From: Clostridia bacterium
GTDB lineage: Bacteria > Bacillota > Clostridia > Lachnospirales > Anaerotignaceae
Reading direction: 5' to 3'
Length of the DNA: 58,061 bases
NCBI GenBank assembly: GCA_022651385.1
Contig: JALCQR010000013.1
Coordinates: forward strand, 1-58,061
The position numbers and the translations under genes were made by a program. This document shows positions 1 to 58,061 of this stretch, piece by piece. The notes under the pieces were generated by a model. That model saw only the letters and a program-made list of their open reading frames with translations. It made no database searches and had not been told where the DNA came from. Each line of letters opens with the position of its first letter. The first letter of the stretch is position 1.

Positions 1-200
1 TTGCACATTACGCAATGACACTCGGCGGATACAGAACAACATTTGCATATCCTCCTACAAGCTCTCATGAAAACCTTACAAAAGATGAAAGACTTGCTCT
101 CGGAATCACAGACGGCATGCTCAGAATTTCAGTAGGTATCGAAAACACAGAAGACCTTGTAAGTGATTTCCTTCAGGCACTTGAAAAGGCATATAAATAA
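1..200 (+). CDS. Cys/Met-metabolism PLP enzyme, C-terminal fragment
   Basis: Only the last 65 residues are inside the window; the gene enters from the left edge in the frame that begins at base 3. The motifs LGGYRTT, PPTSSH and MLRISVGIEN are typical of the C-terminus of the cystathionine gamma-synthase / methionine gamma-lyase / O-acetylhomoserine sulfhydrylase family, which uses pyridoxal phosphate to make or break C-S bonds. The active-site lysine lies outside the window, so the exact reaction cannot be told. It is a paralogue, not a copy, of the gene at the right edge. A hairpin terminator follows. Confidence 0.85.
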   Translation, partial: AHYAMTLGGYRTTFAYPPTSSHENLTKDERLALGITDGMLRISVGIENTEDLVSDFLQALEKAYK

Positions 201-273
201 TAAATACGGTATTAACATTATCCTCGTATATATCAAACTTTAAAACAAGCTCATATACATTTGAATTAAATAA

Positions 274-310
274 ACCGGCATCGTTTTTATTACGGTGCCG
301 GTATATTTTT
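274..310 (+). terminator. Rho-independent terminator of the PLP enzyme gene
   Basis: A ten-pair stem (ACCGGCATCG with CGGTGCCGGT, one G-T pair) closes a nine-base A/T loop and is followed by a T-rich run. It lies about 75 bases after the stop codon of the left-edge gene. Confidence 0.8.
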
Positions 311-478
311 ACAATTCAAAAAATTATACTCTATTGCCTTAACAAATATAGTTAAAAATCATGAAAATTCATATTAAAATTGTAAAACCAAAACTTTATT
401 AAGCATTATTGACAATTATTTAAAAGAAGTTTATATTTTTATGTATCTTTACAAAAATAAAAATAGGGGTTTTAGGGT

Positions 479-1396
479 ATGACGGTCTTTACTACAACAC
501 TAAATCAAATGGCAATACTTTTTATATTTATACTTATAGGTTTTTTTCTGAAAAAAAGACGTTTGCTTCCTGAAGACGGTGCTACGGTTCTTTCAAAGCT
601 TGAAACAAACATAATAATGCCTGCTTTAATACTTAACACATTTATATCTAAATGTACATTTGACGTTATAAGCCAAAAAACTCCTATTATTTTATGGGGC
701 ATAGCCATAGCTTTTGTAAGTGTAATTGTTGCAATACCTCTTTCTGTGCCGTTTGCCGAAAAAGGGGCATTAAGAAAAATATACTGCTACAGCATTGCTA
801 TTGCTAACTCAGGTTTTATGGGAAATGCCGTTATGATTGGTGTATTTGGAAATGATGTGTTTTTTGACTATCTTATATTCACAATGCCTATAAATATTGT
901 TATATATACTTGGGGCGTTTCACTTCTTATGCCTTCAAAAGGAGGAAATCCTCTTTTAAGACTGATAAATCCAATATGTATGTCTATGGTTATAGGCGCT
1001 GTTATAGGACTTACAAAAATTGCTATTCCGGCATGTGCAATGACTGTGCTTAAAGATGCCGCGGCATGCATGGCACCGCTTGCTATGATACTTACAGGCT
1101 TTACCATAGGTAGGTATGATATTAAAAAACTACTTACCGATAAAAAAGTATATATTGTTACTGCTTTGAGACTTCTTATACTGCCTGCGTTTTTTGTGTT
1201 TTTGTTCCGCTTTTTAGGTATGTCTCATGATATTTTGATTCTTGCACTGTGCACTGTGGCTATGCCCCTTGGACTAAACACGGTTGTTTTTCCGGCAGCG
1301 TACGGCGGCGATACGTCTACAGGAGCAAGCATGGCACTTATATCGCATACTCTTTCGGTATTAACGATACCTTTTGTTTTTGCTGTACTTTTATAA
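479..1396 (+). CDS. AEC-family permease (auxin efflux carrier type)
   Basis: Integral membrane protein of 305 residues with about ten hydrophobic segments and the AEC-family N-terminus (an ILIGFFLKKRRLLP stretch followed by LETNIIMPALIL). Bacterial members move small organic acids such as malate, malonate or 2-oxo acids; the substrate here is unknown. The ATG at 479 follows an AGGGGTTTTAGGGT stretch that can serve as ribosome site. It stands alone between two control elements: a terminator before it and the MATE promoter and leader just after its stop. A second AEC protein is encoded at 49566-50477. Confidence 0.85.
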   Translation: MTVFTTTLNQMAILFIFILIGFFLKKRRLLPEDGATVLSKLETNIIMPALILNTFISKCTFDVISQKTPIILWGIAIAFVSVIVAIPLSVPFAEKGALRKIYCYSIAIANSGFMGNAVMIGVFGNDVFFDYLIFTMPINIVIYTWGVSLLMPSKGGNPLLRLINPICMSMVIGAVIGLTKIAIPACAMTVLKDAAACMAPLAMILTGFTIGRYDIKKLLTDKKVYIVTALRLLILPAFFVFLFRFLGMSHDILILALCTVAMPLGLNTVVFPAAYGGDTSTGASMALISHTLSVLTIPFVFAVLL

Positions 1397-1415
1397 AAAA
1401 TTCCGAATGTTTACA

Positions 1416-1444
1416 TTGACAAAACAGAATATTTTTTGTAACAT
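1416..1444 (+). promoter_or_regulatory. Sigma-A-type promoter of the MATE gene
   Basis: TTGACA at 1416-1421 and TAACAT at 1439-1444 with exactly 17 bases between. Transcription would start near 1451 and run through a leader of about 100 bases before the MATE start codon. Confidence 0.7.
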
Positions 1445-1450
1445 TGTTTT

Positions 1451-1532
1451 TAGTCATCGGAGGACCTGTAATCGCAATTACAAGTGTCGAGAAAGATGCC
1501 GGATGCGTCCGGTATTTTTCCCGGCTTTTTTT
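1451..1532 (+). promoter_or_regulatory. Candidate guanidine-IV (mepA-type) riboswitch with terminator
   Basis: Seen: a structured leader between a strong promoter and a MATE gene. It contains CATCGGAGGACC, a perfect hairpin (TGTAAT/ATTACA), the stretch GTCGAGAAAG, then two mutually exclusive hairpins: ATGCCGGA/TCCGGTAT at 1496-1515, and CCGG/CCGG at 1509-1524 followed by seven T. The first takes away the left arm of the second, so it would act as antiterminator. Known: the guanidine-IV class sits before mepA-type MATE genes of Clostridia and switches transcription on when guanidine binds. Inferred: class membership, from context and layout; I could not align it to the family model. Confidence 0.6.
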
Positions 1533-1550
1533 GGCTTAAGGAGGGGAAAA

Positions 1551-2903
1551 ATGCAGAAAACAGATGATTTTACAAGCGGGAAAATACTTGCCCCGCTTTT
1601 AAGGTTTTCGATGCCTATATTTTTTGCGGTGTTTTTACAGGCAATGTATGGTGCTGCGGACCTTTTAATAGTGGGACAATTTTCAGATTCGGCGGGTGTA
1701 TCAGCAGTGGCTACTGGAAGCCTGTGTATGCAGACAGTAACAGGTATTGTTACAGGCCTTACAATGGGTATAACCATACTTATCAGTAAAAAATTAGGTG
1801 AAGAACATTTAAAGGAAGCAGCGGATGTAATCGGCACAAGCATATGTTTATTTGCTGTTATAGGCATAGCTATAAGTGTAACAATGGTGCTGCTTTCAAA
1901 AAAATTCGCTTACATAATGCAGATACCTTCCGAGGCTTTTGACAGCATGACTAAATATGTAAAAATATGCTCATTTGGAGCAATATTTATTGTAGCTTAT
2001 AATGTTATAAGTGGTATAATGCGCGGCCTTGGAAACTCAAAACTGCCTCTTTTGTTTGTGTTTGTTGCATGTATTGTAAACATAGCCGGAGACTTGATTT
2101 TAGTAGGTTATTTTAATTTTGGTGCTTCAGGGGCCGCTACGGCAACTGTAGCGGCTCAGGCTGTAAGCGTATTGTTTTCAATTGCCGTTATTAAAAAAAC
2201 AGGCTTGCCTTTTAAATTTTCAGTTGAAAATATAAAGTTCTGCAAAAAATACCTGCTTATGATTTTAAAGCTTGGTTTACCTATTGCCATGCAGGATGCC
2301 CTTGTAAATGTATCTTATTTAATTCTTATAGCAATTGTAAATACTCTTGGACTTGTGGCGTCGGCGGCTGTGGGAGTAGGTGAGAAAATAGTAATATTTC
2401 TAATGCTTATACCTTTTTCGTATATGTCATCGGTATCAACTTTCGTAGCGCGCAATATTGGTGCCGGTAAGCCTGAGAGGGCTAAAAAATGTCTTTACTA
2501 TGCTATGGGAACATCAGTTGTTTTCGGATTGGCAATGTTTGGAATTTCATTTTTCAGAGGAGATATTTTAGCAGGCATATTTTCAAAAGACAGCACTGTC
2601 ATAGCTGCTTGTGCCCAGTATATGAAATCCTATGCATTTGACTGTTTGCTTGTTTCATTTTTATTTTGCTTTGTCGGATATTTTAACGGATACGGAAAAA
2701 CATTTTTTGTGCTTATACAAAGTGTTGCGGCTTCATTTTTAGTAAGAATACCGATTTCTTATATAATGAGCAAAAAGGCAAATCCAAGTCTGTTTTTTAT
2801 AGGTCTTGCGTCGCCTGTTGCCACTGCGTCGGCACTTACAGCATGTATTGTTTATTTTGTAATTTTAAACAGAAATACAAAAGAGTGCATAGACTTAAAA
2901 TAA
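1551..2903 (+). CDS. MATE-family efflux transporter (MepA-like)
   Basis: Multidrug and toxin extrusion antiporter of 450 residues with twelve hydrophobic segments; the N-terminal KILAPLLRFSMPIFFAVFLQAMYGAADLLIVGQF is typical, and the two halves resemble each other as usual. Such proteins export cationic compounds in exchange for Na+ or H+. I place the start at 1551 behind AAGGAGGGG, not at the upstream in-frame ATG at 1374, which overlaps the AEC gene and lies before the promoter. If the leader is a guanidine-IV switch, the exported substrate is probably guanidine or a guanidinium compound. The gene is monocistronic. Confidence 0.9.
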   Translation: MQKTDDFTSGKILAPLLRFSMPIFFAVFLQAMYGAADLLIVGQFSDSAGVSAVATGSLCMQTVTGIVTGLTMGITILISKKLGEEHLKEAADVIGTSICLFAVIGIAISVTMVLLSKKFAYIMQIPSEAFDSMTKYVKICSFGAIFIVAYNVISGIMRGLGNSKLPLLFVFVACIVNIAGDLILVGYFNFGASGAATATVAAQAVSVLFSIAVIKKTGLPFKFSVENIKFCKKYLLMILKLGLPIAMQDALVNVSYLILIAIVNTLGLVASAAVGVGEKIVIFLMLIPFSYMSSVSTFVARNIGAGKPERAKKCLYYAMGTSVVFGLAMFGISFFRGDILAGIFSKDSTVIAACAQYMKSYAFDCLLVSFLFCFVGYFNGYGKTFFVLIQSVAASFLVRIPISYIMSKKANPSLFFIGLASPVATASALTACIVYFVILNRNTKECIDLK

Positions 2904-2997
2904 TATTTCATACCAAAACAGTAGTAATACAGTAAGCCGACTGATATCTGAAAAAGGCCATTTTTTAATGTAAATTTTTTGTATTTAATATGTGATA

Positions 2998-3026
2998 TTG
3001 ACATTGAAAAATAATAATGCAATAAT
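2998..3026 (+). promoter_or_regulatory. Promoter of the 4-hydroxybutyryl-CoA dehydratase gene
   Basis: TTGACA at 2998-3003, a 17-base spacer and AATAAT at 3021-3026 (five of six bases match TATAAT). It lies about 60 bases before the start codon at 3087. Confidence 0.6.
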
Positions 3027-3086
3027 AAAAAAGAACATTGTCTTATAATTATCAATACATTATTAAATGGAAAGGATTGATATAAA

Positions 3087-4535
3087 ATGGCTTTAATGAC
3101 AGGTGAGCAATATCTTGAAAGTATCAGGAAGCTTAATATGAATATATACATGTTCGGCGAGAAAATAAAAAACGCCGAATCAAGTCCTATACTGCGTCCG
3201 TCCCTTAATTCGGTGAAGGCTACGTATGACTTGGCACAAATGCCGGAGTATGAGGACATTATGACGGCTACTGGTCTTAACGGAGAGAAAATAAACCGTT
3301 TTACACATATACATAGAAGTCAGGAAGACCTTATTAAAAAAGTTAAAATGCAGAGGCTCTGCGGAAAAAAGACAGGCGCATGTTTCCAGAGATGTGTTGG
3401 ATTTGACGCTTTTAACGCCGTATACAGCACAACTTTTGAAATAGATGACAAATACGGTACACACTATCATGAAAATTTCAGAAAATATATGGAGCTTGTG
3501 CAGGGCCGTGACTATACGGTAGACGGAGCAATGACCGACGGAAAAGGCGACCGCTCTCTTTCACCAAGCAAACAGCCGGACCCGGATTCATATCTTCATG
3601 TAGTTGAAAGACGCCCAGACGGCGTTGTTGTTAGAGGAGCAAAGGTACATCAGACAGGTATCACAAATTCTCATGAGGTGCTTGTAATGCCTACATGTGC
3701 CATGAAACCTGAGGATAAAGACTATGCTATATCTTTTGCCGTTCCGACAGACAGCAAGGGCATTACTATTATTGTAGGACGCCAAAGCTGTGATACAAGA
3801 AAGCTTGAAGGTTCTTCAATTGATACAGGAAACCCGAAATTCGGAGGCATGGAAGCACTTGTTGTGTTTGACAACGTATTTGTACCTAACGACAGAATAT
3901 TCCTTAACGGTGAGACGGAGTTTGCGACTATGCTTGTTGAGAGATTTTCAGGGTATCACAGACAAAGCTACGGCGGATGTAAGGTTGGTGTAGGCGATGT
4001 GCTTATAGGAGCGGCAGCGCTTGCGGCAGATTACAACGGTGTTCCAAAGGCATCACACATCAAAGACAAACTTATAGAAATGGTGCATCTTAATGAGACT
4101 CTTTATGCCTGCGGTATAGCATGTTCGGCAGAAGGCTCAAAAACAAAATCTGGAAACTATCTTATTGACCTTATGCTGGCAAATGTATGTAAACAAAACG
4201 TTACAAGGTTCCCTTATGATATTGCAAGGCTTGCACAGGATATTGCAGGAGGGCTTGTGGTAACGGCACCTTCGGAAAAAGATTTGAAGGATGAAAAACT
4301 TGGCGCTTACATTGAAAAATATTTCTGCGGAGCAGCAGGCGTTAAAACGGAAGACAGAATTAAAATTATGCGCCTTATTGAAAACCTCACTCTCGGAACT
4401 GCCGCTGTAGGATATCTTACAGAATCGCTTCACGGAGCAGGTTCTCCTCAGGCTCAGAGAATAATGATTTCAAGACAAAGCCATATGGATGAAAAGAAGA
4501 AACTTGCTAAAGCAATTGTTGATATAAAAGACTGA
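3087..4535 (+). CDS. abfD: 4-hydroxybutyryl-CoA dehydratase / vinylacetyl-CoA isomerase
   Basis: Cytoplasmic FAD and [4Fe-4S] enzyme of 482 residues with the acyl-CoA dehydrogenase-like fold of the HpaB superfamily. It converts 4-hydroxybutyryl-CoA to crotonyl-CoA by a ketyl-radical route and isomerises vinylacetyl-CoA. The four ligands known for the Clostridium aminobutyricum enzyme (C99, C103, H292, C299) are present here as C99, C103, H291 and C298, and the TESLHGAGSPQAQR motif sits near residue 447. That separates it from flavin hydroxylases of the same superfamily. No 4-hydroxybutyrate CoA-transferase or dehydrogenase is adjacent; a hairpin terminator follows. Its crotonyl-CoA could feed the acyl-CoA dehydrogenases at 35-39 kb. 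Confidence 0.92.
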   Translation: MALMTGEQYLESIRKLNMNIYMFGEKIKNAESSPILRPSLNSVKATYDLAQMPEYEDIMTATGLNGEKINRFTHIHRSQEDLIKKVKMQRLCGKKTGACFQRCVGFDAFNAVYSTTFEIDDKYGTHYHENFRKYMELVQGRDYTVDGAMTDGKGDRSLSPSKQPDPDSYLHVVERRPDGVVVRGAKVHQTGITNSHEVLVMPTCAMKPEDKDYAISFAVPTDSKGITIIVGRQSCDTRKLEGSSIDTGNPKFGGMEALVVFDNVFVPNDRIFLNGETEFATMLVERFSGYHRQSYGGCKVGVGDVLIGAAALAADYNGVPKASHIKDKLIEMVHLNETLYACGIACSAEGSKTKSGNYLIDLMLANVCKQNVTRFPYDIARLAQDIAGGLVVTAPSEKDLKDEKLGAYIEKYFCGAAGVKTEDRIKIMRLIENLTLGTAAVGYLTESLHGAGSPQAQRIMISRQSHMDEKKKLAKAIVDIKD

Positions 4536-4595
4536 TATTGATTGCGATTTGTTATGAATTGTGATAATATAATGTACGTATTGTTTAAGAATTTT

Positions 4596-4623
4596 AAGCC
4601 AAGTCAGTTTACGGCTTGGCTTT
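4596..4623 (+). terminator. Terminator-like hairpin after abfD
   Basis: AAGCCAAG at 4596-4603 pairs with CTTGGCTT at 4615-4622 around an eleven-base loop. The T run is short, so read-through into the next three genes is possible. Confidence 0.5.
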
Positions 4624-4634
4624 AGTTATGTGCT

Positions 4635-4931
4635 ATGAAAATAATAATTGGAGTAAAATACTGCGGCGGCTGCAATGTATCATATGACAGAACGGAAGTT
4701 TTGAAAAAAATTGAAAGCGCTTTTGACGAAAGTAAAGTTATGTTTGAAAATGTGAAAGAAAATATGCTTTATGACTACGTTTTGATTTTAAACGGATGTC
4801 TTTCTCAATGCGCGGATATTTCAAAAATTAATAGCAAATATGGCTTTTTAAGTATTGTGTCACCGGATGGAATAAAAGAAGCATGTGAAAACATAAGAAT
4901 ATTATCGTTATCATTAAAGGAGCAGATTTAA
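4635..4931 (+). CDS. Small CGGC-motif protein, function unknown
   Basis: A 98-residue soluble protein with a CGGCN motif at residues 10-14 and a second pair of cysteines around residues 55-59 (LNGCLSQCAD). The start of the fold (KIIIGVKYCGGCN) resembles small thiol or metal-binding proteins of Clostridia, but I do not recognise a characterised family. The stop overlaps the next ATG by one base, so it is translationally coupled to the deaminase. No clear ribosome site precedes the ATG at 4635, so the start is less certain. Confidence 0.65.
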   Translation: MKIIIGVKYCGGCNVSYDRTEVLKKIESAFDESKVMFENVKENMLYDYVLILNGCLSQCADISKINSKYGFLSIVSPDGIKEACENIRILSLSLKEQI

Positions 4932-5383
4932 TGGATTATATGGACGAGGCGCTTAAAGAGGCATATAAGGGCATACAAAACGGAGACGGAGGCCCCTTTG
5001 GCTCAGTAATTGTAAAAGACAGGAAAATAGTAGGCAGAGGTCATAACTGTGTTTTGCTTAAGAAAGATCCTACATGCCACGGCGAAATGGAAGCAATAAG
5101 AGACGCCTGTAAAAACCTTGATACTTATGATTTGTCGGGCTGTGAGCTTTATACAACGGCTGAACCTTGCCCAATGTGCCTTGGAGGCATACTTTGGAGC
5201 AATATAAATAAAGTTTATTACGGCTGTACAAAAGAAGATAGCGACAAAATCGGGTTTAGAGACGATGTTTTTTATGATTACTTAAATGGAAAGAACAGCT
5301 TGATTTCAGTACATGAGTTAAAACGTGAAAAGTGTCTTGAGCTTTTTAACGAATTTAAGAAGCTTAATCCTACCATTTATTGA
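4931..5383 (+). CDS. Guanine deaminase-like nucleoside/base deaminase
   Basis: A 150-residue cytidine-deaminase-fold zinc hydrolase. Zinc ligands and catalytic residues are visible: H50 and E52 in HGE, and C80 and C83 in PCPMC. Length, the GPFGSVIV start and the DKIGFRDD C-terminal region fit the GuaD type (guanine to xanthine plus ammonia) better than the tRNA adenosine deaminase TadA. The usual HAE is HGE here. It starts on the last base of the preceding stop codon, and a GAGGGGGA ribosome site for the next gene follows. The substrate is inferred from resemblance only. Confidence 0.8.
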   Translation: MDYMDEALKEAYKGIQNGDGGPFGSVIVKDRKIVGRGHNCVLLKKDPTCHGEMEAIRDACKNLDTYDLSGCELYTTAEPCPMCLGGILWSNINKVYYGCTKEDSDKIGFRDDVFYDYLNGKNSLISVHELKREKCLELFNEFKKLNPTIY

Positions 5384-5405
5384 TTATAATGAGGGGGAAG
5401 TATAA

Positions 5406-6503
5406 ATGATTGTTAGATTTCCGGATTATTACAAGGACTTTAAATGCACAGCTTCAAAATGCAGTGACAATTGCTGTATAGGCTGGGAAATAGACATTGA
5501 CAAAAAAACTTTGGAATATTATCAGAGTGTCGGCGGAAAAATAGGCGAAAAGCTTTGTGAAAACATAAGTCTTGACGGAGAAACAGCCAGTTTTATACTC
5601 AAAAATAATCGCTGCCCTTTTTTAAATGATGAAAATTTATGTGATATAATTATAAATCTCAGCAAAGAGCATCTATGCGAAATATGCCGTGAGCATCCGC
5701 GTTTTAATGAATGGTTTGGGAAAGAAAAAGAAACAGGTTTGGGCCTGTGCTGTGAGGAAGCGGCGCGTCTTGTGCTCTCAAAGAAAGACAAAACAACGTT
5801 TTATGAAGAAACTACAGATGAGCCTGAAACGAAAGAAAAGCCTTGCTTTCAGATGCTTAAAAAAAGCCGTGATAAAATATTTGAGATTCTTCAAAACAGA
5901 GACAAAAAAATAGGACAGCGTATAATTGAGGTTATTGTTTTTTCGGAAATATTTCAGGCAGAAATAGATTCAGGCAGGGAAAATGTTGATTTTGATTATA
6001 TATATAGTTTGGCTCTTGATGACTTAAACAGAGAAAAAGCAGACAGAAACCTTGATTTTACGGAAAAAATATTTGATGTGCTTGACAATTTGGAATATAT
6101 GCAAAACGAGCTTCTTACAACTGTTTCATCGGCATTTGAGCATATACGAAAAAACGGCTTTAAATGCATGAATAAATTTACCGAATTTATGTCTGAAAAC
6201 AATGAATTTGAAAATATTATGGTCTATATAGTTTTCAGATATTATCTCAAGGCTGTTAATGATATGCGGGTGCTTGAAAAAATTAAAGGCATTGTTCTTT
6301 TTATGTTTGTTATTTTAATTCTCGAATATGAGAAATGGTTTGAAAATAATCAGGTATCCGAGCTTAAAGACCGCATTTACTGTGTAAAACTGTTTTCAAA
6401 AGAAATAGAATACAGCGAAGAAAATTTAAATATGATTGAGGATAACATGGGTTCGTTATACAGTGAAGACCTTATTGGGTTTATTGAAAAAACAGGAATG
6501 TAA
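5406..6503 (+). CDS. fliB: Flagellin lysine-N-methylase-like protein (FliB family)
   Basis: A 365-residue protein beginning with RFPDYYKDFKC, then a cysteine cluster at C14, C19, C23 and C24, with further cysteines around residues 70-100 (NNRCPF, LCDII, HLCEICREHPR). This is the Fe-S/zinc-type N-terminal signature of the FliB family, which methylates lysines of flagellin in Salmonella. In Clostridia many FliB-like genes lie away from flagellar loci, as here, so the target protein is uncertain. A strong GAGGGGGA ribosome site precedes the ATG. Last gene of the probable 4635-6503 operon. Confidence 0.75.
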   Translation: MIVRFPDYYKDFKCTASKCSDNCCIGWEIDIDKKTLEYYQSVGGKIGEKLCENISLDGETASFILKNNRCPFLNDENLCDIIINLSKEHLCEICREHPRFNEWFGKEKETGLGLCCEEAARLVLSKKDKTTFYEETTDEPETKEKPCFQMLKKSRDKIFEILQNRDKKIGQRIIEVIVFSEIFQAEIDSGRENVDFDYIYSLALDDLNREKADRNLDFTEKIFDVLDNLEYMQNELLTTVSSAFEHIRKNGFKCMNKFTEFMSENNEFENIMVYIVFRYYLKAVNDMRVLEKIKGIVLFMFVILILEYEKWFENNQVSELKDRIYCVKLFSKEIEYSEENLNMIEDNMGSLYSEDLIGFIEKTGM

Positions 6504-6529
6504 TTTTGTTTTGAATATGTAAAAAGCAA

Positions 6530-6690
6530 GTGGAACTTAGGGGGACTTTTTTACTTGCAAAAAGCTCCCCTAACCCCTTAAAAATACGCTTAAATGTAAT
6601 AAAAACCAGCAGGATTCTGTCCCGCCAACCCTGCAAACCTTTAAAAAGGCTTGAACTAAACTCCAATAGGCTTCGCCCCAATAATTATTT
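6530..6690 (+). repeat. Dispersed repeat, copy 1 (about 150 bp)
   Basis: From about 6538 (TTAGGGGGA) through CAAAAAGCTCCCCTAACCCC and CTTGAACTAAACT to CTTCGCCCCAATAATT near 6685, this stretch matches the reverse complement of 41113-41270, with scattered substitutions. It contains short inverted repeats (TTAGGGG/CCCCTAA, ACCTTTAAAAAGG) and no credible gene. It lies between two converging genes. The rest of this 233-base gap holds a small GGCTTT/AAAGCC hairpin that can end panD transcription. Confidence 0.8.
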
Positions 6691-6736
6691 TATAGGGCTT
6701 TATAAAAAAAGCCATTATATTTATAAATGTTGACTT

Positions 6737-7129
6737 TTATTTCTGGTCTGCAAGAAGACCATGCTTTTCATAATCTGCTACTCGTACAATTTTATTCTTT
6801 TCATCGACAAATACAACCGACGGTTTGAATGTTTCAGCTTCTTTATTGTCCACAAGAGCGTAGCACATTATTATTATTTTATCGCCTTGGCTTGCACATC
6901 TTGCGGCAGCACCGTTCAGGCATATCATTCCGCTTCCTTTTTTGCCGGCAATGGCATATGTCTCAAACCGGCTTCCGTTATTTACATCCACAACAGCAAC
7001 TTTTTCATATTCCTGTATGCCGGATGCGGAAAGAAGTTCTTCATCTATAGTAATACTTCCCACATAATTTAGTTCAGCCTGTACAACAGTTGCCCTATGT
7101 ATTTTACTCTTAAGCTTTGCTATATACAT
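6737..7129 (-). CDS. panD: Aspartate 1-decarboxylase proenzyme
   Basis: A 130-residue proenzyme that decarboxylates L-aspartate to beta-alanine for pantothenate and CoA synthesis. The self-cleavage site G24-S25 lies in YVGSITID, giving the pyruvoyl group on the new alpha-chain N-terminus; K9 and the KIHRATV start are conserved. A single gene without panB or panC beside it; the matching pantothenate kinase genes are at 17.7-19.3 kb. An AAAGGAATG stretch before the ATG at 7129 serves as ribosome site. Confidence 0.95.
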
Positions 7130-7269
7130 TATGAATTCATTCCTTTCAAAAGAATACTGTATTCAGTTCTGATATTTGGAACATTCTCTTTTATTATACT
7201 GAAATTACAGGAAAAATCAATATAAATGTTCCAAATAGTAGAATTTGCAAAACTTAAGAACATCCGGTT

Positions 7270-8409
7270 TTAAATATACCGCCTTAAACAGCTTCTGATA
7301 AAGTCCTCAAAATCGGATTCATTTGTAAAATGCGACAATATTTCATCAATTTTTGATTCGGTAGTGTTTGTAAATCGAGTTATGTTTTCATAGTCTCCGC
7401 CGAAAAATACACGTCTTGCTATTTGATAGCGTTTTTGACTGAGCCTCGGCATTTCAAGAAAATTCTCTATATATTTTTCTATTTTATCCTTGTCTTTTAT
7501 GTGTCCTTCAACAAAAGGAAGCAGGTTTATTATATGGTCGCTTATTATATATCCGTCACAGTTTTTGAGGTTTTGTATCATTAAAAAAAGCTCTTTTACT
7601 TTTTCAATATCTGTGCACTCGTCAAAACGGCCGTCCTTGCTCATATGCCACATAACGGTATTGGGTTTTACAACAAAGGTTCTAATACGAATATAATCCG
7701 GATTTATTTTATTCATAACTTCCGCTGTTTCAATAGCGTTTTTTTCTGAAAGACTGCGTCCTCCGGAGCCGTTCATATAAAAAGCATTAAAAGTAATTCC
7801 TGCCTTTTTTATCATTTTGCCGGCTTTAATCTGCTGTTCTGAGGTAGTGCCTTTGTTTAAAAGTTTTAAGACATCGTCACAGCCTGACTCAAAACCGGAA
7901 TGTATCATAGTAAGACCGGATTTTTTAAGCATATCATATTGACTTGGGGTTATTTTTGAAAGAGTGTCGGCTCTTCCGTATATTGCTACAAGTGATATCT
8001 CGGGAAGCTTTTTGCAAAGATATGAAATTATTTCGGCTGTTTTTTCGGGCAGCAAAGCCATAGTGTTTGCGTCCTGCAAAAATACTGATTTCATATTATC
8101 TGCGGTTATCCAATTAAACACCATAGAATAACACTCACGCTCGGCGTCTGTGGAAAGCGCCGTATATTCAATATAAATATCCTTTTGGTTTACAAAACCA
8201 TTATTAATATGACTTATTATCATATCTCGGTAGTCGACAACAGTATCTATGTCTTTTTTTATATCATCAATTTTTCTTGTATGAAAAGTTCCTTCTTTAT
8301 AAAGCGTGCAAAAATTGCATTTATTCCATGTGCAGTTTTCAGTTACTCTCAAAAGCAGGCTGTTTGCGTGAAAAGGTGGCCTGATATGTCCTATTGAAAA
8401 TGTATTCAT
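7270..8409 (-). CDS. Radical SAM protein
   Basis: A 379-residue protein with an N-terminal cysteine cluster C26-x4-C31-x2-C34 (ENCTWNKCNFC), the spacing found in a radical SAM subfamily related to coproporphyrinogen oxidase-like proteins with a CPWNRC motif. It should bind [4Fe-4S] and cleave S-adenosylmethionine. The glycine-rich GSGGRSLSE stretch is consistent with SAM binding. Substrate unknown. The ATG at 8409 follows GAGGTGAT. Upstream lies a structured leader with a strong terminator only about 40 bases before the start codon, suggesting control by attenuation. Confidence 0.8.
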   Translation of the reverse strand: MNTFSIGHIRPPFHANSLLLRVTENCTWNKCNFCTLYKEGTFHTRKIDDIKKDIDTVVDYRDMIISHINNGFVNQKDIYIEYTALSTDAERECYSMVFNWITADNMKSVFLQDANTMALLPEKTAEIISYLCKKLPEISLVAIYGRADTLSKITPSQYDMLKKSGLTMIHSGFESGCDDVLKLLNKGTTSEQQIKAGKMIKKAGITFNAFYMNGSGGRSLSEKNAIETAEVMNKINPDYIRIRTFVVKPNTVMWHMSKDGRFDECTDIEKVKELFLMIQNLKNCDGYIISDHIINLLPFVEGHIKDKDKIEKYIENFLEMPRLSQKRYQIARRVFFGGDYENITRFTNTTESKIDEILSHFTNESDFEDFIRSCLRRYI

Positions 8410-8451
8410 AATATCACCTCAATTATTTTGTCATAAACAGATTATTTAATT

Positions 8452-8499
8452 CATAACTAAAATACCGTGGGATTATGCACCCACGGTATTTTAGTTATG
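8452..8499 (-). terminator. Perfect 20-bp stem terminator before the radical SAM gene
   Basis: Left arm 8452-8471 and right arm 8480-8499 pair over 20 bases without mismatch around an eight-base loop. On the minus strand the G+C core (CCGTGGG/CCCACGG) runs into TATTTTAGTT, a usable U tract. It lies between the probable promoter near 8630 and the radical SAM start at 8409, so it can stop that transcript early. Confidence 0.7.
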
Positions 8500-8640
8500 G
8501 TTAAGATTATACATCTTATTTTTGTTTGCTGCCCGACAAAGTACCTACAACAATCCCGGGCAAGTAGAAAAGGAAAATTAGAATGAATGATTTTTGGGAA
8601 TGAAGGTGTAATCCTTCATTTGCGCTTTAGTATATCACGT
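8500..8640 (-). promoter_or_regulatory. Structured leader or small RNA, possible new regulatory RNA
   Basis: This is the main part of the 339-base gap 8410-8748. On the minus strand a TATACT box (8629-8634) is followed by a hairpin AATGAAGG/CCTTCATT (8599-8620), a second stem in which GCCCG pairs with CGGGC around a 21-base loop (8531-8562), and then the 20-bp terminator. The whole could be a leader of about 210 bases for the radical SAM gene or a free small RNA of about 170 bases. It matches no riboswitch class that I recognise. The -35 region (TTGTAT) is weak. Confidence 0.4.
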
Positions 8641-8667
8641 ACTATTGCAACATACAATAGCAAAATT

Positions 8668-8726
8668 GTATGCAGAACAAAATAAAAAGTGTATGCAAAA
8701 CAATTTTTGTTTTGTGTGCAGAAGAA
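8668..8726. repeat. Three direct repeats at 23-bp spacing, possible MocR operator
   Basis: GTATGCAGAACAA at 8668, GTATGCAAAACAA at 8691 and GTGTGCAGAAGAA at 8714 begin exactly 23 bases apart, about two helical turns. MocR-type regulators such as GabR bind direct repeats on one DNA face. The array lies between the MocR gene stop and the promoter of the radical SAM leader. Confidence 0.55.
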
Positions 8727-8748
8727 AATATGTATAAATTTGTCTTAT

Positions 8749-10134
8749 TTAGTATTTATCAAGAATATTTTTAATTATTTTAAGTCCTTTTTCAAGTTCG
8801 TCGTCGTCTTTTGGTGCTGATATTGCAAGACGTACGGCGTTTATCGGTTTTGCGTTTCCGATTGCAAAACGTGTTGATGAATATACCTGAACACCTTCCA
8901 AAAGAGCTTTTCTTTCAAAAAAATCTGGGTCCAGATTGTTCGGAAGTATCAGCCAGCGGAAAAGGCTTTCCGATGTTCCAATACATTGATAGCCGCGCAT
9001 TATGCGGTTTGTTATTTGATTGCGTTTTATTGTAAAAAGTCTGTGGCGCTCAATAATTGCATCTGCCGCTCCAGATACTATTAGCCTTGAAGCTATTTCA
9101 AGCATAAGAGGTGAGACTGAAATATTAAGCGTGTAAAGACTGTTTGCTATATCATTTTTAAATTTTTTAGGCACGGCCATGTATGCAAATCTCAGTCCTG
9201 AAGCAATTATTTTTGAAAAGCTTGCAATTACAACAGTATTTTCAGGTGCGAGAGACGCAATTGAAGAGAGTGGGGGGCGGCTCATAAGGGATAGTATAGA
9301 GTCCTCGATAATTGTAAGCCCGTATTTTTTTGAATACTCGGCAATCATTTTTCGGCATTTGGATGACATTGTATGAGTAGTTGGATTTTGATGGTCGGGT
9401 ATGACATAAAGTCCGCTTATATTTTCGGTTTTACAAGCATTTATTATACCGTCACGGCTCATCTCACCGTTTTTTTGAGTAATAGGAATGAGCTGAATGC
9501 CGAAAAGCTTTGCGGCTGCACGCAAACCATGAAAAACAAGGGGATCTGCGCCTATTTTATCACCGCTTTTAAAAATTCCGGAAAGTATGGCACATATTGC
9601 GTTTTGAGAGCCGTTTGAAAATAATACATTTTCTGGATTCGGCTCAAAACCTGTTTTACCAATAAATGCTGCTCCGGCGTGTCTGTGCCAAAGCTCGCCG
9701 TATTCGTTGCCGTAATGAAGATATCTTCCAAAGTCATTTTCAGTTGTCATTGTATGAAGAAGCTTAACTATTTCACCGTCTGTTTCGGGTTTGGGGTACA
9801 CAGTGCCCAATTCAATTATCTTTTCGTCTTCGTAATGCGGAAGTATGTGAGGCCCTGAGATGGATGTGTAGCTTACATATGTACCGCTTCCTACAGAACC
9901 GCTTATCAAACCCTTGGACTCGCATATTTTAAATGCTCTTGAAACAGTGCTTAGGTTTATATCAAGGAAATCTGCAAGTTCACGCTGCGGCGGAAGCTTA
10001 GTTCCTGGGAGAAGTTTTTTGTTTTTGATGTCTTCTTCAAGCATATTGGCAAGTGCAGTGTACAGAGGTTTGGCGTCTTTGTTAAATTTTGGCCTCCATG
10101 ACATTGGATAATCTTCAAATGAGTTTATGGGCAT
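8749..10134 (-). CDS. MocR-type transcription regulator (GntR wHTH + aminotransferase domain)
   Basis: A 461-residue regulator with an N-terminal GntR-like winged helix (about residues 20-90; PPQRELADFLDINLSTVSRAF is the recognition region) and a fold-type I aminotransferase domain (about 115-455). PLP would bind the lysine in IASFSKIIASG near residue 310. Members sense amino-acid or vitamin metabolites, for example GabR and PdxR. The ATG at 10134 lies nine bases after AAAGGAGA. dnaE is divergent and probably unrelated. The likely target is the adjacent minus-strand radical SAM unit, because direct repeats lie at its promoter. Confidence 0.9.
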   Translation of the reverse strand: MPINSFEDYPMSWRPKFNKDAKPLYTALANMLEEDIKNKKLLPGTKLPPQRELADFLDINLSTVSRAFKICESKGLISGSVGSGTYVSYTSISGPHILPHYEDEKIIELGTVYPKPETDGEIVKLLHTMTTENDFGRYLHYGNEYGELWHRHAGAAFIGKTGFEPNPENVLFSNGSQNAICAILSGIFKSGDKIGADPLVFHGLRAAAKLFGIQLIPITQKNGEMSRDGIINACKTENISGLYVIPDHQNPTTHTMSSKCRKMIAEYSKKYGLTIIEDSILSLMSRPPLSSIASLAPENTVVIASFSKIIASGLRFAYMAVPKKFKNDIANSLYTLNISVSPLMLEIASRLIVSGAADAIIERHRLFTIKRNQITNRIMRGYQCIGTSESLFRWLILPNNLDPDFFERKALLEGVQVYSSTRFAIGNAKPINAVRLAISAPKDDDELEKGLKIIKNILDKY

Positions 10135-10404
10135 GTGTTTTCTCCTTTCATGATTTTGTCTGATTTGTTTAAAAATGCTTTATTTATAATTTAGCATTCA
10201 TAAGAAAGGAAGTCAAATTGATATAATAAATAAACTATAGTATGAAGGCTCACAAGTTTAAAAATGCCTTTATTTTAGTCTTATTAAAATCTTTCGGCAT
10301 CTCAAGGTTAAGTTTATAAGTCTTTAAATACAGACGTCTATACGCCGATACGTTTTTGTGCTAAAATAAAAATACTAAATACTTACAGTTGGAGGTCTGG
10401 TTAA

Positions 10405-13400
10405 ATGGAAAACATAAAATTTACGCATCTGCATGTCCACACAGGCTACAGTCTTCTTGACGGCTCAGCAAAGATTGATGAGCTTGTGGAGCGTACAAAA
10501 GAGCTTGGTATGGACAGTATCGCCATTACAGACCACGGCAGTATGTTTGGTGTAATTGAGTTTTACAAAGCCGCTAAAGCAGCAGGAATTAAGCCTATTA
10601 TAGGCTGTGAGGTATATGTAGCGCCCCAGTCGAGATTTTCAAAGGAAAGCGTAAACGGAGTTAATTACTATCATCTGGTGCTTTTAGCAGAAAATAATGA
10701 AGGATATAAAAACTTAATGAAGCTTGTATCATTGGGCTATTTAGAGGGTTTTTATTATAAGCCTCGTGTTGATATAGAGCTTTTAAAGAAATATCATAAG
10801 GGTATAATTGCTTCAAGTGCATGTCTTGCCGGACCTATTGCAAGAACAGTGCTTACAGTATCATATGAAAAAGCTAAAGAAATGGCATTGATGTATGACG
10901 ATATTTTCGGACGCGGAAACTTTTTCCTTGAGCTTCAGGACCATGGTATTCACGACCAAGAGGTGGTAAACGAAGCGCTTATAAGGATGAACAAAGAAAC
11001 TGGAATTCCGCTTATTTGTACAAATGACAGTCATTATATATATGCCGAAGATGCTCAGGCGCATGATATATTGCTATGTATACAGACAAAGAAAACTGTC
11101 GACGACGAGGACAGAATGCGCTATGAGGGCGGACAGTTTTACCTGAAAAGCCCAGAGGAAATGTATGAGCTTTTTCCGTATGCTAAAGAAGCTTTGGGAA
11201 ACACATATAAAATTGCCCAAAGATGCAATGTTGAAATTAAATTTCATGACCTTAAGCTTCCGAAATTTGATGTGCCGGACGGTAAAACCGCAAAACAATA
11301 TCTCAGAGAGCTTTGCTATAGGGGTTTTGAAAAGCGTTTTCCAGACGACGACGGCAAAATACGTGAAAGGCTTGAATATGAGCTTGAAACCATCGAAAAA
11401 ATGGGCTATGTGGAATATTTCCTGATTGTATGGGACTTTATTAATTTTGCAAAATCGCATGACATTATGGTAGGACCGGGCAGAGGCTCGGCAGCAGGTT
11501 CAATTGTAGCTTACTGCCTTTATATAACAAATATAAACCCTATAAAATATAATCTTATTTTTGAGCGTTTTCTAAATCCTGAACGTGTAAGCATGCCTGA
11601 TATCGATGTGGATTTCTGCTATGCGAGACGGCAGGAGGTAATAGATTACGTTATTAGAAAATACGGCGCCGACCATGTGACGCAGATAATAACTTTTGGT
11701 ACTCTTGCCGCGAGAGCTGTTATAAAAGACGTTGGGCGTGCAATGAATATGCCTTATGACAGCGTAGACAAAATATCCAAGATGATTCCTTCGGAACTTA
11801 ACATAACAATTGACAAAGCACTGGAGAAAAATCCGGAGCTTAAAGATGCCTATGACAATGACGAGACAGTAAAAAAACTTATAGATATGAGCAGACGTCT
11901 TGAAGGGCTTCCGAGACACGCCTCAACACATGCGGCCGGTGTTGTAATATATCGTGAGCCGGCAATGGAATATGTACCTCTTTACTCAAATGCCGGAGTT
12001 ATATCAACGCAGTATACAATGACCACAATTGAGGAACTTGGGCTTCTTAAAATGGACTTTCTCGGCCTTAGAACGCTTACCGTTATTCAAAACGCAGTTA
12101 AAGAAGTTGAAAGAATACATGGTGTAAAGATAGATATTGACAATATAGGAGACGACGACCAAAAAGTATACGGTCTTATTTCACAGGGTAAGACGGAAGG
12201 TGTTTTCCAGCTTGAAAGCGCTGGAATGAAGGCTTTTATGAAAGACCTTAAACCAAACAGGCTTGAGGACCTTATAGCTGGTATTTCTCTTTATCGTCCG
12301 GGGCCTATGGAGTTTATACCCAAATATGTAAGGGGAAAAAATGACGCCTCAAGTATTCAATATACACATGAGTCGCTTAAACCGATACTTGAAAATACTT
12401 ACGGATGTATAGTGTATCAGGAGCAGGTAATGCAGATAGTGCGTGACCTTGCGGGATACAGTCTTGGAAGAAGCGACCTTGTACGCCGTGCCATGAGCAA
12501 GAAAAAGACAAAAGTAATGGCTGAGGAACGCAAAAACTTTGTTTACGGAATTGAGGGCGAAATCCCGGGCTGTGTAAAAAACGGTATACCGGCAGATGTG
12601 GCTGAAAAAATATTTGATGACATGACGGATTTTGCAAAGTATGCCTTTAATAAAAGCCATGCCGCATGCTACGCTGTTGTGGGGTACCAGACAGCATGGC
12701 TTAAGACATATTATCCCGTTGAGTTTATGGCGGCGCTTTTGACATCGGTTATGGACAACCCGTCTAAAACAGCCGAATATATTGAAGAATGTAAAAAAAT
12801 GGGTATAAAAATACTTCTTCCCGATATAAACGAAAGCTACAGCGGGTTTTCTGTTTCCGACGGCTCAATTCGATTTGCTCTTACCGCTATAAAAAGCGTA
12901 GGAGAAGCAATTATAAACGGAATAATTAATGAGCGAGAGAAAAACGGAAAATTTATTTCGCTAACCGATTTTATAACCAGAACGGAAAACTGTGATATAA
13001 ATAAACGGGCAATAGAAAGTTTTATAAAAGCAGGTGCTTTTGACAGCTTTGGAGGGACAAGAGCACAGTATATGATGAATTATCAAAATGTGTTAAACAG
13101 CATTGAGTATACACGAAAAAACAGTATAGAAGGACAGCTTAATCTTTTTGACCTTTCTGGAGAGGAAAAGAAGAACACAGATGACTTTGCTCCTGTTGAG
13201 GAATTTGATAAAAAAGATTTGCTGCGGATGGAAAAAGATATGCTTGGTGTTTATATAACTGGTCATCCTCTTGCCGAATATGAGGAAGACATTAAAAACA
13301 AGACAAGCTGTTCAAGCATGGATTTTTTAATGCCGGAGGAAGGCGAGGTACAAAAATTATCCGACGGTGACAAAGTTGTTTTCGGCGGCATGATAACCGG

Positions 13401-13875
13401 TAAGAAAATAAAGTATACCAAAAACAATAAAGTAATGGCGTTTCTTTCGGTTGAGGATGAATACGGCAGTGTGGAAACGGTTGTATTTCCAAATGTATAT
13501 TCCGAATGTCAAGATAAAATGATTAAAGATATACCTATACTTATACACGGCAGAGTGGACATGCCGGATGAAGGAAACGGAAAAATAATTGCAGAAAACA
13601 TTACATTTCTTAATGAAAAGTTATCAATGAAAGTAAGCGGTAAAAAGATAGCAGATAAGCTGTATTTAAAAGTAAAGGATAAGAAAGAACTTAATAAAGC
13701 AGTTGTATTACTAAGGGAATTTTCGGGAAATATACCGGTTAATATAAGATATGAAAAAACAGGAAAGCTTTTGGGTGTACCGCAGGATTGCTTTGCATCG
13801 GATGATGAAATGCTTTTTGACGGGCTTAAAATATTGCTTGGGGATGAAAATGTATTTATAAAATATAAAGAGTAA
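10405..13875 (+). CDS. dnaE: DNA polymerase III alpha subunit DnaE
   Basis: A 1156-residue C-family polymerase. The PHP domain begins at residue 6 (FTHLHVHTGYSLLDG). The palm carries PDIDVDF with the metal-binding aspartates at 399 and 401 and the third at about 551 (KMDFLGL). Helix-hairpin-helix and OB-fold regions follow (around 830 and 990-1075). Firmicutes usually carry PolC as main replicase and DnaE for primer extension and lagging-strand or repair synthesis; PolC is not in this window. It starts behind GGAGG, and pyk follows after 64 bases, probably in the same transcript. Confidence 0.97.
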   Translation: MENIKFTHLHVHTGYSLLDGSAKIDELVERTKELGMDSIAITDHGSMFGVIEFYKAAKAAGIKPIIGCEVYVAPQSRFSKESVNGVNYYHLVLLAENNEGYKNLMKLVSLGYLEGFYYKPRVDIELLKKYHKGIIASSACLAGPIARTVLTVSYEKAKEMALMYDDIFGRGNFFLELQDHGIHDQEVVNEALIRMNKETGIPLICTNDSHYIYAEDAQAHDILLCIQTKKTVDDEDRMRYEGGQFYLKSPEEMYELFPYAKEALGNTYKIAQRCNVEIKFHDLKLPKFDVPDGKTAKQYLRELCYRGFEKRFPDDDGKIRERLEYELETIEKMGYVEYFLIVWDFINFAKSHDIMVGPGRGSAAGSIVAYCLYITNINPIKYNLIFERFLNPERVSMPDIDVDFCYARRQEVIDYVIRKYGADHVTQIITFGTLAARAVIKDVGRAMNMPYDSVDKISKMIPSELNITIDKALEKNPELKDAYDNDETVKKLIDMSRRLEGLPRHASTHAAGVVIYREPAMEYVPLYSNAGVISTQYTMTTIEELGLLKMDFLGLRTLTVIQNAVKEVERIHGVKIDIDNIGDDDQKVYGLISQGKTEGVFQLESAGMKAFMKDLKPNRLEDLIAGISLYRPGPMEFIPKYVRGKNDASSIQYTHESLKPILENTYGCIVYQEQVMQIVRDLAGYSLGRSDLVRRAMSKKKTKVMAEERKNFVYGIEGEIPGCVKNGIPADVAEKIFDDMTDFAKYAFNKSHAACYAVVGYQTAWLKTYYPVEFMAALLTSVMDNPSKTAEYIEECKKMGIKILLPDINESYSGFSVSDGSIRFALTAIKSVGEAIINGIINEREKNGKFISLTDFITRTENCDINKRAIESFIKAGAFDSFGGTRAQYMMNYQNVLNSIEYTRKNSIEGQLNLFDLSGEEKKNTDDFAPVEEFDKKDLLRMEKDMLGVYITGHPLAEYEEDIKNKTSCSSMDFLMPEEGEVQKLSDGDKVVFGGMITGKKIKYTKNNKVMAFLSVEDEYGSVETVVFPNVYSECQDKMIKDIPILIHGRVDMPDEGNGKIIAENITFLNEKLSMKVSGKKIADKLYLKVKDKKELNKAVVLLREFSGNIPVNIRYEKTGKLLGVPQDCFASDDEMLFDGLKILLGDENVFIKYKE

Positions 13876-13939
13876 ACTGTGATTTGAAACTTTCGGATAA
13901 AGAATTCAGCAAATTAAAGTTTTAAGGAGGGTACAATAT

Positions 13940-15697
13940 TTGAAAAGAACAAAAATAGTCTGCACTCTCGGGCCGGCAACCAATACGGCCGAGAAAATCA
14001 GGAAACTTATACTTGCCGGTATGGATGCCGCAAGACTTAATTTTTCGCACGGAACATATGAAACACATTCTGTAATAATAGAAAATTTAAAAAAGGTCAG
14101 AGAAGAGCTGGGAAAACCGATACCTCTTATACTCGATACCAAGGGCCCTGAGATAAGGATAAAGAAATTTAAAGATGATAAAAAAATAAATCTCGATACA
14201 GGAAGTCATTTTATACTTACAACAGATGAAATTGACGGTGACGAAAACCGTGTTTCGGTAACATACAAAAATCTGCCTAACGAACTTGAAAAAAACAGCC
14301 GGATACTTATTGACGACGGGCTTGTGGAACTGAAGGTTTTAAGTATATCAGGCAATGAAATTGAGTGTGTAGTTGTAAACGGCGGAGCATTAAGCTCAAA
14401 CAAGGGTGTAAATATTCCCAATATACATGTGGACCTGCCTATACTTACCGAAAGGGATATCGAGGACCTTAAATTCGGTATAAAAAATGGTTTTGATTAT
14501 GTTGCTGCTTCATTTGTAAGAAATGCCTCAGATGTTTTAAAAATACGTTCTGCACTTGAGGAAAACGGCGGAAGTGGTATTTCAATTATTTCTAAAATAG
14601 AATCACGCGAAGGCGTTAAAAATATTGATGAAATACTTGCGGTATCTGACGGAATAATGGTGGCAAGAGGCGACCTTGGTGTTGAAATTCCTATAGAAGA
14701 AGTGCCGGTATTGCAAAAAGAGCTTATAAAAAAGGCAAACAATCTTTGCAAGCCTTCCATTACCGCAACGCAAATGCTGGAATCAATGATTACACATCCT
14801 CGTCCTACAAGAGCGGAAGCAAATGATGTGGCAAACGCTATTTTTGATGGAAGCGACGCAATAATGCTTTCAGGTGAAACGGCTTCCGGAAGCTATCCTG
14901 TTGAGACTGTAGAAATTATGTCTAAAATAGCAATAACGACGGAAAATGCAATAAATTATGAAAAACGCCTTGCAACACAGCTTGCTTTTACAAACAGAAA
15001 TATGACAAATGCAATCAGCTATGCTGCATGCACAACTGCTGCCGACCTTAATGCAAGCTGTATAGCAACGGTTACAAAATCCGGTTTTACGGCAAGAATG
15101 ATTGCTAAATATAAGCCTACCTGTCCTATAGCGGCAAGCTCTTTCAGCGAGCGTGTATGGCGTCAGCTTAATTTAATTTGGGGATGTTCACCGGTATTGG
15201 CCGACAAAATAGCCGATGATACTGAAGTTTTCTCGCTTGCAGTTGAAACGGCTAAAAGAAGCGGTCTTGCCCAAAACGGCGATACTATAGTTATCGCCAT
15301 AGGAGTACCGGTGGGAGTATCTGGTTCAACAAACACTATGAGAGTGGAGACGGTCGGGGATGTGATATTTAAAGGCAAAGGCATAGGAAAAAAACGTGTA
15401 TCGGGAAAAGCCACTGTTGTAAATATATATGAGGAAGCTGTAAAAAGTTTCAGAACCGGAGATATACTTGTTACATCAAAAGCCGATAAAAGTTTGCTTC
15501 CGTTTATCAAAAAGGCATCTGCGCTCGTTGTGGGGCCTGTTGAAAATACCGAAAACAGTTATGCCGAAATAGTAGGTTCGGCTCTTGATATTCCGGTTAT
15601 AGTAAGCTCCATAAATGTTACAGACGTAATTAAAAATGATGTTGCTATAACTGTTGATGCCAAAAAAGGGTTTGTGTATTTCGGTGTTCATGAATAA
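13940..15697 (+). CDS. pyk: Pyruvate kinase with C-terminal PEP-utilising-type domain
   Basis: A 585-residue glycolytic enzyme (PEP + ADP to pyruvate + ATP). The TTG start at 13940 is chosen because AAGGAGG lies nine bases upstream and the protein begins KRTKIVCTLGPA as in the family. Active-site regions are visible: LNFSHG, DTKGPEIR, SKIES, ARGDLGVEIP and ATQMLESM. The last 110 residues form the extra domain of Bacillus-type pyruvate kinases, but its usual TSHAA motif reads NSYAE here, so the histidine is replaced by tyrosine. A long hairpin follows. Confidence 0.97.
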   Translation: MKRTKIVCTLGPATNTAEKIRKLILAGMDAARLNFSHGTYETHSVIIENLKKVREELGKPIPLILDTKGPEIRIKKFKDDKKINLDTGSHFILTTDEIDGDENRVSVTYKNLPNELEKNSRILIDDGLVELKVLSISGNEIECVVVNGGALSSNKGVNIPNIHVDLPILTERDIEDLKFGIKNGFDYVAASFVRNASDVLKIRSALEENGGSGISIISKIESREGVKNIDEILAVSDGIMVARGDLGVEIPIEEVPVLQKELIKKANNLCKPSITATQMLESMITHPRPTRAEANDVANAIFDGSDAIMLSGETASGSYPVETVEIMSKIAITTENAINYEKRLATQLAFTNRNMTNAISYAACTTAADLNASCIATVTKSGFTARMIAKYKPTCPIAASSFSERVWRQLNLIWGCSPVLADKIADDTEVFSLAVETAKRSGLAQNGDTIVIAIGVPVGVSGSTNTMRVETVGDVIFKGKGIGKKRVSGKATVVNIYEEAVKSFRTGDILVTSKADKSLLPFIKKASALVVGPVENTENSYAEIVGSALDIPVIVSSINVTDVIKNDVAITVDAKKGFVYFGVHE

Positions 15698-15703
15698 ATT
15701 TAT

Positions 15704-15825
15704 AAGACTGTCGATATACTGTAAATAGTTTTTGCATAAAAAATAAGTTTATTTAAGTTTAATGTTTTTTTAAACTTATAATTTATGCAATTTTATTTTT
15801 AATAATTTATCGACGGTCTTGTTTT
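15704..15825 (+). terminator. Long-stem terminator after pyk
   Basis: AAGACTGTCGATA (15704-15716) pairs with TATCGACGGTCTT (15808-15820), followed by GTTTTAT. Inside, TTGCATAA and ATTATGCAA-like arms and a run of A/T pairs extend the stem, so the whole 117-base stretch can fold into one long rod. Confidence 0.7.
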
Positions 15826-15991
15826 ATAATACAGATTTAATTTTACTTAGCTTAGATATAATTATAAATGCTTTATACCGGTTAATGTCACAAGTTGGAA
15901 TGTATTTTTAAAAAAGCGGTTGCATTATATCACATAATGGTATATTATATTACTATAAAAGTCATTATACATGAAAAATGGTGATATAAAC

Positions 15992-16477
15992 ATGATAAAA
16001 AAGAAAAATTTCAACTACACTTTTACAGATTTCGTGACAGAAAAATTTGCCTTATATGATACCGATGAGGTAAACGATATTTTCTCAAGTTTTTTTGATT
16101 CATCTCAAAAACATGTTTGGGGAATAAAGCTTCTTGAAGAATATGAGGAAAATAAAATAAATGAAAAACAGTTTAATATATTGCTTTTTATATCGAGCTT
16201 TTATGATTTTTCTTTTTTCTGCCCTCATGGAAACTCAATACCGGAAGTGATGCTTGCGCAAAAGGCTGTAAAACTTATACGTGCCGCAAAATATGCCGAT
16301 ATTAGAGATAATATTGAAATGAAAAAAATTATAAATAAAAAATGCCGCGAAACGGCAGCACTTTTGAGAAATTGCAAAAATCAACATATACCAAAAAAAA
16401 TTTTTGAAAAAGTTATGAAACGTCATATAATTGCTCTTGAAAAAAGTGCCGATATGCTTAAGGATTCTTTTTTCTGA
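15992..16477 (+). CDS. Protein of unknown function, 161 residues
   Basis: I do not recognise a family. The protein is lysine- and phenylalanine-rich and predicted soluble and mostly helical, with no signal peptide or membrane segment. The ATG at 15992 is preferred over 15971 because GGTGATATAAAC precedes it, whereas the upstream ATG has no ribosome site. Its 3' end overlaps the converging ThrE-type gene by 20 bases. It stands alone on its strand, behind the pyk terminator. Confidence 0.65.
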   Translation: MIKKKNFNYTFTDFVTEKFALYDTDEVNDIFSSFFDSSQKHVWGIKLLEEYEENKINEKQFNILLFISSFYDFSFFCPHGNSIPEVMLAQKAVKLIRAAKYADIRDNIEMKKIINKKCRETAALLRNCKNQHIPKKIFEKVMKRHIIALEKSADMLKDSFF

Positions 16478-16910
16478 ACATATTAAAATATCTGTCCGGC
16501 ACTGAGTATAGTATAAGTATGGCAAGCGCTATAGCTCCTGCAAACTTTATTGCGCGTACCGTATGTAAAAAAGTATAATACATATCGTTTCTGAGCAGAC
16601 CGTCGGCAATATAATACATTTCTGTTCCCGGTACAAGAGGGATAAGAGCCGGAGTAAGATATATGGTGCTTGGTATAAGACGTTTATATGACAGTACACG
16701 CGAAATAAAGGCGACTGAAACAGCGCCTACAAATACACCGATTGTTTCCATCTGAAGAATTTTAAAAAAAGCAATGTATATAAGCCAGCCTACAGCTCCG
16801 GAAACAGAAGTATGTACTATTTCTTTTCTCGGAATGTTAAAAAGGATGGCAAATGCTCCGGCAGAAACTGCCGAAAATATAAAATCCTTTAATATGAAAA
16901 GAGGAGACAT
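16458..16910 (-). CDS. Threonine/serine exporter, small membrane subunit (ThrE_2 type)
   Basis: A 150-residue membrane protein with about five hydrophobic segments and the LIPLVPGTEMYY motif, matching the C-terminal half (DUF3815 type) of ThrE exporters. In many Firmicutes ThrE is split into two genes, as here; the partner starts upstream at 17690 and ends 15 bases before this start. It probably forms a complex that exports threonine and serine. Its end overlaps the converging unknown gene. Confidence 0.85.
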   Translation of the reverse strand: MSPLFILKDFIFSAVSAGAFAILFNIPRKEIVHTSVSGAVGWLIYIAFFKILQMETIGVFVGAVSVAFISRVLSYKRLIPSTIYLTPALIPLVPGTEMYYIADGLLRNDMYYTFLHTVRAIKFAGAIALAILILYSVPDRYFNMFRKKNP

Positions 16911-16925
16911 ATAAAAAAACCTGCC

Positions 16926-17690
16926 TTACATTATTACACTGCGTAAATGAAGTACAATTAATACCCCGAATGTTATTCCTACCGATATAAATACTGCTTC
17001 TGCGGCTTTTGCTGTTCCTGATACAATATCTCCGAAAGCCATATCACGAGCGGCGCTTGTAATGGCAAATCCCGGAACAAGAGGCATAAGGGAGCCGGTT
17101 ATTATTTTTATATAGCTTAGGCCTATTCCAAAATGTAAAAGCAAAAGTGCAAAAAATGTTATTACAATACCGCCTATAATATTTGTAATAAGAGACGATA
17201 TTCTGAATTTTCCCAGAAAAAGCATTGCAATTCCAAGCAGTATGCCGACTATAAATGATGCAAAGCCGTCATATGCGGCACCGCCGAAAAGTATGGTAAA
17301 CGCAAGAGAAATTAAGCCATAGCATAAAAGGCGAATCCACGGATTAAATTCAGTCATTTGTTTTACTTTTTCAAGCCTTTCCATGCTCTGGGAAATATTA
17401 AGCTCATGTCTTTTAAATCTGCGCGCAATATCATTTAACATCATTATTCTTTCAAGGTCAACACGTCTGTCTGTTATTCGGCGGAAACGTGTTGCGGAAG
17501 CGGTGGCATTGGTGTTGTATATTCCGGCAAATACACCTGTAGGTATAACATATGACTGTGCCGCTGAACAATAGTTTGACAAAATCATTTCCATTGTCCA
17601 TTGAATGCGCTGAGTCTCAGCTCCGCTTTCGAGCATCATACATCCCATTTGAAGAGCAAAATCAAGAATTTCATCTTTATCCTCAGACAT
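16926..17690 (-). CDS. Threonine/serine exporter, large subunit (ThrE_1 type)
   Basis: A 254-residue protein: a soluble N-terminal part of about 115 residues (DFALQMGCMMLESGAETQRI and TGVFAGIYN are typical of DUF1212), followed by about five membrane segments and the second LMPLVPGFAITSAARDM motif. Together with the next gene it makes a complete ThrE-type exporter. It is downstream of the two coaX genes on the same strand, with 47 bases between. Confidence 0.88.
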   Translation of the reverse strand: MSEDKDEILDFALQMGCMMLESGAETQRIQWTMEMILSNYCSAAQSYVIPTGVFAGIYNTNATASATRFRRITDRRVDLERIMMLNDIARRFKRHELNISQSMERLEKVKQMTEFNPWIRLLCYGLISLAFTILFGGAAYDGFASFIVGILLGIAMLFLGKFRISSLITNIIGGIVITFFALLLLHFGIGLSYIKIITGSLMPLVPGFAITSAARDMAFGDIVSGTAKAAEAVFISVGITFGVLIVLHLRSVIM

Positions 17691-17737
17691 TTTAAACCTT
17701 CCTTTGCATTAAAAGAAAACACAAAACAAATAAAATA

Positions 17738-18514
17738 TCATCTGTCTTTAAAATATTCTTCATATATTATTTTTAATCCGTCCAAAGTCAGTACCGGATC
17801 ATATACGTCAAATATGTCACAGTCGGGATCTATTATATTCGCAAGACCACCGGTTGCTATAACTTTCGCATCCGGAATATTAAGCTCTCTTTTAAGCGTG
17901 TTTATTATTTCTATAGTTTCACCAATTTTGCTTGCTACAATTCCCGCCTGAAGAGAATCAACAGTTGTTTTTGCTATTAGCGTTTCAGGAGAAATAAGCT
18001 CGACTTTTGGTATCTGTGCCGCTTTTTTATACAGCTCGTCCGCGCATATTTTTATTCCTGCCGTTATAAAACCGGTTACAAACTCGCTTTTTTCATTTAT
18101 TACGTCAAATGTGTTTGCTGTGCCGTAATCTATAACAATTGCAGGTGTGCCGTATTTTTCTTTAGCTGCTATTACGTTAACAACTCTGTCAACACCGCAT
18201 TCACGGGGATTGTCGCGCAGTATCTTTATGCCAAGAGGCATATCGGCTGTAACTACTATAGGGTCTATTCCTATATATTTTTTTATACCGTGGATAAGTG
18301 AGTACATTATATTGGGAACTACGGAACCTATTATTACTCCGGTTGTGTCCTTTATGTTTTTGTTTTCGCCTTTGAAGAATGAATATATGGCTATACCTGT
18401 TTCATCAGAGGTTTTTTCATCTCGAGTTGACATACGCCACGTTGCCTGGAGTATTCCGTTTTCGTATAACCCCATTACAATATTTGTGTTGCCAACATCT
18501 ATTACAAGAAGCAT
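17738..18514 (-). CDS. coaX: Type III pantothenate kinase
   Basis: A 258-residue ASKHA-fold kinase that phosphorylates pantothenate, the first step of CoA synthesis. All motifs are intact: DVGNTN with T10, the catalytic aspartate D109 in CGVDRVVN, and DYGTANTFD (D129, G131, T132) for monovalent cation and substrate binding. The start codon directly abuts the stop of the upstream paralogue (no intervening base), and its ribosome site GGGAGG lies inside that gene, so the two are co-translated. The active site of the family lies at a dimer interface. Confidence 0.95.
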   Translation of the reverse strand: MLLVIDVGNTNIVMGLYENGILQATWRMSTRDEKTSDETGIAIYSFFKGENKNIKDTTGVIIGSVVPNIMYSLIHGIKKYIGIDPIVVTADMPLGIKILRDNPRECGVDRVVNVIAAKEKYGTPAIVIDYGTANTFDVINEKSEFVTGFITAGIKICADELYKKAAQIPKVELISPETLIAKTTVDSLQAGIVASKIGETIEIINTLKRELNIPDAKVIATGGLANIIDPDCDIFDVYDPVLTLDGLKIIYEEYFKDR

Positions 18515-19315
18515 TTATTCGTCCTCCCACAGGTAAGCGTCGTGATAGTTCATTTCATAAATAAGCCTAAGGCCCTTAAACGAAAGATATGGATCGCAAA
18601 CATTAAAAATGCTGTTTTTTTCGGCAATTACCCTTGCCATGCCTCCTGTTGCGATTACCTTTAAATTTCGTGCCCCAAGCTCTTTTTTAATTCGGTTTAT
18701 TATGTACCTTGTGCCGCCAAGATGACTGTAATAAATACCGGCCTGTATACATTCTACCATATTTCGGCAGTAAACGCTTTCAGGTCTCTTAATTTCGATT
18801 TTTGGGAGCTGTGCCGCTCTTGAGTAAAGTGCCTCGGCGCATATATTTATACCGGGAGCTGTTATTCCGGTGATAAAAACACCTTTTTCATCAATAACAT
18901 CAAAAGTTGTCGCAGTTGAATAATCAATTACCATTACAGGACAGCTTTTGCCGTAAAAATGGTATGCCGAAGTAAGATTTACTATACGGTTAGCCCCAAG
19001 CTCCTTTGGATTATCCATATTTATTTTAATTTCGGTATTCATGCCGTGCTTTACTATCATAGGGTTTATACCGAAATATTTTCTAAGCCCATGTGTCAGA
19101 GAGTACATAATGTTCGGAACTACAGATGAAATGATTATCTGTTCAAGTTTTTTTGGGTCTATTTCGTCAAACTCAAAGAATTTATAAATTAAAGTTCCTA
19201 TTTCATCTGAAGCCAGCTGAGGATTTGTAGCCAGTTTCCAGCTTGATATGAGTTTATATCCGTCATAGACACCAAGGGCAATGTTTAAATTACCCACATC
19301 TATTACCATTATCAT
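18515..19315 (-). CDS. Degenerate type III pantothenate kinase paralogue
   Basis: A 266-residue protein that aligns without gaps to the neighbouring CoaX over the first 110 residues, with VVPNIMYSL shared. Three active-site motifs are changed: DVGNT is DVGNL (T10 to L), the catalytic aspartate of GVDR is asparagine (N109 in GANR), and DYGTA is DYSTA (G to S133). The frame is open and codon use resembles its neighbours, so this is not a decaying pseudogene. Inferred: a non-catalytic partner or regulator of the intact CoaX, or a kinase with another substrate. First gene of the probable coaX2-coaX-thrE operon. Confidence 0.85.
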   Translation of the reverse strand: MIMVIDVGNLNIALGVYDGYKLISSWKLATNPQLASDEIGTLIYKFFEFDEIDPKKLEQIIISSVVPNIMYSLTHGLRKYFGINPMIVKHGMNTEIKINMDNPKELGANRIVNLTSAYHFYGKSCPVMVIDYSTATTFDVIDEKGVFITGITAPGINICAEALYSRAAQLPKIEIKRPESVYCRNMVECIQAGIYYSHLGGTRYIINRIKKELGARNLKVIATGGMARVIAEKNSIFNVCDPYLSFKGLRLIYEMNYHDAYLWEDE

Positions 19316-19421
19316 TTTTATCCTCCCAAAATTAGTGCATGAAAAATCTCTTTAATTATAACAATAATTCAGGTAATTTCAACACTTGCTTTCTTTTTAA
19401 TACAAAAAAACACAGATGAAA

Positions 19422-20408
19422 TTATATAGCAGTATAAAAATTAACTGAATTTATATTTTTTTTGTTAATTTTGCCAAGCGCACCCAATCTTTCTATATGC
19501 GCTATCGCTTCGCCCACGGCAAAGTATTTCTGCATAGGAGGAAAATCTTCCCAGCTTTTAACATTTATAGACCAGCTCATTAAAGAAGCAACGTCATAGG
19601 CTGTTATTTTCTTATGTGTTTTTATTATTTTTAAACATTCATCAAGACGGTCTTTGTGATGCTTTAACAGCTCGTCTATTCTTTTATAAAAACTTCCCTC
19701 GTTTTTTCTGTGAGATGTGAAAACAGTCTTTACATCGTATTTTCGTATTTTTTTAAGGCTTTCAATATACATTCCGAGAGGGTCGTCTATATGTGCCCAA
19801 AATGTAATATTCGGTGTTATGTCAAAAAGCACATGGTCGCCAGAAAACATTATTTTTTTGTCTTCTATATAAAGGCACATATGACCTGGGGTATGGCCCG
19901 GTGTAAGTATGCATTTTAATTTTATATCTCCTATATTTAAAAAGTCACCGTCATCAAGCGGATGAACATCAAAACAGCTGTCTGTTTCATATTCATCGGA
20001 ATCGCTGCAGTTATGTATTTTTTCAATTTCTTCCTTTGGATACCCGCCTGCTATAAATTTGTTATCCACATTATCCCATGTTTCTTTTATTATATAATTC
20101 ACATAATAAACATAATCTACACGGCTCATATATATATTTGAGATTTTTGGAAAAAGATCGCCGGCAAGACCAATATGGTCGGAATGGAGGTGTGTCAGAA
20201 AAAGATCGGTTTTCGACATGTCCAAATTAAGTTCCTTTAATCCGGCAAAAAGTGCCTGCCTGCATTCAGGTATATTAAATCCGGTATCTATTATTAAATT
20301 ATGCTTTTGAGTCTTTATAACATAGCAATTCAAATTTTTCAAGGGGTTTTTGGGAAGTGGTATATTTATTTTAAATATGTCGGGGGAATTGTAAACCTTT
20401 TCATACAT
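19422..20408 (-). CDS. MBL-fold metallohydrolase
   Basis: A 328-residue metallo-beta-lactamase-fold hydrolase. Metal site THLHSDH (H73, H75, D77, H78), then LTPGHTPGHMCLYIE with a later histidine, and FSGDHVLF with the bridging aspartate. The C-terminal 80 residues resemble the winged-helix tail (BLACT-like) of LACTB2-type proteins. Substrate unknown; a thioester, nucleic-acid or lactone role is possible. Monocistronic and divergent from the NSS transporter. Confidence 0.85.
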   Translation of the reverse strand: MYEKVYNSPDIFKINIPLPKNPLKNLNCYVIKTQKHNLIIDTGFNIPECRQALFAGLKELNLDMSKTDLFLTHLHSDHIGLAGDLFPKISNIYMSRVDYVYYVNYIIKETWDNVDNKFIAGGYPKEEIEKIHNCSDSDEYETDSCFDVHPLDDGDFLNIGDIKLKCILTPGHTPGHMCLYIEDKKIMFSGDHVLFDITPNITFWAHIDDPLGMYIESLKKIRKYDVKTVFTSHRKNEGSFYKRIDELLKHHKDRLDECLKIIKTHKKITAYDVASLMSWSINVKSWEDFPPMQKYFAVGEAIAHIERLGALGKINKKNINSVNFYTAI

Positions 20409-20567
20409 TTTTATACTCCTTTTTTTGTTTTACAAGTTCACTTTAAAGTATAACATTATAATTGGTCAAATTAATAGTATTTTTGATGAATTTTAATTGA
20501 ATTATTGAAAAAAATACTTTTTTGCGATAATCTATACATACTATACTTTTAGGGAGGTTATATAAAC

Positions 20568-21956
20568 ATGAGTGAAAACAATCAAAGGGCACAATGGGGG
20601 AGCAACTTAGGATTCATACTATCAGCAGCCGGCTCGGCTGTAGGACTTGGAAACATTTGGAAGTTTCCGGGGCGTGCATATAACGGCGGAGGCGGCATGT
20701 TTCTTATTGTATACATATTAATTGTTGCTTTTATAGGAATGCCTGTAATGATTTCAGAGCTCGCGTTGGGTAGAAAGACACACAAAAATGTTGTAGGTGC
20801 TTACAGGATGATAAGCAAAAGATGGTCAATTGTCGGATATTTGGCCTTTCTTTCAAGTTTTATCATACTTTGCTATTATGCACAGGTAGGCGGATGGGTG
20901 CTTGAGTATTTTATCTCATATATCGTAAATTCATCGGCTGTTTATGCGGACCCGCTTAATTATTTTTACGGCGTTTTGGGAGCAAACGGCTTTCCGCTTA
21001 TGGGAAGCGTTATATGTCCGGGAATATTTATGTTTTTTACTATGTTTGTTCTTACAAAAGGCGTATCAGGCGGAATTGAAAAATTTAATAAAATAGCTAT
21101 GCCTATGCTTGTGGTTTTGCTTATAATACTTCTTATAAGAAGCGTCACGCTTCCGGGTGCAGGAGAAGGCATACATTATCTTTTATCATTTGATACTTCT
21201 AAATTTAATGCGTCAATGCTTTTAAGTGCTTTGGGACAGGCATTTTATTCATTGTCTCTGGGCCTTGCAATAATGGTAACTTACGGCTCATACGTATCTA
21301 AAAAAGAAAATATTGTTAAGAACGCAGGCTATATCTGTTTTTTTGATACTTTTATAGCGATTATAGCAGGATTTATTATAATTCCAGCTGTATTTGCAAC
21401 AGGCGTTGAACCGGGAATGGGCGGAGGATTTGCATTTGCCTCTTTAGCGGGAGTATTTGAACATATGCCTGCCGGCACTGTTTTCGGTATTGTATTTTAC
21501 CTGCTTTTGCTTTTTGCCGCTTTAACGTCATCTGTATCGCTTCTTGAAGGCGGTGTGGCTTTTGTTACAGAAGAATTTCACACAAGCAGAAACAAAACTG
21601 TAATTGTTATGGGCTTAATTATGTTTATTATAGGTATTTTCTATACACTTTCACAGGTTCATATGCCTTTAAAGGGAGTTTGGATTGACGCTGCACAGGG
21701 ACTTACTTTCCCAAGTTTGGGCGATTGTATGGAGTTTATTACAGATAGGCTTACTATTCCTGTAGGAGCATTTTTCAGCTGTATATTTGTAGGGTGGATA
21801 TGGAAAGCAAAAGAAGCGTCCAAAGAAGTAAAGAGCGACGGCCTTTATAAATTCAGACTTGAAAAGATTTGGTCATTCCTTATAAAATTTGTTTGTCCGG
21901 CAGCAATTTTGATGATAATACTTTATGGTATGTTCTTTGGTATTTCAGTAAGCTGA
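20568..21956 (+). CDS. Sodium-dependent transporter, NSS/SNF family
   Basis: A 462-residue LeuT-fold symporter with about eleven membrane segments. The start [26 protein letters not shown] in TM1 holds the sodium- and substrate-binding unwound region. Bacterial members import amino acids with Na+. The last segments are shorter than in twelve-TM relatives, as in the bacterial MhsT/Tyt1 type. A GGGAGG site precedes the ATG at 20568. The endonuclease IV gene follows after 20 bases. Confidence 0.9.
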
Positions 21957-21976
21957 TTGCAAAGGAGGAATTTAAT

Positions 21977-22807
21977 ATGCTTATTATAGGTAGCCATCTT
22001 TCAATATCAAAAGGATTTTACGCCTGCGGAAAACAGGCTGTTGACATAGGAGCGAATACTTTTCAGTTTTTCAGCCGAAATCCGCGTGGCTCAAAAGCAA
22101 AAGACATTGACAAAGAAGACATAAAAAAACTTATTGAGCTGTGTGAAAAAAATAATTTCGGAAAGCTTCTTGCGCATGCTCCGTATACCCTTAATCCTTG
22201 TTCTAAGGACGAGAGAACACGACAATTTGCACTTGAAACAATGTCTGATGATTTAAAAAGAATGGAATATCTGCCTAATAATTTATACAACTTTCATCCC
22301 GGAAGCCATACAGGTCAGGGAACAGAAAAAGGGATAGAAGAAATAGTTTGGCTTTTGAACAACGTCCTTTTTGAAGGCCAGACAACAACTGTGCTTCTTG
22401 AAACAATGTCCGGAAAAGGGACGGAAGTGGGCAGCAGATTTGAGGAGCTTAAAAGCATAATTGATAAAGTTGAGCTAAAAGACAAAATGGGAGTTTGCCT
22501 TGATACATGTCATGTATATTGCGCCGGATATGATATTAAAAATGATTTGGACGGTGTGCTTGACGAGTTTGACAATTTAATAGGTCTTGAAAGGCTTAGG
22601 GCAATACATCTTAACGACAGTATGCAACCATTTAACAGCCACAAGGACAGACATGAAAAAATAGGTGAGGGAAGCATTGGCCTTGATGCCTTTGAACGTA
22701 TAATAAACAATAAAAGATTAAAAAATATTCCGTTTCTACTTGAAACACCAAATGAGATTGAAGGATATAAAAAAGAAATATCAATGCTTAGAAGTATGGC
22801 AAAATAA
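21977..22807 (+). CDS. nfo: Deoxyribonuclease IV (AP endonuclease)
   Basis: A 276-residue TIM-barrel enzyme that cuts DNA 5' to abasic sites. Zinc-ligand regions are visible: NFHPGSH, LLETMSG, CLDTCH, HLNDS with the DRHEKIGEG motif, and FLLETP. The start at 21977 is preferred because AAAGGAGG lies upstream; the longer in-frame ORF from 21869 would overlap the transporter gene. Probably co-transcribed with the transporter. Confidence 0.95.
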
Positions 22808-22885
22808 GAATTTCTTAAATGAGTTCATCTATTACCATATCAGGCATAAAATGATATAATGAATTAAAAAATAGCGGTGATAAAA

Positions 22886-23422
22886 ATGGACGACTACATT
22901 ACAACTTATAAAAAAATTCATTTTCAGATTCTTGATCCAAACCCGAATGACATAGATATTACAGATATTGCTCATTCTCTTTCAATGATGTGCAGGGCAA
23001 ACGGGCATTTTCCAAGCTTTTATTCTGTGGGACAGCACTGTATTGACTGTGCCAACGAGGCTGTTGCAAGAAGTCTTGACAGACGTATAGCTCTTTTGTG
23101 TCTGCTTCATGATGCAAGCGAAGCCTATCTTTCGGATATAACGCGTCCGGTAAAAAAACATCTTGATAACTATATTAAAATTGAAAAGAACATTCAAGAC
23201 AGAATATATATAAAATTTGCCGGATCTGTGCCTGACACTGATGAAATGAAGCAAATAGGAAAAATTGATGACACATTGCTTTATTATGAGTTTTATTATC
23301 TAATGGGTGAAAAATTGACTGATACAAAACCTAAACTTATAAGCAATCCGAATTTCAAAACAGAGGATTTTGCTTTAACCGAAAAAAAATATATTGATAT
23401 TTTCAATTGGCTTTTAAAATAG
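22886..23422 (+). CDS. HD-domain phosphohydrolase (YfdR-like)
   Basis: A 178-residue HD protein: GQHC near residue 50 supplies the first histidine, LLHDASEAYLSDI the HD pair, and KIDD a later aspartate. Layout resembles E. coli YfdR and other small nucleotide phosphohydrolases; the likely substrate is a nucleoside mono- or triphosphate. The ATG at 22886 follows GGTGAT; the in-frame GTG at 22877 has no ribosome site. YfdR is prophage-encoded in E. coli, but nothing else here looks phage-derived. Confidence 0.8.
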   Translation: MDDYITTYKKIHFQILDPNPNDIDITDIAHSLSMMCRANGHFPSFYSVGQHCIDCANEAVARSLDRRIALLCLLHDASEAYLSDITRPVKKHLDNYIKIEKNIQDRIYIKFAGSVPDTDEMKQIGKIDDTLLYYEFYYLMGEKLTDTKPKLISNPNFKTEDFALTEKKYIDIFNWLLK

Positions 23423-23456
23423 AAATCTACATAAGATTTCAAATTCAATACATTTT

Positions 23457-23490
23457 GCCATGGAGCTATTTAAAGGCGTCATGGCTTTTT
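23457..23490 (+). terminator. Terminator after the HD-domain gene
   Basis: GCCATG (23457-23462) pairs with CATGGC (23480-23485) around a 17-base loop and is followed by five T. Confidence 0.55.
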
Positions 23491-23536
23491 GCTATATAAT
23501 TTATGTACATGCTGTTAATGAGAAGGAGGGCAAAAT

Positions 23537-24337
23537 ATGCTGAGGGTTTTAACTGACAACTATACTTATATTGACGAATATTTTTTAGGTGAGCCGGGGC
23601 TTAGTTTTTATATTGAGGATGAAGGCGAAAAAATACTTTTTGATACAGGTTATTCGGATGTGTTTTTAAAAAACGCTGAAAAAATGAATATTGATTTGGG
23701 ACAGGTACAAAAAATAGTTTTTTCCCATGGACACAGTGACCATACTTGGGGATTTAAGTATTTTGTAAAAAAATATGATATTTCTGATATGACTCTTGTT
23801 GCCCATCCTTTATGCTTTAATCAAAAAAGAGCAGATGGCATTGAAATAGGAAATATGTATTCGGAAAAAGATGTAAAAAAACTTTGCCATACTGTAATTA
23901 CAAGAGAGCCTGTAAAAATAAGTAAGCATATAACATTTTTGGGTGAGATACCCGTTACATGCGATTTTGAACAAAGAAGAAGCCTCGGTGAGTACAAGAG
24001 TGATTGTTGGCAGACAGACTATCTTACCGAGGATACAGCTCTTGCCTATGATGACGGCGACGGTATATTTATTATAACGGGATGCTCGCATAGCGGCATA
24101 TGCAATATTTGTGAGCAGGCAAAGAAGATATGCGGCAAAGAAAACATAAAGGGAATAATAGGCGGATTTCATATGTTTGACTTGGATGAAAGGCTTGAAA
24201 AGACTATAGAATACTTCGAAAAAAACAACATAAATGAACTGTATCCGTGCCACTGTGTATCGTTTAAGGCCAAGGCTGCAATAAACTCAAGAATACCTAT
24301 TCATGAGGTGGGAGTAGGCATGAAACTTGAGATTTAA
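23537..24337 (+). CDS. MBL-fold hydrolase, dihydropterin synthase-like family
   Basis: A 266-residue metallo-beta-lactamase-fold protein with FSHGHSDHTWG (H64, H66, D68, H69), GCSHSGICNI, GGFHMFD and a final PCHC. This layout fits the family of archaeal dihydropterin-ribosyl-aminobenzene-phosphate synthase (MJ0301) and related bacterial hydrolases. No methanopterin pathway is expected here, so the substrate is unknown. An AGAAGGAGG site precedes the ATG. Ends at a terminator shared with the converging permease gene. Confidence 0.82.
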   Translation: MLRVLTDNYTYIDEYFLGEPGLSFYIEDEGEKILFDTGYSDVFLKNAEKMNIDLGQVQKIVFSHGHSDHTWGFKYFVKKYDISDMTLVAHPLCFNQKRADGIEIGNMYSEKDVKKLCHTVITREPVKISKHITFLGEIPVTCDFEQRRSLGEYKSDCWQTDYLTEDTALAYDDGDGIFIITGCSHSGICNICEQAKKICGKENIKGIIGGFHMFDLDERLEKTIEYFEKNNINELYPCHCVSFKAKAAINSRIPIHEVGVGMKLEI

Positions 24338-24356
24338 GAAAGCTTCAAAGTAAATA

Positions 24357-24390
24357 GGGCATTTTCCATAGGAAAATGCCCTTTATTTTT
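24357..24390. terminator. Bidirectional terminator
   Basis: A perfect eleven-pair stem (GGGCATTTTCC with its complement, loop ATA) at 24357-24381 followed by TTTATTTTTT. It lies between converging genes, and its tail touches the permease stop codon. Confidence 0.85.
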
Positions 24391-25583
24391 TATCTGTTTG
24401 CAACTTTTTTGTAAATAAAATGAATTACAAACGGTATAAATACCGATATAAAGCTGGCATAACCAAGATATGCATAACCTTTTACAACTACTGCCATAAG
24501 TCCGAACTGAGCTATACCGAAAGCAATGGCTGTAAATATAAACGAGAAAACAATATTTCTTGACATGTGTCCTTTTGTTTTGTTACTCATCTTTTTTTCC
24601 ATGGCATTTACACATCTTGCTACCATACCCGCAACCATGTTTACGCCTGTTGATACTGCGCCGAGTATCATAAGAAGAGATATGATAGGTGTAAGAATAT
24701 TTGCCCCTACGCCGTTTTGCACAAATACAAGCATAGGCACTGAGGCATCTTTAAGTGACGGCACAAATGCTATGGCAAGCATACCTACTATTGAAAGCAT
24801 CATTGCTATTGTGTTTGTCAAAAACATATAAACTGCTGCACGGTCAACCTGTTTTTCACTTGTAAGAGGTTCAGTATGCTGGTACATAAGGCCTACAGAC
24901 GAAAGCTGGAAAAGAAAATATAAAAAGCAACTGCGAAGTGCCGGAAGAAATGCCCCGCTGTGAACTGAGCCTATAGGCACCTGACCTTGAGACATGCTTG
25001 AGATTGTTGTTCCTATTGTGTCGCTCTGAGCAACTATATTTGGCACCAAAACTATTACAAGCCCGATTATTATAAGAACCGAAAGCGTTGAGGCTGCTTT
25101 ACGTACAATATTTGTGCCGTAAAGAGCAATTAAAAATATGAATATGCCTATAACAAGCGTGCAGAGCCAATATGGTATTTTTGTAAGTGTAAACAGTGTT
25201 GAGCCGCCTGTTGCGAAAGCTGCGGCCGAAGCTGTTGCTATCATTATGATATACGTAATCTCAAAAAGATTTGAAAATACAGGTCTGAATTTTCCGTAAA
25301 ACGAGTCGGAAAAAGAACGGTAGTCATATGTCTTGTGCGCATATGCGTAACGCATGCCGTACCAGAAAAACAGTGAAAGCAAAAGCTGTGATACTATAGG
25401 CAGAAAAAGACACCAAAGACCATAGTTTATAAAATACTGATAAATCTGTGCTCCTGAGGCGAAACCGCCGCCAAACTGTGTTGTGAAAGCTACAAATGCA
25501 ACTCCTACTGCCAAAGGCATCTTGCTTTTATCTACAAGCAGTGTTTTCTGCTTGCCTGATGATGCGGCTGCTTGATCACTCAT
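24390..25583 (-). CDS. YkvI-family membrane transporter
   Basis: A 397-residue membrane protein with about eleven segments, of the YkvI type within the LeuT-fold/APC group; QFGGGFASGAQIYQYF near residue 40 is the substrate-site-like TM1. It is the last gene of the etfB-etfA-lactate dehydrogenase operon, 19 bases after the dehydrogenase stop. That position is where acetogens carry the lactate permease LctP, so a 2-hydroxy acid or lactate import role is an inference from context. Characterised substrates for this family are lacking. Confidence 0.8.
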   Translation of the reverse strand: MSDQAAASSGKQKTLLVDKSKMPLAVGVAFVAFTTQFGGGFASGAQIYQYFINYGLWCLFLPIVSQLLLSLFFWYGMRYAYAHKTYDYRSFSDSFYGKFRPVFSNLFEITYIIMIATASAAAFATGGSTLFTLTKIPYWLCTLVIGIFIFLIALYGTNIVRKAASTLSVLIIIGLVIVLVPNIVAQSDTIGTTISSMSQGQVPIGSVHSGAFLPALRSCFLYFLFQLSSVGLMYQHTEPLTSEKQVDRAAVYMFLTNTIAMMLSIVGMLAIAFVPSLKDASVPMLVFVQNGVGANILTPIISLLMILGAVSTGVNMVAGMVARCVNAMEKKMSNKTKGHMSRNIVFSFIFTAIAFGIAQFGLMAVVVKGYAYLGYASFISVFIPFVIHFIYKKVANR

Positions 25584-25602
25584 ATAAAAAACCCCCTATT
25601 TT

Positions 25603-27021
25603 TTATTTATTAAATTCAACTATTTTTCCAGGATTTAGCACAAGCTTTTCATCAAAAGCTAATTTTATTGATTTATAAAGTCTATGTATTCTTTCTCCGA
25701 CAAAGGGTTCAAGAAATTCAAGCCGCCCGTTTCCTATGCCGTGCTCGCCTGAAAGTTGACCGCCGAGTTTCTTTGAAAGGGCATACAGCTCAACAAGACT
25801 TGCATGTGTTGCGCTTTTCCATTCTTCATCACTCATGCCGGGATTTCTAAGCATTTCGGTATGAATATTTCCGTCTCCGGCATGGCCGCAAGGTTCAACT
25901 CTTATGCCGTGTGAAAGAGCTATTTTCTTTGCAGATTTTACATATTCGGCTATTGCCGACCTTGGTACAACAACGTCGCATTCCTCCTGTGCTACGGAAT
26001 CGGCTTTCATACCTTCAAGTATTGCTCCTCTTACACTCCAAACAGAAGCTATACGCTCCGGAGAATCGGCAATCATACAGTCGATGGCTCCGTTTTCAAG
26101 AGCGGCCTCGGCGGCTGAGTCACATGCGGCCTCCAGCTCATCTTTGCTTGAGGCATCATACATTACTATAAGCACAGCGTTTCCCACTGGAACGGGGAAA
26201 GGTTTATTGAGCGTTCTTTCAACTATCTCGAGAAGCTCTCTTTCAAGAAACTCTATAGCAGTAGGCACAAACGGAAGGTCGAGCACCTTTGGTACCATAT
26301 CAGCACATTTTTCAAGGCTTTCAAAAGGTATAACAAGCGTTCTTGTATATTTTGGAGCAGGGAGCAGTTTTAAAGTTACCTGCGTAAGTATGCAAAGAGT
26401 GCCTTCAGAACCTATTACGAGGTCTTTTATGTCATAGCCTGTTGTGTTTTTAACTACGTTTGAGGAGAAGTTTACAATTGAACCGTCTGGAAGCACTGCT
26501 TCTATACATCTTACAAAATCTCTTGTAAGCCCGTATCTTACAGCTTTCATGCCTCCGGCGTTTGTGATTACGTTTCCGCCTATAGTGGCTGTTTTTTCGC
26601 CTGGGTCTGGGGGATAAAAAAGGCCTTCGTCCGCTGCTGCTGCCTGAACATCAATTAAAAGTGCTCCCGGTTCACATGTTATTGTCTGGTTTTTATGGTC
26701 CACAGGAAATATTTTGTTCATCTTCATTATGGACATCATAATTCCGCCGTATTTGCAGTTTGAACCGCCTGCAAGACCTGTTCCTGCACCTCTTATTACA
26801 ACCGGTATATTGTTGTCATAGCAGTATTTCATTACGGCCGAAACTTCTTCTTTGTTTATTGCCTCTACAAACAATTCCGGCGGGAAAACACCGTAATCCG
26901 GCATTTCATCATGATAATACTCGCTTTTTATTTCATCTCCGACGGCAACACGGTCGGGTGAGGTTACTGATTTTATGTATTCGATATCAGTGCTATCGAC
27001 TTTTTTATATGGAAACGGCAT
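25603..27021 (-). CDS. lctD: FAD-linked D-lactate dehydrogenase of the LDH/Etf complex
   Basis: A 472-residue GlcD/LldE-type flavoprotein: FAD_binding_4 domain with RGAGTGLAGGSN and FYPPDPGEKTATIGGNVITNAGG, and a C-terminal oxidase domain with CGHAGDGNIHTEM and SGEHGIG. It oxidises a 2-hydroxy acid, most likely D-lactate, to the 2-oxo acid. In Acetobacterium woodii the homologue works with a ferredoxin-domain EtfA and EtfB to drive lactate oxidation by NAD+ using reduced ferredoxin. The same three genes lie here in the same operon, three bases apart from etfA. Confidence 0.88.
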   Translation of the reverse strand: MPFPYKKVDSTDIEYIKSVTSPDRVAVGDEIKSEYYHDEMPDYGVFPPELFVEAINKEEVSAVMKYCYDNNIPVVIRGAGTGLAGGSNCKYGGIMMSIMKMNKIFPVDHKNQTITCEPGALLIDVQAAAADEGLFYPPDPGEKTATIGGNVITNAGGMKAVRYGLTRDFVRCIEAVLPDGSIVNFSSNVVKNTTGYDIKDLVIGSEGTLCILTQVTLKLLPAPKYTRTLVIPFESLEKCADMVPKVLDLPFVPTAIEFLERELLEIVERTLNKPFPVPVGNAVLIVMYDASSKDELEAACDSAAEAALENGAIDCMIADSPERIASVWSVRGAILEGMKADSVAQEECDVVVPRSAIAEYVKSAKKIALSHGIRVEPCGHAGDGNIHTEMLRNPGMSDEEWKSATHASLVELYALSKKLGGQLSGEHGIGNGRLEFLEPFVGERIHRLYKSIKLAFDEKLVLNPGKIVEFNK

Positions 27022-27024
27022 TTT

Positions 27025-28221
27025 TTAATCCTCCATGTTTTTTGCATCTTTTATTTTCTTTATTAAATTTGGTACAACTTTATATAAATCATCTACTATA
27101 CAATAATTTGCTATATTAAATATAAGTGCCTCTGGGTCTGTGTTTATCGCAATTATACATTCTGCGGCATTCATTCCGGCCGTAAACTGTATTGCTCCCG
27201 AAACCCCGCATGTTATTATAAGCTTAGGTTTTACCGTTCTTCCGGAAAGCCCTATCTGATGGGCATTGTCGCCGAAACCGCTTTCAGCCATAGGCCTTGT
27301 AAATGCAAGCTGGCCGCCGAGCTCTGTTGCAAGCTCTCTTACCATTTCTACATCGTTTTTGGCACCTCTGCCGGCAACTACCAAAACGTCTTCTTCTTCA
27401 ATTGACTTTGTACGATTTATATGTTCGATATTAAGCACTTTTACTGCAGAATGTGCCATATCATCCGTTACGGGAACAATCACTACTTCGCCGTCAGGAT
27501 TTTCAACTTTCTTGGCTTTGTCCATTACTTTGTAACGTACAGTTGAAAACTGCGGCCTTGACCTTGATATAAGTATCTGGGCCATTATGTTTCCGCCGAA
27601 TGCAGGACGTACCTGAACAAGGTCTGTGTTTGGTTTTATATCAAGCTTTGTACAGTCTGCTGTGAGCCCTGTATGAAACCTTACCGAAAGCCTTGGGGCC
27701 AAAGAACGTCCCAAAGCTGTTGCGCCTATAAGCACAACAGACGGTTTAAGAGAGGCGATACAGTCTGAAATAGCGTCGGTGTAGCAGTCTGTTTTAAAGC
27801 CGTCAAATCCTGTATGTTCATATGAAAATACTTTTTTAACTCCGTATGGTATAAGTTTTTTGGCGTTTTTGTTTGTGCCTTTTCCGCCAACTATTACAGC
27901 ATATACATCATATCCGACTTTTTCGCCAAGACGTCTGGCTTCGCCTATAAGCTCATATACAACCGGATGTATCTCGCCTTCTTCCTGTTCGGCATAAATA
28001 AGTATGCCTTTCCATTTATTTTTGTCTACCTCGGCTTTGCTTGCTTTTTGCTCAAAAGAAAGAGCTTTTTGAGCACATACTTTTATACATACGCCGCACA
28101 TCCGGCATTTTTCATTTTCAATTATTCCTTTTTCGCCCATCTCAAGAGCGTTGAAAGGACATTTTTCCAAACATAATCCGCAGAGATTGCATTTCTGCGC
28201 ATCAAATCTTAAAGTAGCCAT
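27025..28221 (-). CDS. lctC: Electron transfer flavoprotein alpha subunit with ferredoxin domain
   Basis: A 398-residue EtfA with an N-terminal bacterial-ferredoxin domain: C11, C14, C17, C21 and C39, C42, C45, C49, enough for two [4Fe-4S] clusters. ETF alpha follows (residues 70-395) with the FAD-binding C-terminal motifs AGRGAK, SGRTVKPKLIITCGVSGAIQFTAGM and AINTDPEALIF. This form is characteristic of LDH/Etf electron confurcation, where ferredoxin and the lactate flavin meet. It sits between etfB and the dehydrogenase gene. Confidence 0.92.
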   Translation of the reverse strand: MATLRFDAQKCNLCGLCLEKCPFNALEMGEKGIIENEKCRMCGVCIKVCAQKALSFEQKASKAEVDKNKWKGILIYAEQEEGEIHPVVYELIGEARRLGEKVGYDVYAVIVGGKGTNKNAKKLIPYGVKKVFSYEHTGFDGFKTDCYTDAISDCIASLKPSVVLIGATALGRSLAPRLSVRFHTGLTADCTKLDIKPNTDLVQVRPAFGGNIMAQILISRSRPQFSTVRYKVMDKAKKVENPDGEVVIVPVTDDMAHSAVKVLNIEHINRTKSIEEEDVLVVAGRGAKNDVEMVRELATELGGQLAFTRPMAESGFGDNAHQIGLSGRTVKPKLIITCGVSGAIQFTAGMNAAECIIAINTDPEALIFNIANYCIVDDLYKVVPNLIKKIKDAKNMED

Positions 28222-28241
28222 ATTTTTCTCCCTCTATGATT

Positions 28242-29030
28242 TTAAATAAATTTTCCGGCTGAAAGTATTTCAAAAATCTTTTCAGTCTTTTCTTTATCAC
28301 TGCCCTCAAGAAATATTTTCTTTTCATTTACAGGAGGTGCAAACATTTTTTCGACATTGGTAGGTGAGCCTACAAGGCCGTATCTTGAAAGGTCGTTATC
28401 AGGCAGGTCATCAAAGGCATAAAATCTGACTGTTTTATCGGCTGTTTCTTTTTTCAGAATATATGAAGGAAGCCTCGGCACGTTTATGTCTTTATCAACT
28501 GTGATTAAACACGGAAACGGCATTTCGCTTATCTGGCTTACAGATGCCAAATCCTGTTTTACAACAATGCTTTTTTCCTTTATTTCCAGTATCTCGCTTA
28601 CCCATGCTGCATGCGGCATATTGAGATGTTCGGCTATTGCCGGACCAATTTGTGCCGTATCGCCGTCTGTTGTCTGGCGTCCGCATATTATGACGTCGGC
28701 TTCTCCGATTAAAAGTATTCCCTGTGAAAGAGTGTAGCTTGTGGCAAGCACGTCGCTTCCGGCAAACTTTAAGTCTGAAAGTACGACAGCATCATCAGCT
28801 CCGCACATGTATGCATCTTTCATCATTTCTTCAGCTTGTTTTGGGCCCATTGTAAGAGCTGTTACCGTACCGCCATGTTTTTCACGAATTTTGAGAGCAG
28901 CTTCAAGAGCGTACAAATCATACGGATTTGCTTTTGTATCCGAGCCGAGGCGTTTAAGAGTTCCCGTTTCTTCATCTATTTCAACTTTTGAGGAAGCAGG
29001 GACCTGCTTCATACATACTATAATTTTCAT
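28242..29030 (-). CDS. lctB: Electron transfer flavoprotein beta subunit
   Basis: A 262-residue EtfB. The start at 29030 (MKIIVCMKQVPASS) lies behind AAGGAGA; the frame is open up to 29069 but that extension has no ribosome site. The CGRQTTDGDTAQIGP motif matches bifurcating ETFs that carry the second FAD and bind NAD(H). First gene of the lactate operon, divergent from the LysR gene. Confidence 0.92.
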   Translation of the reverse strand: MKIIVCMKQVPASSKVEIDEETGTLKRLGSDTKANPYDLYALEAALKIREKHGGTVTALTMGPKQAEEMMKDAYMCGADDAVVLSDLKFAGSDVLATSYTLSQGILLIGEADVIICGRQTTDGDTAQIGPAIAEHLNMPHAAWVSEILEIKEKSIVVKQDLASVSQISEMPFPCLITVDKDINVPRLPSYILKKETADKTVRFYAFDDLPDNDLSRYGLVGSPTNVEKMFAPPVNEKKIFLEGSDKEKTEKIFEILSAGKFI

Positions 29031-29130
29031 AATTGTTCTCCTTGCATTCAAAAATATTGATATATACATTCAAAAAAATAGAACCACATATTAAAATAAC
29101 ATTTTTTCAGTAAAAATGCAAGTGTATACA

Positions 29131-29160
29131 TTGACCTAATTTCACAAAAAGCATTATAAT
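29131..29160 (+). promoter_or_regulatory. Promoter of the LysR gene in the divergent control region
   Basis: TTGACC at 29131-29136 and TATAAT at 29155-29160, 18 bases apart. GTGTATAC just before it and AGTGTATATTC at 29178 repeat a GTGTATA core, a possible LysR site between the divergent transcripts. Confidence 0.55.
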
Positions 29161-29209
29161 AATTGAAGAAGACATAGTGTATATTCAAAATATCTAATGG
29201 GGAGATAAC

Positions 29210-30094
29210 ATGGAACTTAAAACATTAAATACATTTTTAAGAGCATCGGAAATGGGAAAATTTTCAAAAACGGCACAAGAGCTGGGTTATTCTCAATCGG
29301 CAGTTACGATGCAAATCCAGCAGCTTGAAAATGAGCTGGGAGTAAAGCTTTTTGACAGGGTAGGGAGAACGGTTTCGGTTACTCCTGCGGGAGCAAGGCT
29401 TGCAGTGTATGCAAGAACAATTCTCCAGACAATGCAGCAGGCTATAAATGATATAAAAAACGAAGATGTAAGCGGCAAACTAAGAATTGGGATTGCTGAA
29501 TCGCTTTGCAGTATTTATTTTCCGAGTATACTTAAAAAATATCATCAAAAGTATCCTCTTGTGGAAATAGTTCTGCGTTCCAGCGGACAGGAAGACATGT
29601 TTGGCATGCTTACGAGAAATGAAATAGATATGGTGTACACTCTTGATGAGCATATATACAGAAGTGAGCTTCAAAAAGTAATGGAAAGGCCTGAAAATGT
29701 AATCTTTGTATCGTCGGCCAAAAATGAGCTTGCAAAAAAAGAAAATATTGCTATTAAAGACATAATTGATAAAGATATAATATTGACAGAAAAAGGAATG
29801 AGCTACCGCGACCAGCTTGAACAGTATCTGGCTTCTCAGAATATGGAGCTTACACCGTTTCTTGAAATGGGTGATACAGATGTAATATGCCATCTTGTGG
29901 AGGAAGACATGGGTATATCGTTTTTACCGGAATATACAGTTAAGAAAAGTATAAAAAACGGCCTTATCGCAAAATTGGATGTAAACGAGTGCAGCATAAA
30001 AGTATACAGGCAGCTTCTTTGCAGAAAAGAAAAGTTTATAACCCCGCAGATGCAGGCAATGTTTGATTTGATGATGGAAGAGGAAGAAAAATAA
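29210..30094 (+). CDS. LysR-family regulator of the lactate operon
   Basis: A 294-residue LysR-type protein: helix-turn-helix at residues 4-60 (TFLRASEMGKFSKTAQELGYSQSAVTMQIQQLE), then a periplasmic-binding-like effector domain from about residue 90. It is transcribed divergently from etfB, the usual arrangement for a LysR regulator and its target. The effector is probably a 2-hydroxy acid, by context only. A GGGGAGAT site precedes the ATG. Confidence 0.88.
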   Translation: MELKTLNTFLRASEMGKFSKTAQELGYSQSAVTMQIQQLENELGVKLFDRVGRTVSVTPAGARLAVYARTILQTMQQAINDIKNEDVSGKLRIGIAESLCSIYFPSILKKYHQKYPLVEIVLRSSGQEDMFGMLTRNEIDMVYTLDEHIYRSELQKVMERPENVIFVSSAKNELAKKENIAIKDIIDKDIILTEKGMSYRDQLEQYLASQNMELTPFLEMGDTDVICHLVEEDMGISFLPEYTVKKSIKNGLIAKLDVNECSIKVYRQLLCRKEKFITPQMQAMFDLMMEEEEK

Positions 30095-30252
30095 AAGAGT
30101 ACAAAGTCTTTAAGTTAAGCCGGGAAAATATAACAGCCATGATTGTTTATGAAAAAAAATATTTTTTAGAGACTTATAGGGCATGATGAAATTTCACCAT
30201 ACCCTATAAAAAGGACTGTTTTTTAATTTTGCATTAAAAAAACAGATGCAAT

Positions 30253-30597
30253 TTAATTAAAATTTTTTTTAAGTGTATCTCTTTCTTCCGTCAGTTTTTT
30301 AAAGTATCTGTCAACACCGTCATATTTTCCAACTCTAAGAGGCTCAACTATATGTACAATAATTTCATAAAGAGGGGTAATACCGAGATTTAATATTATT
30401 CCCTTCAGCGTGTGTGCGGCGTCAAATGCCTCTTTTGTATTTTTGTCATCTAAAGCTTCGCCGAGCTGCTTAAACGCGGGATCGTTTAACACTTCTTTAA
30501 AGCATGAAATATAGAATTCCTTATCATTAAGGAACCTGTCCATAGATCCATCAACATCACATCCCTCAGATTTCAACCGTTCAAGCAATTCATCCAT
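30253..30597 (-). CDS. Stand-alone HPt phosphotransfer protein
   Basis: A 114-residue four-helix HPt domain with the phosphorylatable H62 in AAHTLKGIILNLG. Such proteins pass phosphate between response-regulator receivers. No kinase gene is adjacent, but the next gene on the same strand encodes a receiver-EAL protein, the likely partner. A GGAAGGAGAA site precedes the ATG. Confidence 0.85.
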   Translation of the reverse strand: MDELLERLKSEGCDVDGSMDRFLNDKEFYISCFKEVLNDPAFKQLGEALDDKNTKEAFDAAHTLKGIILNLGITPLYEIIVHIVEPLRVGKYDGVDRYFKKLTEERDTLKKNFN

Positions 30598-30700
30598 ATG
30601 TATTCTCCTTCCAAAAATGCTGACGTATAATTTGATTAATTGAAAATTATACCTGTTTATTATATATAAAGCATTAAAAGCATTGCTTTTTTTATTTCCC

Positions 30701-30738
30701 TTAAATAAGACTTAGCTATCACTTTAAATAAGACTTAG
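30701..30738. repeat. Two 15-base direct repeats 23 bp apart before the HPt gene
   Basis: TTAAATAAGACTTAG occurs at 30701-30715 and again at 30724-30738. The repeats lie in the 250-base gap between the two phosphorelay genes, upstream of the HPt gene on its strand, and could be a receiver-protein operator. Confidence 0.4.
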
Positions 30739-30850
30739 TAGGTTTATAAAGTAATTATATTTATCTGATACTTCAGGTATGAATTTCTACATCATTAACG
30801 TCTTACATTTAAGGCATACACAAATTAAGAATTATAAAGACATAAATATC

Positions 30851-33100
30851 TCATGACGGAGATAACATCTTCGGTGTGTTTATATCCTTCACATCATAAT
30901 TATTGTTTTCTTCTTCATTTTTGCTGACTGCATTGTCATTAACAGCGGGCTTATTTATATTTTGATTATTTTTTAGTATATTTGTTTTATATTTGTCTAT
31001 TTCTTCGTCAATCTCTTTTATTGAAGTAATGTTTAGCAGTATACCGAACAGTATATGCCTATTGGCAATAAAAGAAAAGTATTTTAATTTAAGTTTTATC
31101 CAAACGTTGTTATTGGCATAATTTTGTAAAAACTCACATTCTGAAGAACCTCTGGTTTTTACGGCATATGCAAAACAATCTAAAAGTCTTTGACGATAAT
31201 CATTATGCACGTTTTTTAAAACATCAACAAATGCCTGCATATCACCGAACCCAAATTCTTTATGAAAAGCAGAATTTACACGTATCAGTTCAATTGTATC
31301 ATTGCTGTATTCATATATGCAGATAGGCTGGGTTGTCTTGCAGAAAATTTTTTCAATATGTACATCGCATCTTAAAATTTGACTTATATCAAAACCATCA
31401 TGTTCCGGCTCTATAAACTCAGGTTTTTTGTTGCTTATCAATTCTTCATATTTTTCTATAGGCATAGGTTTTGCAAAATAATATCCCTGGACATATTCGC
31501 AGCCTATTTGGCTGAGAAAATCCGCCTGCTCTTTTGTTTCAACACCTTCTGCTATTACAGGTATTTTAAGCCACTTTGCCATTCTTATTATTGCAGCTAT
31601 AATTGTCTCGCTTCTGCCCGGAATTTCAGCACCTGACAAAAAGTGCATGTCAATTTTAAGTACGTCAACGGGAAGTTCTTTTAATATGTTTAAAGAAGAA
31701 TATCCGCTGCCAAAGTCATCCATCATCACTAAAAAGCCATGATCGTGAAGATTTTTAAGCATAAGCTTAATTGCAAGAGGGTTATCGGTGTATGCACTTT
31801 CCGTCAGCTCAAGGTGAAGAAGATTTGTAGGAATATTATATTTTTTTGTTATATTAAATAGTATATCTACAAGATTAGGATTGCATATGTCAACTCTTGA
31901 AACATTTACTGATATTGGCACTGGCACCAAGCCGGCATCCAACCACTTTCTGAGATATTGACATGCTTTCTCCCATACATACTGATCAAGTTTGGTTATA
32001 AATCCATTGCGTTCAAATACGGGTATAAACTCTCCCGGCGGAAGAATACCTTTTGTTGGATGTTTCCACCTTACAAGGGCTTCTGCTCCGGCGGGAGAAT
32101 TTGTAGCCAGATTATACTTTGGCTGAAAATATATTATAAACTGCTCATTATTCAGAGCGTCATTCATCATATTTGTTATAAGCTGTTCCTTTTCAATTTT
32201 AAGGCTCATATCCGGAGTATAAAACTCGTAAAACTTTACATAGTCACCTTTAATATGTTTTGCAGTAAGGGCAGCTTTATCTAAGAATGTATCTACAGGA
32301 TCATAATTATCTTCTATTACATATATTCCATATGTCAAAACTATATCAAAACTAAGTTTAAAATGCTTTATCTCGGACGTAAGGTTTTCAATAGTGCTGC
32401 TTATGCTATTGTGGCCTTTATACAAAGTACAAAATGCAAAAACATCTCCCTCAATCCTGCCGTAAGAGGCAAGCTCAAGAGTTGAACACATTTCACGAAG
32501 TTTTTTTGCTATGTATTTTAAAAGGTTATCACCCTCATCGCTGCCGTAAAATGAATTTATCAGTTTAAATCGGTTTATATCAAAACGCACAATTACAAAT
32601 TTTCTTTTGTAATTTGAAATCAGCATTTCGTGAGTTAAGCTGTAAAACCTTGTTCTGTTATATATGCCTGTGAGTGTGTCAAATTCGGCAAGATACTTAA
32701 GTTGTTCAAAAGCAGAAAGCTGACTTCTTTCTATTGCGTTTTTAAGCCTGAATTTAATGATTTTAGGATTATACGGCTTTGATACAAAATCCCATGCACT
32801 TAGTTTAAGGGCACGGATTTCATTTTTTTCGTCACCGTTTGCAGTTGAAATAATTACCGGTATGTTTTTATATTCCTGTACTTTTGATACTATAGACAAA
32901 AACTCAAAACCATTCATTTCGGGCATTACAAGGTCAAGTATTATACCTGAAATTTGATGGTGGCCTGATTTTAATATATTCAAAGCTTCTTTTCCATTTT
33001 CTGCTTCAACTGTGTTATAGTCTGACGAGAGTATACGTGCCAATATTTTTCTGTTAACTGCATTATCATCGATTAAGAGAATTGTTTTTGATACTGGCAT
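30851..33100 (-). CDS. Response regulator with REC, degenerate GGDEF, EAL and PAS-like domains
   Basis: A 749-residue cytoplasmic signalling protein. Receiver domain at 5-125 with D11, D12 and phospho-acceptor D56. GGDEF-like domain at about 135-290, whose signature reads EGDVF in place of GGDEF, so cyclase activity is unlikely. EAL domain at about 300-555 with intact EALVR, NVSR, LTES, MDDFGSGYSS, LKID and AEGVET motifs, so it should hydrolyse cyclic di-GMP. The last 150 residues look PAS-like. The ATG at 33100 is preferred because AGGA lies at good distance; the GTG at 33109 sits too close to it. Confidence 0.9.
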   Translation of the reverse strand: MPVSKTILLIDDNAVNRKILARILSSDYNTVEAENGKEALNILKSGHHQISGIILDLVMPEMNGFEFLSIVSKVQEYKNIPVIISTANGDEKNEIRALKLSAWDFVSKPYNPKIIKFRLKNAIERSQLSAFEQLKYLAEFDTLTGIYNRTRFYSLTHEMLISNYKRKFVIVRFDINRFKLINSFYGSDEGDNLLKYIAKKLREMCSTLELASYGRIEGDVFAFCTLYKGHNSISSTIENLTSEIKHFKLSFDIVLTYGIYVIEDNYDPVDTFLDKAALTAKHIKGDYVKFYEFYTPDMSLKIEKEQLITNMMNDALNNEQFIIYFQPKYNLATNSPAGAEALVRWKHPTKGILPPGEFIPVFERNGFITKLDQYVWEKACQYLRKWLDAGLVPVPISVNVSRVDICNPNLVDILFNITKKYNIPTNLLHLELTESAYTDNPLAIKLMLKNLHDHGFLVMMDDFGSGYSSLNILKELPVDVLKIDMHFLSGAEIPGRSETIIAAIIRMAKWLKIPVIAEGVETKEQADFLSQIGCEYVQGYYFAKPMPIEKYEELISNKKPEFIEPEHDGFDISQILRCDVHIEKIFCKTTQPICIYEYSNDTIELIRVNSAFHKEFGFGDMQAFVDVLKNVHNDYRQRLLDCFAYAVKTRGSSECEFLQNYANNNVWIKLKLKYFSFIANRHILFGILLNITSIKEIDEEIDKYKTNILKNNQNINKPAVNDNAVSKNEEENNNYDVKDINTPKMLSPS

Positions 33101-33815
33101 TAAACTCACGTCCTTTTTATACTTAGTAAGCCGAAATTAATTATGTCATTAAAAAAGATTCTATACGTATTAGGAAGAATTATCTGGTAATCAATGTATT
33201 TTTAGTATATAGCCATAAGCTTTCAAATTCAAGTAATAATGGTTTTATTTTCCAATAACAGCTTTTGATTTTATACACATTACAAGATTATCAAGACAAT
33301 GTTAAATATTTCTCCAACGAACACGTTTTGGCATCTAAAAACGGCGATTGATTGTTAATAGTCAAACATATAAATTTTAAAATATGCACAAAAAACACCT
33401 ATTTTTAGCCTATATTGCACAACATACACTTATTTTACTATTTGAATATTCGACAAATCTGATATATAATTAAGACATAAAAAATCTATCGGAGTTAAAG
33501 ATTTTATTTTATTACTTGAATATATAATAGCACATCTTTATGTACTCATATGATTTGCTTTGCATAGCCTTTAAAAGTAGCTGTGGCTGTGCAAATATTA
33601 TAAAAGCTCAAGTATTAACGTATAATGCTTTGAATGCAATGATTTTGTAGTAAATTGATTTGAAAAACAAGTAAAAAAAGTGTTAGACGTGATTGCAATT
33701 TTAACAAAATTTTAAAATGTGCTCATTATGGTATGGCCACCGGACCGATAGTTTTTTAACAAACAATACTGTTTCAACAATCACAAAGTATCGAATATTG
33801 AAAGGGGATTAAAAA
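33101..33815. other. Long A/T-rich intergenic region
   Basis: About 715 bases without a credible reading frame. It separates the minus-strand phosphorelay gene from the plus-strand dehydrogenase operon and must hold both promoters. The only G+C island is at 33729-33748 (GTATGGCCACCGGACCG), about 70 bases before the dehydrogenase start, a possible operator. I see no tRNA or known RNA. Confidence 0.6.
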
Positions 33816-35237
33816 ATGGCGGATTACAACAAACTCAATGCCGAGATTATTGAAAAGCTTAAAGTAATTGCACCAAATAGAGTTTATGTGGGAGAAGACA
33901 TAAACGAAGATTTTACTCATGACGAGATGCCTATTTATGGTAAGTTTACACCGGATGCTGTTGTGGAAGCATTAACAACCGAAGAAGTAGCGGCAGTATT
34001 AAAGCTTTGCAATGCCAACAAAATCCCGGTTACAACAAGAGGTGCAGGAACAGGCCTTGCAGGCGGAAGCACACCTATAGCAGGCGGAATTGTACTTGGA
34101 ACAGACAAAATGAACAAGATTTTAAGTATAGATGAAGATACGCTTTCTGCTACCGTTCAGGCAGGCGTGCTTCTTCAGGATTTTTATGATGCTGTTGCAG
34201 AAAAAGGCCTTTTTTATCCTCCTGATCCGGGACAGAAATTTGCAACACTCGGCGGAAATGTATCAACAAATGCCGGCGGTATGAGAGCTGTAAAATACGG
34301 CACTACAAGAGATTACGTACGTGCTATGACAGTTGTTACTGCAAAGGGTGAAATTATAAAGCTTGGCGCAAACGTTAAAAAATCAAGTTCAGGCTACAGC
34401 CTTCTTCATCTTATGATTGGTTCTGAAGGAACACTTGGCATAATAACTGAGATAACACTTAAACTTTTACCTGCACCTAAGGCACAGCTTAGCCTTATAG
34501 TTCCGTTTGAAGATATTAAGGCTGCAACTTCAGCTGTTCCTAAACTTCTTGCAACAGGACTTAATCCGCAGGCTCTTGAGTTTATGGAAGATGATATTGT
34601 ACGCATGGGCGAAGAGTATCTTGAAAGAGAAGTTTTCCCTAAAGAGTTTGACGGAGTAAAGGCAAAGGCATATCTTCTTATATCGTTTGACGGTGAAAAT
34701 ATGGAAAAACTTGAAGATGTATCCGAGGCAGCTTCTGAAACACTTTTTGATGCCGGAGCACTTGACGTGCTTGTAGCAGATACACCGGACCGTATTAAAT
34801 CTGCTTGGTCGGCGAGAGATTCATTCTATCCTGCAATAAGCGAAGCTACATCGGAACTTGATGAATGTGATGTTGTTGTTCCTATTACACGTCTTGCCGA
34901 TTACCTTGAGTTTGTAAGGTCACTTCGTGATAAATATCAAATAAGAGTCAGCTACTTCGGACACTCAGGCGACGGCAATACGCATATATATTTCCTTAAA
35001 GATAATCTTCCTGAGGAAGAATTCCAGAAAAAAGTTGAAGCCGGAATGAATGATTTGTATGACAAAGCTAAGGAATTGGGAGGCCTTGTATCAGGTGAGC
35101 ACGGCATAGGCCATGCTAAACAGGCTTATCTTGCAAAATCATTGGGACCTGTACAGATGGAAATTATGCAGGACATTAAGAGAGTATTTGATCCAAACTA
35201 CATTCTTAATCCTGGTAAAGTTTGCTACAAATTATAA
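33816..35237 (+). CDS. Second GlcD-type FAD-linked 2-hydroxy acid dehydrogenase
   Basis: A 473-residue paralogue of the lactate dehydrogenase at 25.6 kb, with RGAGTGLAGGST, FYPPDPGQKFATLGGNVSTNAGG, YFGHSGDGNTHIYF and SGEHGIGHA. It oxidises a 2-hydroxy acid with FAD; lactate or 2-hydroxyglutarate are the main options. Here it is first in a series with three acyl-CoA dehydrogenases and plain etfBA, not with a ferredoxin-type EtfA. A GAAAGGGG site precedes the ATG. It may donate electrons to the same ETF as the acyl-CoA dehydrogenases. Confidence 0.88.
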   Translation: MADYNKLNAEIIEKLKVIAPNRVYVGEDINEDFTHDEMPIYGKFTPDAVVEALTTEEVAAVLKLCNANKIPVTTRGAGTGLAGGSTPIAGGIVLGTDKMNKILSIDEDTLSATVQAGVLLQDFYDAVAEKGLFYPPDPGQKFATLGGNVSTNAGGMRAVKYGTTRDYVRAMTVVTAKGEIIKLGANVKKSSSGYSLLHLMIGSEGTLGIITEITLKLLPAPKAQLSLIVPFEDIKAATSAVPKLLATGLNPQALEFMEDDIVRMGEEYLEREVFPKEFDGVKAKAYLLISFDGENMEKLEDVSEAASETLFDAGALDVLVADTPDRIKSAWSARDSFYPAISEATSELDECDVVVPITRLADYLEFVRSLRDKYQIRVSYFGHSGDGNTHIYFLKDNLPEEEFQKKVEAGMNDLYDKAKELGGLVSGEHGIGHAKQAYLAKSLGPVQMEIMQDIKRVFDPNYILNPGKVCYKL

Positions 35238-35253
35238 TTGTACTAAAAACATT

Positions 35254-35272
35254 GGGCGGTTATGTGCCGCCC
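35254..35272 (+). other. Small G+C hairpin between dehydrogenase genes
   Basis: GGGCGG and CCGCCC pair around a seven-base loop, 16 bases after the stop of the 2-hydroxy acid dehydrogenase. There is no T run, so it may be a processing or partial termination site. Confidence 0.4.
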
Positions 35273-35335
35273 TTGCAAAAACAAGAATCGCAGGTCTGGA
35301 CATATGACCAAAATATAAAAAAGGGAGAGATATAT

Positions 35336-36475
35336 ATGGGATATATATTATCAGATGAGGCTAAAGATTTACTTGCGGACGTAAAAAAATTCTGTGACAA
35401 CGAAGTCAGAGAACAGTGCAAAGAATACGATGTGTCGGGTGAATTCCCTGCTGAAATATGCAAAAAGGCAGCAGATATGGGACTTAATGCACTTGAGGTT
35501 CCTGAAGAACTTGGCGGACTTGGACTTGATCATATTACATACGCAGCTCTTTATGAAGAAATGTCAAAAGCCGATGCCGGCCTTTTTACAACAATGTCGG
35601 CAGCAAACCTTGCAATGAAACCTCTGCTTATAGCCGGTACAAAAGAACAGCAGCAAAGAGCAGCTGATATCCTTCTTAACGGCGGATACGGGGCATTCTG
35701 CCTCACAGAGCCTATGGCCGGATCCGATGCTTCAAACAACAAGACTGTTGCTGTTAAAGACGGCGATGAATATGTTATAAACGGCCGTAAATGCTTTATC
35801 ACAAACGGACCTATTGCTGATTTTTATATTGTTACAGCTATGACGGATAAATCAAAAGGCGTTAACGGAATGAGTGCATTCTTCGTAGAAAAAGGTACAC
35901 CAGGCCTTAGTGCAGGAAATGAAGAAAACAAAATGGGCATCAGAACATCAGCTACATCAGATGTAATTTTTGAGGATATGAGAGTACCTGCCTCAGCAAT
36001 GATTGGCCCTGATGGCACAGGATTTAAAACATGTATGAAAACTCTTGACATAACAAGAGCTCTTATGGGCATAGGTGCCGTAGGTATTGCTCAAAGAGCA
36101 ATTGATGAAGCTGTTGCATACGCAAAAACAAGAATCACATTCGGAAAACCTATCGGAAAATTTGAGGCTATTCAGTTTATGATTGCCGATATGGACATAA
36201 AGACGGAAACAGCAAGACAAATGGCCGTTCATGCACTTACATTACAGGAAAAGGGACTTCCATACAATAAGGAAAGCGCAATAGCAAAATGCTATGCCGG
36301 AGATATAGCTGTAGAGGTTGCTCTTGACGCTATACAGATACTTGGCGGATATGGCTACAGCAGAGAATATCCGGTAGAAAAACTTTTAAGAGACGCTAAG
36401 ATTTTCCAGATATATGAAGGAACAAACCAGATACAGAGAATGGTTATTTCAAGAGCGGTAATGGGTAAATTCTGA
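35336..36475 (+). CDS. Acyl-CoA dehydrogenase, copy A
   Basis: A 379-residue short-chain acyl-CoA dehydrogenase (FAD; alpha-beta oxidation or enoyl-CoA reduction). Visible: FCLTEPMAGSDAS, KCFITNGPIAD, GTGFKTCMKTLDITRA, KTRITFGKPIGKFEAIQFMIADM, QILGGYGYSREYPVEKLLRDAK, and catalytic E361 in IYEGTNQ. The start at 35336 lies behind GGGAGAG; the longer frame from 35222 overlaps the previous gene. First of three tandem paralogues. Candidates: crotonyl-CoA or acryloyl-CoA reduction with the ETF encoded at 39-41 kb. Confidence 0.92.
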   Translation: MGYILSDEAKDLLADVKKFCDNEVREQCKEYDVSGEFPAEICKKAADMGLNALEVPEELGGLGLDHITYAALYEEMSKADAGLFTTMSAANLAMKPLLIAGTKEQQQRAADILLNGGYGAFCLTEPMAGSDASNNKTVAVKDGDEYVINGRKCFITNGPIADFYIVTAMTDKSKGVNGMSAFFVEKGTPGLSAGNEENKMGIRTSATSDVIFEDMRVPASAMIGPDGTGFKTCMKTLDITRALMGIGAVGIAQRAIDEAVAYAKTRITFGKPIGKFEAIQFMIADMDIKTETARQMAVHALTLQEKGLPYNKESAIAKCYAGDIAVEVALDAIQILGGYGYSREYPVEKLLRDAKIFQIYEGTNQIQRMVISRAVMGKF

Positions 36476-36504
36476 TTTTAATTATTATGGTATATGGTAA
36501 GTTG

Positions 36505-36533
36505 GAAAAGTAGAAAAGTAGAAAAGTAGAAAA
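36505..36533. repeat. 8-bp tandem repeat (GAAAAGTA, about 3.6 units)
   Basis: Units begin at 36505, 36513, 36521 and a partial one at 36529, in the gap between copies A and B of the acyl-CoA dehydrogenase genes. Such a repeat can change length by slippage; here it is outside any coding frame. Confidence 0.75.
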
Positions 36534-36577
36534 GAATATGAATGATTGAAAAATGTATTAGGTTGGAGGAATTTTTA

Positions 36578-37717
36578 ATGGGATATATATTATCGGATGA
36601 AACAAAGGATCTTCTTGCAGATGTTAAAAAATTTTGTGACAATGAAGTAAAAGAGCAGTGCAAAGCTTATGATGTATCTGGTGAATGGCCTAAAGAAATA
36701 TATGACAAAGCTGTTGAAATGGGCCTTAGCACTCTTGAAGTGCCTAAAGAATACGGCGGAATCGGCCTTGACAGAATTTCATGCGCTGCGCTTTATGAAG
36801 AAATGGCTAAAGCTGATGCTGGATTTTTCACTACAATGACATCTTCAAACTTGGCTCTTAAACCAGTACTAATAGCAGGTACTGAGGAACAGAAAAAGTG
36901 GGCTTGCGATGTCCTTCTTAAGGGCGGATATGCTTCATTTTGCCTGACAGAGCCAATGGCAGGTTCAGATGCAGCAAACTCAAAAACAACTGCTGTAAGA
37001 GACGGCGATGAATATGTTATAAACGGCCGCAAATGCTTTATAACAAATGCGCCTGTTGCCGATTTCTTTATTGTAACGGCTATGACAGATAAGACAAAGG
37101 GTGTTAAAGGAATGACTGCATTCCTTGTATCAAAGGATACAAAGGGCCTTAGCACAACAAATCATGAAAACAAAATGGGTATAAGAACATCTACTACAAG
37201 TGATGTTGTATTTGAAGATATGAGAGTCCCTGTTTCAAGCAGACTTGGCGAAGAAGGCACAGGATTTATAACAGCTATGAAAACTCTTGATCTTTCAAGG
37301 ACTTTTGTAGGTGTAGGTGCCGTAGGCATTATGCAAAGAGCAATAGACGAAGCAGTTGCATACTCTAAAACACGAATCACATTCGGAAAGCCTATAGGAA
37401 AATTCGAGGCCATTCAGTTTATGATTGCCGATATGGAAATCAAATGTGAAACAGCCCGCCAGATGTGTGTACACGCAATTGATCTTATGGACAATGGCCT
37501 TCCTTTCAGCAAGGAAAGTGCAATAGCAAAATGCTATGCCGGGGACAATGCTGTACAGGTTGCCCTTGATGCCATCCAGATACTCGGAGGATATGGCTAC
37601 AGCAGAGAGTATCCGGTAGAAAAACTTTTAAGAGACGCCAAGATATTCCAGATATATGAAGGAACAAACCAAGTTCAAAGAATGGTAATATCTAAAAATG
37701 TAATTGGTAAATTCTGA
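36578..37717 (+). CDS. Acyl-CoA dehydrogenase, copy B
   Basis: A 379-residue paralogue of copy A, with the same motifs and catalytic E361. It differs most in the substrate-side loops (for example DLSRTFVGVGAVGIMQ and CETARQMCVHAIDLMDNG). The start at 36578 follows TTGGAGGAA. The last 70 codons are almost the same as in copy A at DNA level. It is followed by a large hairpin, so transcription of copy C may be partly independent. Confidence 0.92.
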   Translation: MGYILSDETKDLLADVKKFCDNEVKEQCKAYDVSGEWPKEIYDKAVEMGLSTLEVPKEYGGIGLDRISCAALYEEMAKADAGFFTTMTSSNLALKPVLIAGTEEQKKWACDVLLKGGYASFCLTEPMAGSDAANSKTTAVRDGDEYVINGRKCFITNAPVADFFIVTAMTDKTKGVKGMTAFLVSKDTKGLSTTNHENKMGIRTSTTSDVVFEDMRVPVSSRLGEEGTGFITAMKTLDLSRTFVGVGAVGIMQRAIDEAVAYSKTRITFGKPIGKFEAIQFMIADMEIKCETARQMCVHAIDLMDNGLPFSKESAIAKCYAGDNAVQVALDAIQILGGYGYSREYPVEKLLRDAKIFQIYEGTNQVQRMVISKNVIGKF

Positions 37718-37748
37718 TAGACATTACTTTTTATAAACCACCTTTTAT

Positions 37749-37820
37749 AATACCTTCCCCTAGTCCATATGGATTTGATGTTCCCCACAAAACATTGGTC
37801 TATATGGACAAAAAGGTATT
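37749..37820 (+). terminator. Long hairpin between acyl-CoA dehydrogenase copies B and C
   Basis: AATACCTT (37749-37756) pairs with AAGGTATT (37813-37820), and inside it GTCCATAT (37763-37770) pairs with ATATGGAC (37802-37809) around a 31-base loop. ATTTTGTT follows. Probably a terminator of the upstream genes. Confidence 0.55.
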
Positions 37821-37858
37821 ATTTTGTTCAATATTTGCTTTGTAATTCAAAAAAAGCA

Positions 37859-37887
37859 TTGTGTATAAACGTTTTAGAGGATATAAT
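37859..37887 (+). promoter_or_regulatory. Promoter of acyl-CoA dehydrogenase copy C
   Basis: TTGTGT at 37859-37864 and TATAAT at 37882-37887 with a 17-base spacer. It gives copy C and the etfBA genes their own start after the preceding hairpin. Confidence 0.6.
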
Positions 37888-37912
37888 GTATTTGTCTATA
37901 AATGATATTTTT

Positions 37913-37937
37913 CAGGCTTCGGCCTGTTGATTTTTTT
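37913..37937 (+). terminator. UUCG hairpin with U run in the copy C leader
   Basis: CAGGC and GCCTG enclose a TTCG tetraloop (37913-37926), and TTGATTTTTTT follows directly before the GGGAGG ribosome site of copy C. It looks like a compact terminator or attenuator about 20 bases after the probable transcription start. Confidence 0.5.
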
Positions 37938-37951
37938 AGGGAGGATTATAG

Positions 37952-39094
37952 ATGGCATATATTATATCAGATGAAGCAAAAGATCTTCTTGCCGATGTTA
38001 AGAAGTTCTGTGACAAAGAAGTTAGACAGCAGTGTAAGGAATATGACATTTCAGGTGAGTTTCCGAAAGAGATATACGACAAAGCTCTTGAAATTGGCCT
38101 TAGCGCTATAGAGGTTCCGCAGCAGTATGGAGGGCTTGGTCTTGATCATATAACATGTGCGGCTCTTTTTGAGGAAATGGCTAAAGCTGACGCCGGATTT
38201 TACACAACAATGAGTGCGTCATTTCTTGCGCTTACTCCTGTACTTCTTGTAGGAACAGAAGAACAAAAAAAGTGGGCCTGCAATAAACTTGTTGAGGGCG
38301 GATATGCGTCTTTTGGGCTTACAGAACCTATGGCAGGCTCCGATGCTTCAAATGTTAAAACAACAGCAGTTAAAGACGGCGACGACTACATTTTAAACGG
38401 CAGAAAATGCTTTATAACAAATGCGCCTGTTGCCGATTTTTATGTAATAATAGCTTCAACAAATAAAAGCAAGGGTGTTGCCGGTTTAAGTGCTTTTCTT
38501 GTGCCAAAGGGAACAAAGGGGCTTAGTACAGGCAAACATGAAAATAAAATGGGCATAAGGACATCTATTACAAGCGATGTTATTATGGAAGATATGCGTA
38601 TACCGCAAAGTGCAAGGCTTGGCAGAGAAGGTACAGGCTTTATTACAGCCATGAAGACCCTTGATATGTCAAGAGCGTATGTAGGCTGCGGAGCAGTTGG
38701 CATTGCTCAAAGAGCCTTGGAAGAAGCGGTTGAATATTCAAAAACAAGAGTAACTTTTGGAAAGCCTATATGCCAGCATGAGGCAATACAGTTTATGATT
38801 GCCGATATGGACATAAAGACTGAAACAGCAAGACAAATGGTTGCTCATGCCCTTACATTGCAGCAAAACGGAAAGCCGTTTTCGCGTGAAAGCGCAATAG
38901 CTAAATGCTATGCCGGAGATATAGCCGTAGAGGTTGCTCTTGATGCTATTCAGATACTCGGCGGATATGGCTACAGCAAAGAGTACCCTGTGGAAAAACT
39001 TTTAAGAGACGCAAAGATATTCCAGATATATGAGGGAACAAACCAGATTCAGAGAGCTGTAATAGCTAAGGCTGCAATGAGAATGAGGAAATAA
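37952..39094 (+). CDS. Acyl-CoA dehydrogenase, copy C
   Basis: A 380-residue paralogue with catalytic E361. It is the most divergent copy: the N-terminal half differs (QQYGGLGLDH, SASFLALTPVLLVG, ASTNKSKGVAGLSAF), GKPICQHEAIQF replaces GKPIGKFEAIQF, and the C-terminus ends in AAMRMRK. It is nearest to etfBA and has its own promoter, so it may be the main partner of that ETF. GGGAGG precedes the ATG. Confidence 0.92.
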   Translation: MAYIISDEAKDLLADVKKFCDKEVRQQCKEYDISGEFPKEIYDKALEIGLSAIEVPQQYGGLGLDHITCAALFEEMAKADAGFYTTMSASFLALTPVLLVGTEEQKKWACNKLVEGGYASFGLTEPMAGSDASNVKTTAVKDGDDYILNGRKCFITNAPVADFYVIIASTNKSKGVAGLSAFLVPKGTKGLSTGKHENKMGIRTSITSDVIMEDMRIPQSARLGREGTGFITAMKTLDMSRAYVGCGAVGIAQRALEEAVEYSKTRVTFGKPICQHEAIQFMIADMDIKTETARQMVAHALTLQQNGKPFSRESAIAKCYAGDIAVEVALDAIQILGGYGYSKEYPVEKLLRDAKIFQIYEGTNQIQRAVIAKAAMRMRK

Positions 39095-39195
39095 ATTTTG
39101 CAAAGTAGGCAATACTCACTTTGAAGTACAGGGGCTTGGCTCCTAAAAGTAAAATCAGTTATACAAAATAAATTAAATGGAGGTAAACACATTCT

Positions 39196-39996
39196 ATGGA
39201 AATTTTAGTATGCGTAAAACAGGTTCCTGATGATTCTGTAAAAGTTGTGCTTAACGGTTCAGGACAGCCTGCAATAGACAAAATAGCACCTGTTGCCAAC
39301 GCTTTTGATACGTATGCGCTTGAAATGGCTGCACGTTTTAAAGAAGCAAACGGCGGAACAATAACTGCTGTTTCAATCGGACCTGATGAATTTAAAACAT
39401 CACTTAAAAACTGCCTTGCTGTAGGCGCAGACAAGGCATATGTTGTAACAGACGCATCATATGACGGTTCCGATTCACTTGCAACGGCATATGTTCTTTC
39501 AAAAGCTGTAGCAAAAATAGAAGAATTGGAAGGCGTTAAATTTGATATTATATTCTGCGGCAAAGAAACCACAGACAGCACAACGGCACTTGTAGGTCCT
39601 GAACTTGCCGAAAAACTTGGCGTAGGCGTTGTTACATGTGTAACGGAACTTGCTCTTAACGGAGACAAGATAGATGCAAAGCAAGAGACAGAAGAAGGCT
39701 ACAATACAATTGAGGTTGCAATGCCTGCTGTTCTTACAATTAATAAACCTCATTATGACCCGAGATATCCTACAATGAAGAGCAAAATGGCTGCAAGAAG
39801 AAAACAGATTCCTACTCTTACATCTGCCGATTTAGGCACAGACGCTTCCCTTGTCGGCGCAGCAAACAGTGCTGTAAAAACAATTTCTCTCAGTGAGCCT
39901 ACTAAAAAACAGGCCGGAATAAAGATTAATGAGAAGACATTTGAAGAAACATTTGCAAAAGCTATGGCTGTAATGACAGAAGCTAAAATATTCTAA
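39196..39996 (+). CDS. etfB: Electron transfer flavoprotein beta subunit
   Basis: A 266-residue EtfB (MEILVCVKQVPDDS). The CGKETTDSTTALVGP motif corresponds to the nucleotide/FAD region of the beta subunit. It lies 101 bases after copy C and 15 bases before etfA. Together they make the ETF that serves the acyl-CoA dehydrogenases, possibly bifurcating electrons from NADH to enoyl-CoA and ferredoxin as in Bcd/Etf complexes; whether it bifurcates cannot be read from motifs alone. Confidence 0.94.
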   Translation: MEILVCVKQVPDDSVKVVLNGSGQPAIDKIAPVANAFDTYALEMAARFKEANGGTITAVSIGPDEFKTSLKNCLAVGADKAYVVTDASYDGSDSLATAYVLSKAVAKIEELEGVKFDIIFCGKETTDSTTALVGPELAEKLGVGVVTCVTELALNGDKIDAKQETEEGYNTIEVAMPAVLTINKPHYDPRYPTMKSKMAARRKQIPTLTSADLGTDASLVGAANSAVKTISLSEPTKKQAGIKINEKTFEETFAKAMAVMTEAKIF

Positions 39997-40011
39997 GGAG
40001 GAGGGAAAGAG

Positions 40012-41007
40012 ATGAGTCTTACAGATTGCAAAGGAATAATGGTAGTAATTGAAACAGCAGACGGTGCTGCTAAAAGTGTAGGTCTTGAAATGCTTACTCC
40101 TGCCAAGGAAATAGCTTCCGCCAAGGGAACCGATGTTACAGCGGTTATGATAGGCGAAGGCCTTGAAGACGCCGCAAAACAGGCAGCATCATACGGTGCC
40201 GACAAGATTATAACGGTTGACAATAATGACCTTAAAGCATATTCAGAAAAACATGCTGCAGTGCTTAAAGAACTTATTGAAAAATATAAACCTGAAACAG
40301 TGCTTATAGGTGCTACTCAAAACGGTAAAGATATAGCTCCTATTGTTGCCGGAAAGCTTGGGCTTGGCTGTGTAACAGATGTTGTTAGTATGAAGCTTGG
40401 CGATGACGGAAAAATAGTATTTACATGCCCTATGTACAGCGGAAATATACTTTCTGACAACGTAATTGACACAGTGCCTCAGATTGCCACAGTAAGAGGC
40501 GGCTCATTCAAAAAGGGTGAACCAAAGGATGTAGAACTTCCTGAAGAAGTTGTAATTGCAGAGTCAATGCCTTACGGAGATATTAAAACAACAATAAAGG
40601 AAACAGTTAAGGAAATTTCCGAAGCTGTAAACCTTGAGGACGCACAGGTTATAGTTTCAGGCGGAAGAGGAATGGGTTCAGCTGAAAACTTCAAGCTTGT
40701 GGAAGAACTTGCTAACGTACTCGGAGGTGTAGTAGGTGCTACAAGAGCTCCTGTTGAAGACGGCTGGATTTCAAGAGCACATCAGATTGGCCAGTCGGGA
40801 AAAATAGTTGCTCCAAAGCTTTATATAGCCTGCGGTATTTCAGGTGCTACACAGCATGTAACAGGTATGGTTGGTTCTGATTATATAGTTGCTATAAATA
40901 AAGATGAAGATGCTCCTATATTTGATATAGCCAATGTTGGTATTGTTGGAAACGTAATGCAGGTAATACCGGCAATGATTGAGGAAATCAAAAAGTTAAA
41001 GGCTTGA
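40012..41007 (+). CDS. etfA: Electron transfer flavoprotein alpha subunit (no ferredoxin domain)
   Basis: A 331-residue EtfA without the N-terminal ferredoxin domain of the paralogue at 27-28 kb. FAD-binding C-terminal motifs are clear: SGGRGMGSAENF, VGATRAPVEDGW, HQIGQSGKIVAPKLYIACGISGATQHVTGM and AINKDEDAPIFDIAN. Ribosome site AAGGAGGAGG. Last gene of the 33.8-41.0 kb dehydrogenase/ETF series. Confidence 0.95.
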   Translation: MSLTDCKGIMVVIETADGAAKSVGLEMLTPAKEIASAKGTDVTAVMIGEGLEDAAKQAASYGADKIITVDNNDLKAYSEKHAAVLKELIEKYKPETVLIGATQNGKDIAPIVAGKLGLGCVTDVVSMKLGDDGKIVFTCPMYSGNILSDNVIDTVPQIATVRGGSFKKGEPKDVELPEEVVIAESMPYGDIKTTIKETVKEISEAVNLEDAQVIVSGGRGMGSAENFKLVEELANVLGGVVGATRAPVEDGWISRAHQIGQSGKIVAPKLYIACGISGATQHVTGMVGSDYIVAINKDEDAPIFDIANVGIVGNVMQVIPAMIEEIKKLKA

Positions 41008-41047
41008 TTTAAGAATAGAAAAAATAAAATTTATTGTGGATGCAAAA

Positions 41048-41069
41048 GAGAGCCGTTTAAACGGCTCTC
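41048..41069. terminator. 22-base perfect palindrome after etfA (copy 1)
   Basis: GAGAGCCGTTT followed by its exact reverse complement. A near-identical palindrome lies at 41316-41337. The T run is on the minus-strand side (TTTTGC), so as a terminator it would suit transcripts from the right better than etfA. Confidence 0.65.
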
Positions 41070-41112
41070 AAACTGTCGAAAAAGTTATTATAAAAAGTAA
41101 TTCTGTACAATA

Positions 41113-41270
41113 GTTAATTATTTGGGCGAAGTCTATCAAAGTTTAGTTCAAGCCTTTTTAAAGGCTTGCAGGGTTGGTGGGACAGAGTCCTGCCGGTTTT
41201 CATTACTTTCAGGCGCATTTTTAAGGGGTTAGGGGAGCTTTTTGCAAGTGAAAAAACTCCCCTTAATAAT
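41113..41270 (-). repeat. Dispersed repeat, copy 2 (about 150 bp, opposite orientation)
   Basis: The reverse complement matches 6538-6685. Conserved blocks include TTGGGCGAAG, AGTTTAGTTCAAGCC, AAGGCTTGCAGGGTTGG, GGGACAGA and AAGGGGTTAGGGGAGC. It contains the hairpin CAAGCCTT/AAGGCTTG and a GGGGAG/CTCCCC stem. No gene. It fills most of the 408-base gap 41008-41415 and is bracketed by the two 22-base palindromes. Confidence 0.8.
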
Positions 41271-41315
41271 ACCTTTAAGCAATTTTATATTTGATATAGG
41301 GTTTTCTGCATGCTG

Positions 41316-41337
41316 GAGAGCCATTTAAACGGCTCTC
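41316..41337. terminator. 22-base palindrome (copy 2)
   Basis: Same as 41048-41069 except one base (GAGAGCCATTT against GAGAGCCGTTT). AAATTTTAT follows on the plus strand. It lies between etfA and the converging Feo operon. Confidence 0.65.
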
Positions 41338-41415
41338 AAATTTTATAAATAAAAGATTAAAACTGTTTTTAATAGAAAAATCACAAAACTAAGGCTATAC
41401 TTTATACTTTTATAA

Positions 41416-41598
41416 TTACTCTTTTTTATCTTCTTTATTTTTATCTTCTTTGTCCTTACGTGAGGTACAATCCATAGAACAGCCTGCACAGTTTCCTCCA
41501 CAGCCACCGCCGTTTTTGGCGTTTTTCTGAATTTTTCTTATAGATGTGTAAAACAAAATAAACACTATGGCAATCAGTACAAAATCTCGTATGTGCAT
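41416..41598 (-). CDS. FeoB-associated Cys-rich membrane protein
   Basis: A 60-residue protein with one N-terminal membrane helix (residues 5-20), then a cysteine-rich stretch CGGNCAGCSMDC near residues 33-44, and a charged K/E/D tail. This fits the small FeoB-associated family, which often follows feoB in Firmicutes and may take the place of FeoC in iron handling. It starts 19 bases after the feoB stop and is the last gene of the Feo operon. Confidence 0.85.
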   Translation of the reverse strand: MHIRDFVLIAIVFILFYTSIRKIQKNAKNGGGCGGNCAGCSMDCTSRKDKEDKNKEDKKE

Positions 41599-41617
41599 TT
41601 TTTATCTCCCTTTTGTT

Positions 41618-43621
41618 TTAAAAAAGATTTAATATAAAACCACCTATATTATATACCACAAATGCCGCAAGCCATGCCATAACAATTTGGAAAATAATTA
41701 CCTCAATTGCAGCCGCAGTGCTGTTCATTTCTCTTCTTACTGCGGAAATTGCGGCAACACATGGCGTATAAAGCAATGTGAATATAAGGAATGAAAACGC
41801 CTGCATTGGTGTGAATATAGATCTAAGCACATCTATACTGTTGCTTCCGGCAAGAACGGCAAATGTACTTACAACAGCTTCTTTTGCGGTAAATCCTGTT
41901 ATAAGCGCCGTTGAAACACGCCAGTCATTAAATCCTAAAGGCGTAAAAATCGGAGATACAACTTTTCCTATAAGAGCAAGCATACTCATTGAACTGTCGC
42001 TTACTACATTAAATCTGGTATCGAATGTCTGAAGAAACCATATAACTATTGTAGCTACAAATATAATCGTAAATGCTCTTACGAGGAAATCTTTGGCTTT
42101 ATCCCACATAAGAAGTATAACACTTTTAAAGCTCGGAAGTCTATAGTTTGGAAGCTCCATTACAAACGGTACGGCATTGCCTTTAAAAATTGTATTGTTA
42201 AATATGTATCCGCTTAAAATTCCCATACATATACCGAAAATATAAAGCACTATCATTACAAAAGCTTGATTTTTAGCAAAAAACGCAGCTGTCAAGAGCG
42301 CATATATAGGAACTTTGGCGCTGCAGCTCATAAAAGGTATGAGCAGTATTGTCATCTTGCGGTCACGTTCACTTGCAAGTGTTCTCGTACTCATTATGGC
42401 CGGAACGGAACAGCCGAAGCCTATAAGCATTGGCACAAAGCTTCTGCCTGAAAGGCCAATCTTTCTAAGCAGTTTATCCATTACAAATGCTACTCTTGCC
42501 ATATATCCGCTGTCTTCAAGTATGGATAAAAAGAAGAAAAGAGTTACTATTATTGGAAGAAAACTTAAAACGGAACCTACACCGGCAAACACACCGTTTA
42601 TTATAAGAGAATGTACAACGGGATTTATGCCGTATGCAGTAAGTGCTATATCTGTTATATGTGTTACATATTCTATTCCGTAATCAAGTATATTGCTTAA
42701 AAATTTTCCTATAATGCCAAATGTAAGAGCAAACATAAGAAGCATGATTCCTATAAAAATTGGTATTGCGAAAAATTTATGCGTAAGCACGCTGTCAATT
42801 TTCAGACTTCTCAGATGTGCCTTGCTTTCACCTGTTTTAATTACTGTGTCTGCGCAGGCCTGTTCAATAAATGAATAACGCATGTCTGCAAGAGCGGCTT
42901 CACGGTCAGTACCCAAATCACGTTCCATTTCTTTAACGTTATGTTCTATCATATCCAGCTCGTTATCAGTAAGCTTCAGCTTTTTTTGCATAGGCTCGTC
43001 GCCTTCAATCAGCTTTGTTGAAGCAAAACGAGGTGATACCTGTATTCTCTGGGCATGGTCCTCAATAAGATGTGCTATTCCGTGTATTGCTCTGTGCACA
43101 GCACCTGTACAAAAATCCATTCTTTCAGGCAGTTTTTTGTTTTCGGCTACATCTATAGCAGCCTCAATTAAATCCTCTACACCCTCATTTTTAGATGCTA
43201 CAATAGGTATGAGAGGCACCCCCAAATGTTTTTGAAGCTCTCTTATCTTTATAGAATTTCCGTTAGCCCTTACCTCGTCCATCATGTTAAGGGCTATAAC
43301 CATAGGCATATTAAGTTCTATAAGCTGAAGACTCAGATACAGATTTCGTTCTATATTTGTAGCATCAACTATATTTATTATACAATCCGGTCTTTCATTT
43401 ATAAGAAAGTCTCTTGTAACTATTTCCTCGCTTGTATACGGCGAAAGCGAATATATTCCCGGCAGGTCAACAATTGTTATATCGCTGTGCCCGCGCACAG
43501 TGCCTTCTTTTTTGTCTACCGTAACACCGGGAAAATTTCCGACATGCTGATTAGAGCCCGTAAGCTGATTAAAAAGCGTTGTTTTACCACAATTTTGATT
43601 TCCTCCAAGAGCAAATATCAT
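41618..43621 (-). CDS. feoB: Ferrous iron transporter FeoB
   Basis: A 667-residue protein: N-terminal G domain with P-loop GNQNCGKTT, switch region FPGVTVDKKEG, DLPGIYSL and NMMD, then a helical linker and a membrane domain with the gate motifs GCSVPAIMSTR and TPCVAAI. It imports Fe2+ across the cytoplasmic membrane. The ATG overlaps the feoA stop by four bases, so the two are translationally coupled. Confidence 0.97.
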   Translation of the reverse strand: MIFALGGNQNCGKTTLFNQLTGSNQHVGNFPGVTVDKKEGTVRGHSDITIVDLPGIYSLSPYTSEEIVTRDFLINERPDCIINIVDATNIERNLYLSLQLIELNMPMVIALNMMDEVRANGNSIKIRELQKHLGVPLIPIVASKNEGVEDLIEAAIDVAENKKLPERMDFCTGAVHRAIHGIAHLIEDHAQRIQVSPRFASTKLIEGDEPMQKKLKLTDNELDMIEHNVKEMERDLGTDREAALADMRYSFIEQACADTVIKTGESKAHLRSLKIDSVLTHKFFAIPIFIGIMLLMFALTFGIIGKFLSNILDYGIEYVTHITDIALTAYGINPVVHSLIINGVFAGVGSVLSFLPIIVTLFFFLSILEDSGYMARVAFVMDKLLRKIGLSGRSFVPMLIGFGCSVPAIMSTRTLASERDRKMTILLIPFMSCSAKVPIYALLTAAFFAKNQAFVMIVLYIFGICMGILSGYIFNNTIFKGNAVPFVMELPNYRLPSFKSVILLMWDKAKDFLVRAFTIIFVATIVIWFLQTFDTRFNVVSDSSMSMLALIGKVVSPIFTPLGFNDWRVSTALITGFTAKEAVVSTFAVLAGSNSIDVLRSIFTPMQAFSFLIFTLLYTPCVAAISAVRREMNSTAAAIEVIIFQIVMAWLAAFVVYNIGGFILNLF

Positions 43622-43860
43622 TTAACTGCCTCCTCGGACACCACAATTTTTTTGGCATCATCAAGTCTTATAGTAAGTTCATAGCCGCGAAGATGTATCT
43701 CTATAGGATCACCCATAGGCGCAACTTTTCTTATCATTACATCTGTTTTAGGTGTAAGCCCCATATCAAGAAGCCTTCTTCTTAAAACGCCGTGTCCTGT
43801 TACAGCTATGATTTTGTGTTTCTCGCCTATTTTGCATTGGGCAAGTGTCACTCCTGTCAA
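43618..43860 (-). CDS. feoA: Ferrous iron transport protein A
   Basis: An 80-residue SH3-like protein (MTGVTLAQCKIGEKHKI, RRRLLDMGLTP, MGDPIEIHLRGYELTIR). It acts with FeoB at the membrane. First gene of feoA-feoB-Cys-rich protein. TAGGAG precedes the ATG at 43860. The upstream region carries two tandem promoter/operator units. Confidence 0.93.
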   Translation of the reverse strand: MTGVTLAQCKIGEKHKIIAVTGHGVLRRRLLDMGLTPKTDVMIRKVAPMGDPIEIHLRGYELTIRLDDAKKIVVSEEAVK

Positions 43861-43920
43861 CTCCTATCTAAAATCTATGTTTTCTTATTTTCTCTGAATT
43901 GTCAATATTAATATATATAC

Positions 43921-44047
43921 AGAATACCATTGCATTTTAATATTTGTCAACACAAGAAAAGCCGTGGCTAACATTTGTAAGTATGTTACAACAAATAAAT
44001 ATCGTTGTCAATACAAAAGAAAACTATAACTAACGTTCGTTAGTTTT
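43921..44047 (-). promoter_or_regulatory. Tandem promoter and operator duplication upstream of feoA
   Basis: The 343-base gap 43861-44203 contains a 43-base segment twice, starting at 43944 and 44005 (61-base period). Each copy carries TTGTCAA, giving a minus-strand -35 TTGACA. The right one has TAACAT at 43983-43988 (17-base spacer), the left one TATTCT at 43921-43926 (18-base spacer). Each copy also carries CTAACrTTyGTwAGT; the right copy is a clean inverted repeat (AACTAACG/CGTTAGTT). It resembles DtxR/IdeR-type iron boxes in its CTAA halves. On the plus strand TATAAT at 44170-44175 probably serves the fumarase. Confidence 0.6.
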
Positions 44048-44203
44048 CATAATAAATCAATGGTTTGTGTGTTTTATTTGTTTAATTTTATTTTAGAAAA
44101 TAATTAGTCATACAAAATTATGAATTTTCATTTTTATACAATTTTCAACATACGGCCTTATTAATATGATATAATTACATAAAATCGCTATGGAGGTATA
44201 AAA

Positions 44204-45046
44204 ATGCGTGATATAGATATTTCTAAAATAACCGAAGCAGTAAAAAATATGTGCATAAAAGCAAATATAGACCTTAACGATGATATTTATAAAGCTATGG
44301 AAAAAGCAAGAGAAAATGAAAGATCTCCTATAGGGTGTGAAATGCTTTCTCAGCTCTTGAAAAATGCCGATATTGCAAAAACTGACCGTGTAGCTATATG
44401 TCAGGATACGGGAATGGCAGTGGTTTTTGTTACAATAGGACAAGAGGTGCATATAACAGGCGGATTGCTAAAAGACGCTGTAAACGAAGGTGTAAGGCAG
44501 GGTTATAATGAAGGGTATCTCAGAAAATCCGTTGTAAAGGACCCGTTTATAAGAGTAAACAGCAATGATAACACTCCTGCAATAATTTATATTGATTTAG
44601 TTGAAGGAGACGGTCTTAAAATAGATGTAGCGCCAAAAGGTGCCGGAAGCGAAAACATGAGTAAAATATTTATGCTTAAACCTGCCGACGGAATTGAGGG
44701 AGCCAAAAAAGCCGTGCTTGAAGCAGTGGAAGCAGCAGGGCCAAACCCGTGTCCTCCTATGATAGTCGGAGTAGGCTGCGGTGGGAATTTTGAAATGAGC
44801 GCATACCTTGCAAAAAGAGCACTGCTTAGACCTGTGGGTTTACATTCCGATAAGCCTCATATCCGTGAAATGGAGGAAGAACTGCTTGAAAAGATAAACC
44901 GTACTGGAATAGGACCTCAGGGGCTTGGTGGCAATACAACGGCTCTTGCAGTTAATATAGAAAGCATGGCAACCCATATTGCATGTATGCCTGTTGCCGT
45001 AAACATAGGTTGTCATGTGACAAGACATACGTCATGTGAGCTTTAA
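44204..45046 (+). CDS. Fumarate hydratase alpha subunit (class I, Fe-S)
   Basis: A 280-residue subunit of the two-component oxygen-sensitive hydratase family (TtdA/FumA N-terminal part). Cysteines in CQDTGM, GVGCGGNFE and VNIGCHVTRH can bind the [4Fe-4S] cluster. The likely reaction is fumarate plus water to malate; tartrate dehydratase is the alternative. GGAGG precedes the ATG. The beta-subunit gene follows after 31 bases. Confidence 0.92.
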   Translation: MRDIDISKITEAVKNMCIKANIDLNDDIYKAMEKARENERSPIGCEMLSQLLKNADIAKTDRVAICQDTGMAVVFVTIGQEVHITGGLLKDAVNEGVRQGYNEGYLRKSVVKDPFIRVNSNDNTPAIIYIDLVEGDGLKIDVAPKGAGSENMSKIFMLKPADGIEGAKKAVLEAVEAAGPNPCPPMIVGVGCGGNFEMSAYLAKRALLRPVGLHSDKPHIREMEEELLEKINRTGIGPQGLGGNTTALAVNIESMATHIACMPVAVNIGCHVTRHTSCEL

Positions 45047-45077
45047 TTAAGCTTTAATTAAAGGGAGGAAGTATAAA

Positions 45078-45629
45078 ATGGATATAAAAGTAAATGCTCC
45101 GCTTTCAAAAGAAGAAGCATCAAAACTAAAAGCGGGCGACATTGTTAAAATAACAGGCACTGTATATACCGCAAGAGACGCCGCTCATAAAAGAATGCTT
45201 GAACAATATGATAAGACAGGAAAATTCCCTTTTGATATGAGAAACGCCGTTATATATTATGCAGGCCCGGCTCCCGCAAAACCGGGACAGGTAATAGGTC
45301 CGGCAGGCCCTACAACGTCTTATAGAATGGACTCTTTTGCGCCTAAGCTTATGGACTTCGGTCAGACAGGAATGATAGGAAAAGGAGCAAGAAACAAGGA
45401 AGTTATAGAAGCTATGAAAAGAAACAAAGCCGTATATTTTGCGGCTACGGGTGGAGCTGCCGCTCTTATTTCAAGCCACATCAAAAAATGCGAGATAATA
45501 GCATATGAAGACCTTGGGGCCGAAGCCGTAAGAAAATTATATGTAGAAGATTTTCCGGCAATAGTTGTTATTGATACGGAGGGAAACAACCTTTATGAAT
45601 CCGAAAAGGAAAAATACAGAACGCTTTAA
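45078..45629 (+). CDS. Fumarate hydratase beta subunit (class I)
   Basis: A 183-residue subunit with GDIVKITGTVYTARDAAHKR, YYAGPAPAKPGQVIGPAGPTTSYRMD, IGKGARN and FAATGGAAALIS, the substrate-binding half of class I fumarases. With the alpha subunit it forms the complete enzyme. The last 35 bases overlap the start of the CapA-like gene in another frame. Confidence 0.93.
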   Translation: MDIKVNAPLSKEEASKLKAGDIVKITGTVYTARDAAHKRMLEQYDKTGKFPFDMRNAVIYYAGPAPAKPGQVIGPAGPTTSYRMDSFAPKLMDFGQTGMIGKGARNKEVIEAMKRNKAVYFAATGGAAALISSHIKKCEIIAYEDLGAEAVRKLYVEDFPAIVVIDTEGNNLYESEKEKYRTL

Positions 45630-46878
45630 AATACTGCTTTTGTTAATACCTCTTATTTTTTTGTTTACATCCTGCGGACAATCTCAATCAATATCAAGCA
45701 GCAGTGAGTTGTCCTCATCATATATAAGCAGTGCTGAAAGCTCAAGCAAAATTGAGCCAGAACCTACACCGCCGGTGGTGCATACAGCTTCTTTGGCCGT
45801 TATAGGTGACATGATGGTACACAGCTATCAGTATAACGAAAGCTATGACAGCAAAACAGGAACTTATGAGTTTGACCATAATTTTGCGGCTGTAAAAAAA
45901 TATCTTCAGGCTGCCGATTACTGTATAGGAAATTTGGAAACGGTACTTGGAGGAGAGGATATTGGAATATCGGATTATCCTAATTTTAATACGCCGGACA
46001 GCTTTGCCGAAGCTGCAAAAAGAGGCGGCGTAAATTTTGTAACAACAGCTAACAATCATTGTGCAGACCGAGGAACAGACTCGCTTTTAAGAACTTTGGA
46101 CGAGCTTGACAAAGTTGGAATTGACCATACAGGCACATATCGTTCTCAGGCAGAAAGAGATAATATATTTATAAAAGACATAAACGGTATAAAATTTGCT
46201 TTTCTTTCTTATACATACGGAACAAACGGTATGCCATACGCTAACAGCTATAATGTTAATATATTAAGCGATGGCCTTGTAAAAAGTGATATTAAAAGAG
46301 CCAAGGAAGAAAATCCGGATTTTATAGTTGTTCTGCCGCATATGGGAGTTGAGTATCAGACACAGCCTAATGCTGAGCAAAAGCGTATAGTAGACATGAT
46401 GTTTAAGGCCGGTGCCGATATAATACTTGCCAGCCATCCTCATGTTCTTCAGCCCATGGAAGTGCGTGATATAGCAGACGATGACGGAAATACAAGAAAA
46501 GGCTTTGTTATATACTCTCTTGGAAATTTTATATCGTCCCAGACAACGCCTCCGAGAAATGCGTCTATAATTCTTAACATAGACACTCAAAAAGTAGGTG
46601 ATAAAAAAGCGGAAATAACAAAAATTTCTTTTATACCTATATGGACGCAGTTTAGAAACGGAAAAAATCAAAATGATTTTGTTGTACGAAGTGTGTATGA
46701 TGTTTTGTCTTTGCCGGAATCTGAGCAGAAGGAAAATTTCAGAGCTAAGGATTTGCAGCGTCTGAGAGACATACATTACGAAACCACATCGCTACTTCTT
46801 AATAAAAATATACCTATAAAATATATTCAAAACGAATATGTGTTTTATCAAAAAGACGAAAAGGAGGTATCCCAATGA
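45595..46878 (+). CDS. CapA-family lipoprotein (PGA_cap metallophosphatase-like)
   Basis: A 427-residue exported protein: hydrophobic signal at residues 12-26 ending in LFTSC (lipid-modified C27), a Ser-rich linker (30-60), then the CapA domain with GDMMVHSYQY, GNLETVLGG, TTANNHCADRG, LPHMGVEYQTQP and ASHPHVLQPMEV. Relatives take part in poly-gamma-glutamate export or cell-surface phosphoester chemistry; no capBC genes are near. The start at 45595 follows GGAGGG and overlaps the fumarase gene; the frame is open further upstream without a ribosome site. Confidence 0.87.
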   Translation: MNPKRKNTERFKILLLLIPLIFLFTSCGQSQSISSSSELSSSYISSAESSSKIEPEPTPPVVHTASLAVIGDMMVHSYQYNESYDSKTGTYEFDHNFAAVKKYLQAADYCIGNLETVLGGEDIGISDYPNFNTPDSFAEAAKRGGVNFVTTANNHCADRGTDSLLRTLDELDKVGIDHTGTYRSQAERDNIFIKDINGIKFAFLSYTYGTNGMPYANSYNVNILSDGLVKSDIKRAKEENPDFIVVLPHMGVEYQTQPNAEQKRIVDMMFKAGADIILASHPHVLQPMEVRDIADDDGNTRKGFVIYSLGNFISSQTTPPRNASIILNIDTQKVGDKKAEITKISFIPIWTQFRNGKNQNDFVVRSVYDVLSLPESEQKENFRAKDLQRLRDIHYETTSLLLNKNIPIKYIQNEYVFYQKDEKEVSQ

Positions 46879-47645
46879 AAATAGGACTGTGTGTATTTTC
46901 ACAAAATATTGAAAGAGCTGCTGAAGCCGGTTATGACTACATTCAGCTTCCGGGATTTGAAATGGCGGAGATGACTGATGACGAATTTAAAAACGTTGCA
47001 AAAAGAGTTGAAAAGTGCGGCATAACAGTTTTAGGGTTTAATGCCTATTGCACAGGAAGGCTTCCGATAGTATCTGACGGATTTAATGAGGAAAATACAA
47101 GAAAGTATGCCGACTTGCTCTTAAAAAGAGGATGCATGCTCGGGGTTAAAAATTTCGGCATAGGAGCGCCGTCTGCAAGAAAACTTCCAAAGGAAGCGGA
47201 CGTTAAAAAAGCATGGGAAAACGGCAGAAGGTTTTTAATATCTACTGCTGAAGAGGCGGAAAAGTTTGGTATAAATGTACTTGTGGAATCACTTAACAAA
47301 AAGTGCTGTGATTTTATAACCACTCTTTCGGAAAGCAAAAAAATGGTGGATGAAGTTAATATGAAAAATGTGTATATGATAGTGGATTTTTATCATATGG
47401 AGGTAAACGGCGAGGATTATAAAACGGCTGTTAAATATTTGCCGTATACGTATGATGTACATATAAGCGGCTGCGGACCAAAGTATGAACGGCCGTTTAT
47501 AAATGAAAGCAATATGGATGAACTTATTAAAATTTCCGGTATTCTTAAAGACTCGGGATATAACAAAACTTTGTCACTTGAACCTGACAATTGGGATTTT
47601 AAAAAAGCATCTGAAAGCTTTAAAATTTTAAGAGAAACTTTTTAA
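46875..47645 (+). CDS. Sugar phosphate isomerase/epimerase-like TIM-barrel protein
   Basis: A 256-residue AP-endonuclease-2/xylose-isomerase-like barrel. Probable metal-binding residues are E in LVESLN, D in IVDFYHM, H in HISGCG and E in SLEPD. The usual substrates are ketoses or inosose; not determinable here. The ATG overlaps the CapA stop by four bases, behind AAGGAGG, so it is coupled to that gene. A terminator follows. Confidence 0.82.
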   Translation: MKIGLCVFSQNIERAAEAGYDYIQLPGFEMAEMTDDEFKNVAKRVEKCGITVLGFNAYCTGRLPIVSDGFNEENTRKYADLLLKRGCMLGVKNFGIGAPSARKLPKEADVKKAWENGRRFLISTAEEAEKFGINVLVESLNKKCCDFITTLSESKKMVDEVNMKNVYMIVDFYHMEVNGEDYKTAVKYLPYTYDVHISGCGPKYERPFINESNMDELIKISGILKDSGYNKTLSLEPDNWDFKKASESFKILRETF

Positions 47646-47663
47646 TACTTATTTTTCCAAGTA

Positions 47664-47703
47664 AAGACTTCATGTTTGTATTTTACTGCATGAGGCCTTT
47701 TTA
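47664..47703 (+). terminator. Terminator of the fumarase-CapA-isomerase operon
   Basis: AAGACTTCATG (47664-47674) pairs with CATGAGGCCTT (47689-47699) with one mismatch, followed by a T run. Confidence 0.65.
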
Positions 47704-47812
47704 ATTTTGAAATGAAATAATATCCAAGTAAATGTTAATAAAATTGACTTTATGTCGATTAATAAAAACAGACTCGTGCAGAAAAATGACTGGCTAACAA
47801 GGGAGGATAACT

Positions 47813-48358
47813 ATGATAGAAGAAATGCTTGAATACAATAAGAAATTTGTTGCAGACAAAAAATATGAAAGATATAAGACAAGCAAATATCCGGATAAAA
47901 AGATAGCTATTCTGACATGTATGGACACAAGGCTTGTGGAGCTTCTTCCGGCAGCTTTGGGAATAAAAAACGGCGATGTCAAAATGATTAAGAATGCAGG
48001 AGGAATGATTTCAAACCCGTTTGGCAGTGTTGTAAGAAGTCTGCTTATAGGCATTGTTGAGCTTGGAGTAGAAGAAGTAATGGTAATAGGCCATACGGAC
48101 TGCGGAGTTGCAGGTGTAAATGCCGATAAAATGATAAAACACCTTACAGAAAGAGGCATATCTCAGGAACAAATCGATATGATGAGTTACTGCGGCATTG
48201 ATTTTAAATCTTGGCTTAGAGGCTTTGATTCTGTGGAAGATTCTGTGAAAGAAACAGTTGAGCTTTTAAGAAAACACCCGCTTATTCCAAAAGATGTAAC
48301 AATAACTGGATATATTATGGATTCCTATACAGGTGAGCTCACATCTATTGATATTTAA
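47813..48358 (+). CDS. Beta-type carbonic anhydrase
   Basis: A 181-residue zinc enzyme (CO2 plus water to bicarbonate). Zinc ligands C36, H94 and C97, with D38 and R40 of the CMDTR dyad, all present. The short clade-D-like length fits Clostridia proteins. Its own ribosome site (GGGAGG) and no close neighbour: monocistronic. Confidence 0.92.
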   Translation: MIEEMLEYNKKFVADKKYERYKTSKYPDKKIAILTCMDTRLVELLPAALGIKNGDVKMIKNAGGMISNPFGSVVRSLLIGIVELGVEEVMVIGHTDCGVAGVNADKMIKHLTERGISQEQIDMMSYCGIDFKSWLRGFDSVEDSVKETVELLRKHPLIPKDVTITGYIMDSYTGELTSIDI

Positions 48359-48476
48359 TTTACAAGCTAAAAGAGATACAATATACAGCTTTTTTGTCGG
48401 AAATTGTCAGAATTTGTATCATATAAAATATTGGTATGATATAATGATGTAAAAAGATTAAGGGGGAGATGGCGTT

Positions 48477-49523
48477 ATGATTAAATTTTTAGATGACGGA
48501 AATATTGATATGGATGTGCTGGAAATTGGGGATATAGTTGATATTCAGCTTCTGCAGAATTTTCAGGATAATTTTGCCATAGGAATGAATTGTGCAAGCG
48601 TTACAGTTGATAGAAACGGTAATCCGGTTACAAGGCCCAGCTCTTACACAAAATTTTGCAGTGAGTTTGTAAACAAATCAATGATTGGTCAAAAAAGATG
48701 CGCTGAATCGCATCATCAAATGGGCTTAGAAGCAGCTCGCACAGGAAGACCGTATATTGGACAATGTCATGCGGGACTGATTGATTTTGCCGCTCCCATT
48801 ATTATAAATAATGAGCTTATAGGCACTGTGCTTGGAGGTCAAATTCTTGCCGACAAACCTGAGGAAGACTTGTGCCGCAAAGTTGCGCGTGAGATTGCAG
48901 TAAATGAAAATGAATTGGTTAAAGCTGTTAATGGTGTTACGATAAGCAAAAGACAAAACATAACCGCAGCTGCCGAGGTTTTGTTTATTGTAGTAAATGC
49001 ACTTGCAAAAAATGGATACACAAGAATTAAATTGGAAAATATTGCAAAACAGCTTTCGGATAAATTTGTTGAAATATCGGCCACATTGGAAGAACTTGCC
49101 ACTGCTTCTCAAACTGTTACGGAACAACAGCAGAAATTAAATAATGAAATTGACAAAGTAGGCAAATTTAATGAGAAAATAAACGATATTTTGAAATCAA
49201 TAACTAAGATGGCTACAAATACAAGAATTCTTGGCATAAATTCTTCAATCGAAGCAGCTCATGCCGGAGAAGCCGGAAAAGGATTTGCTATTGTAGCAAG
49301 AGAAATACAGACATTAGCCGAAAGTTCAAAAGAAATATCCGATGAAATCTTACAGTTTACCAGTCAAATTAAGGTTTCCATTGATACTACAATTGACCAT
49401 TCGCAAATGACATTGGATACGACTCAGGCACAGTCAAGCGAAATAGAAGAAGTTGCAAATAATGTTCAGCAAATGGTTCATTTGACTTATGAATTAGATA
49501 ATATGATGAAATCTGTAGAATAA
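48477..49523 (+). CDS. Soluble PocR-domain chemoreceptor
   Basis: A 348-residue cytoplasmic protein without membrane segment. Residues 18-180 form a PocR-type ligand-binding domain (RPSSYTKFCSEFVN, CAESHHQMGLEAARTGRPYIGQCHAGLIDFAAPI), a sensor that in PocR responds to 1,3-propanediol-like compounds. Residues 195-345 are a short methyl-accepting chemotaxis signalling coil with the tip ILGINSSIEAAHAGEAGKGFAIVAREI. Such receptors feed CheA/CheW. GGGGGAG precedes the ATG. Confidence 0.88.
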   Translation: MIKFLDDGNIDMDVLEIGDIVDIQLLQNFQDNFAIGMNCASVTVDRNGNPVTRPSSYTKFCSEFVNKSMIGQKRCAESHHQMGLEAARTGRPYIGQCHAGLIDFAAPIIINNELIGTVLGGQILADKPEEDLCRKVAREIAVNENELVKAVNGVTISKRQNITAAAEVLFIVVNALAKNGYTRIKLENIAKQLSDKFVEISATLEELATASQTVTEQQQKLNNEIDKVGKFNEKINDILKSITKMATNTRILGINSSIEAAHAGEAGKGFAIVAREIQTLAESSKEISDEILQFTSQIKVSIDTTIDHSQMTLDTTQAQSSEIEEVANNVQQMVHLTYELDNMMKSVE

Positions 49524-49532
49524 TTAAAAATA

Positions 49533-49562
49533 TCAAAAGAGAAGCATATGCTTCTCTTTTTT
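49533..49562. terminator. Palindromic terminator
   Basis: AAAGAGAAGCAT is followed directly by its reverse complement, then a T run. It lies between the chemoreceptor and the converging AEC gene. Confidence 0.8.
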
Positions 49563-49565
49563 GTT

Positions 49566-50477
49566 TTATAAAAACAGAGATATTATTGGTATTGTGGCCA
49601 TAGAAAGCAGTGTTGAAACAAATATATTTTGTGATGCAAAAGCCTCATCACCGTTATATTTAGAGGCAAGTACGGCAGTGTTGCTTCCGGCAGGCATTCC
49701 GGCAAGAAGTACTGTTACACCTGTAACCACTTCATTTGTGCTCAGTGCTTTTAAAATTACAAGAAAAACAAGCGGAATTACAATTAGCCTCAATGCTGCA
49801 AAATAAAAAACAGGGCCGTTAAATATTTCTTTCGGCGATATTTCTGCAAGTATCATGCCTACTACTATCATTGAAACAGCCGTGGAACAGTTCCCTAAAC
49901 TGTTTATAGACGATATAACAAATTTCGGCAGAGGAAATCCCAAAAACATAAGCACTATGCCTATAAATACTGAAATTATACAAGGATGTGTAAGAAGAGT
50001 TTTTATTACTTGCTTTCCGCTTGTCTTTACAAAAAGAGCTGTTCCGAATGTCCATGTAAATATTCTTAAGGGAAGACATTCGATTGATGCAAATATAAGC
50101 CCTGCAGAACCATATATCCCTTCTGATACGGGCATTCCTATGTACGCAGCGTTTGAGCATATTGTTCCGGCTCTTAATACGGCTATTCGCCCCTTGTCTT
50201 TTACCATTTTATATAGATATTTGGATGAAAAAACATAAACTATCTGTGCCGCAAACGCAAATATAAGTGCCTCGCCTGTTTCTTTAAGCAAGTCAATTGA
50301 AAAATCTATGTTAAAAGATTTTATTATCAGACATGGCAGAAATATGTCTATAAGTATATTTATAATGCTTTTTCTTGCTTCATGTGATACAAGCTTTTTC
50401 TTTCTCAGGAAAAATCCAACCCCAAGCAGAACAAAAAGCATTAGCTGCAGCTGCACTACATCAATAAAATTTACCAA
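49566..50477 (-). CDS. AEC-family permease
   Basis: A 303-residue membrane protein of the same family as the one at 479-1396 (LQLMLFVLLGVGFFLRKKKLVSHEARKSI, DIFLPCLIIKSF). The start codon read here is TTG at 50475-50477, ten bases after AAAAGGGG; a later GTG or ATG is possible. Divergent from a LysR gene, the usual arrangement for substrate-induced organic-acid carriers. Confidence 0.85.
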   Translation of the reverse strand: MVNFIDVVQLQLMLFVLLGVGFFLRKKKLVSHEARKSIINILIDIFLPCLIIKSFNIDFSIDLLKETGEALIFAFAAQIVYVFSSKYLYKMVKDKGRIAVLRAGTICSNAAYIGMPVSEGIYGSAGLIFASIECLPLRIFTWTFGTALFVKTSGKQVIKTLLTHPCIISVFIGIVLMFLGFPLPKFVISSINSLGNCSTAVSMIVVGMILAEISPKEIFNGPVFYFAALRLIVIPLVFLVILKALSTNEVVTGVTVLLAGMPAGSNTAVLASKYNGDEAFASQNIFVSTLLSMATIPIISLFL

Positions 50478-50660
50478 ATTATGTCAACCCCTTTTGTTGC
50501 AGTGCAGAGCCCTTGGCTGCATTTGGGCCCTGTATTGCAAAATGTCTAAAGAATTTCTGCATGACAAATTATACATTAAAACAAAATATTTGTAAAATTA
50601 ATATTTAACATATATAATATACATAACTTTTATATTTAAAAATGTTAAGGACGCGATAAA

Positions 50661-51551
50661 ATGGATAACTGTCAGATAGAGGCGTTTCTTGCCGTTGCGC
50701 AAACGGGAAATATAACAAAGGCTGCAAACATGCTTTATATTTCACAGCCGGCTTTAAGCCACAGAATAAGCACTCTTGAGGAAGAAACCGGTAGCAAGCT
50801 TGTAACGCGTCAAAAAGGAATAAGAAGTATTACCCTTACAAGAGACGGACGCTCTTTTTTGTCTATTGCGCAGAAAATGCAGCAGCTTTTTATGCAGTCG
50901 AAAAATTTAAAGGCACACAGTGATACTGCAAAGTTTGAAATTGCAGCTGTAGACAGTATAAACTCGTATATATTGCCAAAGGTATATAAGCGTTTTATGT
51001 CAAGAAAGCTGCCGGTTTCGCTTGATATTCACACTATACATTCAAATGAGGCTTACAAAATGGTTGAAAACCATGAAATAAGCATAGCTTTCATTGCTTT
51101 GCCTATGTATTCAAACAAAATAGACACAGAGCCCTTTTTCCATGAAAATTTATGTTTTATATGCTCAAAGGGCAGGTTTAAGCAACAAAAAATAACTCCC
51201 GATATGCTGGATGTGAAAAAAGAAATTATACTTCCTTTGGGACCGCAATTCAGTGTGTGGCATGATTATTGGTTTGGGGAGGACGCAAGGCCAATGGCAC
51301 ATATAGATACTATAAGCCTTATTGAGAACTTTATTGCAGGAAGCGACAATTGGGCAGTAGTGCCTTATTTTGCGGCAGGGTGCATGGAAAAACTTGGAAG
51401 AATAAGCAGACATGAAATAGAAGACGGACCAAAAGACAGAGTATGCTATATGCTTACTTTGCCTAATGACGAGACAAAGCAGTGCAAGGAAATTTTTGTA
51501 AAAGATATGCGCAGTTACCTTTCAGAATGTGAAGGCATTGAAGTACTGTAA
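50661..51551 (+). CDS. LysR-family transcriptional regulator
   Basis: A 296-residue LysR protein; HTH at residues 5-60 (AFLAVAQTGNITKAANMLYISQPALSHRISTLE) and an effector domain from about 90. Its position, divergent from the AEC permease gene with 183 bases between, suggests it controls that gene. Start ATG at 50661; the ribosome site (AAGGAC) is weak. Confidence 0.88.
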   Translation: MDNCQIEAFLAVAQTGNITKAANMLYISQPALSHRISTLEEETGSKLVTRQKGIRSITLTRDGRSFLSIAQKMQQLFMQSKNLKAHSDTAKFEIAAVDSINSYILPKVYKRFMSRKLPVSLDIHTIHSNEAYKMVENHEISIAFIALPMYSNKIDTEPFFHENLCFICSKGRFKQQKITPDMLDVKKEIILPLGPQFSVWHDYWFGEDARPMAHIDTISLIENFIAGSDNWAVVPYFAAGCMEKLGRISRHEIEDGPKDRVCYMLTLPNDETKQCKEIFVKDMRSYLSECEGIEVL

Positions 51552-51618
51552 TGACTTAATTAGTTGAAAATTAAAATATTTGGTGATAAAATATTCAAAA
51601 AAACAGGGGGCTTTTATA

Positions 51619-52422
51619 ATGAAATATGGTTTTCTCGGTTCGGGAAATATGGCATCGGCTATTATAAACGGAATGATAAAAAACGGATTCTGCAAGGGAT
51701 ATGACATACTTGTTTTTAACAGGACTGCTGAAAAGGCTGAAAAATTATCCAAGCAGTGCGGAGTAAAGGTTTGCTCAAGCCAGAAAGAGCTTATTGAAAA
51801 TTCGGATGTGTTTGTTATATCGGTTAAACCAAATGTGCTTGATGAGATAGCTTCGTCAATAAAAACCGATTTAGGTGACAGAAAACCTCTTATAATATCC
51901 ATTGCCGTGGGAAAGACACTTGATTTTTTGAAAGATAATTTGGGAAACAAAGCTATTGCAAGGGTTATGCCTAATATAAACGCAAAAGTGTTGGCTTCAG
52001 AAAGCGGATACTGTGCAAATGAAAATTGTACACCTGAACAGAAAAAAATAGTTTATGATATATTTTCGGCTATAGGCTCGGCTATTGAGATACCGGAAAA
52101 ATTTTTCGGAATATTTGGAGTGATTGCTGGCTCGTCTCCGGCGTTTGCGTACATATACGTAAACGCTTTGGCAAAAGCCGCTGTAAAAGCGGGTATGCCG
52201 AAAGCCCAAGCTTTGGAAATAGCCGCAAATACTGTTTTGGGCAGTGCAAAAATGGTACTCGAATCAAATGAACATCCATGCAGCCTTGCAGATATGGTAT
52301 GCTCACCTGGAGGAACAACTATAGAGGGTGTTTGCACTCTTGATGAATTGGGTTTTGAAAATACCGTAATTAAAGCTTTTGACGCTGTGCTTGAAAAAGA
52401 CAAAAAAATAAGCGGAAAATAA
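51619..52422 (+). CDS. proC: Pyrroline-5-carboxylate reductase
   Basis: A 267-residue NAD(P)H enzyme for the last step of proline synthesis. Rossmann motif GFLGSGNMASAI at the N-terminus; ISIAVGKTLDFL, VMPNINA and the C-terminal signature ADMVCSPGGTTIEGVCTL are clear. The start at 51619 lies behind AGGGGG; the frame is open to 51580 without a site. Single gene. Confidence 0.96.
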   Translation: MKYGFLGSGNMASAIINGMIKNGFCKGYDILVFNRTAEKAEKLSKQCGVKVCSSQKELIENSDVFVISVKPNVLDEIASSIKTDLGDRKPLIISIAVGKTLDFLKDNLGNKAIARVMPNINAKVLASESGYCANENCTPEQKKIVYDIFSAIGSAIEIPEKFFGIFGVIAGSSPAFAYIYVNALAKAAVKAGMPKAQALEIAANTVLGSAKMVLESNEHPCSLADMVCSPGGTTIEGVCTLDELGFENTVIKAFDAVLEKDKKISGK

Positions 52423-52460
52423 AACTATGTAAATATATACTGTAGTATTGATTAAATATA

Positions 52461-52496
52461 AACGCCCTTTGTCATATAGACATTGGGTGTTTTGTT
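52461..52496 (+). terminator. Terminator of proC
   Basis: AACGCCC and GGGTGTT pair (one G-T) around an imperfect inner stem, followed by TTGTTTT. Confidence 0.6.
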
Positions 52497-52531
52497 TTAA
52501 AATTAAGATTATAGACTTATAAATAAAAAAA

Positions 52532-52574
52532 CACTCTGTTTGTTAGAATACATCAATATCTAACAAACAGAGTG
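52532..52574 (-). terminator. Terminator of the crotonase gene
   Basis: A perfect 16-pair stem: CACTCTGTTTGTTAGA at 52532-52547 with its complement at 52559-52574, loop of 11. On the minus strand TTTTTTTAT follows, downstream of the crotonase stop at 52608. Confidence 0.8.
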
Positions 52575-52607
52575 AACTTTTTAAGAAAATTGAAGATTTT
52601 TATTTAA

Positions 52608-53411
52608 TTACTTATTCTGGAAATCAGCTGCTCTTTTTTCCATGAAAGCCGAAACACCTTCGTTTTTGTCTTCTGTTGAGAAAAGAAGGCCTGTAAGGTC
52701 TTTTTCAAGCTCAAGGCCGTCAGCCATGTCAAGGTCTTTGCCCTTATTGATGGCTACTTTAGCCATGGCAACAGCAATAGGAGCCTTTGTAAGTATAAGT
52801 TTCATCATTTCTTTTGCTGTAGGCATAAGCTCTTCAGGAGATACGACTTTGTTTACAAGACCGATTTTTAAAGCTTCATCGGCTTTAACCTGTCTTGCCG
52901 TGAATATAAGCTCTTTAGCCATGCCATATCCTACAAGACGAGGAAGTCTTTGAGTACCGCCGAAGCAAGGCATTAGACCAAGGTTAACTTCCGGCTGACC
53001 GAATACAGCGTTTGTACTTGCAACACGTATATCGCATGCCATTGATATTTCATTTCCGCCGCCGAGAGCATATCCGTTTACAGCAGCAATAACCGGTTTT
53101 TCAAGTCTTTCTATAGCGTTACAGGCAGCTTGTCCATTGAGTGAAGCTGTTCTTCCGCCCATACCGCCGAGAGGCTTGAATCCTGTTATATCAGCACCTG
53201 CAACAAAGAATTTCTCTCCTGGAGCCGTAACAATTACACCTTTTACGGAGTCATCTTCACCTATGCAGTCCATTACTTTAACGATTTCAGCAAGCATTTG
53301 AGTGCTGAGAGCGTTTGCCTTTGGCCTGTTCATTGAAACGGTTGCGATACCGTCTGAATCAACATCGATAAGTAAGTTTTTAATAGAATCTTTAAGTTCA
53401 AGAATTTTCAT
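52608..53411 (-). CDS. crt: Enoyl-CoA hydratase / 3-hydroxybutyryl-CoA dehydratase (crotonase)
   Basis: A 267-residue crotonase-fold enzyme. The oxyanion-hole strand FFVAGADITGF and GYALGGGNEISMACD carry the first catalytic glutamate, and FGQPEVNLGLMP the second; both are present, so hydratase activity is expected, probably 3-hydroxybutyryl-CoA to crotonyl-CoA. The start at 53411 (MKILELKDS) follows AAGGGGGA. It is not clustered with thl or hbd, but its product fits the acyl-CoA dehydrogenase/ETF set at 35-41 kb. Confidence 0.9.
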   Translation of the reverse strand: MKILELKDSIKNLLIDVDSDGIATVSMNRPKANALSTQMLAEIVKVMDCIGEDDSVKGVIVTAPGEKFFVAGADITGFKPLGGMGGRTASLNGQAACNAIERLEKPVIAAVNGYALGGGNEISMACDIRVASTNAVFGQPEVNLGLMPCFGGTQRLPRLVGYGMAKELIFTARQVKADEALKIGLVNKVVSPEELMPTAKEMMKLILTKAPIAVAMAKVAINKGKDLDMADGLELEKDLTGLLFSTEDKNEGVSAFMEKRAADFQNK

Positions 53412-53721
53412 TGAAATTGTCCCCCTTAGATTATTTAGTGTTTCTGTAATCAAATTTATTGCACTAAGAATAATTATACGGCTAAAATTGTCAAAAATCA
53501 ATATTGGATACTATCTTATAAAAATATTGCGTTTGCCAGGTCATTAAATTTAAAAAATTGTATAAAAATACAAAATGTATTACATGTTACTATTATGTTC
53601 CTGTTATATATAAAACCACTTTTTAATAGGTAAAATTTGTAATTGCCATATAAGTATAATTTTACACATCTTACAAATAATATTTTTACAAAAAAATTAA
53701 ATTTTTGCAGGAGGCGGAACT

Positions 53722-54267
53722 ATGAAAGCTACCGGTATTGTCAGAAGAATAGATGACCTCGGCCGTGTCGTTATACCAAAGGAAATCAGAAGGACTTTAA
53801 GAATAAGAGAAGGCGACCCTCTTGAAATCTTTACAGACAGGGAAGGAGAGATTATACTAAAAAAATATTCCCCTGTTGGAGAACTTGGGACATTTGCAAA
53901 AGAATATGCTGAGACACTTGCTCAGACAGCAGGACATATAACATGTATTGTGGACAAAGATCAAATAATAGCAGTGTCAGGAGGTCCTAAAAAGGATTTT
54001 ATAGAAAAGCATATAAGCAATGCTCTTGAGGAATGTATAAACTCAAGGCATATCATTACTGCCAAGAGAAATGAAAGTAATTTTGTACCTGTGCTTGAGG
54101 ACGATGTTGAGGATGTATATAACTATCAGCTTATAGCACCTATTATTTCCGAAGGTGATGTTTTGGGAGCTGTTGTATTTTTATCACATGATAAAAAGAT
54201 GGGTGAGGTTGAAGGAAAACTTGCTCAGACAGCAGCTGGATTTTTAGGAAAACAAATGGAACAGTAA
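53722..54267 (+). CDS. spoVT: Stage V sporulation protein T
   Basis: A 181-residue AbrB-like regulator: swapped-hairpin DNA-binding domain at 1-50 (MKATGIVRRIDDLGRVVIPKEIRRTLRIREGD...) and a GAF-like C-terminal domain at 55-180. It controls forespore genes late in sporulation. Direct evidence that the organism forms, or descends from formers of, endospores. GCAGGAGGCGG precedes the ATG. The 214-base upstream gap is A/T-rich and may hold a sigma-G-type promoter (GTATA and CATGTTA near 53559-53589), not well spaced. Confidence 0.95.
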   Translation: MKATGIVRRIDDLGRVVIPKEIRRTLRIREGDPLEIFTDREGEIILKKYSPVGELGTFAKEYAETLAQTAGHITCIVDKDQIIAVSGGPKKDFIEKHISNALEECINSRHIITAKRNESNFVPVLEDDVEDVYNYQLIAPIISEGDVLGAVVFLSHDKKMGEVEGKLAQTAAGFLGKQMEQ

Positions 54268-54273
54268 TTTAAA

Positions 54274-54528
54274 AATGCGGGATTTAATCCCGCATTAGAG
54301 GCTGTCGATAAAATCGACAGCCTTTTGTCAAAATCAAGATTTTGACAAGTACTGTATGTATAAACAGATAAGTTCCAGCGGCACCAATGCCTTGAAACTC
54401 ACTGTTTTCCTCGACGGAAATGAATTCCGTCTGCGGATAGTGTTGGGAAACTCTTAGTTTCCCAAACCTTTCCGTTATAAAAAAATCTTTTTCTATAATT
54501 TTAAATGCGGGATTTGACATCCCGCATT
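54274..54528. repeat. Cluster of palindromes bracketed by a duplicated hairpin
   Basis: Hairpins in order: AATGCGGGAT stem (54274-54296), AGGCTGTCGAT stem plus TTTT (54299-54326, a good spoVT terminator), TTGTCAAAAT stem (54325-54348), GACGGAA stem (54413-54431), TTGGGAAACT stem (54443-54465), and again the AATGCGGGAT stem (54504-54528) followed by ATTTTTC. First and last hairpins have identical ten-base arms but different loops. This and the following promoter fill the gap between spoVT and cysK. Confidence 0.8.
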
Positions 54529-54540
54529 ATTTTTCATGTA

Positions 54541-54576
54541 ATTCCTATTGACATTATAGGAATTACATGTATAATA
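54541..54576 (+). promoter_or_regulatory. cysK promoter with Rrf2/CymR-like operator
   Basis: TTGACA (54548-54553) and TATAAT (54570-54575) are 16 bases apart. The -35 box lies inside the inverted repeat ATTCCTA/TAGGAAT, and TCCTAT/ATAGGAAT recurs just downstream (54579-54599). Sites of this kind are bound by Rrf2-family regulators such as CymR, which controls cysteine synthesis in Firmicutes; the assignment is by resemblance. Confidence 0.55.
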
Positions 54577-54709
54577 TATCCTATAAAAATAATAGGAATA
54601 GGGAGTGATGCTTGTGACATTTTATTCTGCACATGTAACATACGGGCGATGTTGATTTTTATAAAGTATTTCAATATTTAAAAATAAAAAATAAAGGAGA
54701 TATTTTATT

Positions 54710-55633
54710 ATGATATATAAAAATATAACCGAGCTTATAGGACATACGCCTATTATGGAACTTGTAAATGTAGAAAATGAGCTTGGACTTGAATCAAAAA
54801 TATTGGCAAAAGTTGAGTATTTTAATCCGGCAGGAAGTGTAAAGGACAGAATTGCAAAAGAAATGATTGAGCAGGCCGAAAAAGAGGGCAAGTTACATAA
54901 AGGTTCTGTAATAATTGAGCCTACAAGCGGGAATACGGGTATTGGGCTTTCTGCCATAGCTGCGGCTAAAAGATATAAAATAATAATAGTGATGCCCGAA
55001 ACCATGTCTGTTGAAAGACGTAAGTTAATGAAGGCATACGGTGCCGACCTTGTGCTTACAGAAGGCGCAAAAGGAATGAAGGGGGCAATAGAAAAAGCCG
55101 ACGAACTTGCAAGAGAAACACCAAACTCATTTGTACCGGGACAGTTTGTAAATAATGCAAATCCTGAGGCCCACAGAAAAACCACGGGACCTGAAATTTG
55201 GGATGACACCGACGGAAAAGTTGATATATTTGTAGCCGGAGTTGGAACAGGCGGAACATTAAGCGGTGTGGGCGAGTATTTAAAGAAAAAGAATCCTGAC
55301 ATTAAGATTGTGGCTGTTGAGCCTGCATCGTCTCCGGTACTTTCAAAAGGCACATCGGGACCGCATAAAATACAGGGCATTGGCGCCGGATTTGTACCTA
55401 AAACTCTTGATACAGAAATATATGACGAAGTGATTGCGGTTGAAAATAACGACGCATTTGATATGGGAAGAAAAATAGCAAAAAATGAAGGCTTGCTTGT
55501 TGGTATATCTTCCGGAGCTGCGGTATGGGCTGCAGTTGAGATTTCAAAAAGAAGTGGGAACAAAGGCAAAAATATAGTTGTACTGCTTCCGGATACAGGG
55601 GATAGATACTTGTCTACGGAAATGTTTGAATGA
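54710..55633 (+). CDS. cysK: Cysteine synthase A (O-acetylserine sulfhydrylase)
   Basis: A 307-residue fold-type II PLP enzyme making cysteine from O-acetylserine and sulfide. PLP lysine K45 in NPAGSVKDR, substrate loop [10 protein letters not shown], phosphate loop [12 protein letters not shown], and [11 protein letters not shown] all match CysK. No cysE nearby. AAAGGAG precedes the ATG. Transcribed from its own promoter with a possible CymR-like operator. Confidence 0.95.
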
Positions 55634-55676
55634 CAAATGTTTTTCATAATTAGTTTTAATATATAGAGAAAATAAA

Positions 55677-55718
55677 GCTTTAGTATTACTATTTTTAATA
55701 ATACTAAAGCATTTTTTT
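55677..55718. terminator. Bidirectional terminator between cysK and the ferredoxin-like gene
   Basis: GCTTTAGTATTA at 55677-55688 pairs perfectly with 55699-55710, followed by seven T; A residues on the other side make it work in both directions. Confidence 0.85.
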
Positions 55719-55753
55719 AAAACAGTGTCTTGTATAAGCTCAAAAATTACAGA

Positions 55754-56440
55754 TTAGTCTAATATTTTTCCATCTGTTGAGATTGTAATAACCTGCCATG
55801 GAATAAACTTGCCGCTGTTTTGTAATGCTGTTTTTACGGCGTTTTCTATTCCGCCGCAGCATGGCACTTCCATTCTTACAACTGTAACACTCTTTATATT
55901 ATTATTTGATATTATCTGCATAAGTTTATCCGAATAATCTATGCTGTCAAGTTTAGGACAGCCTATAACTGTAATTTTGTTTATAATAAATTTGTTGTGA
56001 AAATTTCCGTAGGCATATGCCGTACAGTCTGCTGCTACAAGCAAATTGGCATTTTCAAAATACGGAGCCTTTACAGGCACAAGTTTAATCTGTACCGGCC
56101 ATTGATTTAATTTTGATGATACATCTTCTGTTGCATAAACTGTATTTGAATGTTCAATCTTTTTAGATTGTGTTCCCGGGCATCCGCATGCAAGAGTTTC
56201 AGGCTGTTTTTTATTTTCCTTTACTGCTTCAGCATCGTAGGCTTTAGCTTCTCTTTCGACAAATGTTATTGCGCCCGTTGGGCACTGCGGAAGACAGTCA
56301 CCAAGCCCGTCACAATAATCATCACGCATAAGTTTTGCTTTCCCGTCTACAATTGCAATTGCACCTTCGTGGCAAGCCGCAGAACATGCTCCGCAGCCAT
56401 TGCATTTATCTTCGTCTATATTTATTATTTTTCTTTTCAT
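55754..56440 (-). CDS. Ferredoxin-domain iron-sulfur protein
   Basis: A 228-residue protein. First cluster motif C13, C16, C19, C23 is complete; the second reads C43-DGLGD-C49-LPQ-C53, lacking one cysteine, a pattern usual in this clostridial family. The C-terminal 140 residues (LVAADCTAYAYG, VIGCPKLDS, VEVPCCGGIENA-like) hold further conserved cysteines and no known catalytic motif. Redox or sensing role inferred. Divergent from the Crp/Fnr gene, its likely regulator. Confidence 0.82.
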   Translation of the reverse strand: MKRKIINIDEDKCNGCGACSAACHEGAIAIVDGKAKLMRDDYCDGLGDCLPQCPTGAITFVEREAKAYDAEAVKENKKQPETLACGCPGTQSKKIEHSNTVYATEDVSSKLNQWPVQIKLVPVKAPYFENANLLVAADCTAYAYGNFHNKFIINKITVIGCPKLDSIDYSDKLMQIISNNNIKSVTVVRMEVPCCGGIENAVKTALQNSGKFIPWQVITISTDGKILD

Positions 56441-56515
56441 ATTTTTGTCCTCCTTAATTTTTAATGCTTTATTGACTTGTTGGCTTAATAATAATACAAT
56501 AAAATAAAATATTCT

Positions 56516-56529
56516 GTTGTTTTTACAAC
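56516..56529. promoter_or_regulatory. Inverted repeat GTTGT-N4-ACAAC, possible Crp/Fnr operator
   Basis: A five-base inverted repeat with a four-T centre, 16 bases before the Crp/Fnr start codon and about 75 bases upstream of the ferredoxin-like gene. Centre spacing and half-sites are compatible with a Crp/Fnr-family dimer; no better candidate is seen in the gap. Confidence 0.4.
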
Positions 56530-56544
56530 GAAACGAGGAACTTT

Positions 56545-57195
56545 ATGAAATTATCAAATATAATGCTTTTTAAAAACATTAAAGATGAAGATATATTAAA
56601 AATACTGGATTATGTACAGGCTAAAAAACAAATATTTCAAAAAGGTGAGTTTATTATAAATGCCGGTGGCAGTTTAAAAAAATTCGGCATTGTTTTAAAA
56701 GGCACGGCACATATAATTAACGAAGATTTTTGGGGTGAGAGAAGTATTATAACCGATGTAAAAGAAGGAGATATATTTGGTGAAGTATATGCCGTCATGT
56801 ATCCGAGAGTATGTGAAGTCAGTGCTGTGGCGTCAGACGAAACAGAAGTAATTTTAATTGATGCGCAAAAAATTATGAACTTTAAATTCTCTTGTGATTT
56901 ACATTCGGTGTTTATGAAAAATATAGTTGAAATGCTTGCTGAGAAAAACTTGGTACTTACGCAAAAAATAAGACATATGTCAAAAAAAAGAATAAGAGAT
57001 AAATTAATTTCATACTTTTCATCAGAATCAATTAAAAATAACAGCGTAGATTTTTATATACCTTTTAATCGTCAGCAGCTTGCGGATTTTTTGTCTGTTG
57101 ACCGCAGTGCAATGTCAAAGGAGTTGTGCCGCATGAGGGACGAAGGTTTAATCAAATTTAGAAAGAATCATTTTCATCTTGAAAAAAATATGTAA
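56545..57195 (+). CDS. Crp/Fnr-family transcriptional regulator
   Basis: A 216-residue protein: cyclic-nucleotide-binding-like domain at 10-125 (FQKGEFIINAGGSLKKFGIVLKG, EGDIFGEVYAV), then a winged helix at 145-215 (FNRQQLADFLSVDRSAMSKELCRMRDEGLI). No N-terminal cysteine cluster, so not an Fnr oxygen sensor; a redox, heme or nitrosative signal is possible as in HcpR-like members. Divergent from the ferredoxin-like gene. Confidence 0.88.
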   Translation: MKLSNIMLFKNIKDEDILKILDYVQAKKQIFQKGEFIINAGGSLKKFGIVLKGTAHIINEDFWGERSIITDVKEGDIFGEVYAVMYPRVCEVSAVASDETEVILIDAQKIMNFKFSCDLHSVFMKNIVEMLAEKNLVLTQKIRHMSKKRIRDKLISYFSSESIKNNSVDFYIPFNRQQLADFLSVDRSAMSKELCRMRDEGLIKFRKNHFHLEKNM

Positions 57196-57197
57196 AA

Positions 57198-57230
57198 GGC
57201 CGGTTCATTTTCTGAACCGGTCTTTTTTTT
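57198..57230 (+). terminator. Terminator of the Crp/Fnr gene
   Basis: GGCCGGTTCA (57198-57207) pairs with TGAACCGGTC (57213-57222, one G-T) and eight T follow. Confidence 0.9.
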
Positions 57231-57267
57231 CTTTATTATGAATTTTTCTTTGGTAGATCTTAATTTA

Positions 57268-58061
57268 TCAGTCAAGAACTGCAAGAGCCTGTTTGAAGTC
57301 TGCGATTAAATCATCTGGATTTTCAATACCTACAGAAATTCTGAACATACCAGGAGTTATGCCCATTTTTCTTCTGTCTGCATCCGGCATATGGCTGTGT
57401 GATGATGTTACTGGGTGGTTAAGTGTTGTTCTGAGACCGCCGAGTGTTGTTGCATAGTGTGCATACTGAAGTTTAAGCATGAATTTATCAATCTTTGCTT
57501 CGTCTTCCGTATTAAGTATTATGCTCATCATACCTGTCATTGCTTCATCGTTTTTCCAAAGCTTCTTAGCTATTGCTCTTTGCGGGAAGCTGTCAAGGGA
57601 AGGATGGTTTACTTTGATTACATGAGGATCTGCTTCAAAGAATGCGGCAAGTTTTGCGGCATTTGACATCTGTTTCTGAACACGAAGGAATACTGTTTCC
57701 ATACCTCTTATCATCATCCATGAAGGCATTGGGTCTCCAGGTGTTCCGTAAAGCATTCTCATAGGACGTACTTTTTCAATGATTTCATGTGTTGATGTCA
57801 TGCAGCCCAATATAGCGTCGCTGTGGCCGTTCATGAATTTTGTCATTGAAGAAATCATAATGTCAACGCCGAGAGTAAGAGGCTGGATTGATACTGCTGT
57901 TGTAAATGTGTTATCCATCATCATGAGAGCGCCGTGCTTATGAGCAAGTTCTGCTACGGCAGGGATATCAATAAGATTCATTGTTGGGTTAGCACATACT
58001 TCAGCGTAAATAAGTTTTGTGTTAGGCTTAATAGCTGCTTCGATATTTTTGATATCGTCCA
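57268..58061 (-). CDS. Cys/Met-metabolism PLP enzyme, partial (methionine gamma-lyase-like)
   Basis: The frame runs off the right edge, so the N-terminal part is missing; about 263 residues are seen. MMDNTFTTAVSIQPLTLGVDIMISSMTKFMNGHSDAILG includes the PLP-binding lysine (SSMTKFMNGHSD). TLGGLRTT and PVTSSHSHM are near the C-terminus. Family members are cystathionine gamma-lyase/synthase, methionine gamma-lyase and O-acetylhomoserine sulfhydrylase; the residues deciding between these are not all visible. Paralogous to the left-edge fragment (MFRISVGIENPDDL against MLRISVGIENTEDL). Confidence 0.92.
   Translation of the reverse strand, partial: DDIKNIEAAIKPNTKLIYAEVCANPTMNLIDIPAVAELAHKHGALMMMDNTFTTAVSIQPLTLGVDIMISSMTKFMNGHSDAILGCMTSTHEIIEKVRPMRMLYGTPGDPMPSWMMIRGMETVFLRVQKQMSNAAKLAAFFEADPHVIKVNHPSLDSFPQRAIAKKLWKNDEAMTGMMSIILNTEDEAKIDKFMLKLQYAHYATTLGGLRTTLNHPVTSSHSHMPDADRRKMGITPGMFRISVGIENPDDLIADFKQALAVLD

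Follow-up and report, generated by a model that had tools for sequence, protein, structure and literature searches.

A tandem coaX pair in the Anaerotignaceae: a type III pantothenate kinase and a putative pseudokinase partner

Why would a bacterium keep two adjoining genes for type III pantothenate kinase when one of them departs from the canonical active-site motifs? The question is raised by a coaX pair in a 58,061-nucleotide stretch of DNA from a Clostridia bacterium of the family Anaerotignaceae (contig JALCQR010000013.1; "the window" denotes this whole stretch). The features of the pair, all on the minus strand, are the following.

18515..19315, minus strand: coaX-A, the upstream type III pantothenate kinase paralogue, 266 aa, predicted to be catalytically dead
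17738..18514, minus strand: coaX-B, the downstream type III pantothenate kinase, 258 aa, with a canonical ATP loop and D109
18512..18517, minus strand: zero-base junction read from the sequence, the TAA of coaX-A (18515-18517) being followed directly by the ATG of coaX-B (18512-18514)
18522..18528, minus strand: GGGAGGA, from its sequence the likely ribosome-binding sequence of coaX-B, within the 3' end of coaX-A
19321..19327, minus strand: GGGAGGA, from its sequence the likely ribosome-binding sequence of coaX-A

The two proteins (A and B below) are 48% identical and belong to the same sequence family (CoaX, PF03309, TIGR00671), to which they also conform in length. Both lie far above the PF03309 cut-off of 24.7 bits (203.4 bits for A, 202 for B), and both pass the NCBIfam model PRK13321 "type III pantothenate kinase", A with a score of 270.2 against a cut-off of 233. 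The AlphaFold model of A (pLDDT 87.1, pTM 0.84) has the PanK-III fold, its best match being the Bacillus anthracis CoaX structure (PDB 2h3g; TM 0.88/0.94, E 3.8e-30). The copies differ in their motifs. B reads DVGNTN, GVDRVVN and DYGTA, and so combines D109 with intact ATP loops (DxGNTN, DxGT; column numbers follow B throughout). A lacks this combination: it reads DVGNLN, GANRIVN and DYSTA, with leucine at column 10, asparagine at 109 and serine at 131, and has a methionine at column 184. N109 aligns with an aspartate that we take to be the general base of the Thermotoga maritima enzyme (D105), and the threonine usual at column 184 is presumably a substrate contact, probably supplied by the neighbouring subunit. 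Open reading frames, motifs and the zero-base junction thus bear out the initial annotation, which had described a tandem coaX pair with L10, N109 and S131 in the upstream copy.

The pair is a feature of the family. PF03309 matches are present in all 58 family genomes, and 51 of these, from 13 of 17 genera, carry the tandem A-B pair with A upstream in every case; in four of the 51, one member is cut by a contig end. The gap between the genes runs from -17 to +30 nt, save for 76 nt in one fragment at a contig edge. In genera g11, g13 and g17 the genes overlap, by 17 bases in six of the seven members and by 4 in G045 (loci L056-L060, L068 and L069). Among the matches listed, none contained an internal stop and none was a fused A-B frame, the longest open frame measuring 320 aa. 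An AlphaFold model of a read-through A-Gly-B protein, with a shallow alignment of 14 rows, reached a mean pLDDT of 67.8 and a pTM of 0.68, with residues 256-358 below 50. Across the order, PF03309 matches occur in 364 of 393 genomes, mostly one each, in contrast to the tandem arrangement with one catalytically degraded copy seen here; outside the family, several genomes of the order carry two or three matches (e.g., G061 and G382). DNA patterns encoding the A-type signature D[Y/F]STATT and the B-type signature D[Y/F]GTA[N/D]T were each found in two of 393 Clostridia genomes, the same two and the only family members in the sample, and in none of the 391 outside the family, in a scan for exact matches to a degenerate 27-base pattern that variants would escape.

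Seven family genomes lack the pair. G019 and G055 have a single copy, canonical in G019 (L003) and B-like, with N134, in G055 (L006); the G019 protein branches outside the pair-bearing group (support 88). The other five (G041-G044 and G054; loci L017, L023, L025, L030, L074 and L070-L073) have an A-type coaX, carrying G131S, without an adjacent B. It is the single copy in G041, and in G042, G043, G044 and G054 it is accompanied on a separate contig by a distant PF03309 relative, "x", in which the arginine of GxDR is replaced by methionine or leucine. The x protein may be a replacement for B in these four genomes; at column 134 the x proteins of G042-G044 have serine.

Around the pair, the window encodes ThrE and ThrE_2 exporters, a metallo-beta-lactamase-fold protein, a sodium symporter family protein and pyruvate kinase. 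The threonine/serine exporter is split into two adjoining genes just downstream of the pair (ThrE, 16929-17690; ThrE_2, 16461-16910), and the metallo-beta-lactamase-fold gene lies upstream of it (19425-20408); among the 16 loci compared with the window, three in g14 (L062, L064 and L065) have a homologue of this gene close to the pair. Of 12 paired loci compared, four, all in g14, have homologues of the window's neighbour genes beside the pair; the pair thus persists where its neighbours do not.

In the window's genome the only PF03309 matches are A and B themselves, and CoaBC and PanC are encoded, so that a pantothenate kinase is expected. No PanK-I exceeded the cut-off in any of the 57 family genomes searched; sub-cut-off TIGR00554 matches in 21 of these 57 were taken for other P-loop kinases. 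The type II profile PF03630 gave no match in the window's genome, nor in any control genome, and is thus uninformative on absence. Given the lack of a PanK-I over cut-off and the presence of CoaBC and PanC, there is probably no pantothenate kinase other than the pair, judging from gene content, with B as the only copy that has the canonical catalytic set.

A tree of 90 rows groups the B proteins together (SH-aLRT 96). The A proteins require three label changes and are not recovered as a single group. Matching A and B groups (SH-aLRT 99 and 100, 14 rows each) define a clade of six genera: g1, which holds the window, g9, g11, g13, g14 and g17. The proteins of this clade are called clade A and clade B below.

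For residue conservation, the reference consisted of 91 CoaX proteins from outside the family, namely 86 of the best-scoring profile matches together with L036-L040, and yielded 32 columns conserved at 97% or more; the choice of best scorers may overstate this invariance, and four of the 86 proteins come from genomes with two matches (G131, G172, G246 and G265). In the nine-locus set, L033-L035 belong to the family and L041 was left out. Fragments shorter than 200 aa (A of G032, G032b, A of G038, A of G053a, and G053b) and the duplicate rows of L036, L037 and L039 were omitted from the residue counts.

Within the clade, both copies have moved away from this reference, at largely different positions. 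Retention in clade A falls below 70% at eight of the 32 columns (8, 10, 11, 27, 95, 109, 131 and 184), with losses of T10 in 7 of 15 proteins, N11 and R27 in 9 each, D109 in 8 (always to asparagine; the other 7 retain the aspartate), G131 in 11, and T184 in all 15. Mapped on the tree of 18 B proteins, A needs five changes at column 10, two at 109, and four each at 131 and 184. The L10/N109/S131 pattern of the initial annotation is therefore real in the window, but the exact triple is not conserved as a unit, being complete in just two of the A proteins aligned, those of the window and G037. A nevertheless retains R110, T134 and P152, as well as D129 and T132.

Clade B keeps D6, G8, N9, T10, N11, D109, G131 and T184 in 16 of 16 proteins, T184 being present in all 51 B, and falls below 70% at columns 95, 134 and 152. 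Threonine 134 is found in 91/91 CoaX proteins outside the family and in 48/48 A, and is lost from 51/51 B (to asparagine or aspartate in the 35 B outside the clade); the lone copy of G055 likewise has N134. Proline 152, present in 90/91 proteins outside the family, is kept in 15/15 clade A and lost in 16/16 clade B. In the looser column set, T94 is leucine in all 16 clade B proteins. The window's B, with L94, N134 and A152, shares these departures, so that its description as intact holds for the ATP loop and D109 but not for columns 134 and 152, whose invariance is a property of the proteins outside the family and is not part of the published definition of type III pantothenate kinase. Two paralogues are thus kept per genome, neither with the full set of invariant residues. 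The clade A and clade B groups are each supported and represent the same genomes, which by eye places the changes at A184, B94 and B152 on the same stem. A count made by hand does not bear out complementary loss: the eight columns lost in A and the three lost in B share one, against 0.75 expected by chance; this overlap is not significant and no lower than chance.

The clade copies also differ in where they are constrained. Over residues 166-183, mean identity is 0.78 in clade A against 0.63 in clade B, the highest of 234 18-residue windows in favour of A (a post hoc comparison); over the ATP loop (residues 2-13, likewise picked post hoc) it is 0.52 in clade A against 0.83 in clade B. In the AlphaFold model of A, segment 166-183 sits between two helices of the second half. 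By motif order, it appears to resemble the segment that a partner subunit contributes in human PANK3, as judged from the residues named in PMC8366970.

Taken together, these patterns lead us to favour, at roughly even odds (about 0.5), a reading in which catalysis falls to B and the conserved A, a pseudokinase, is kept as its partner, the two most likely forming a PanK-III-type A:B dimer. We infer that A is inactive, that it associates with B, and that it alters or completes the activity of B. Duplication of coaX would have been followed by specialisation, B becoming the catalytic subunit and A a pseudokinase paralogue that lost ATP-loop and catalytic residues and was retained in an abutting frame, on this proposal because it pairs with B. 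A would then take the place of a second B subunit, and could supply either the neighbouring-subunit wall of the B pocket or a non-catalytic regulatory pocket. In the first form, the wall formed by A residues 166-184 would complete the B pocket; in the second, the A-side pocket, which keeps T134 and P152 and into which T184 of B perhaps reaches, would act as a non-catalytic sensor. If column 184 acts across the dimer, as we presume, its change in every clade A protein weakens the first form, and the pattern at this column (lost in 15/15 clade A, kept in 51/51 B) suits a B:B enzyme at least as well. A dimer of B with a non-catalytic partner, as proposed in the initial annotation, is plausible. 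Several observations weigh against an A:B dimer: D109 persists in 7 of the 15 clade A proteins, the A-type gene lacks a neighbouring B in five genomes, G055 has the B-type N134 in its only copy, no fused frame is present among the matches listed, and A is not recovered as one group. A fuller version, somewhat less probable and put forward tentatively, is an obligate heteromeric bacterial type III pantothenate kinase in which B catalyses, the A wall completes or regulates the B pocket and the dead pocket may sense pantothenate or CoA, and which would have arisen early in the Anaerotignaceae and been re-sculpted in the six-genus clade.

The complete catalytic set of clade B (16/16) would also suit an ordinary B homodimer. 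In that case A would be a pseudokinase on its own, sensing pantothenate or a CoA precursor and acting as a regulator of B, of pantothenate synthesis or of some other target. The retention of R110, T134 and P152 in A despite its lost catalytic residues agrees with such a sensor, for which Mycobacterium tuberculosis CoaX, described as inactive and acting on the depupylase Dop (PMC12288473), is a precedent. We nonetheless regard an independent regulator as less likely, though the most serious of the alternatives: it leaves unexplained why B lost T134 and P152, near-invariant outside the family, and why adjacency and order are so strict. The comparison of genes beside other pairs covered the window's own neighbours, matched only in g14, and bears neither way on a conserved target next to the pair.

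Outside the six-genus clade, A is far closer to a canonical enzyme, retaining D109 and T184 in 33/33 proteins and T10 in 30/32; its chief differences are G131S (33/33) and G8S (17/32). Such proteins raise the possibility that A has remained an enzyme, be it a weak pantothenate kinase or one that phosphorylates another substrate, and the A-type genes without an adjacent B, in four g12 genomes and in G054, point the same way, as do D129 and T132, kept in A. This is improbable, since the A of the window has neither the presumed general base (N109 instead) nor T10 nor the threonine at 184, and the repeated changes in the clade at columns 8, 10, 11, 27, 109 and 131 (two to five per column) look like loss of constraint rather than the making of a new site.

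Both copies have low dN/dS: in the nine genera with usable pairs, the pairwise medians span 0.038-0.144 in A and 0.024-0.152 in B, g11 having no usable pairs and many saturated pairs being excluded; in g14, whose A has N109, the medians are 0.062 and 0.063 for A and B. The reading of A as a redundant duplicate in the course of being lost, which the loss of catalytic residues in several lineages and, in 8 of 10 genera, a higher median dN for A than for B might suggest, is very improbable and largely contradicted by median dN/dS far below 1, by the lack of internal stops among the matches listed, by the tandem order in 51 genomes, and by the stronger conservation of residues 166-183 in A than in B. 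Occurrence in 51 of 58 genomes and 13 of 17 genera, constant order, short gaps and low dN/dS in both copies together uphold the view of a maintained two-protein unit, and run counter to the outcome that would have undone it, a pattern unique to this genome and under relaxed selection.

Among known systems, the apicomplexan PanK1/PanK2 complex appears nearest in logic to the favoured pairing of A with B, and Mycobacterium tuberculosis CoaX the nearest pseudokinase. Type III pantothenate kinase structures are described as homodimers in PMC8366970, according to which all pantothenate kinases characterised before that work formed homodimers. As here, two paralogues are involved in the apicomplexan complex: the nucleotide-binding motifs of one are deviant, and each keeps different important residues (PMC8366970). 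It differs in pantothenate kinase type (type II) and domain of life, and its association and activity were tested by experiment (PMC8366970), whereas those of A and B are predictions. The parallel drawn in the initial annotation is accordingly apt in its logic (PMC8366970), but fits less well with the change at column 184 in all 15 clade A proteins and the five genomes with an A-type gene and no adjacent B. M. tuberculosis CoaX is, like A, a PanK-III homologue that has been kept though reported inactive as a kinase (PMC7770189, PMC12288473), in an organism that also has a type I kinase (PMC7770189). The inactive homologue is described as regulating PanB depupylation in response to pantothenate (PMC12288473; title of PDB 9cku). 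It is a trimer of dimers acting on Dop, whereas the presumed partner of A is its tandem type III paralogue. Among the papers listed by literature searches that covered few subscription papers, we recognised none on paired type III pantothenate kinases.

Profile annotation names both genes "type III pantothenate kinase", and so masks a protein that is probably without catalysis. Should A and B prove to be a single enzyme, bacteria would have a type III equivalent of the heteromeric pantothenate kinase of apicomplexans. The family would then offer a natural series that starts with two nearly canonical copies and ends with a pseudokinase beside a catalytic subunit, and the pairing would provide a route to regulation for an enzyme class described as lacking CoA feedback (PMC12570885).
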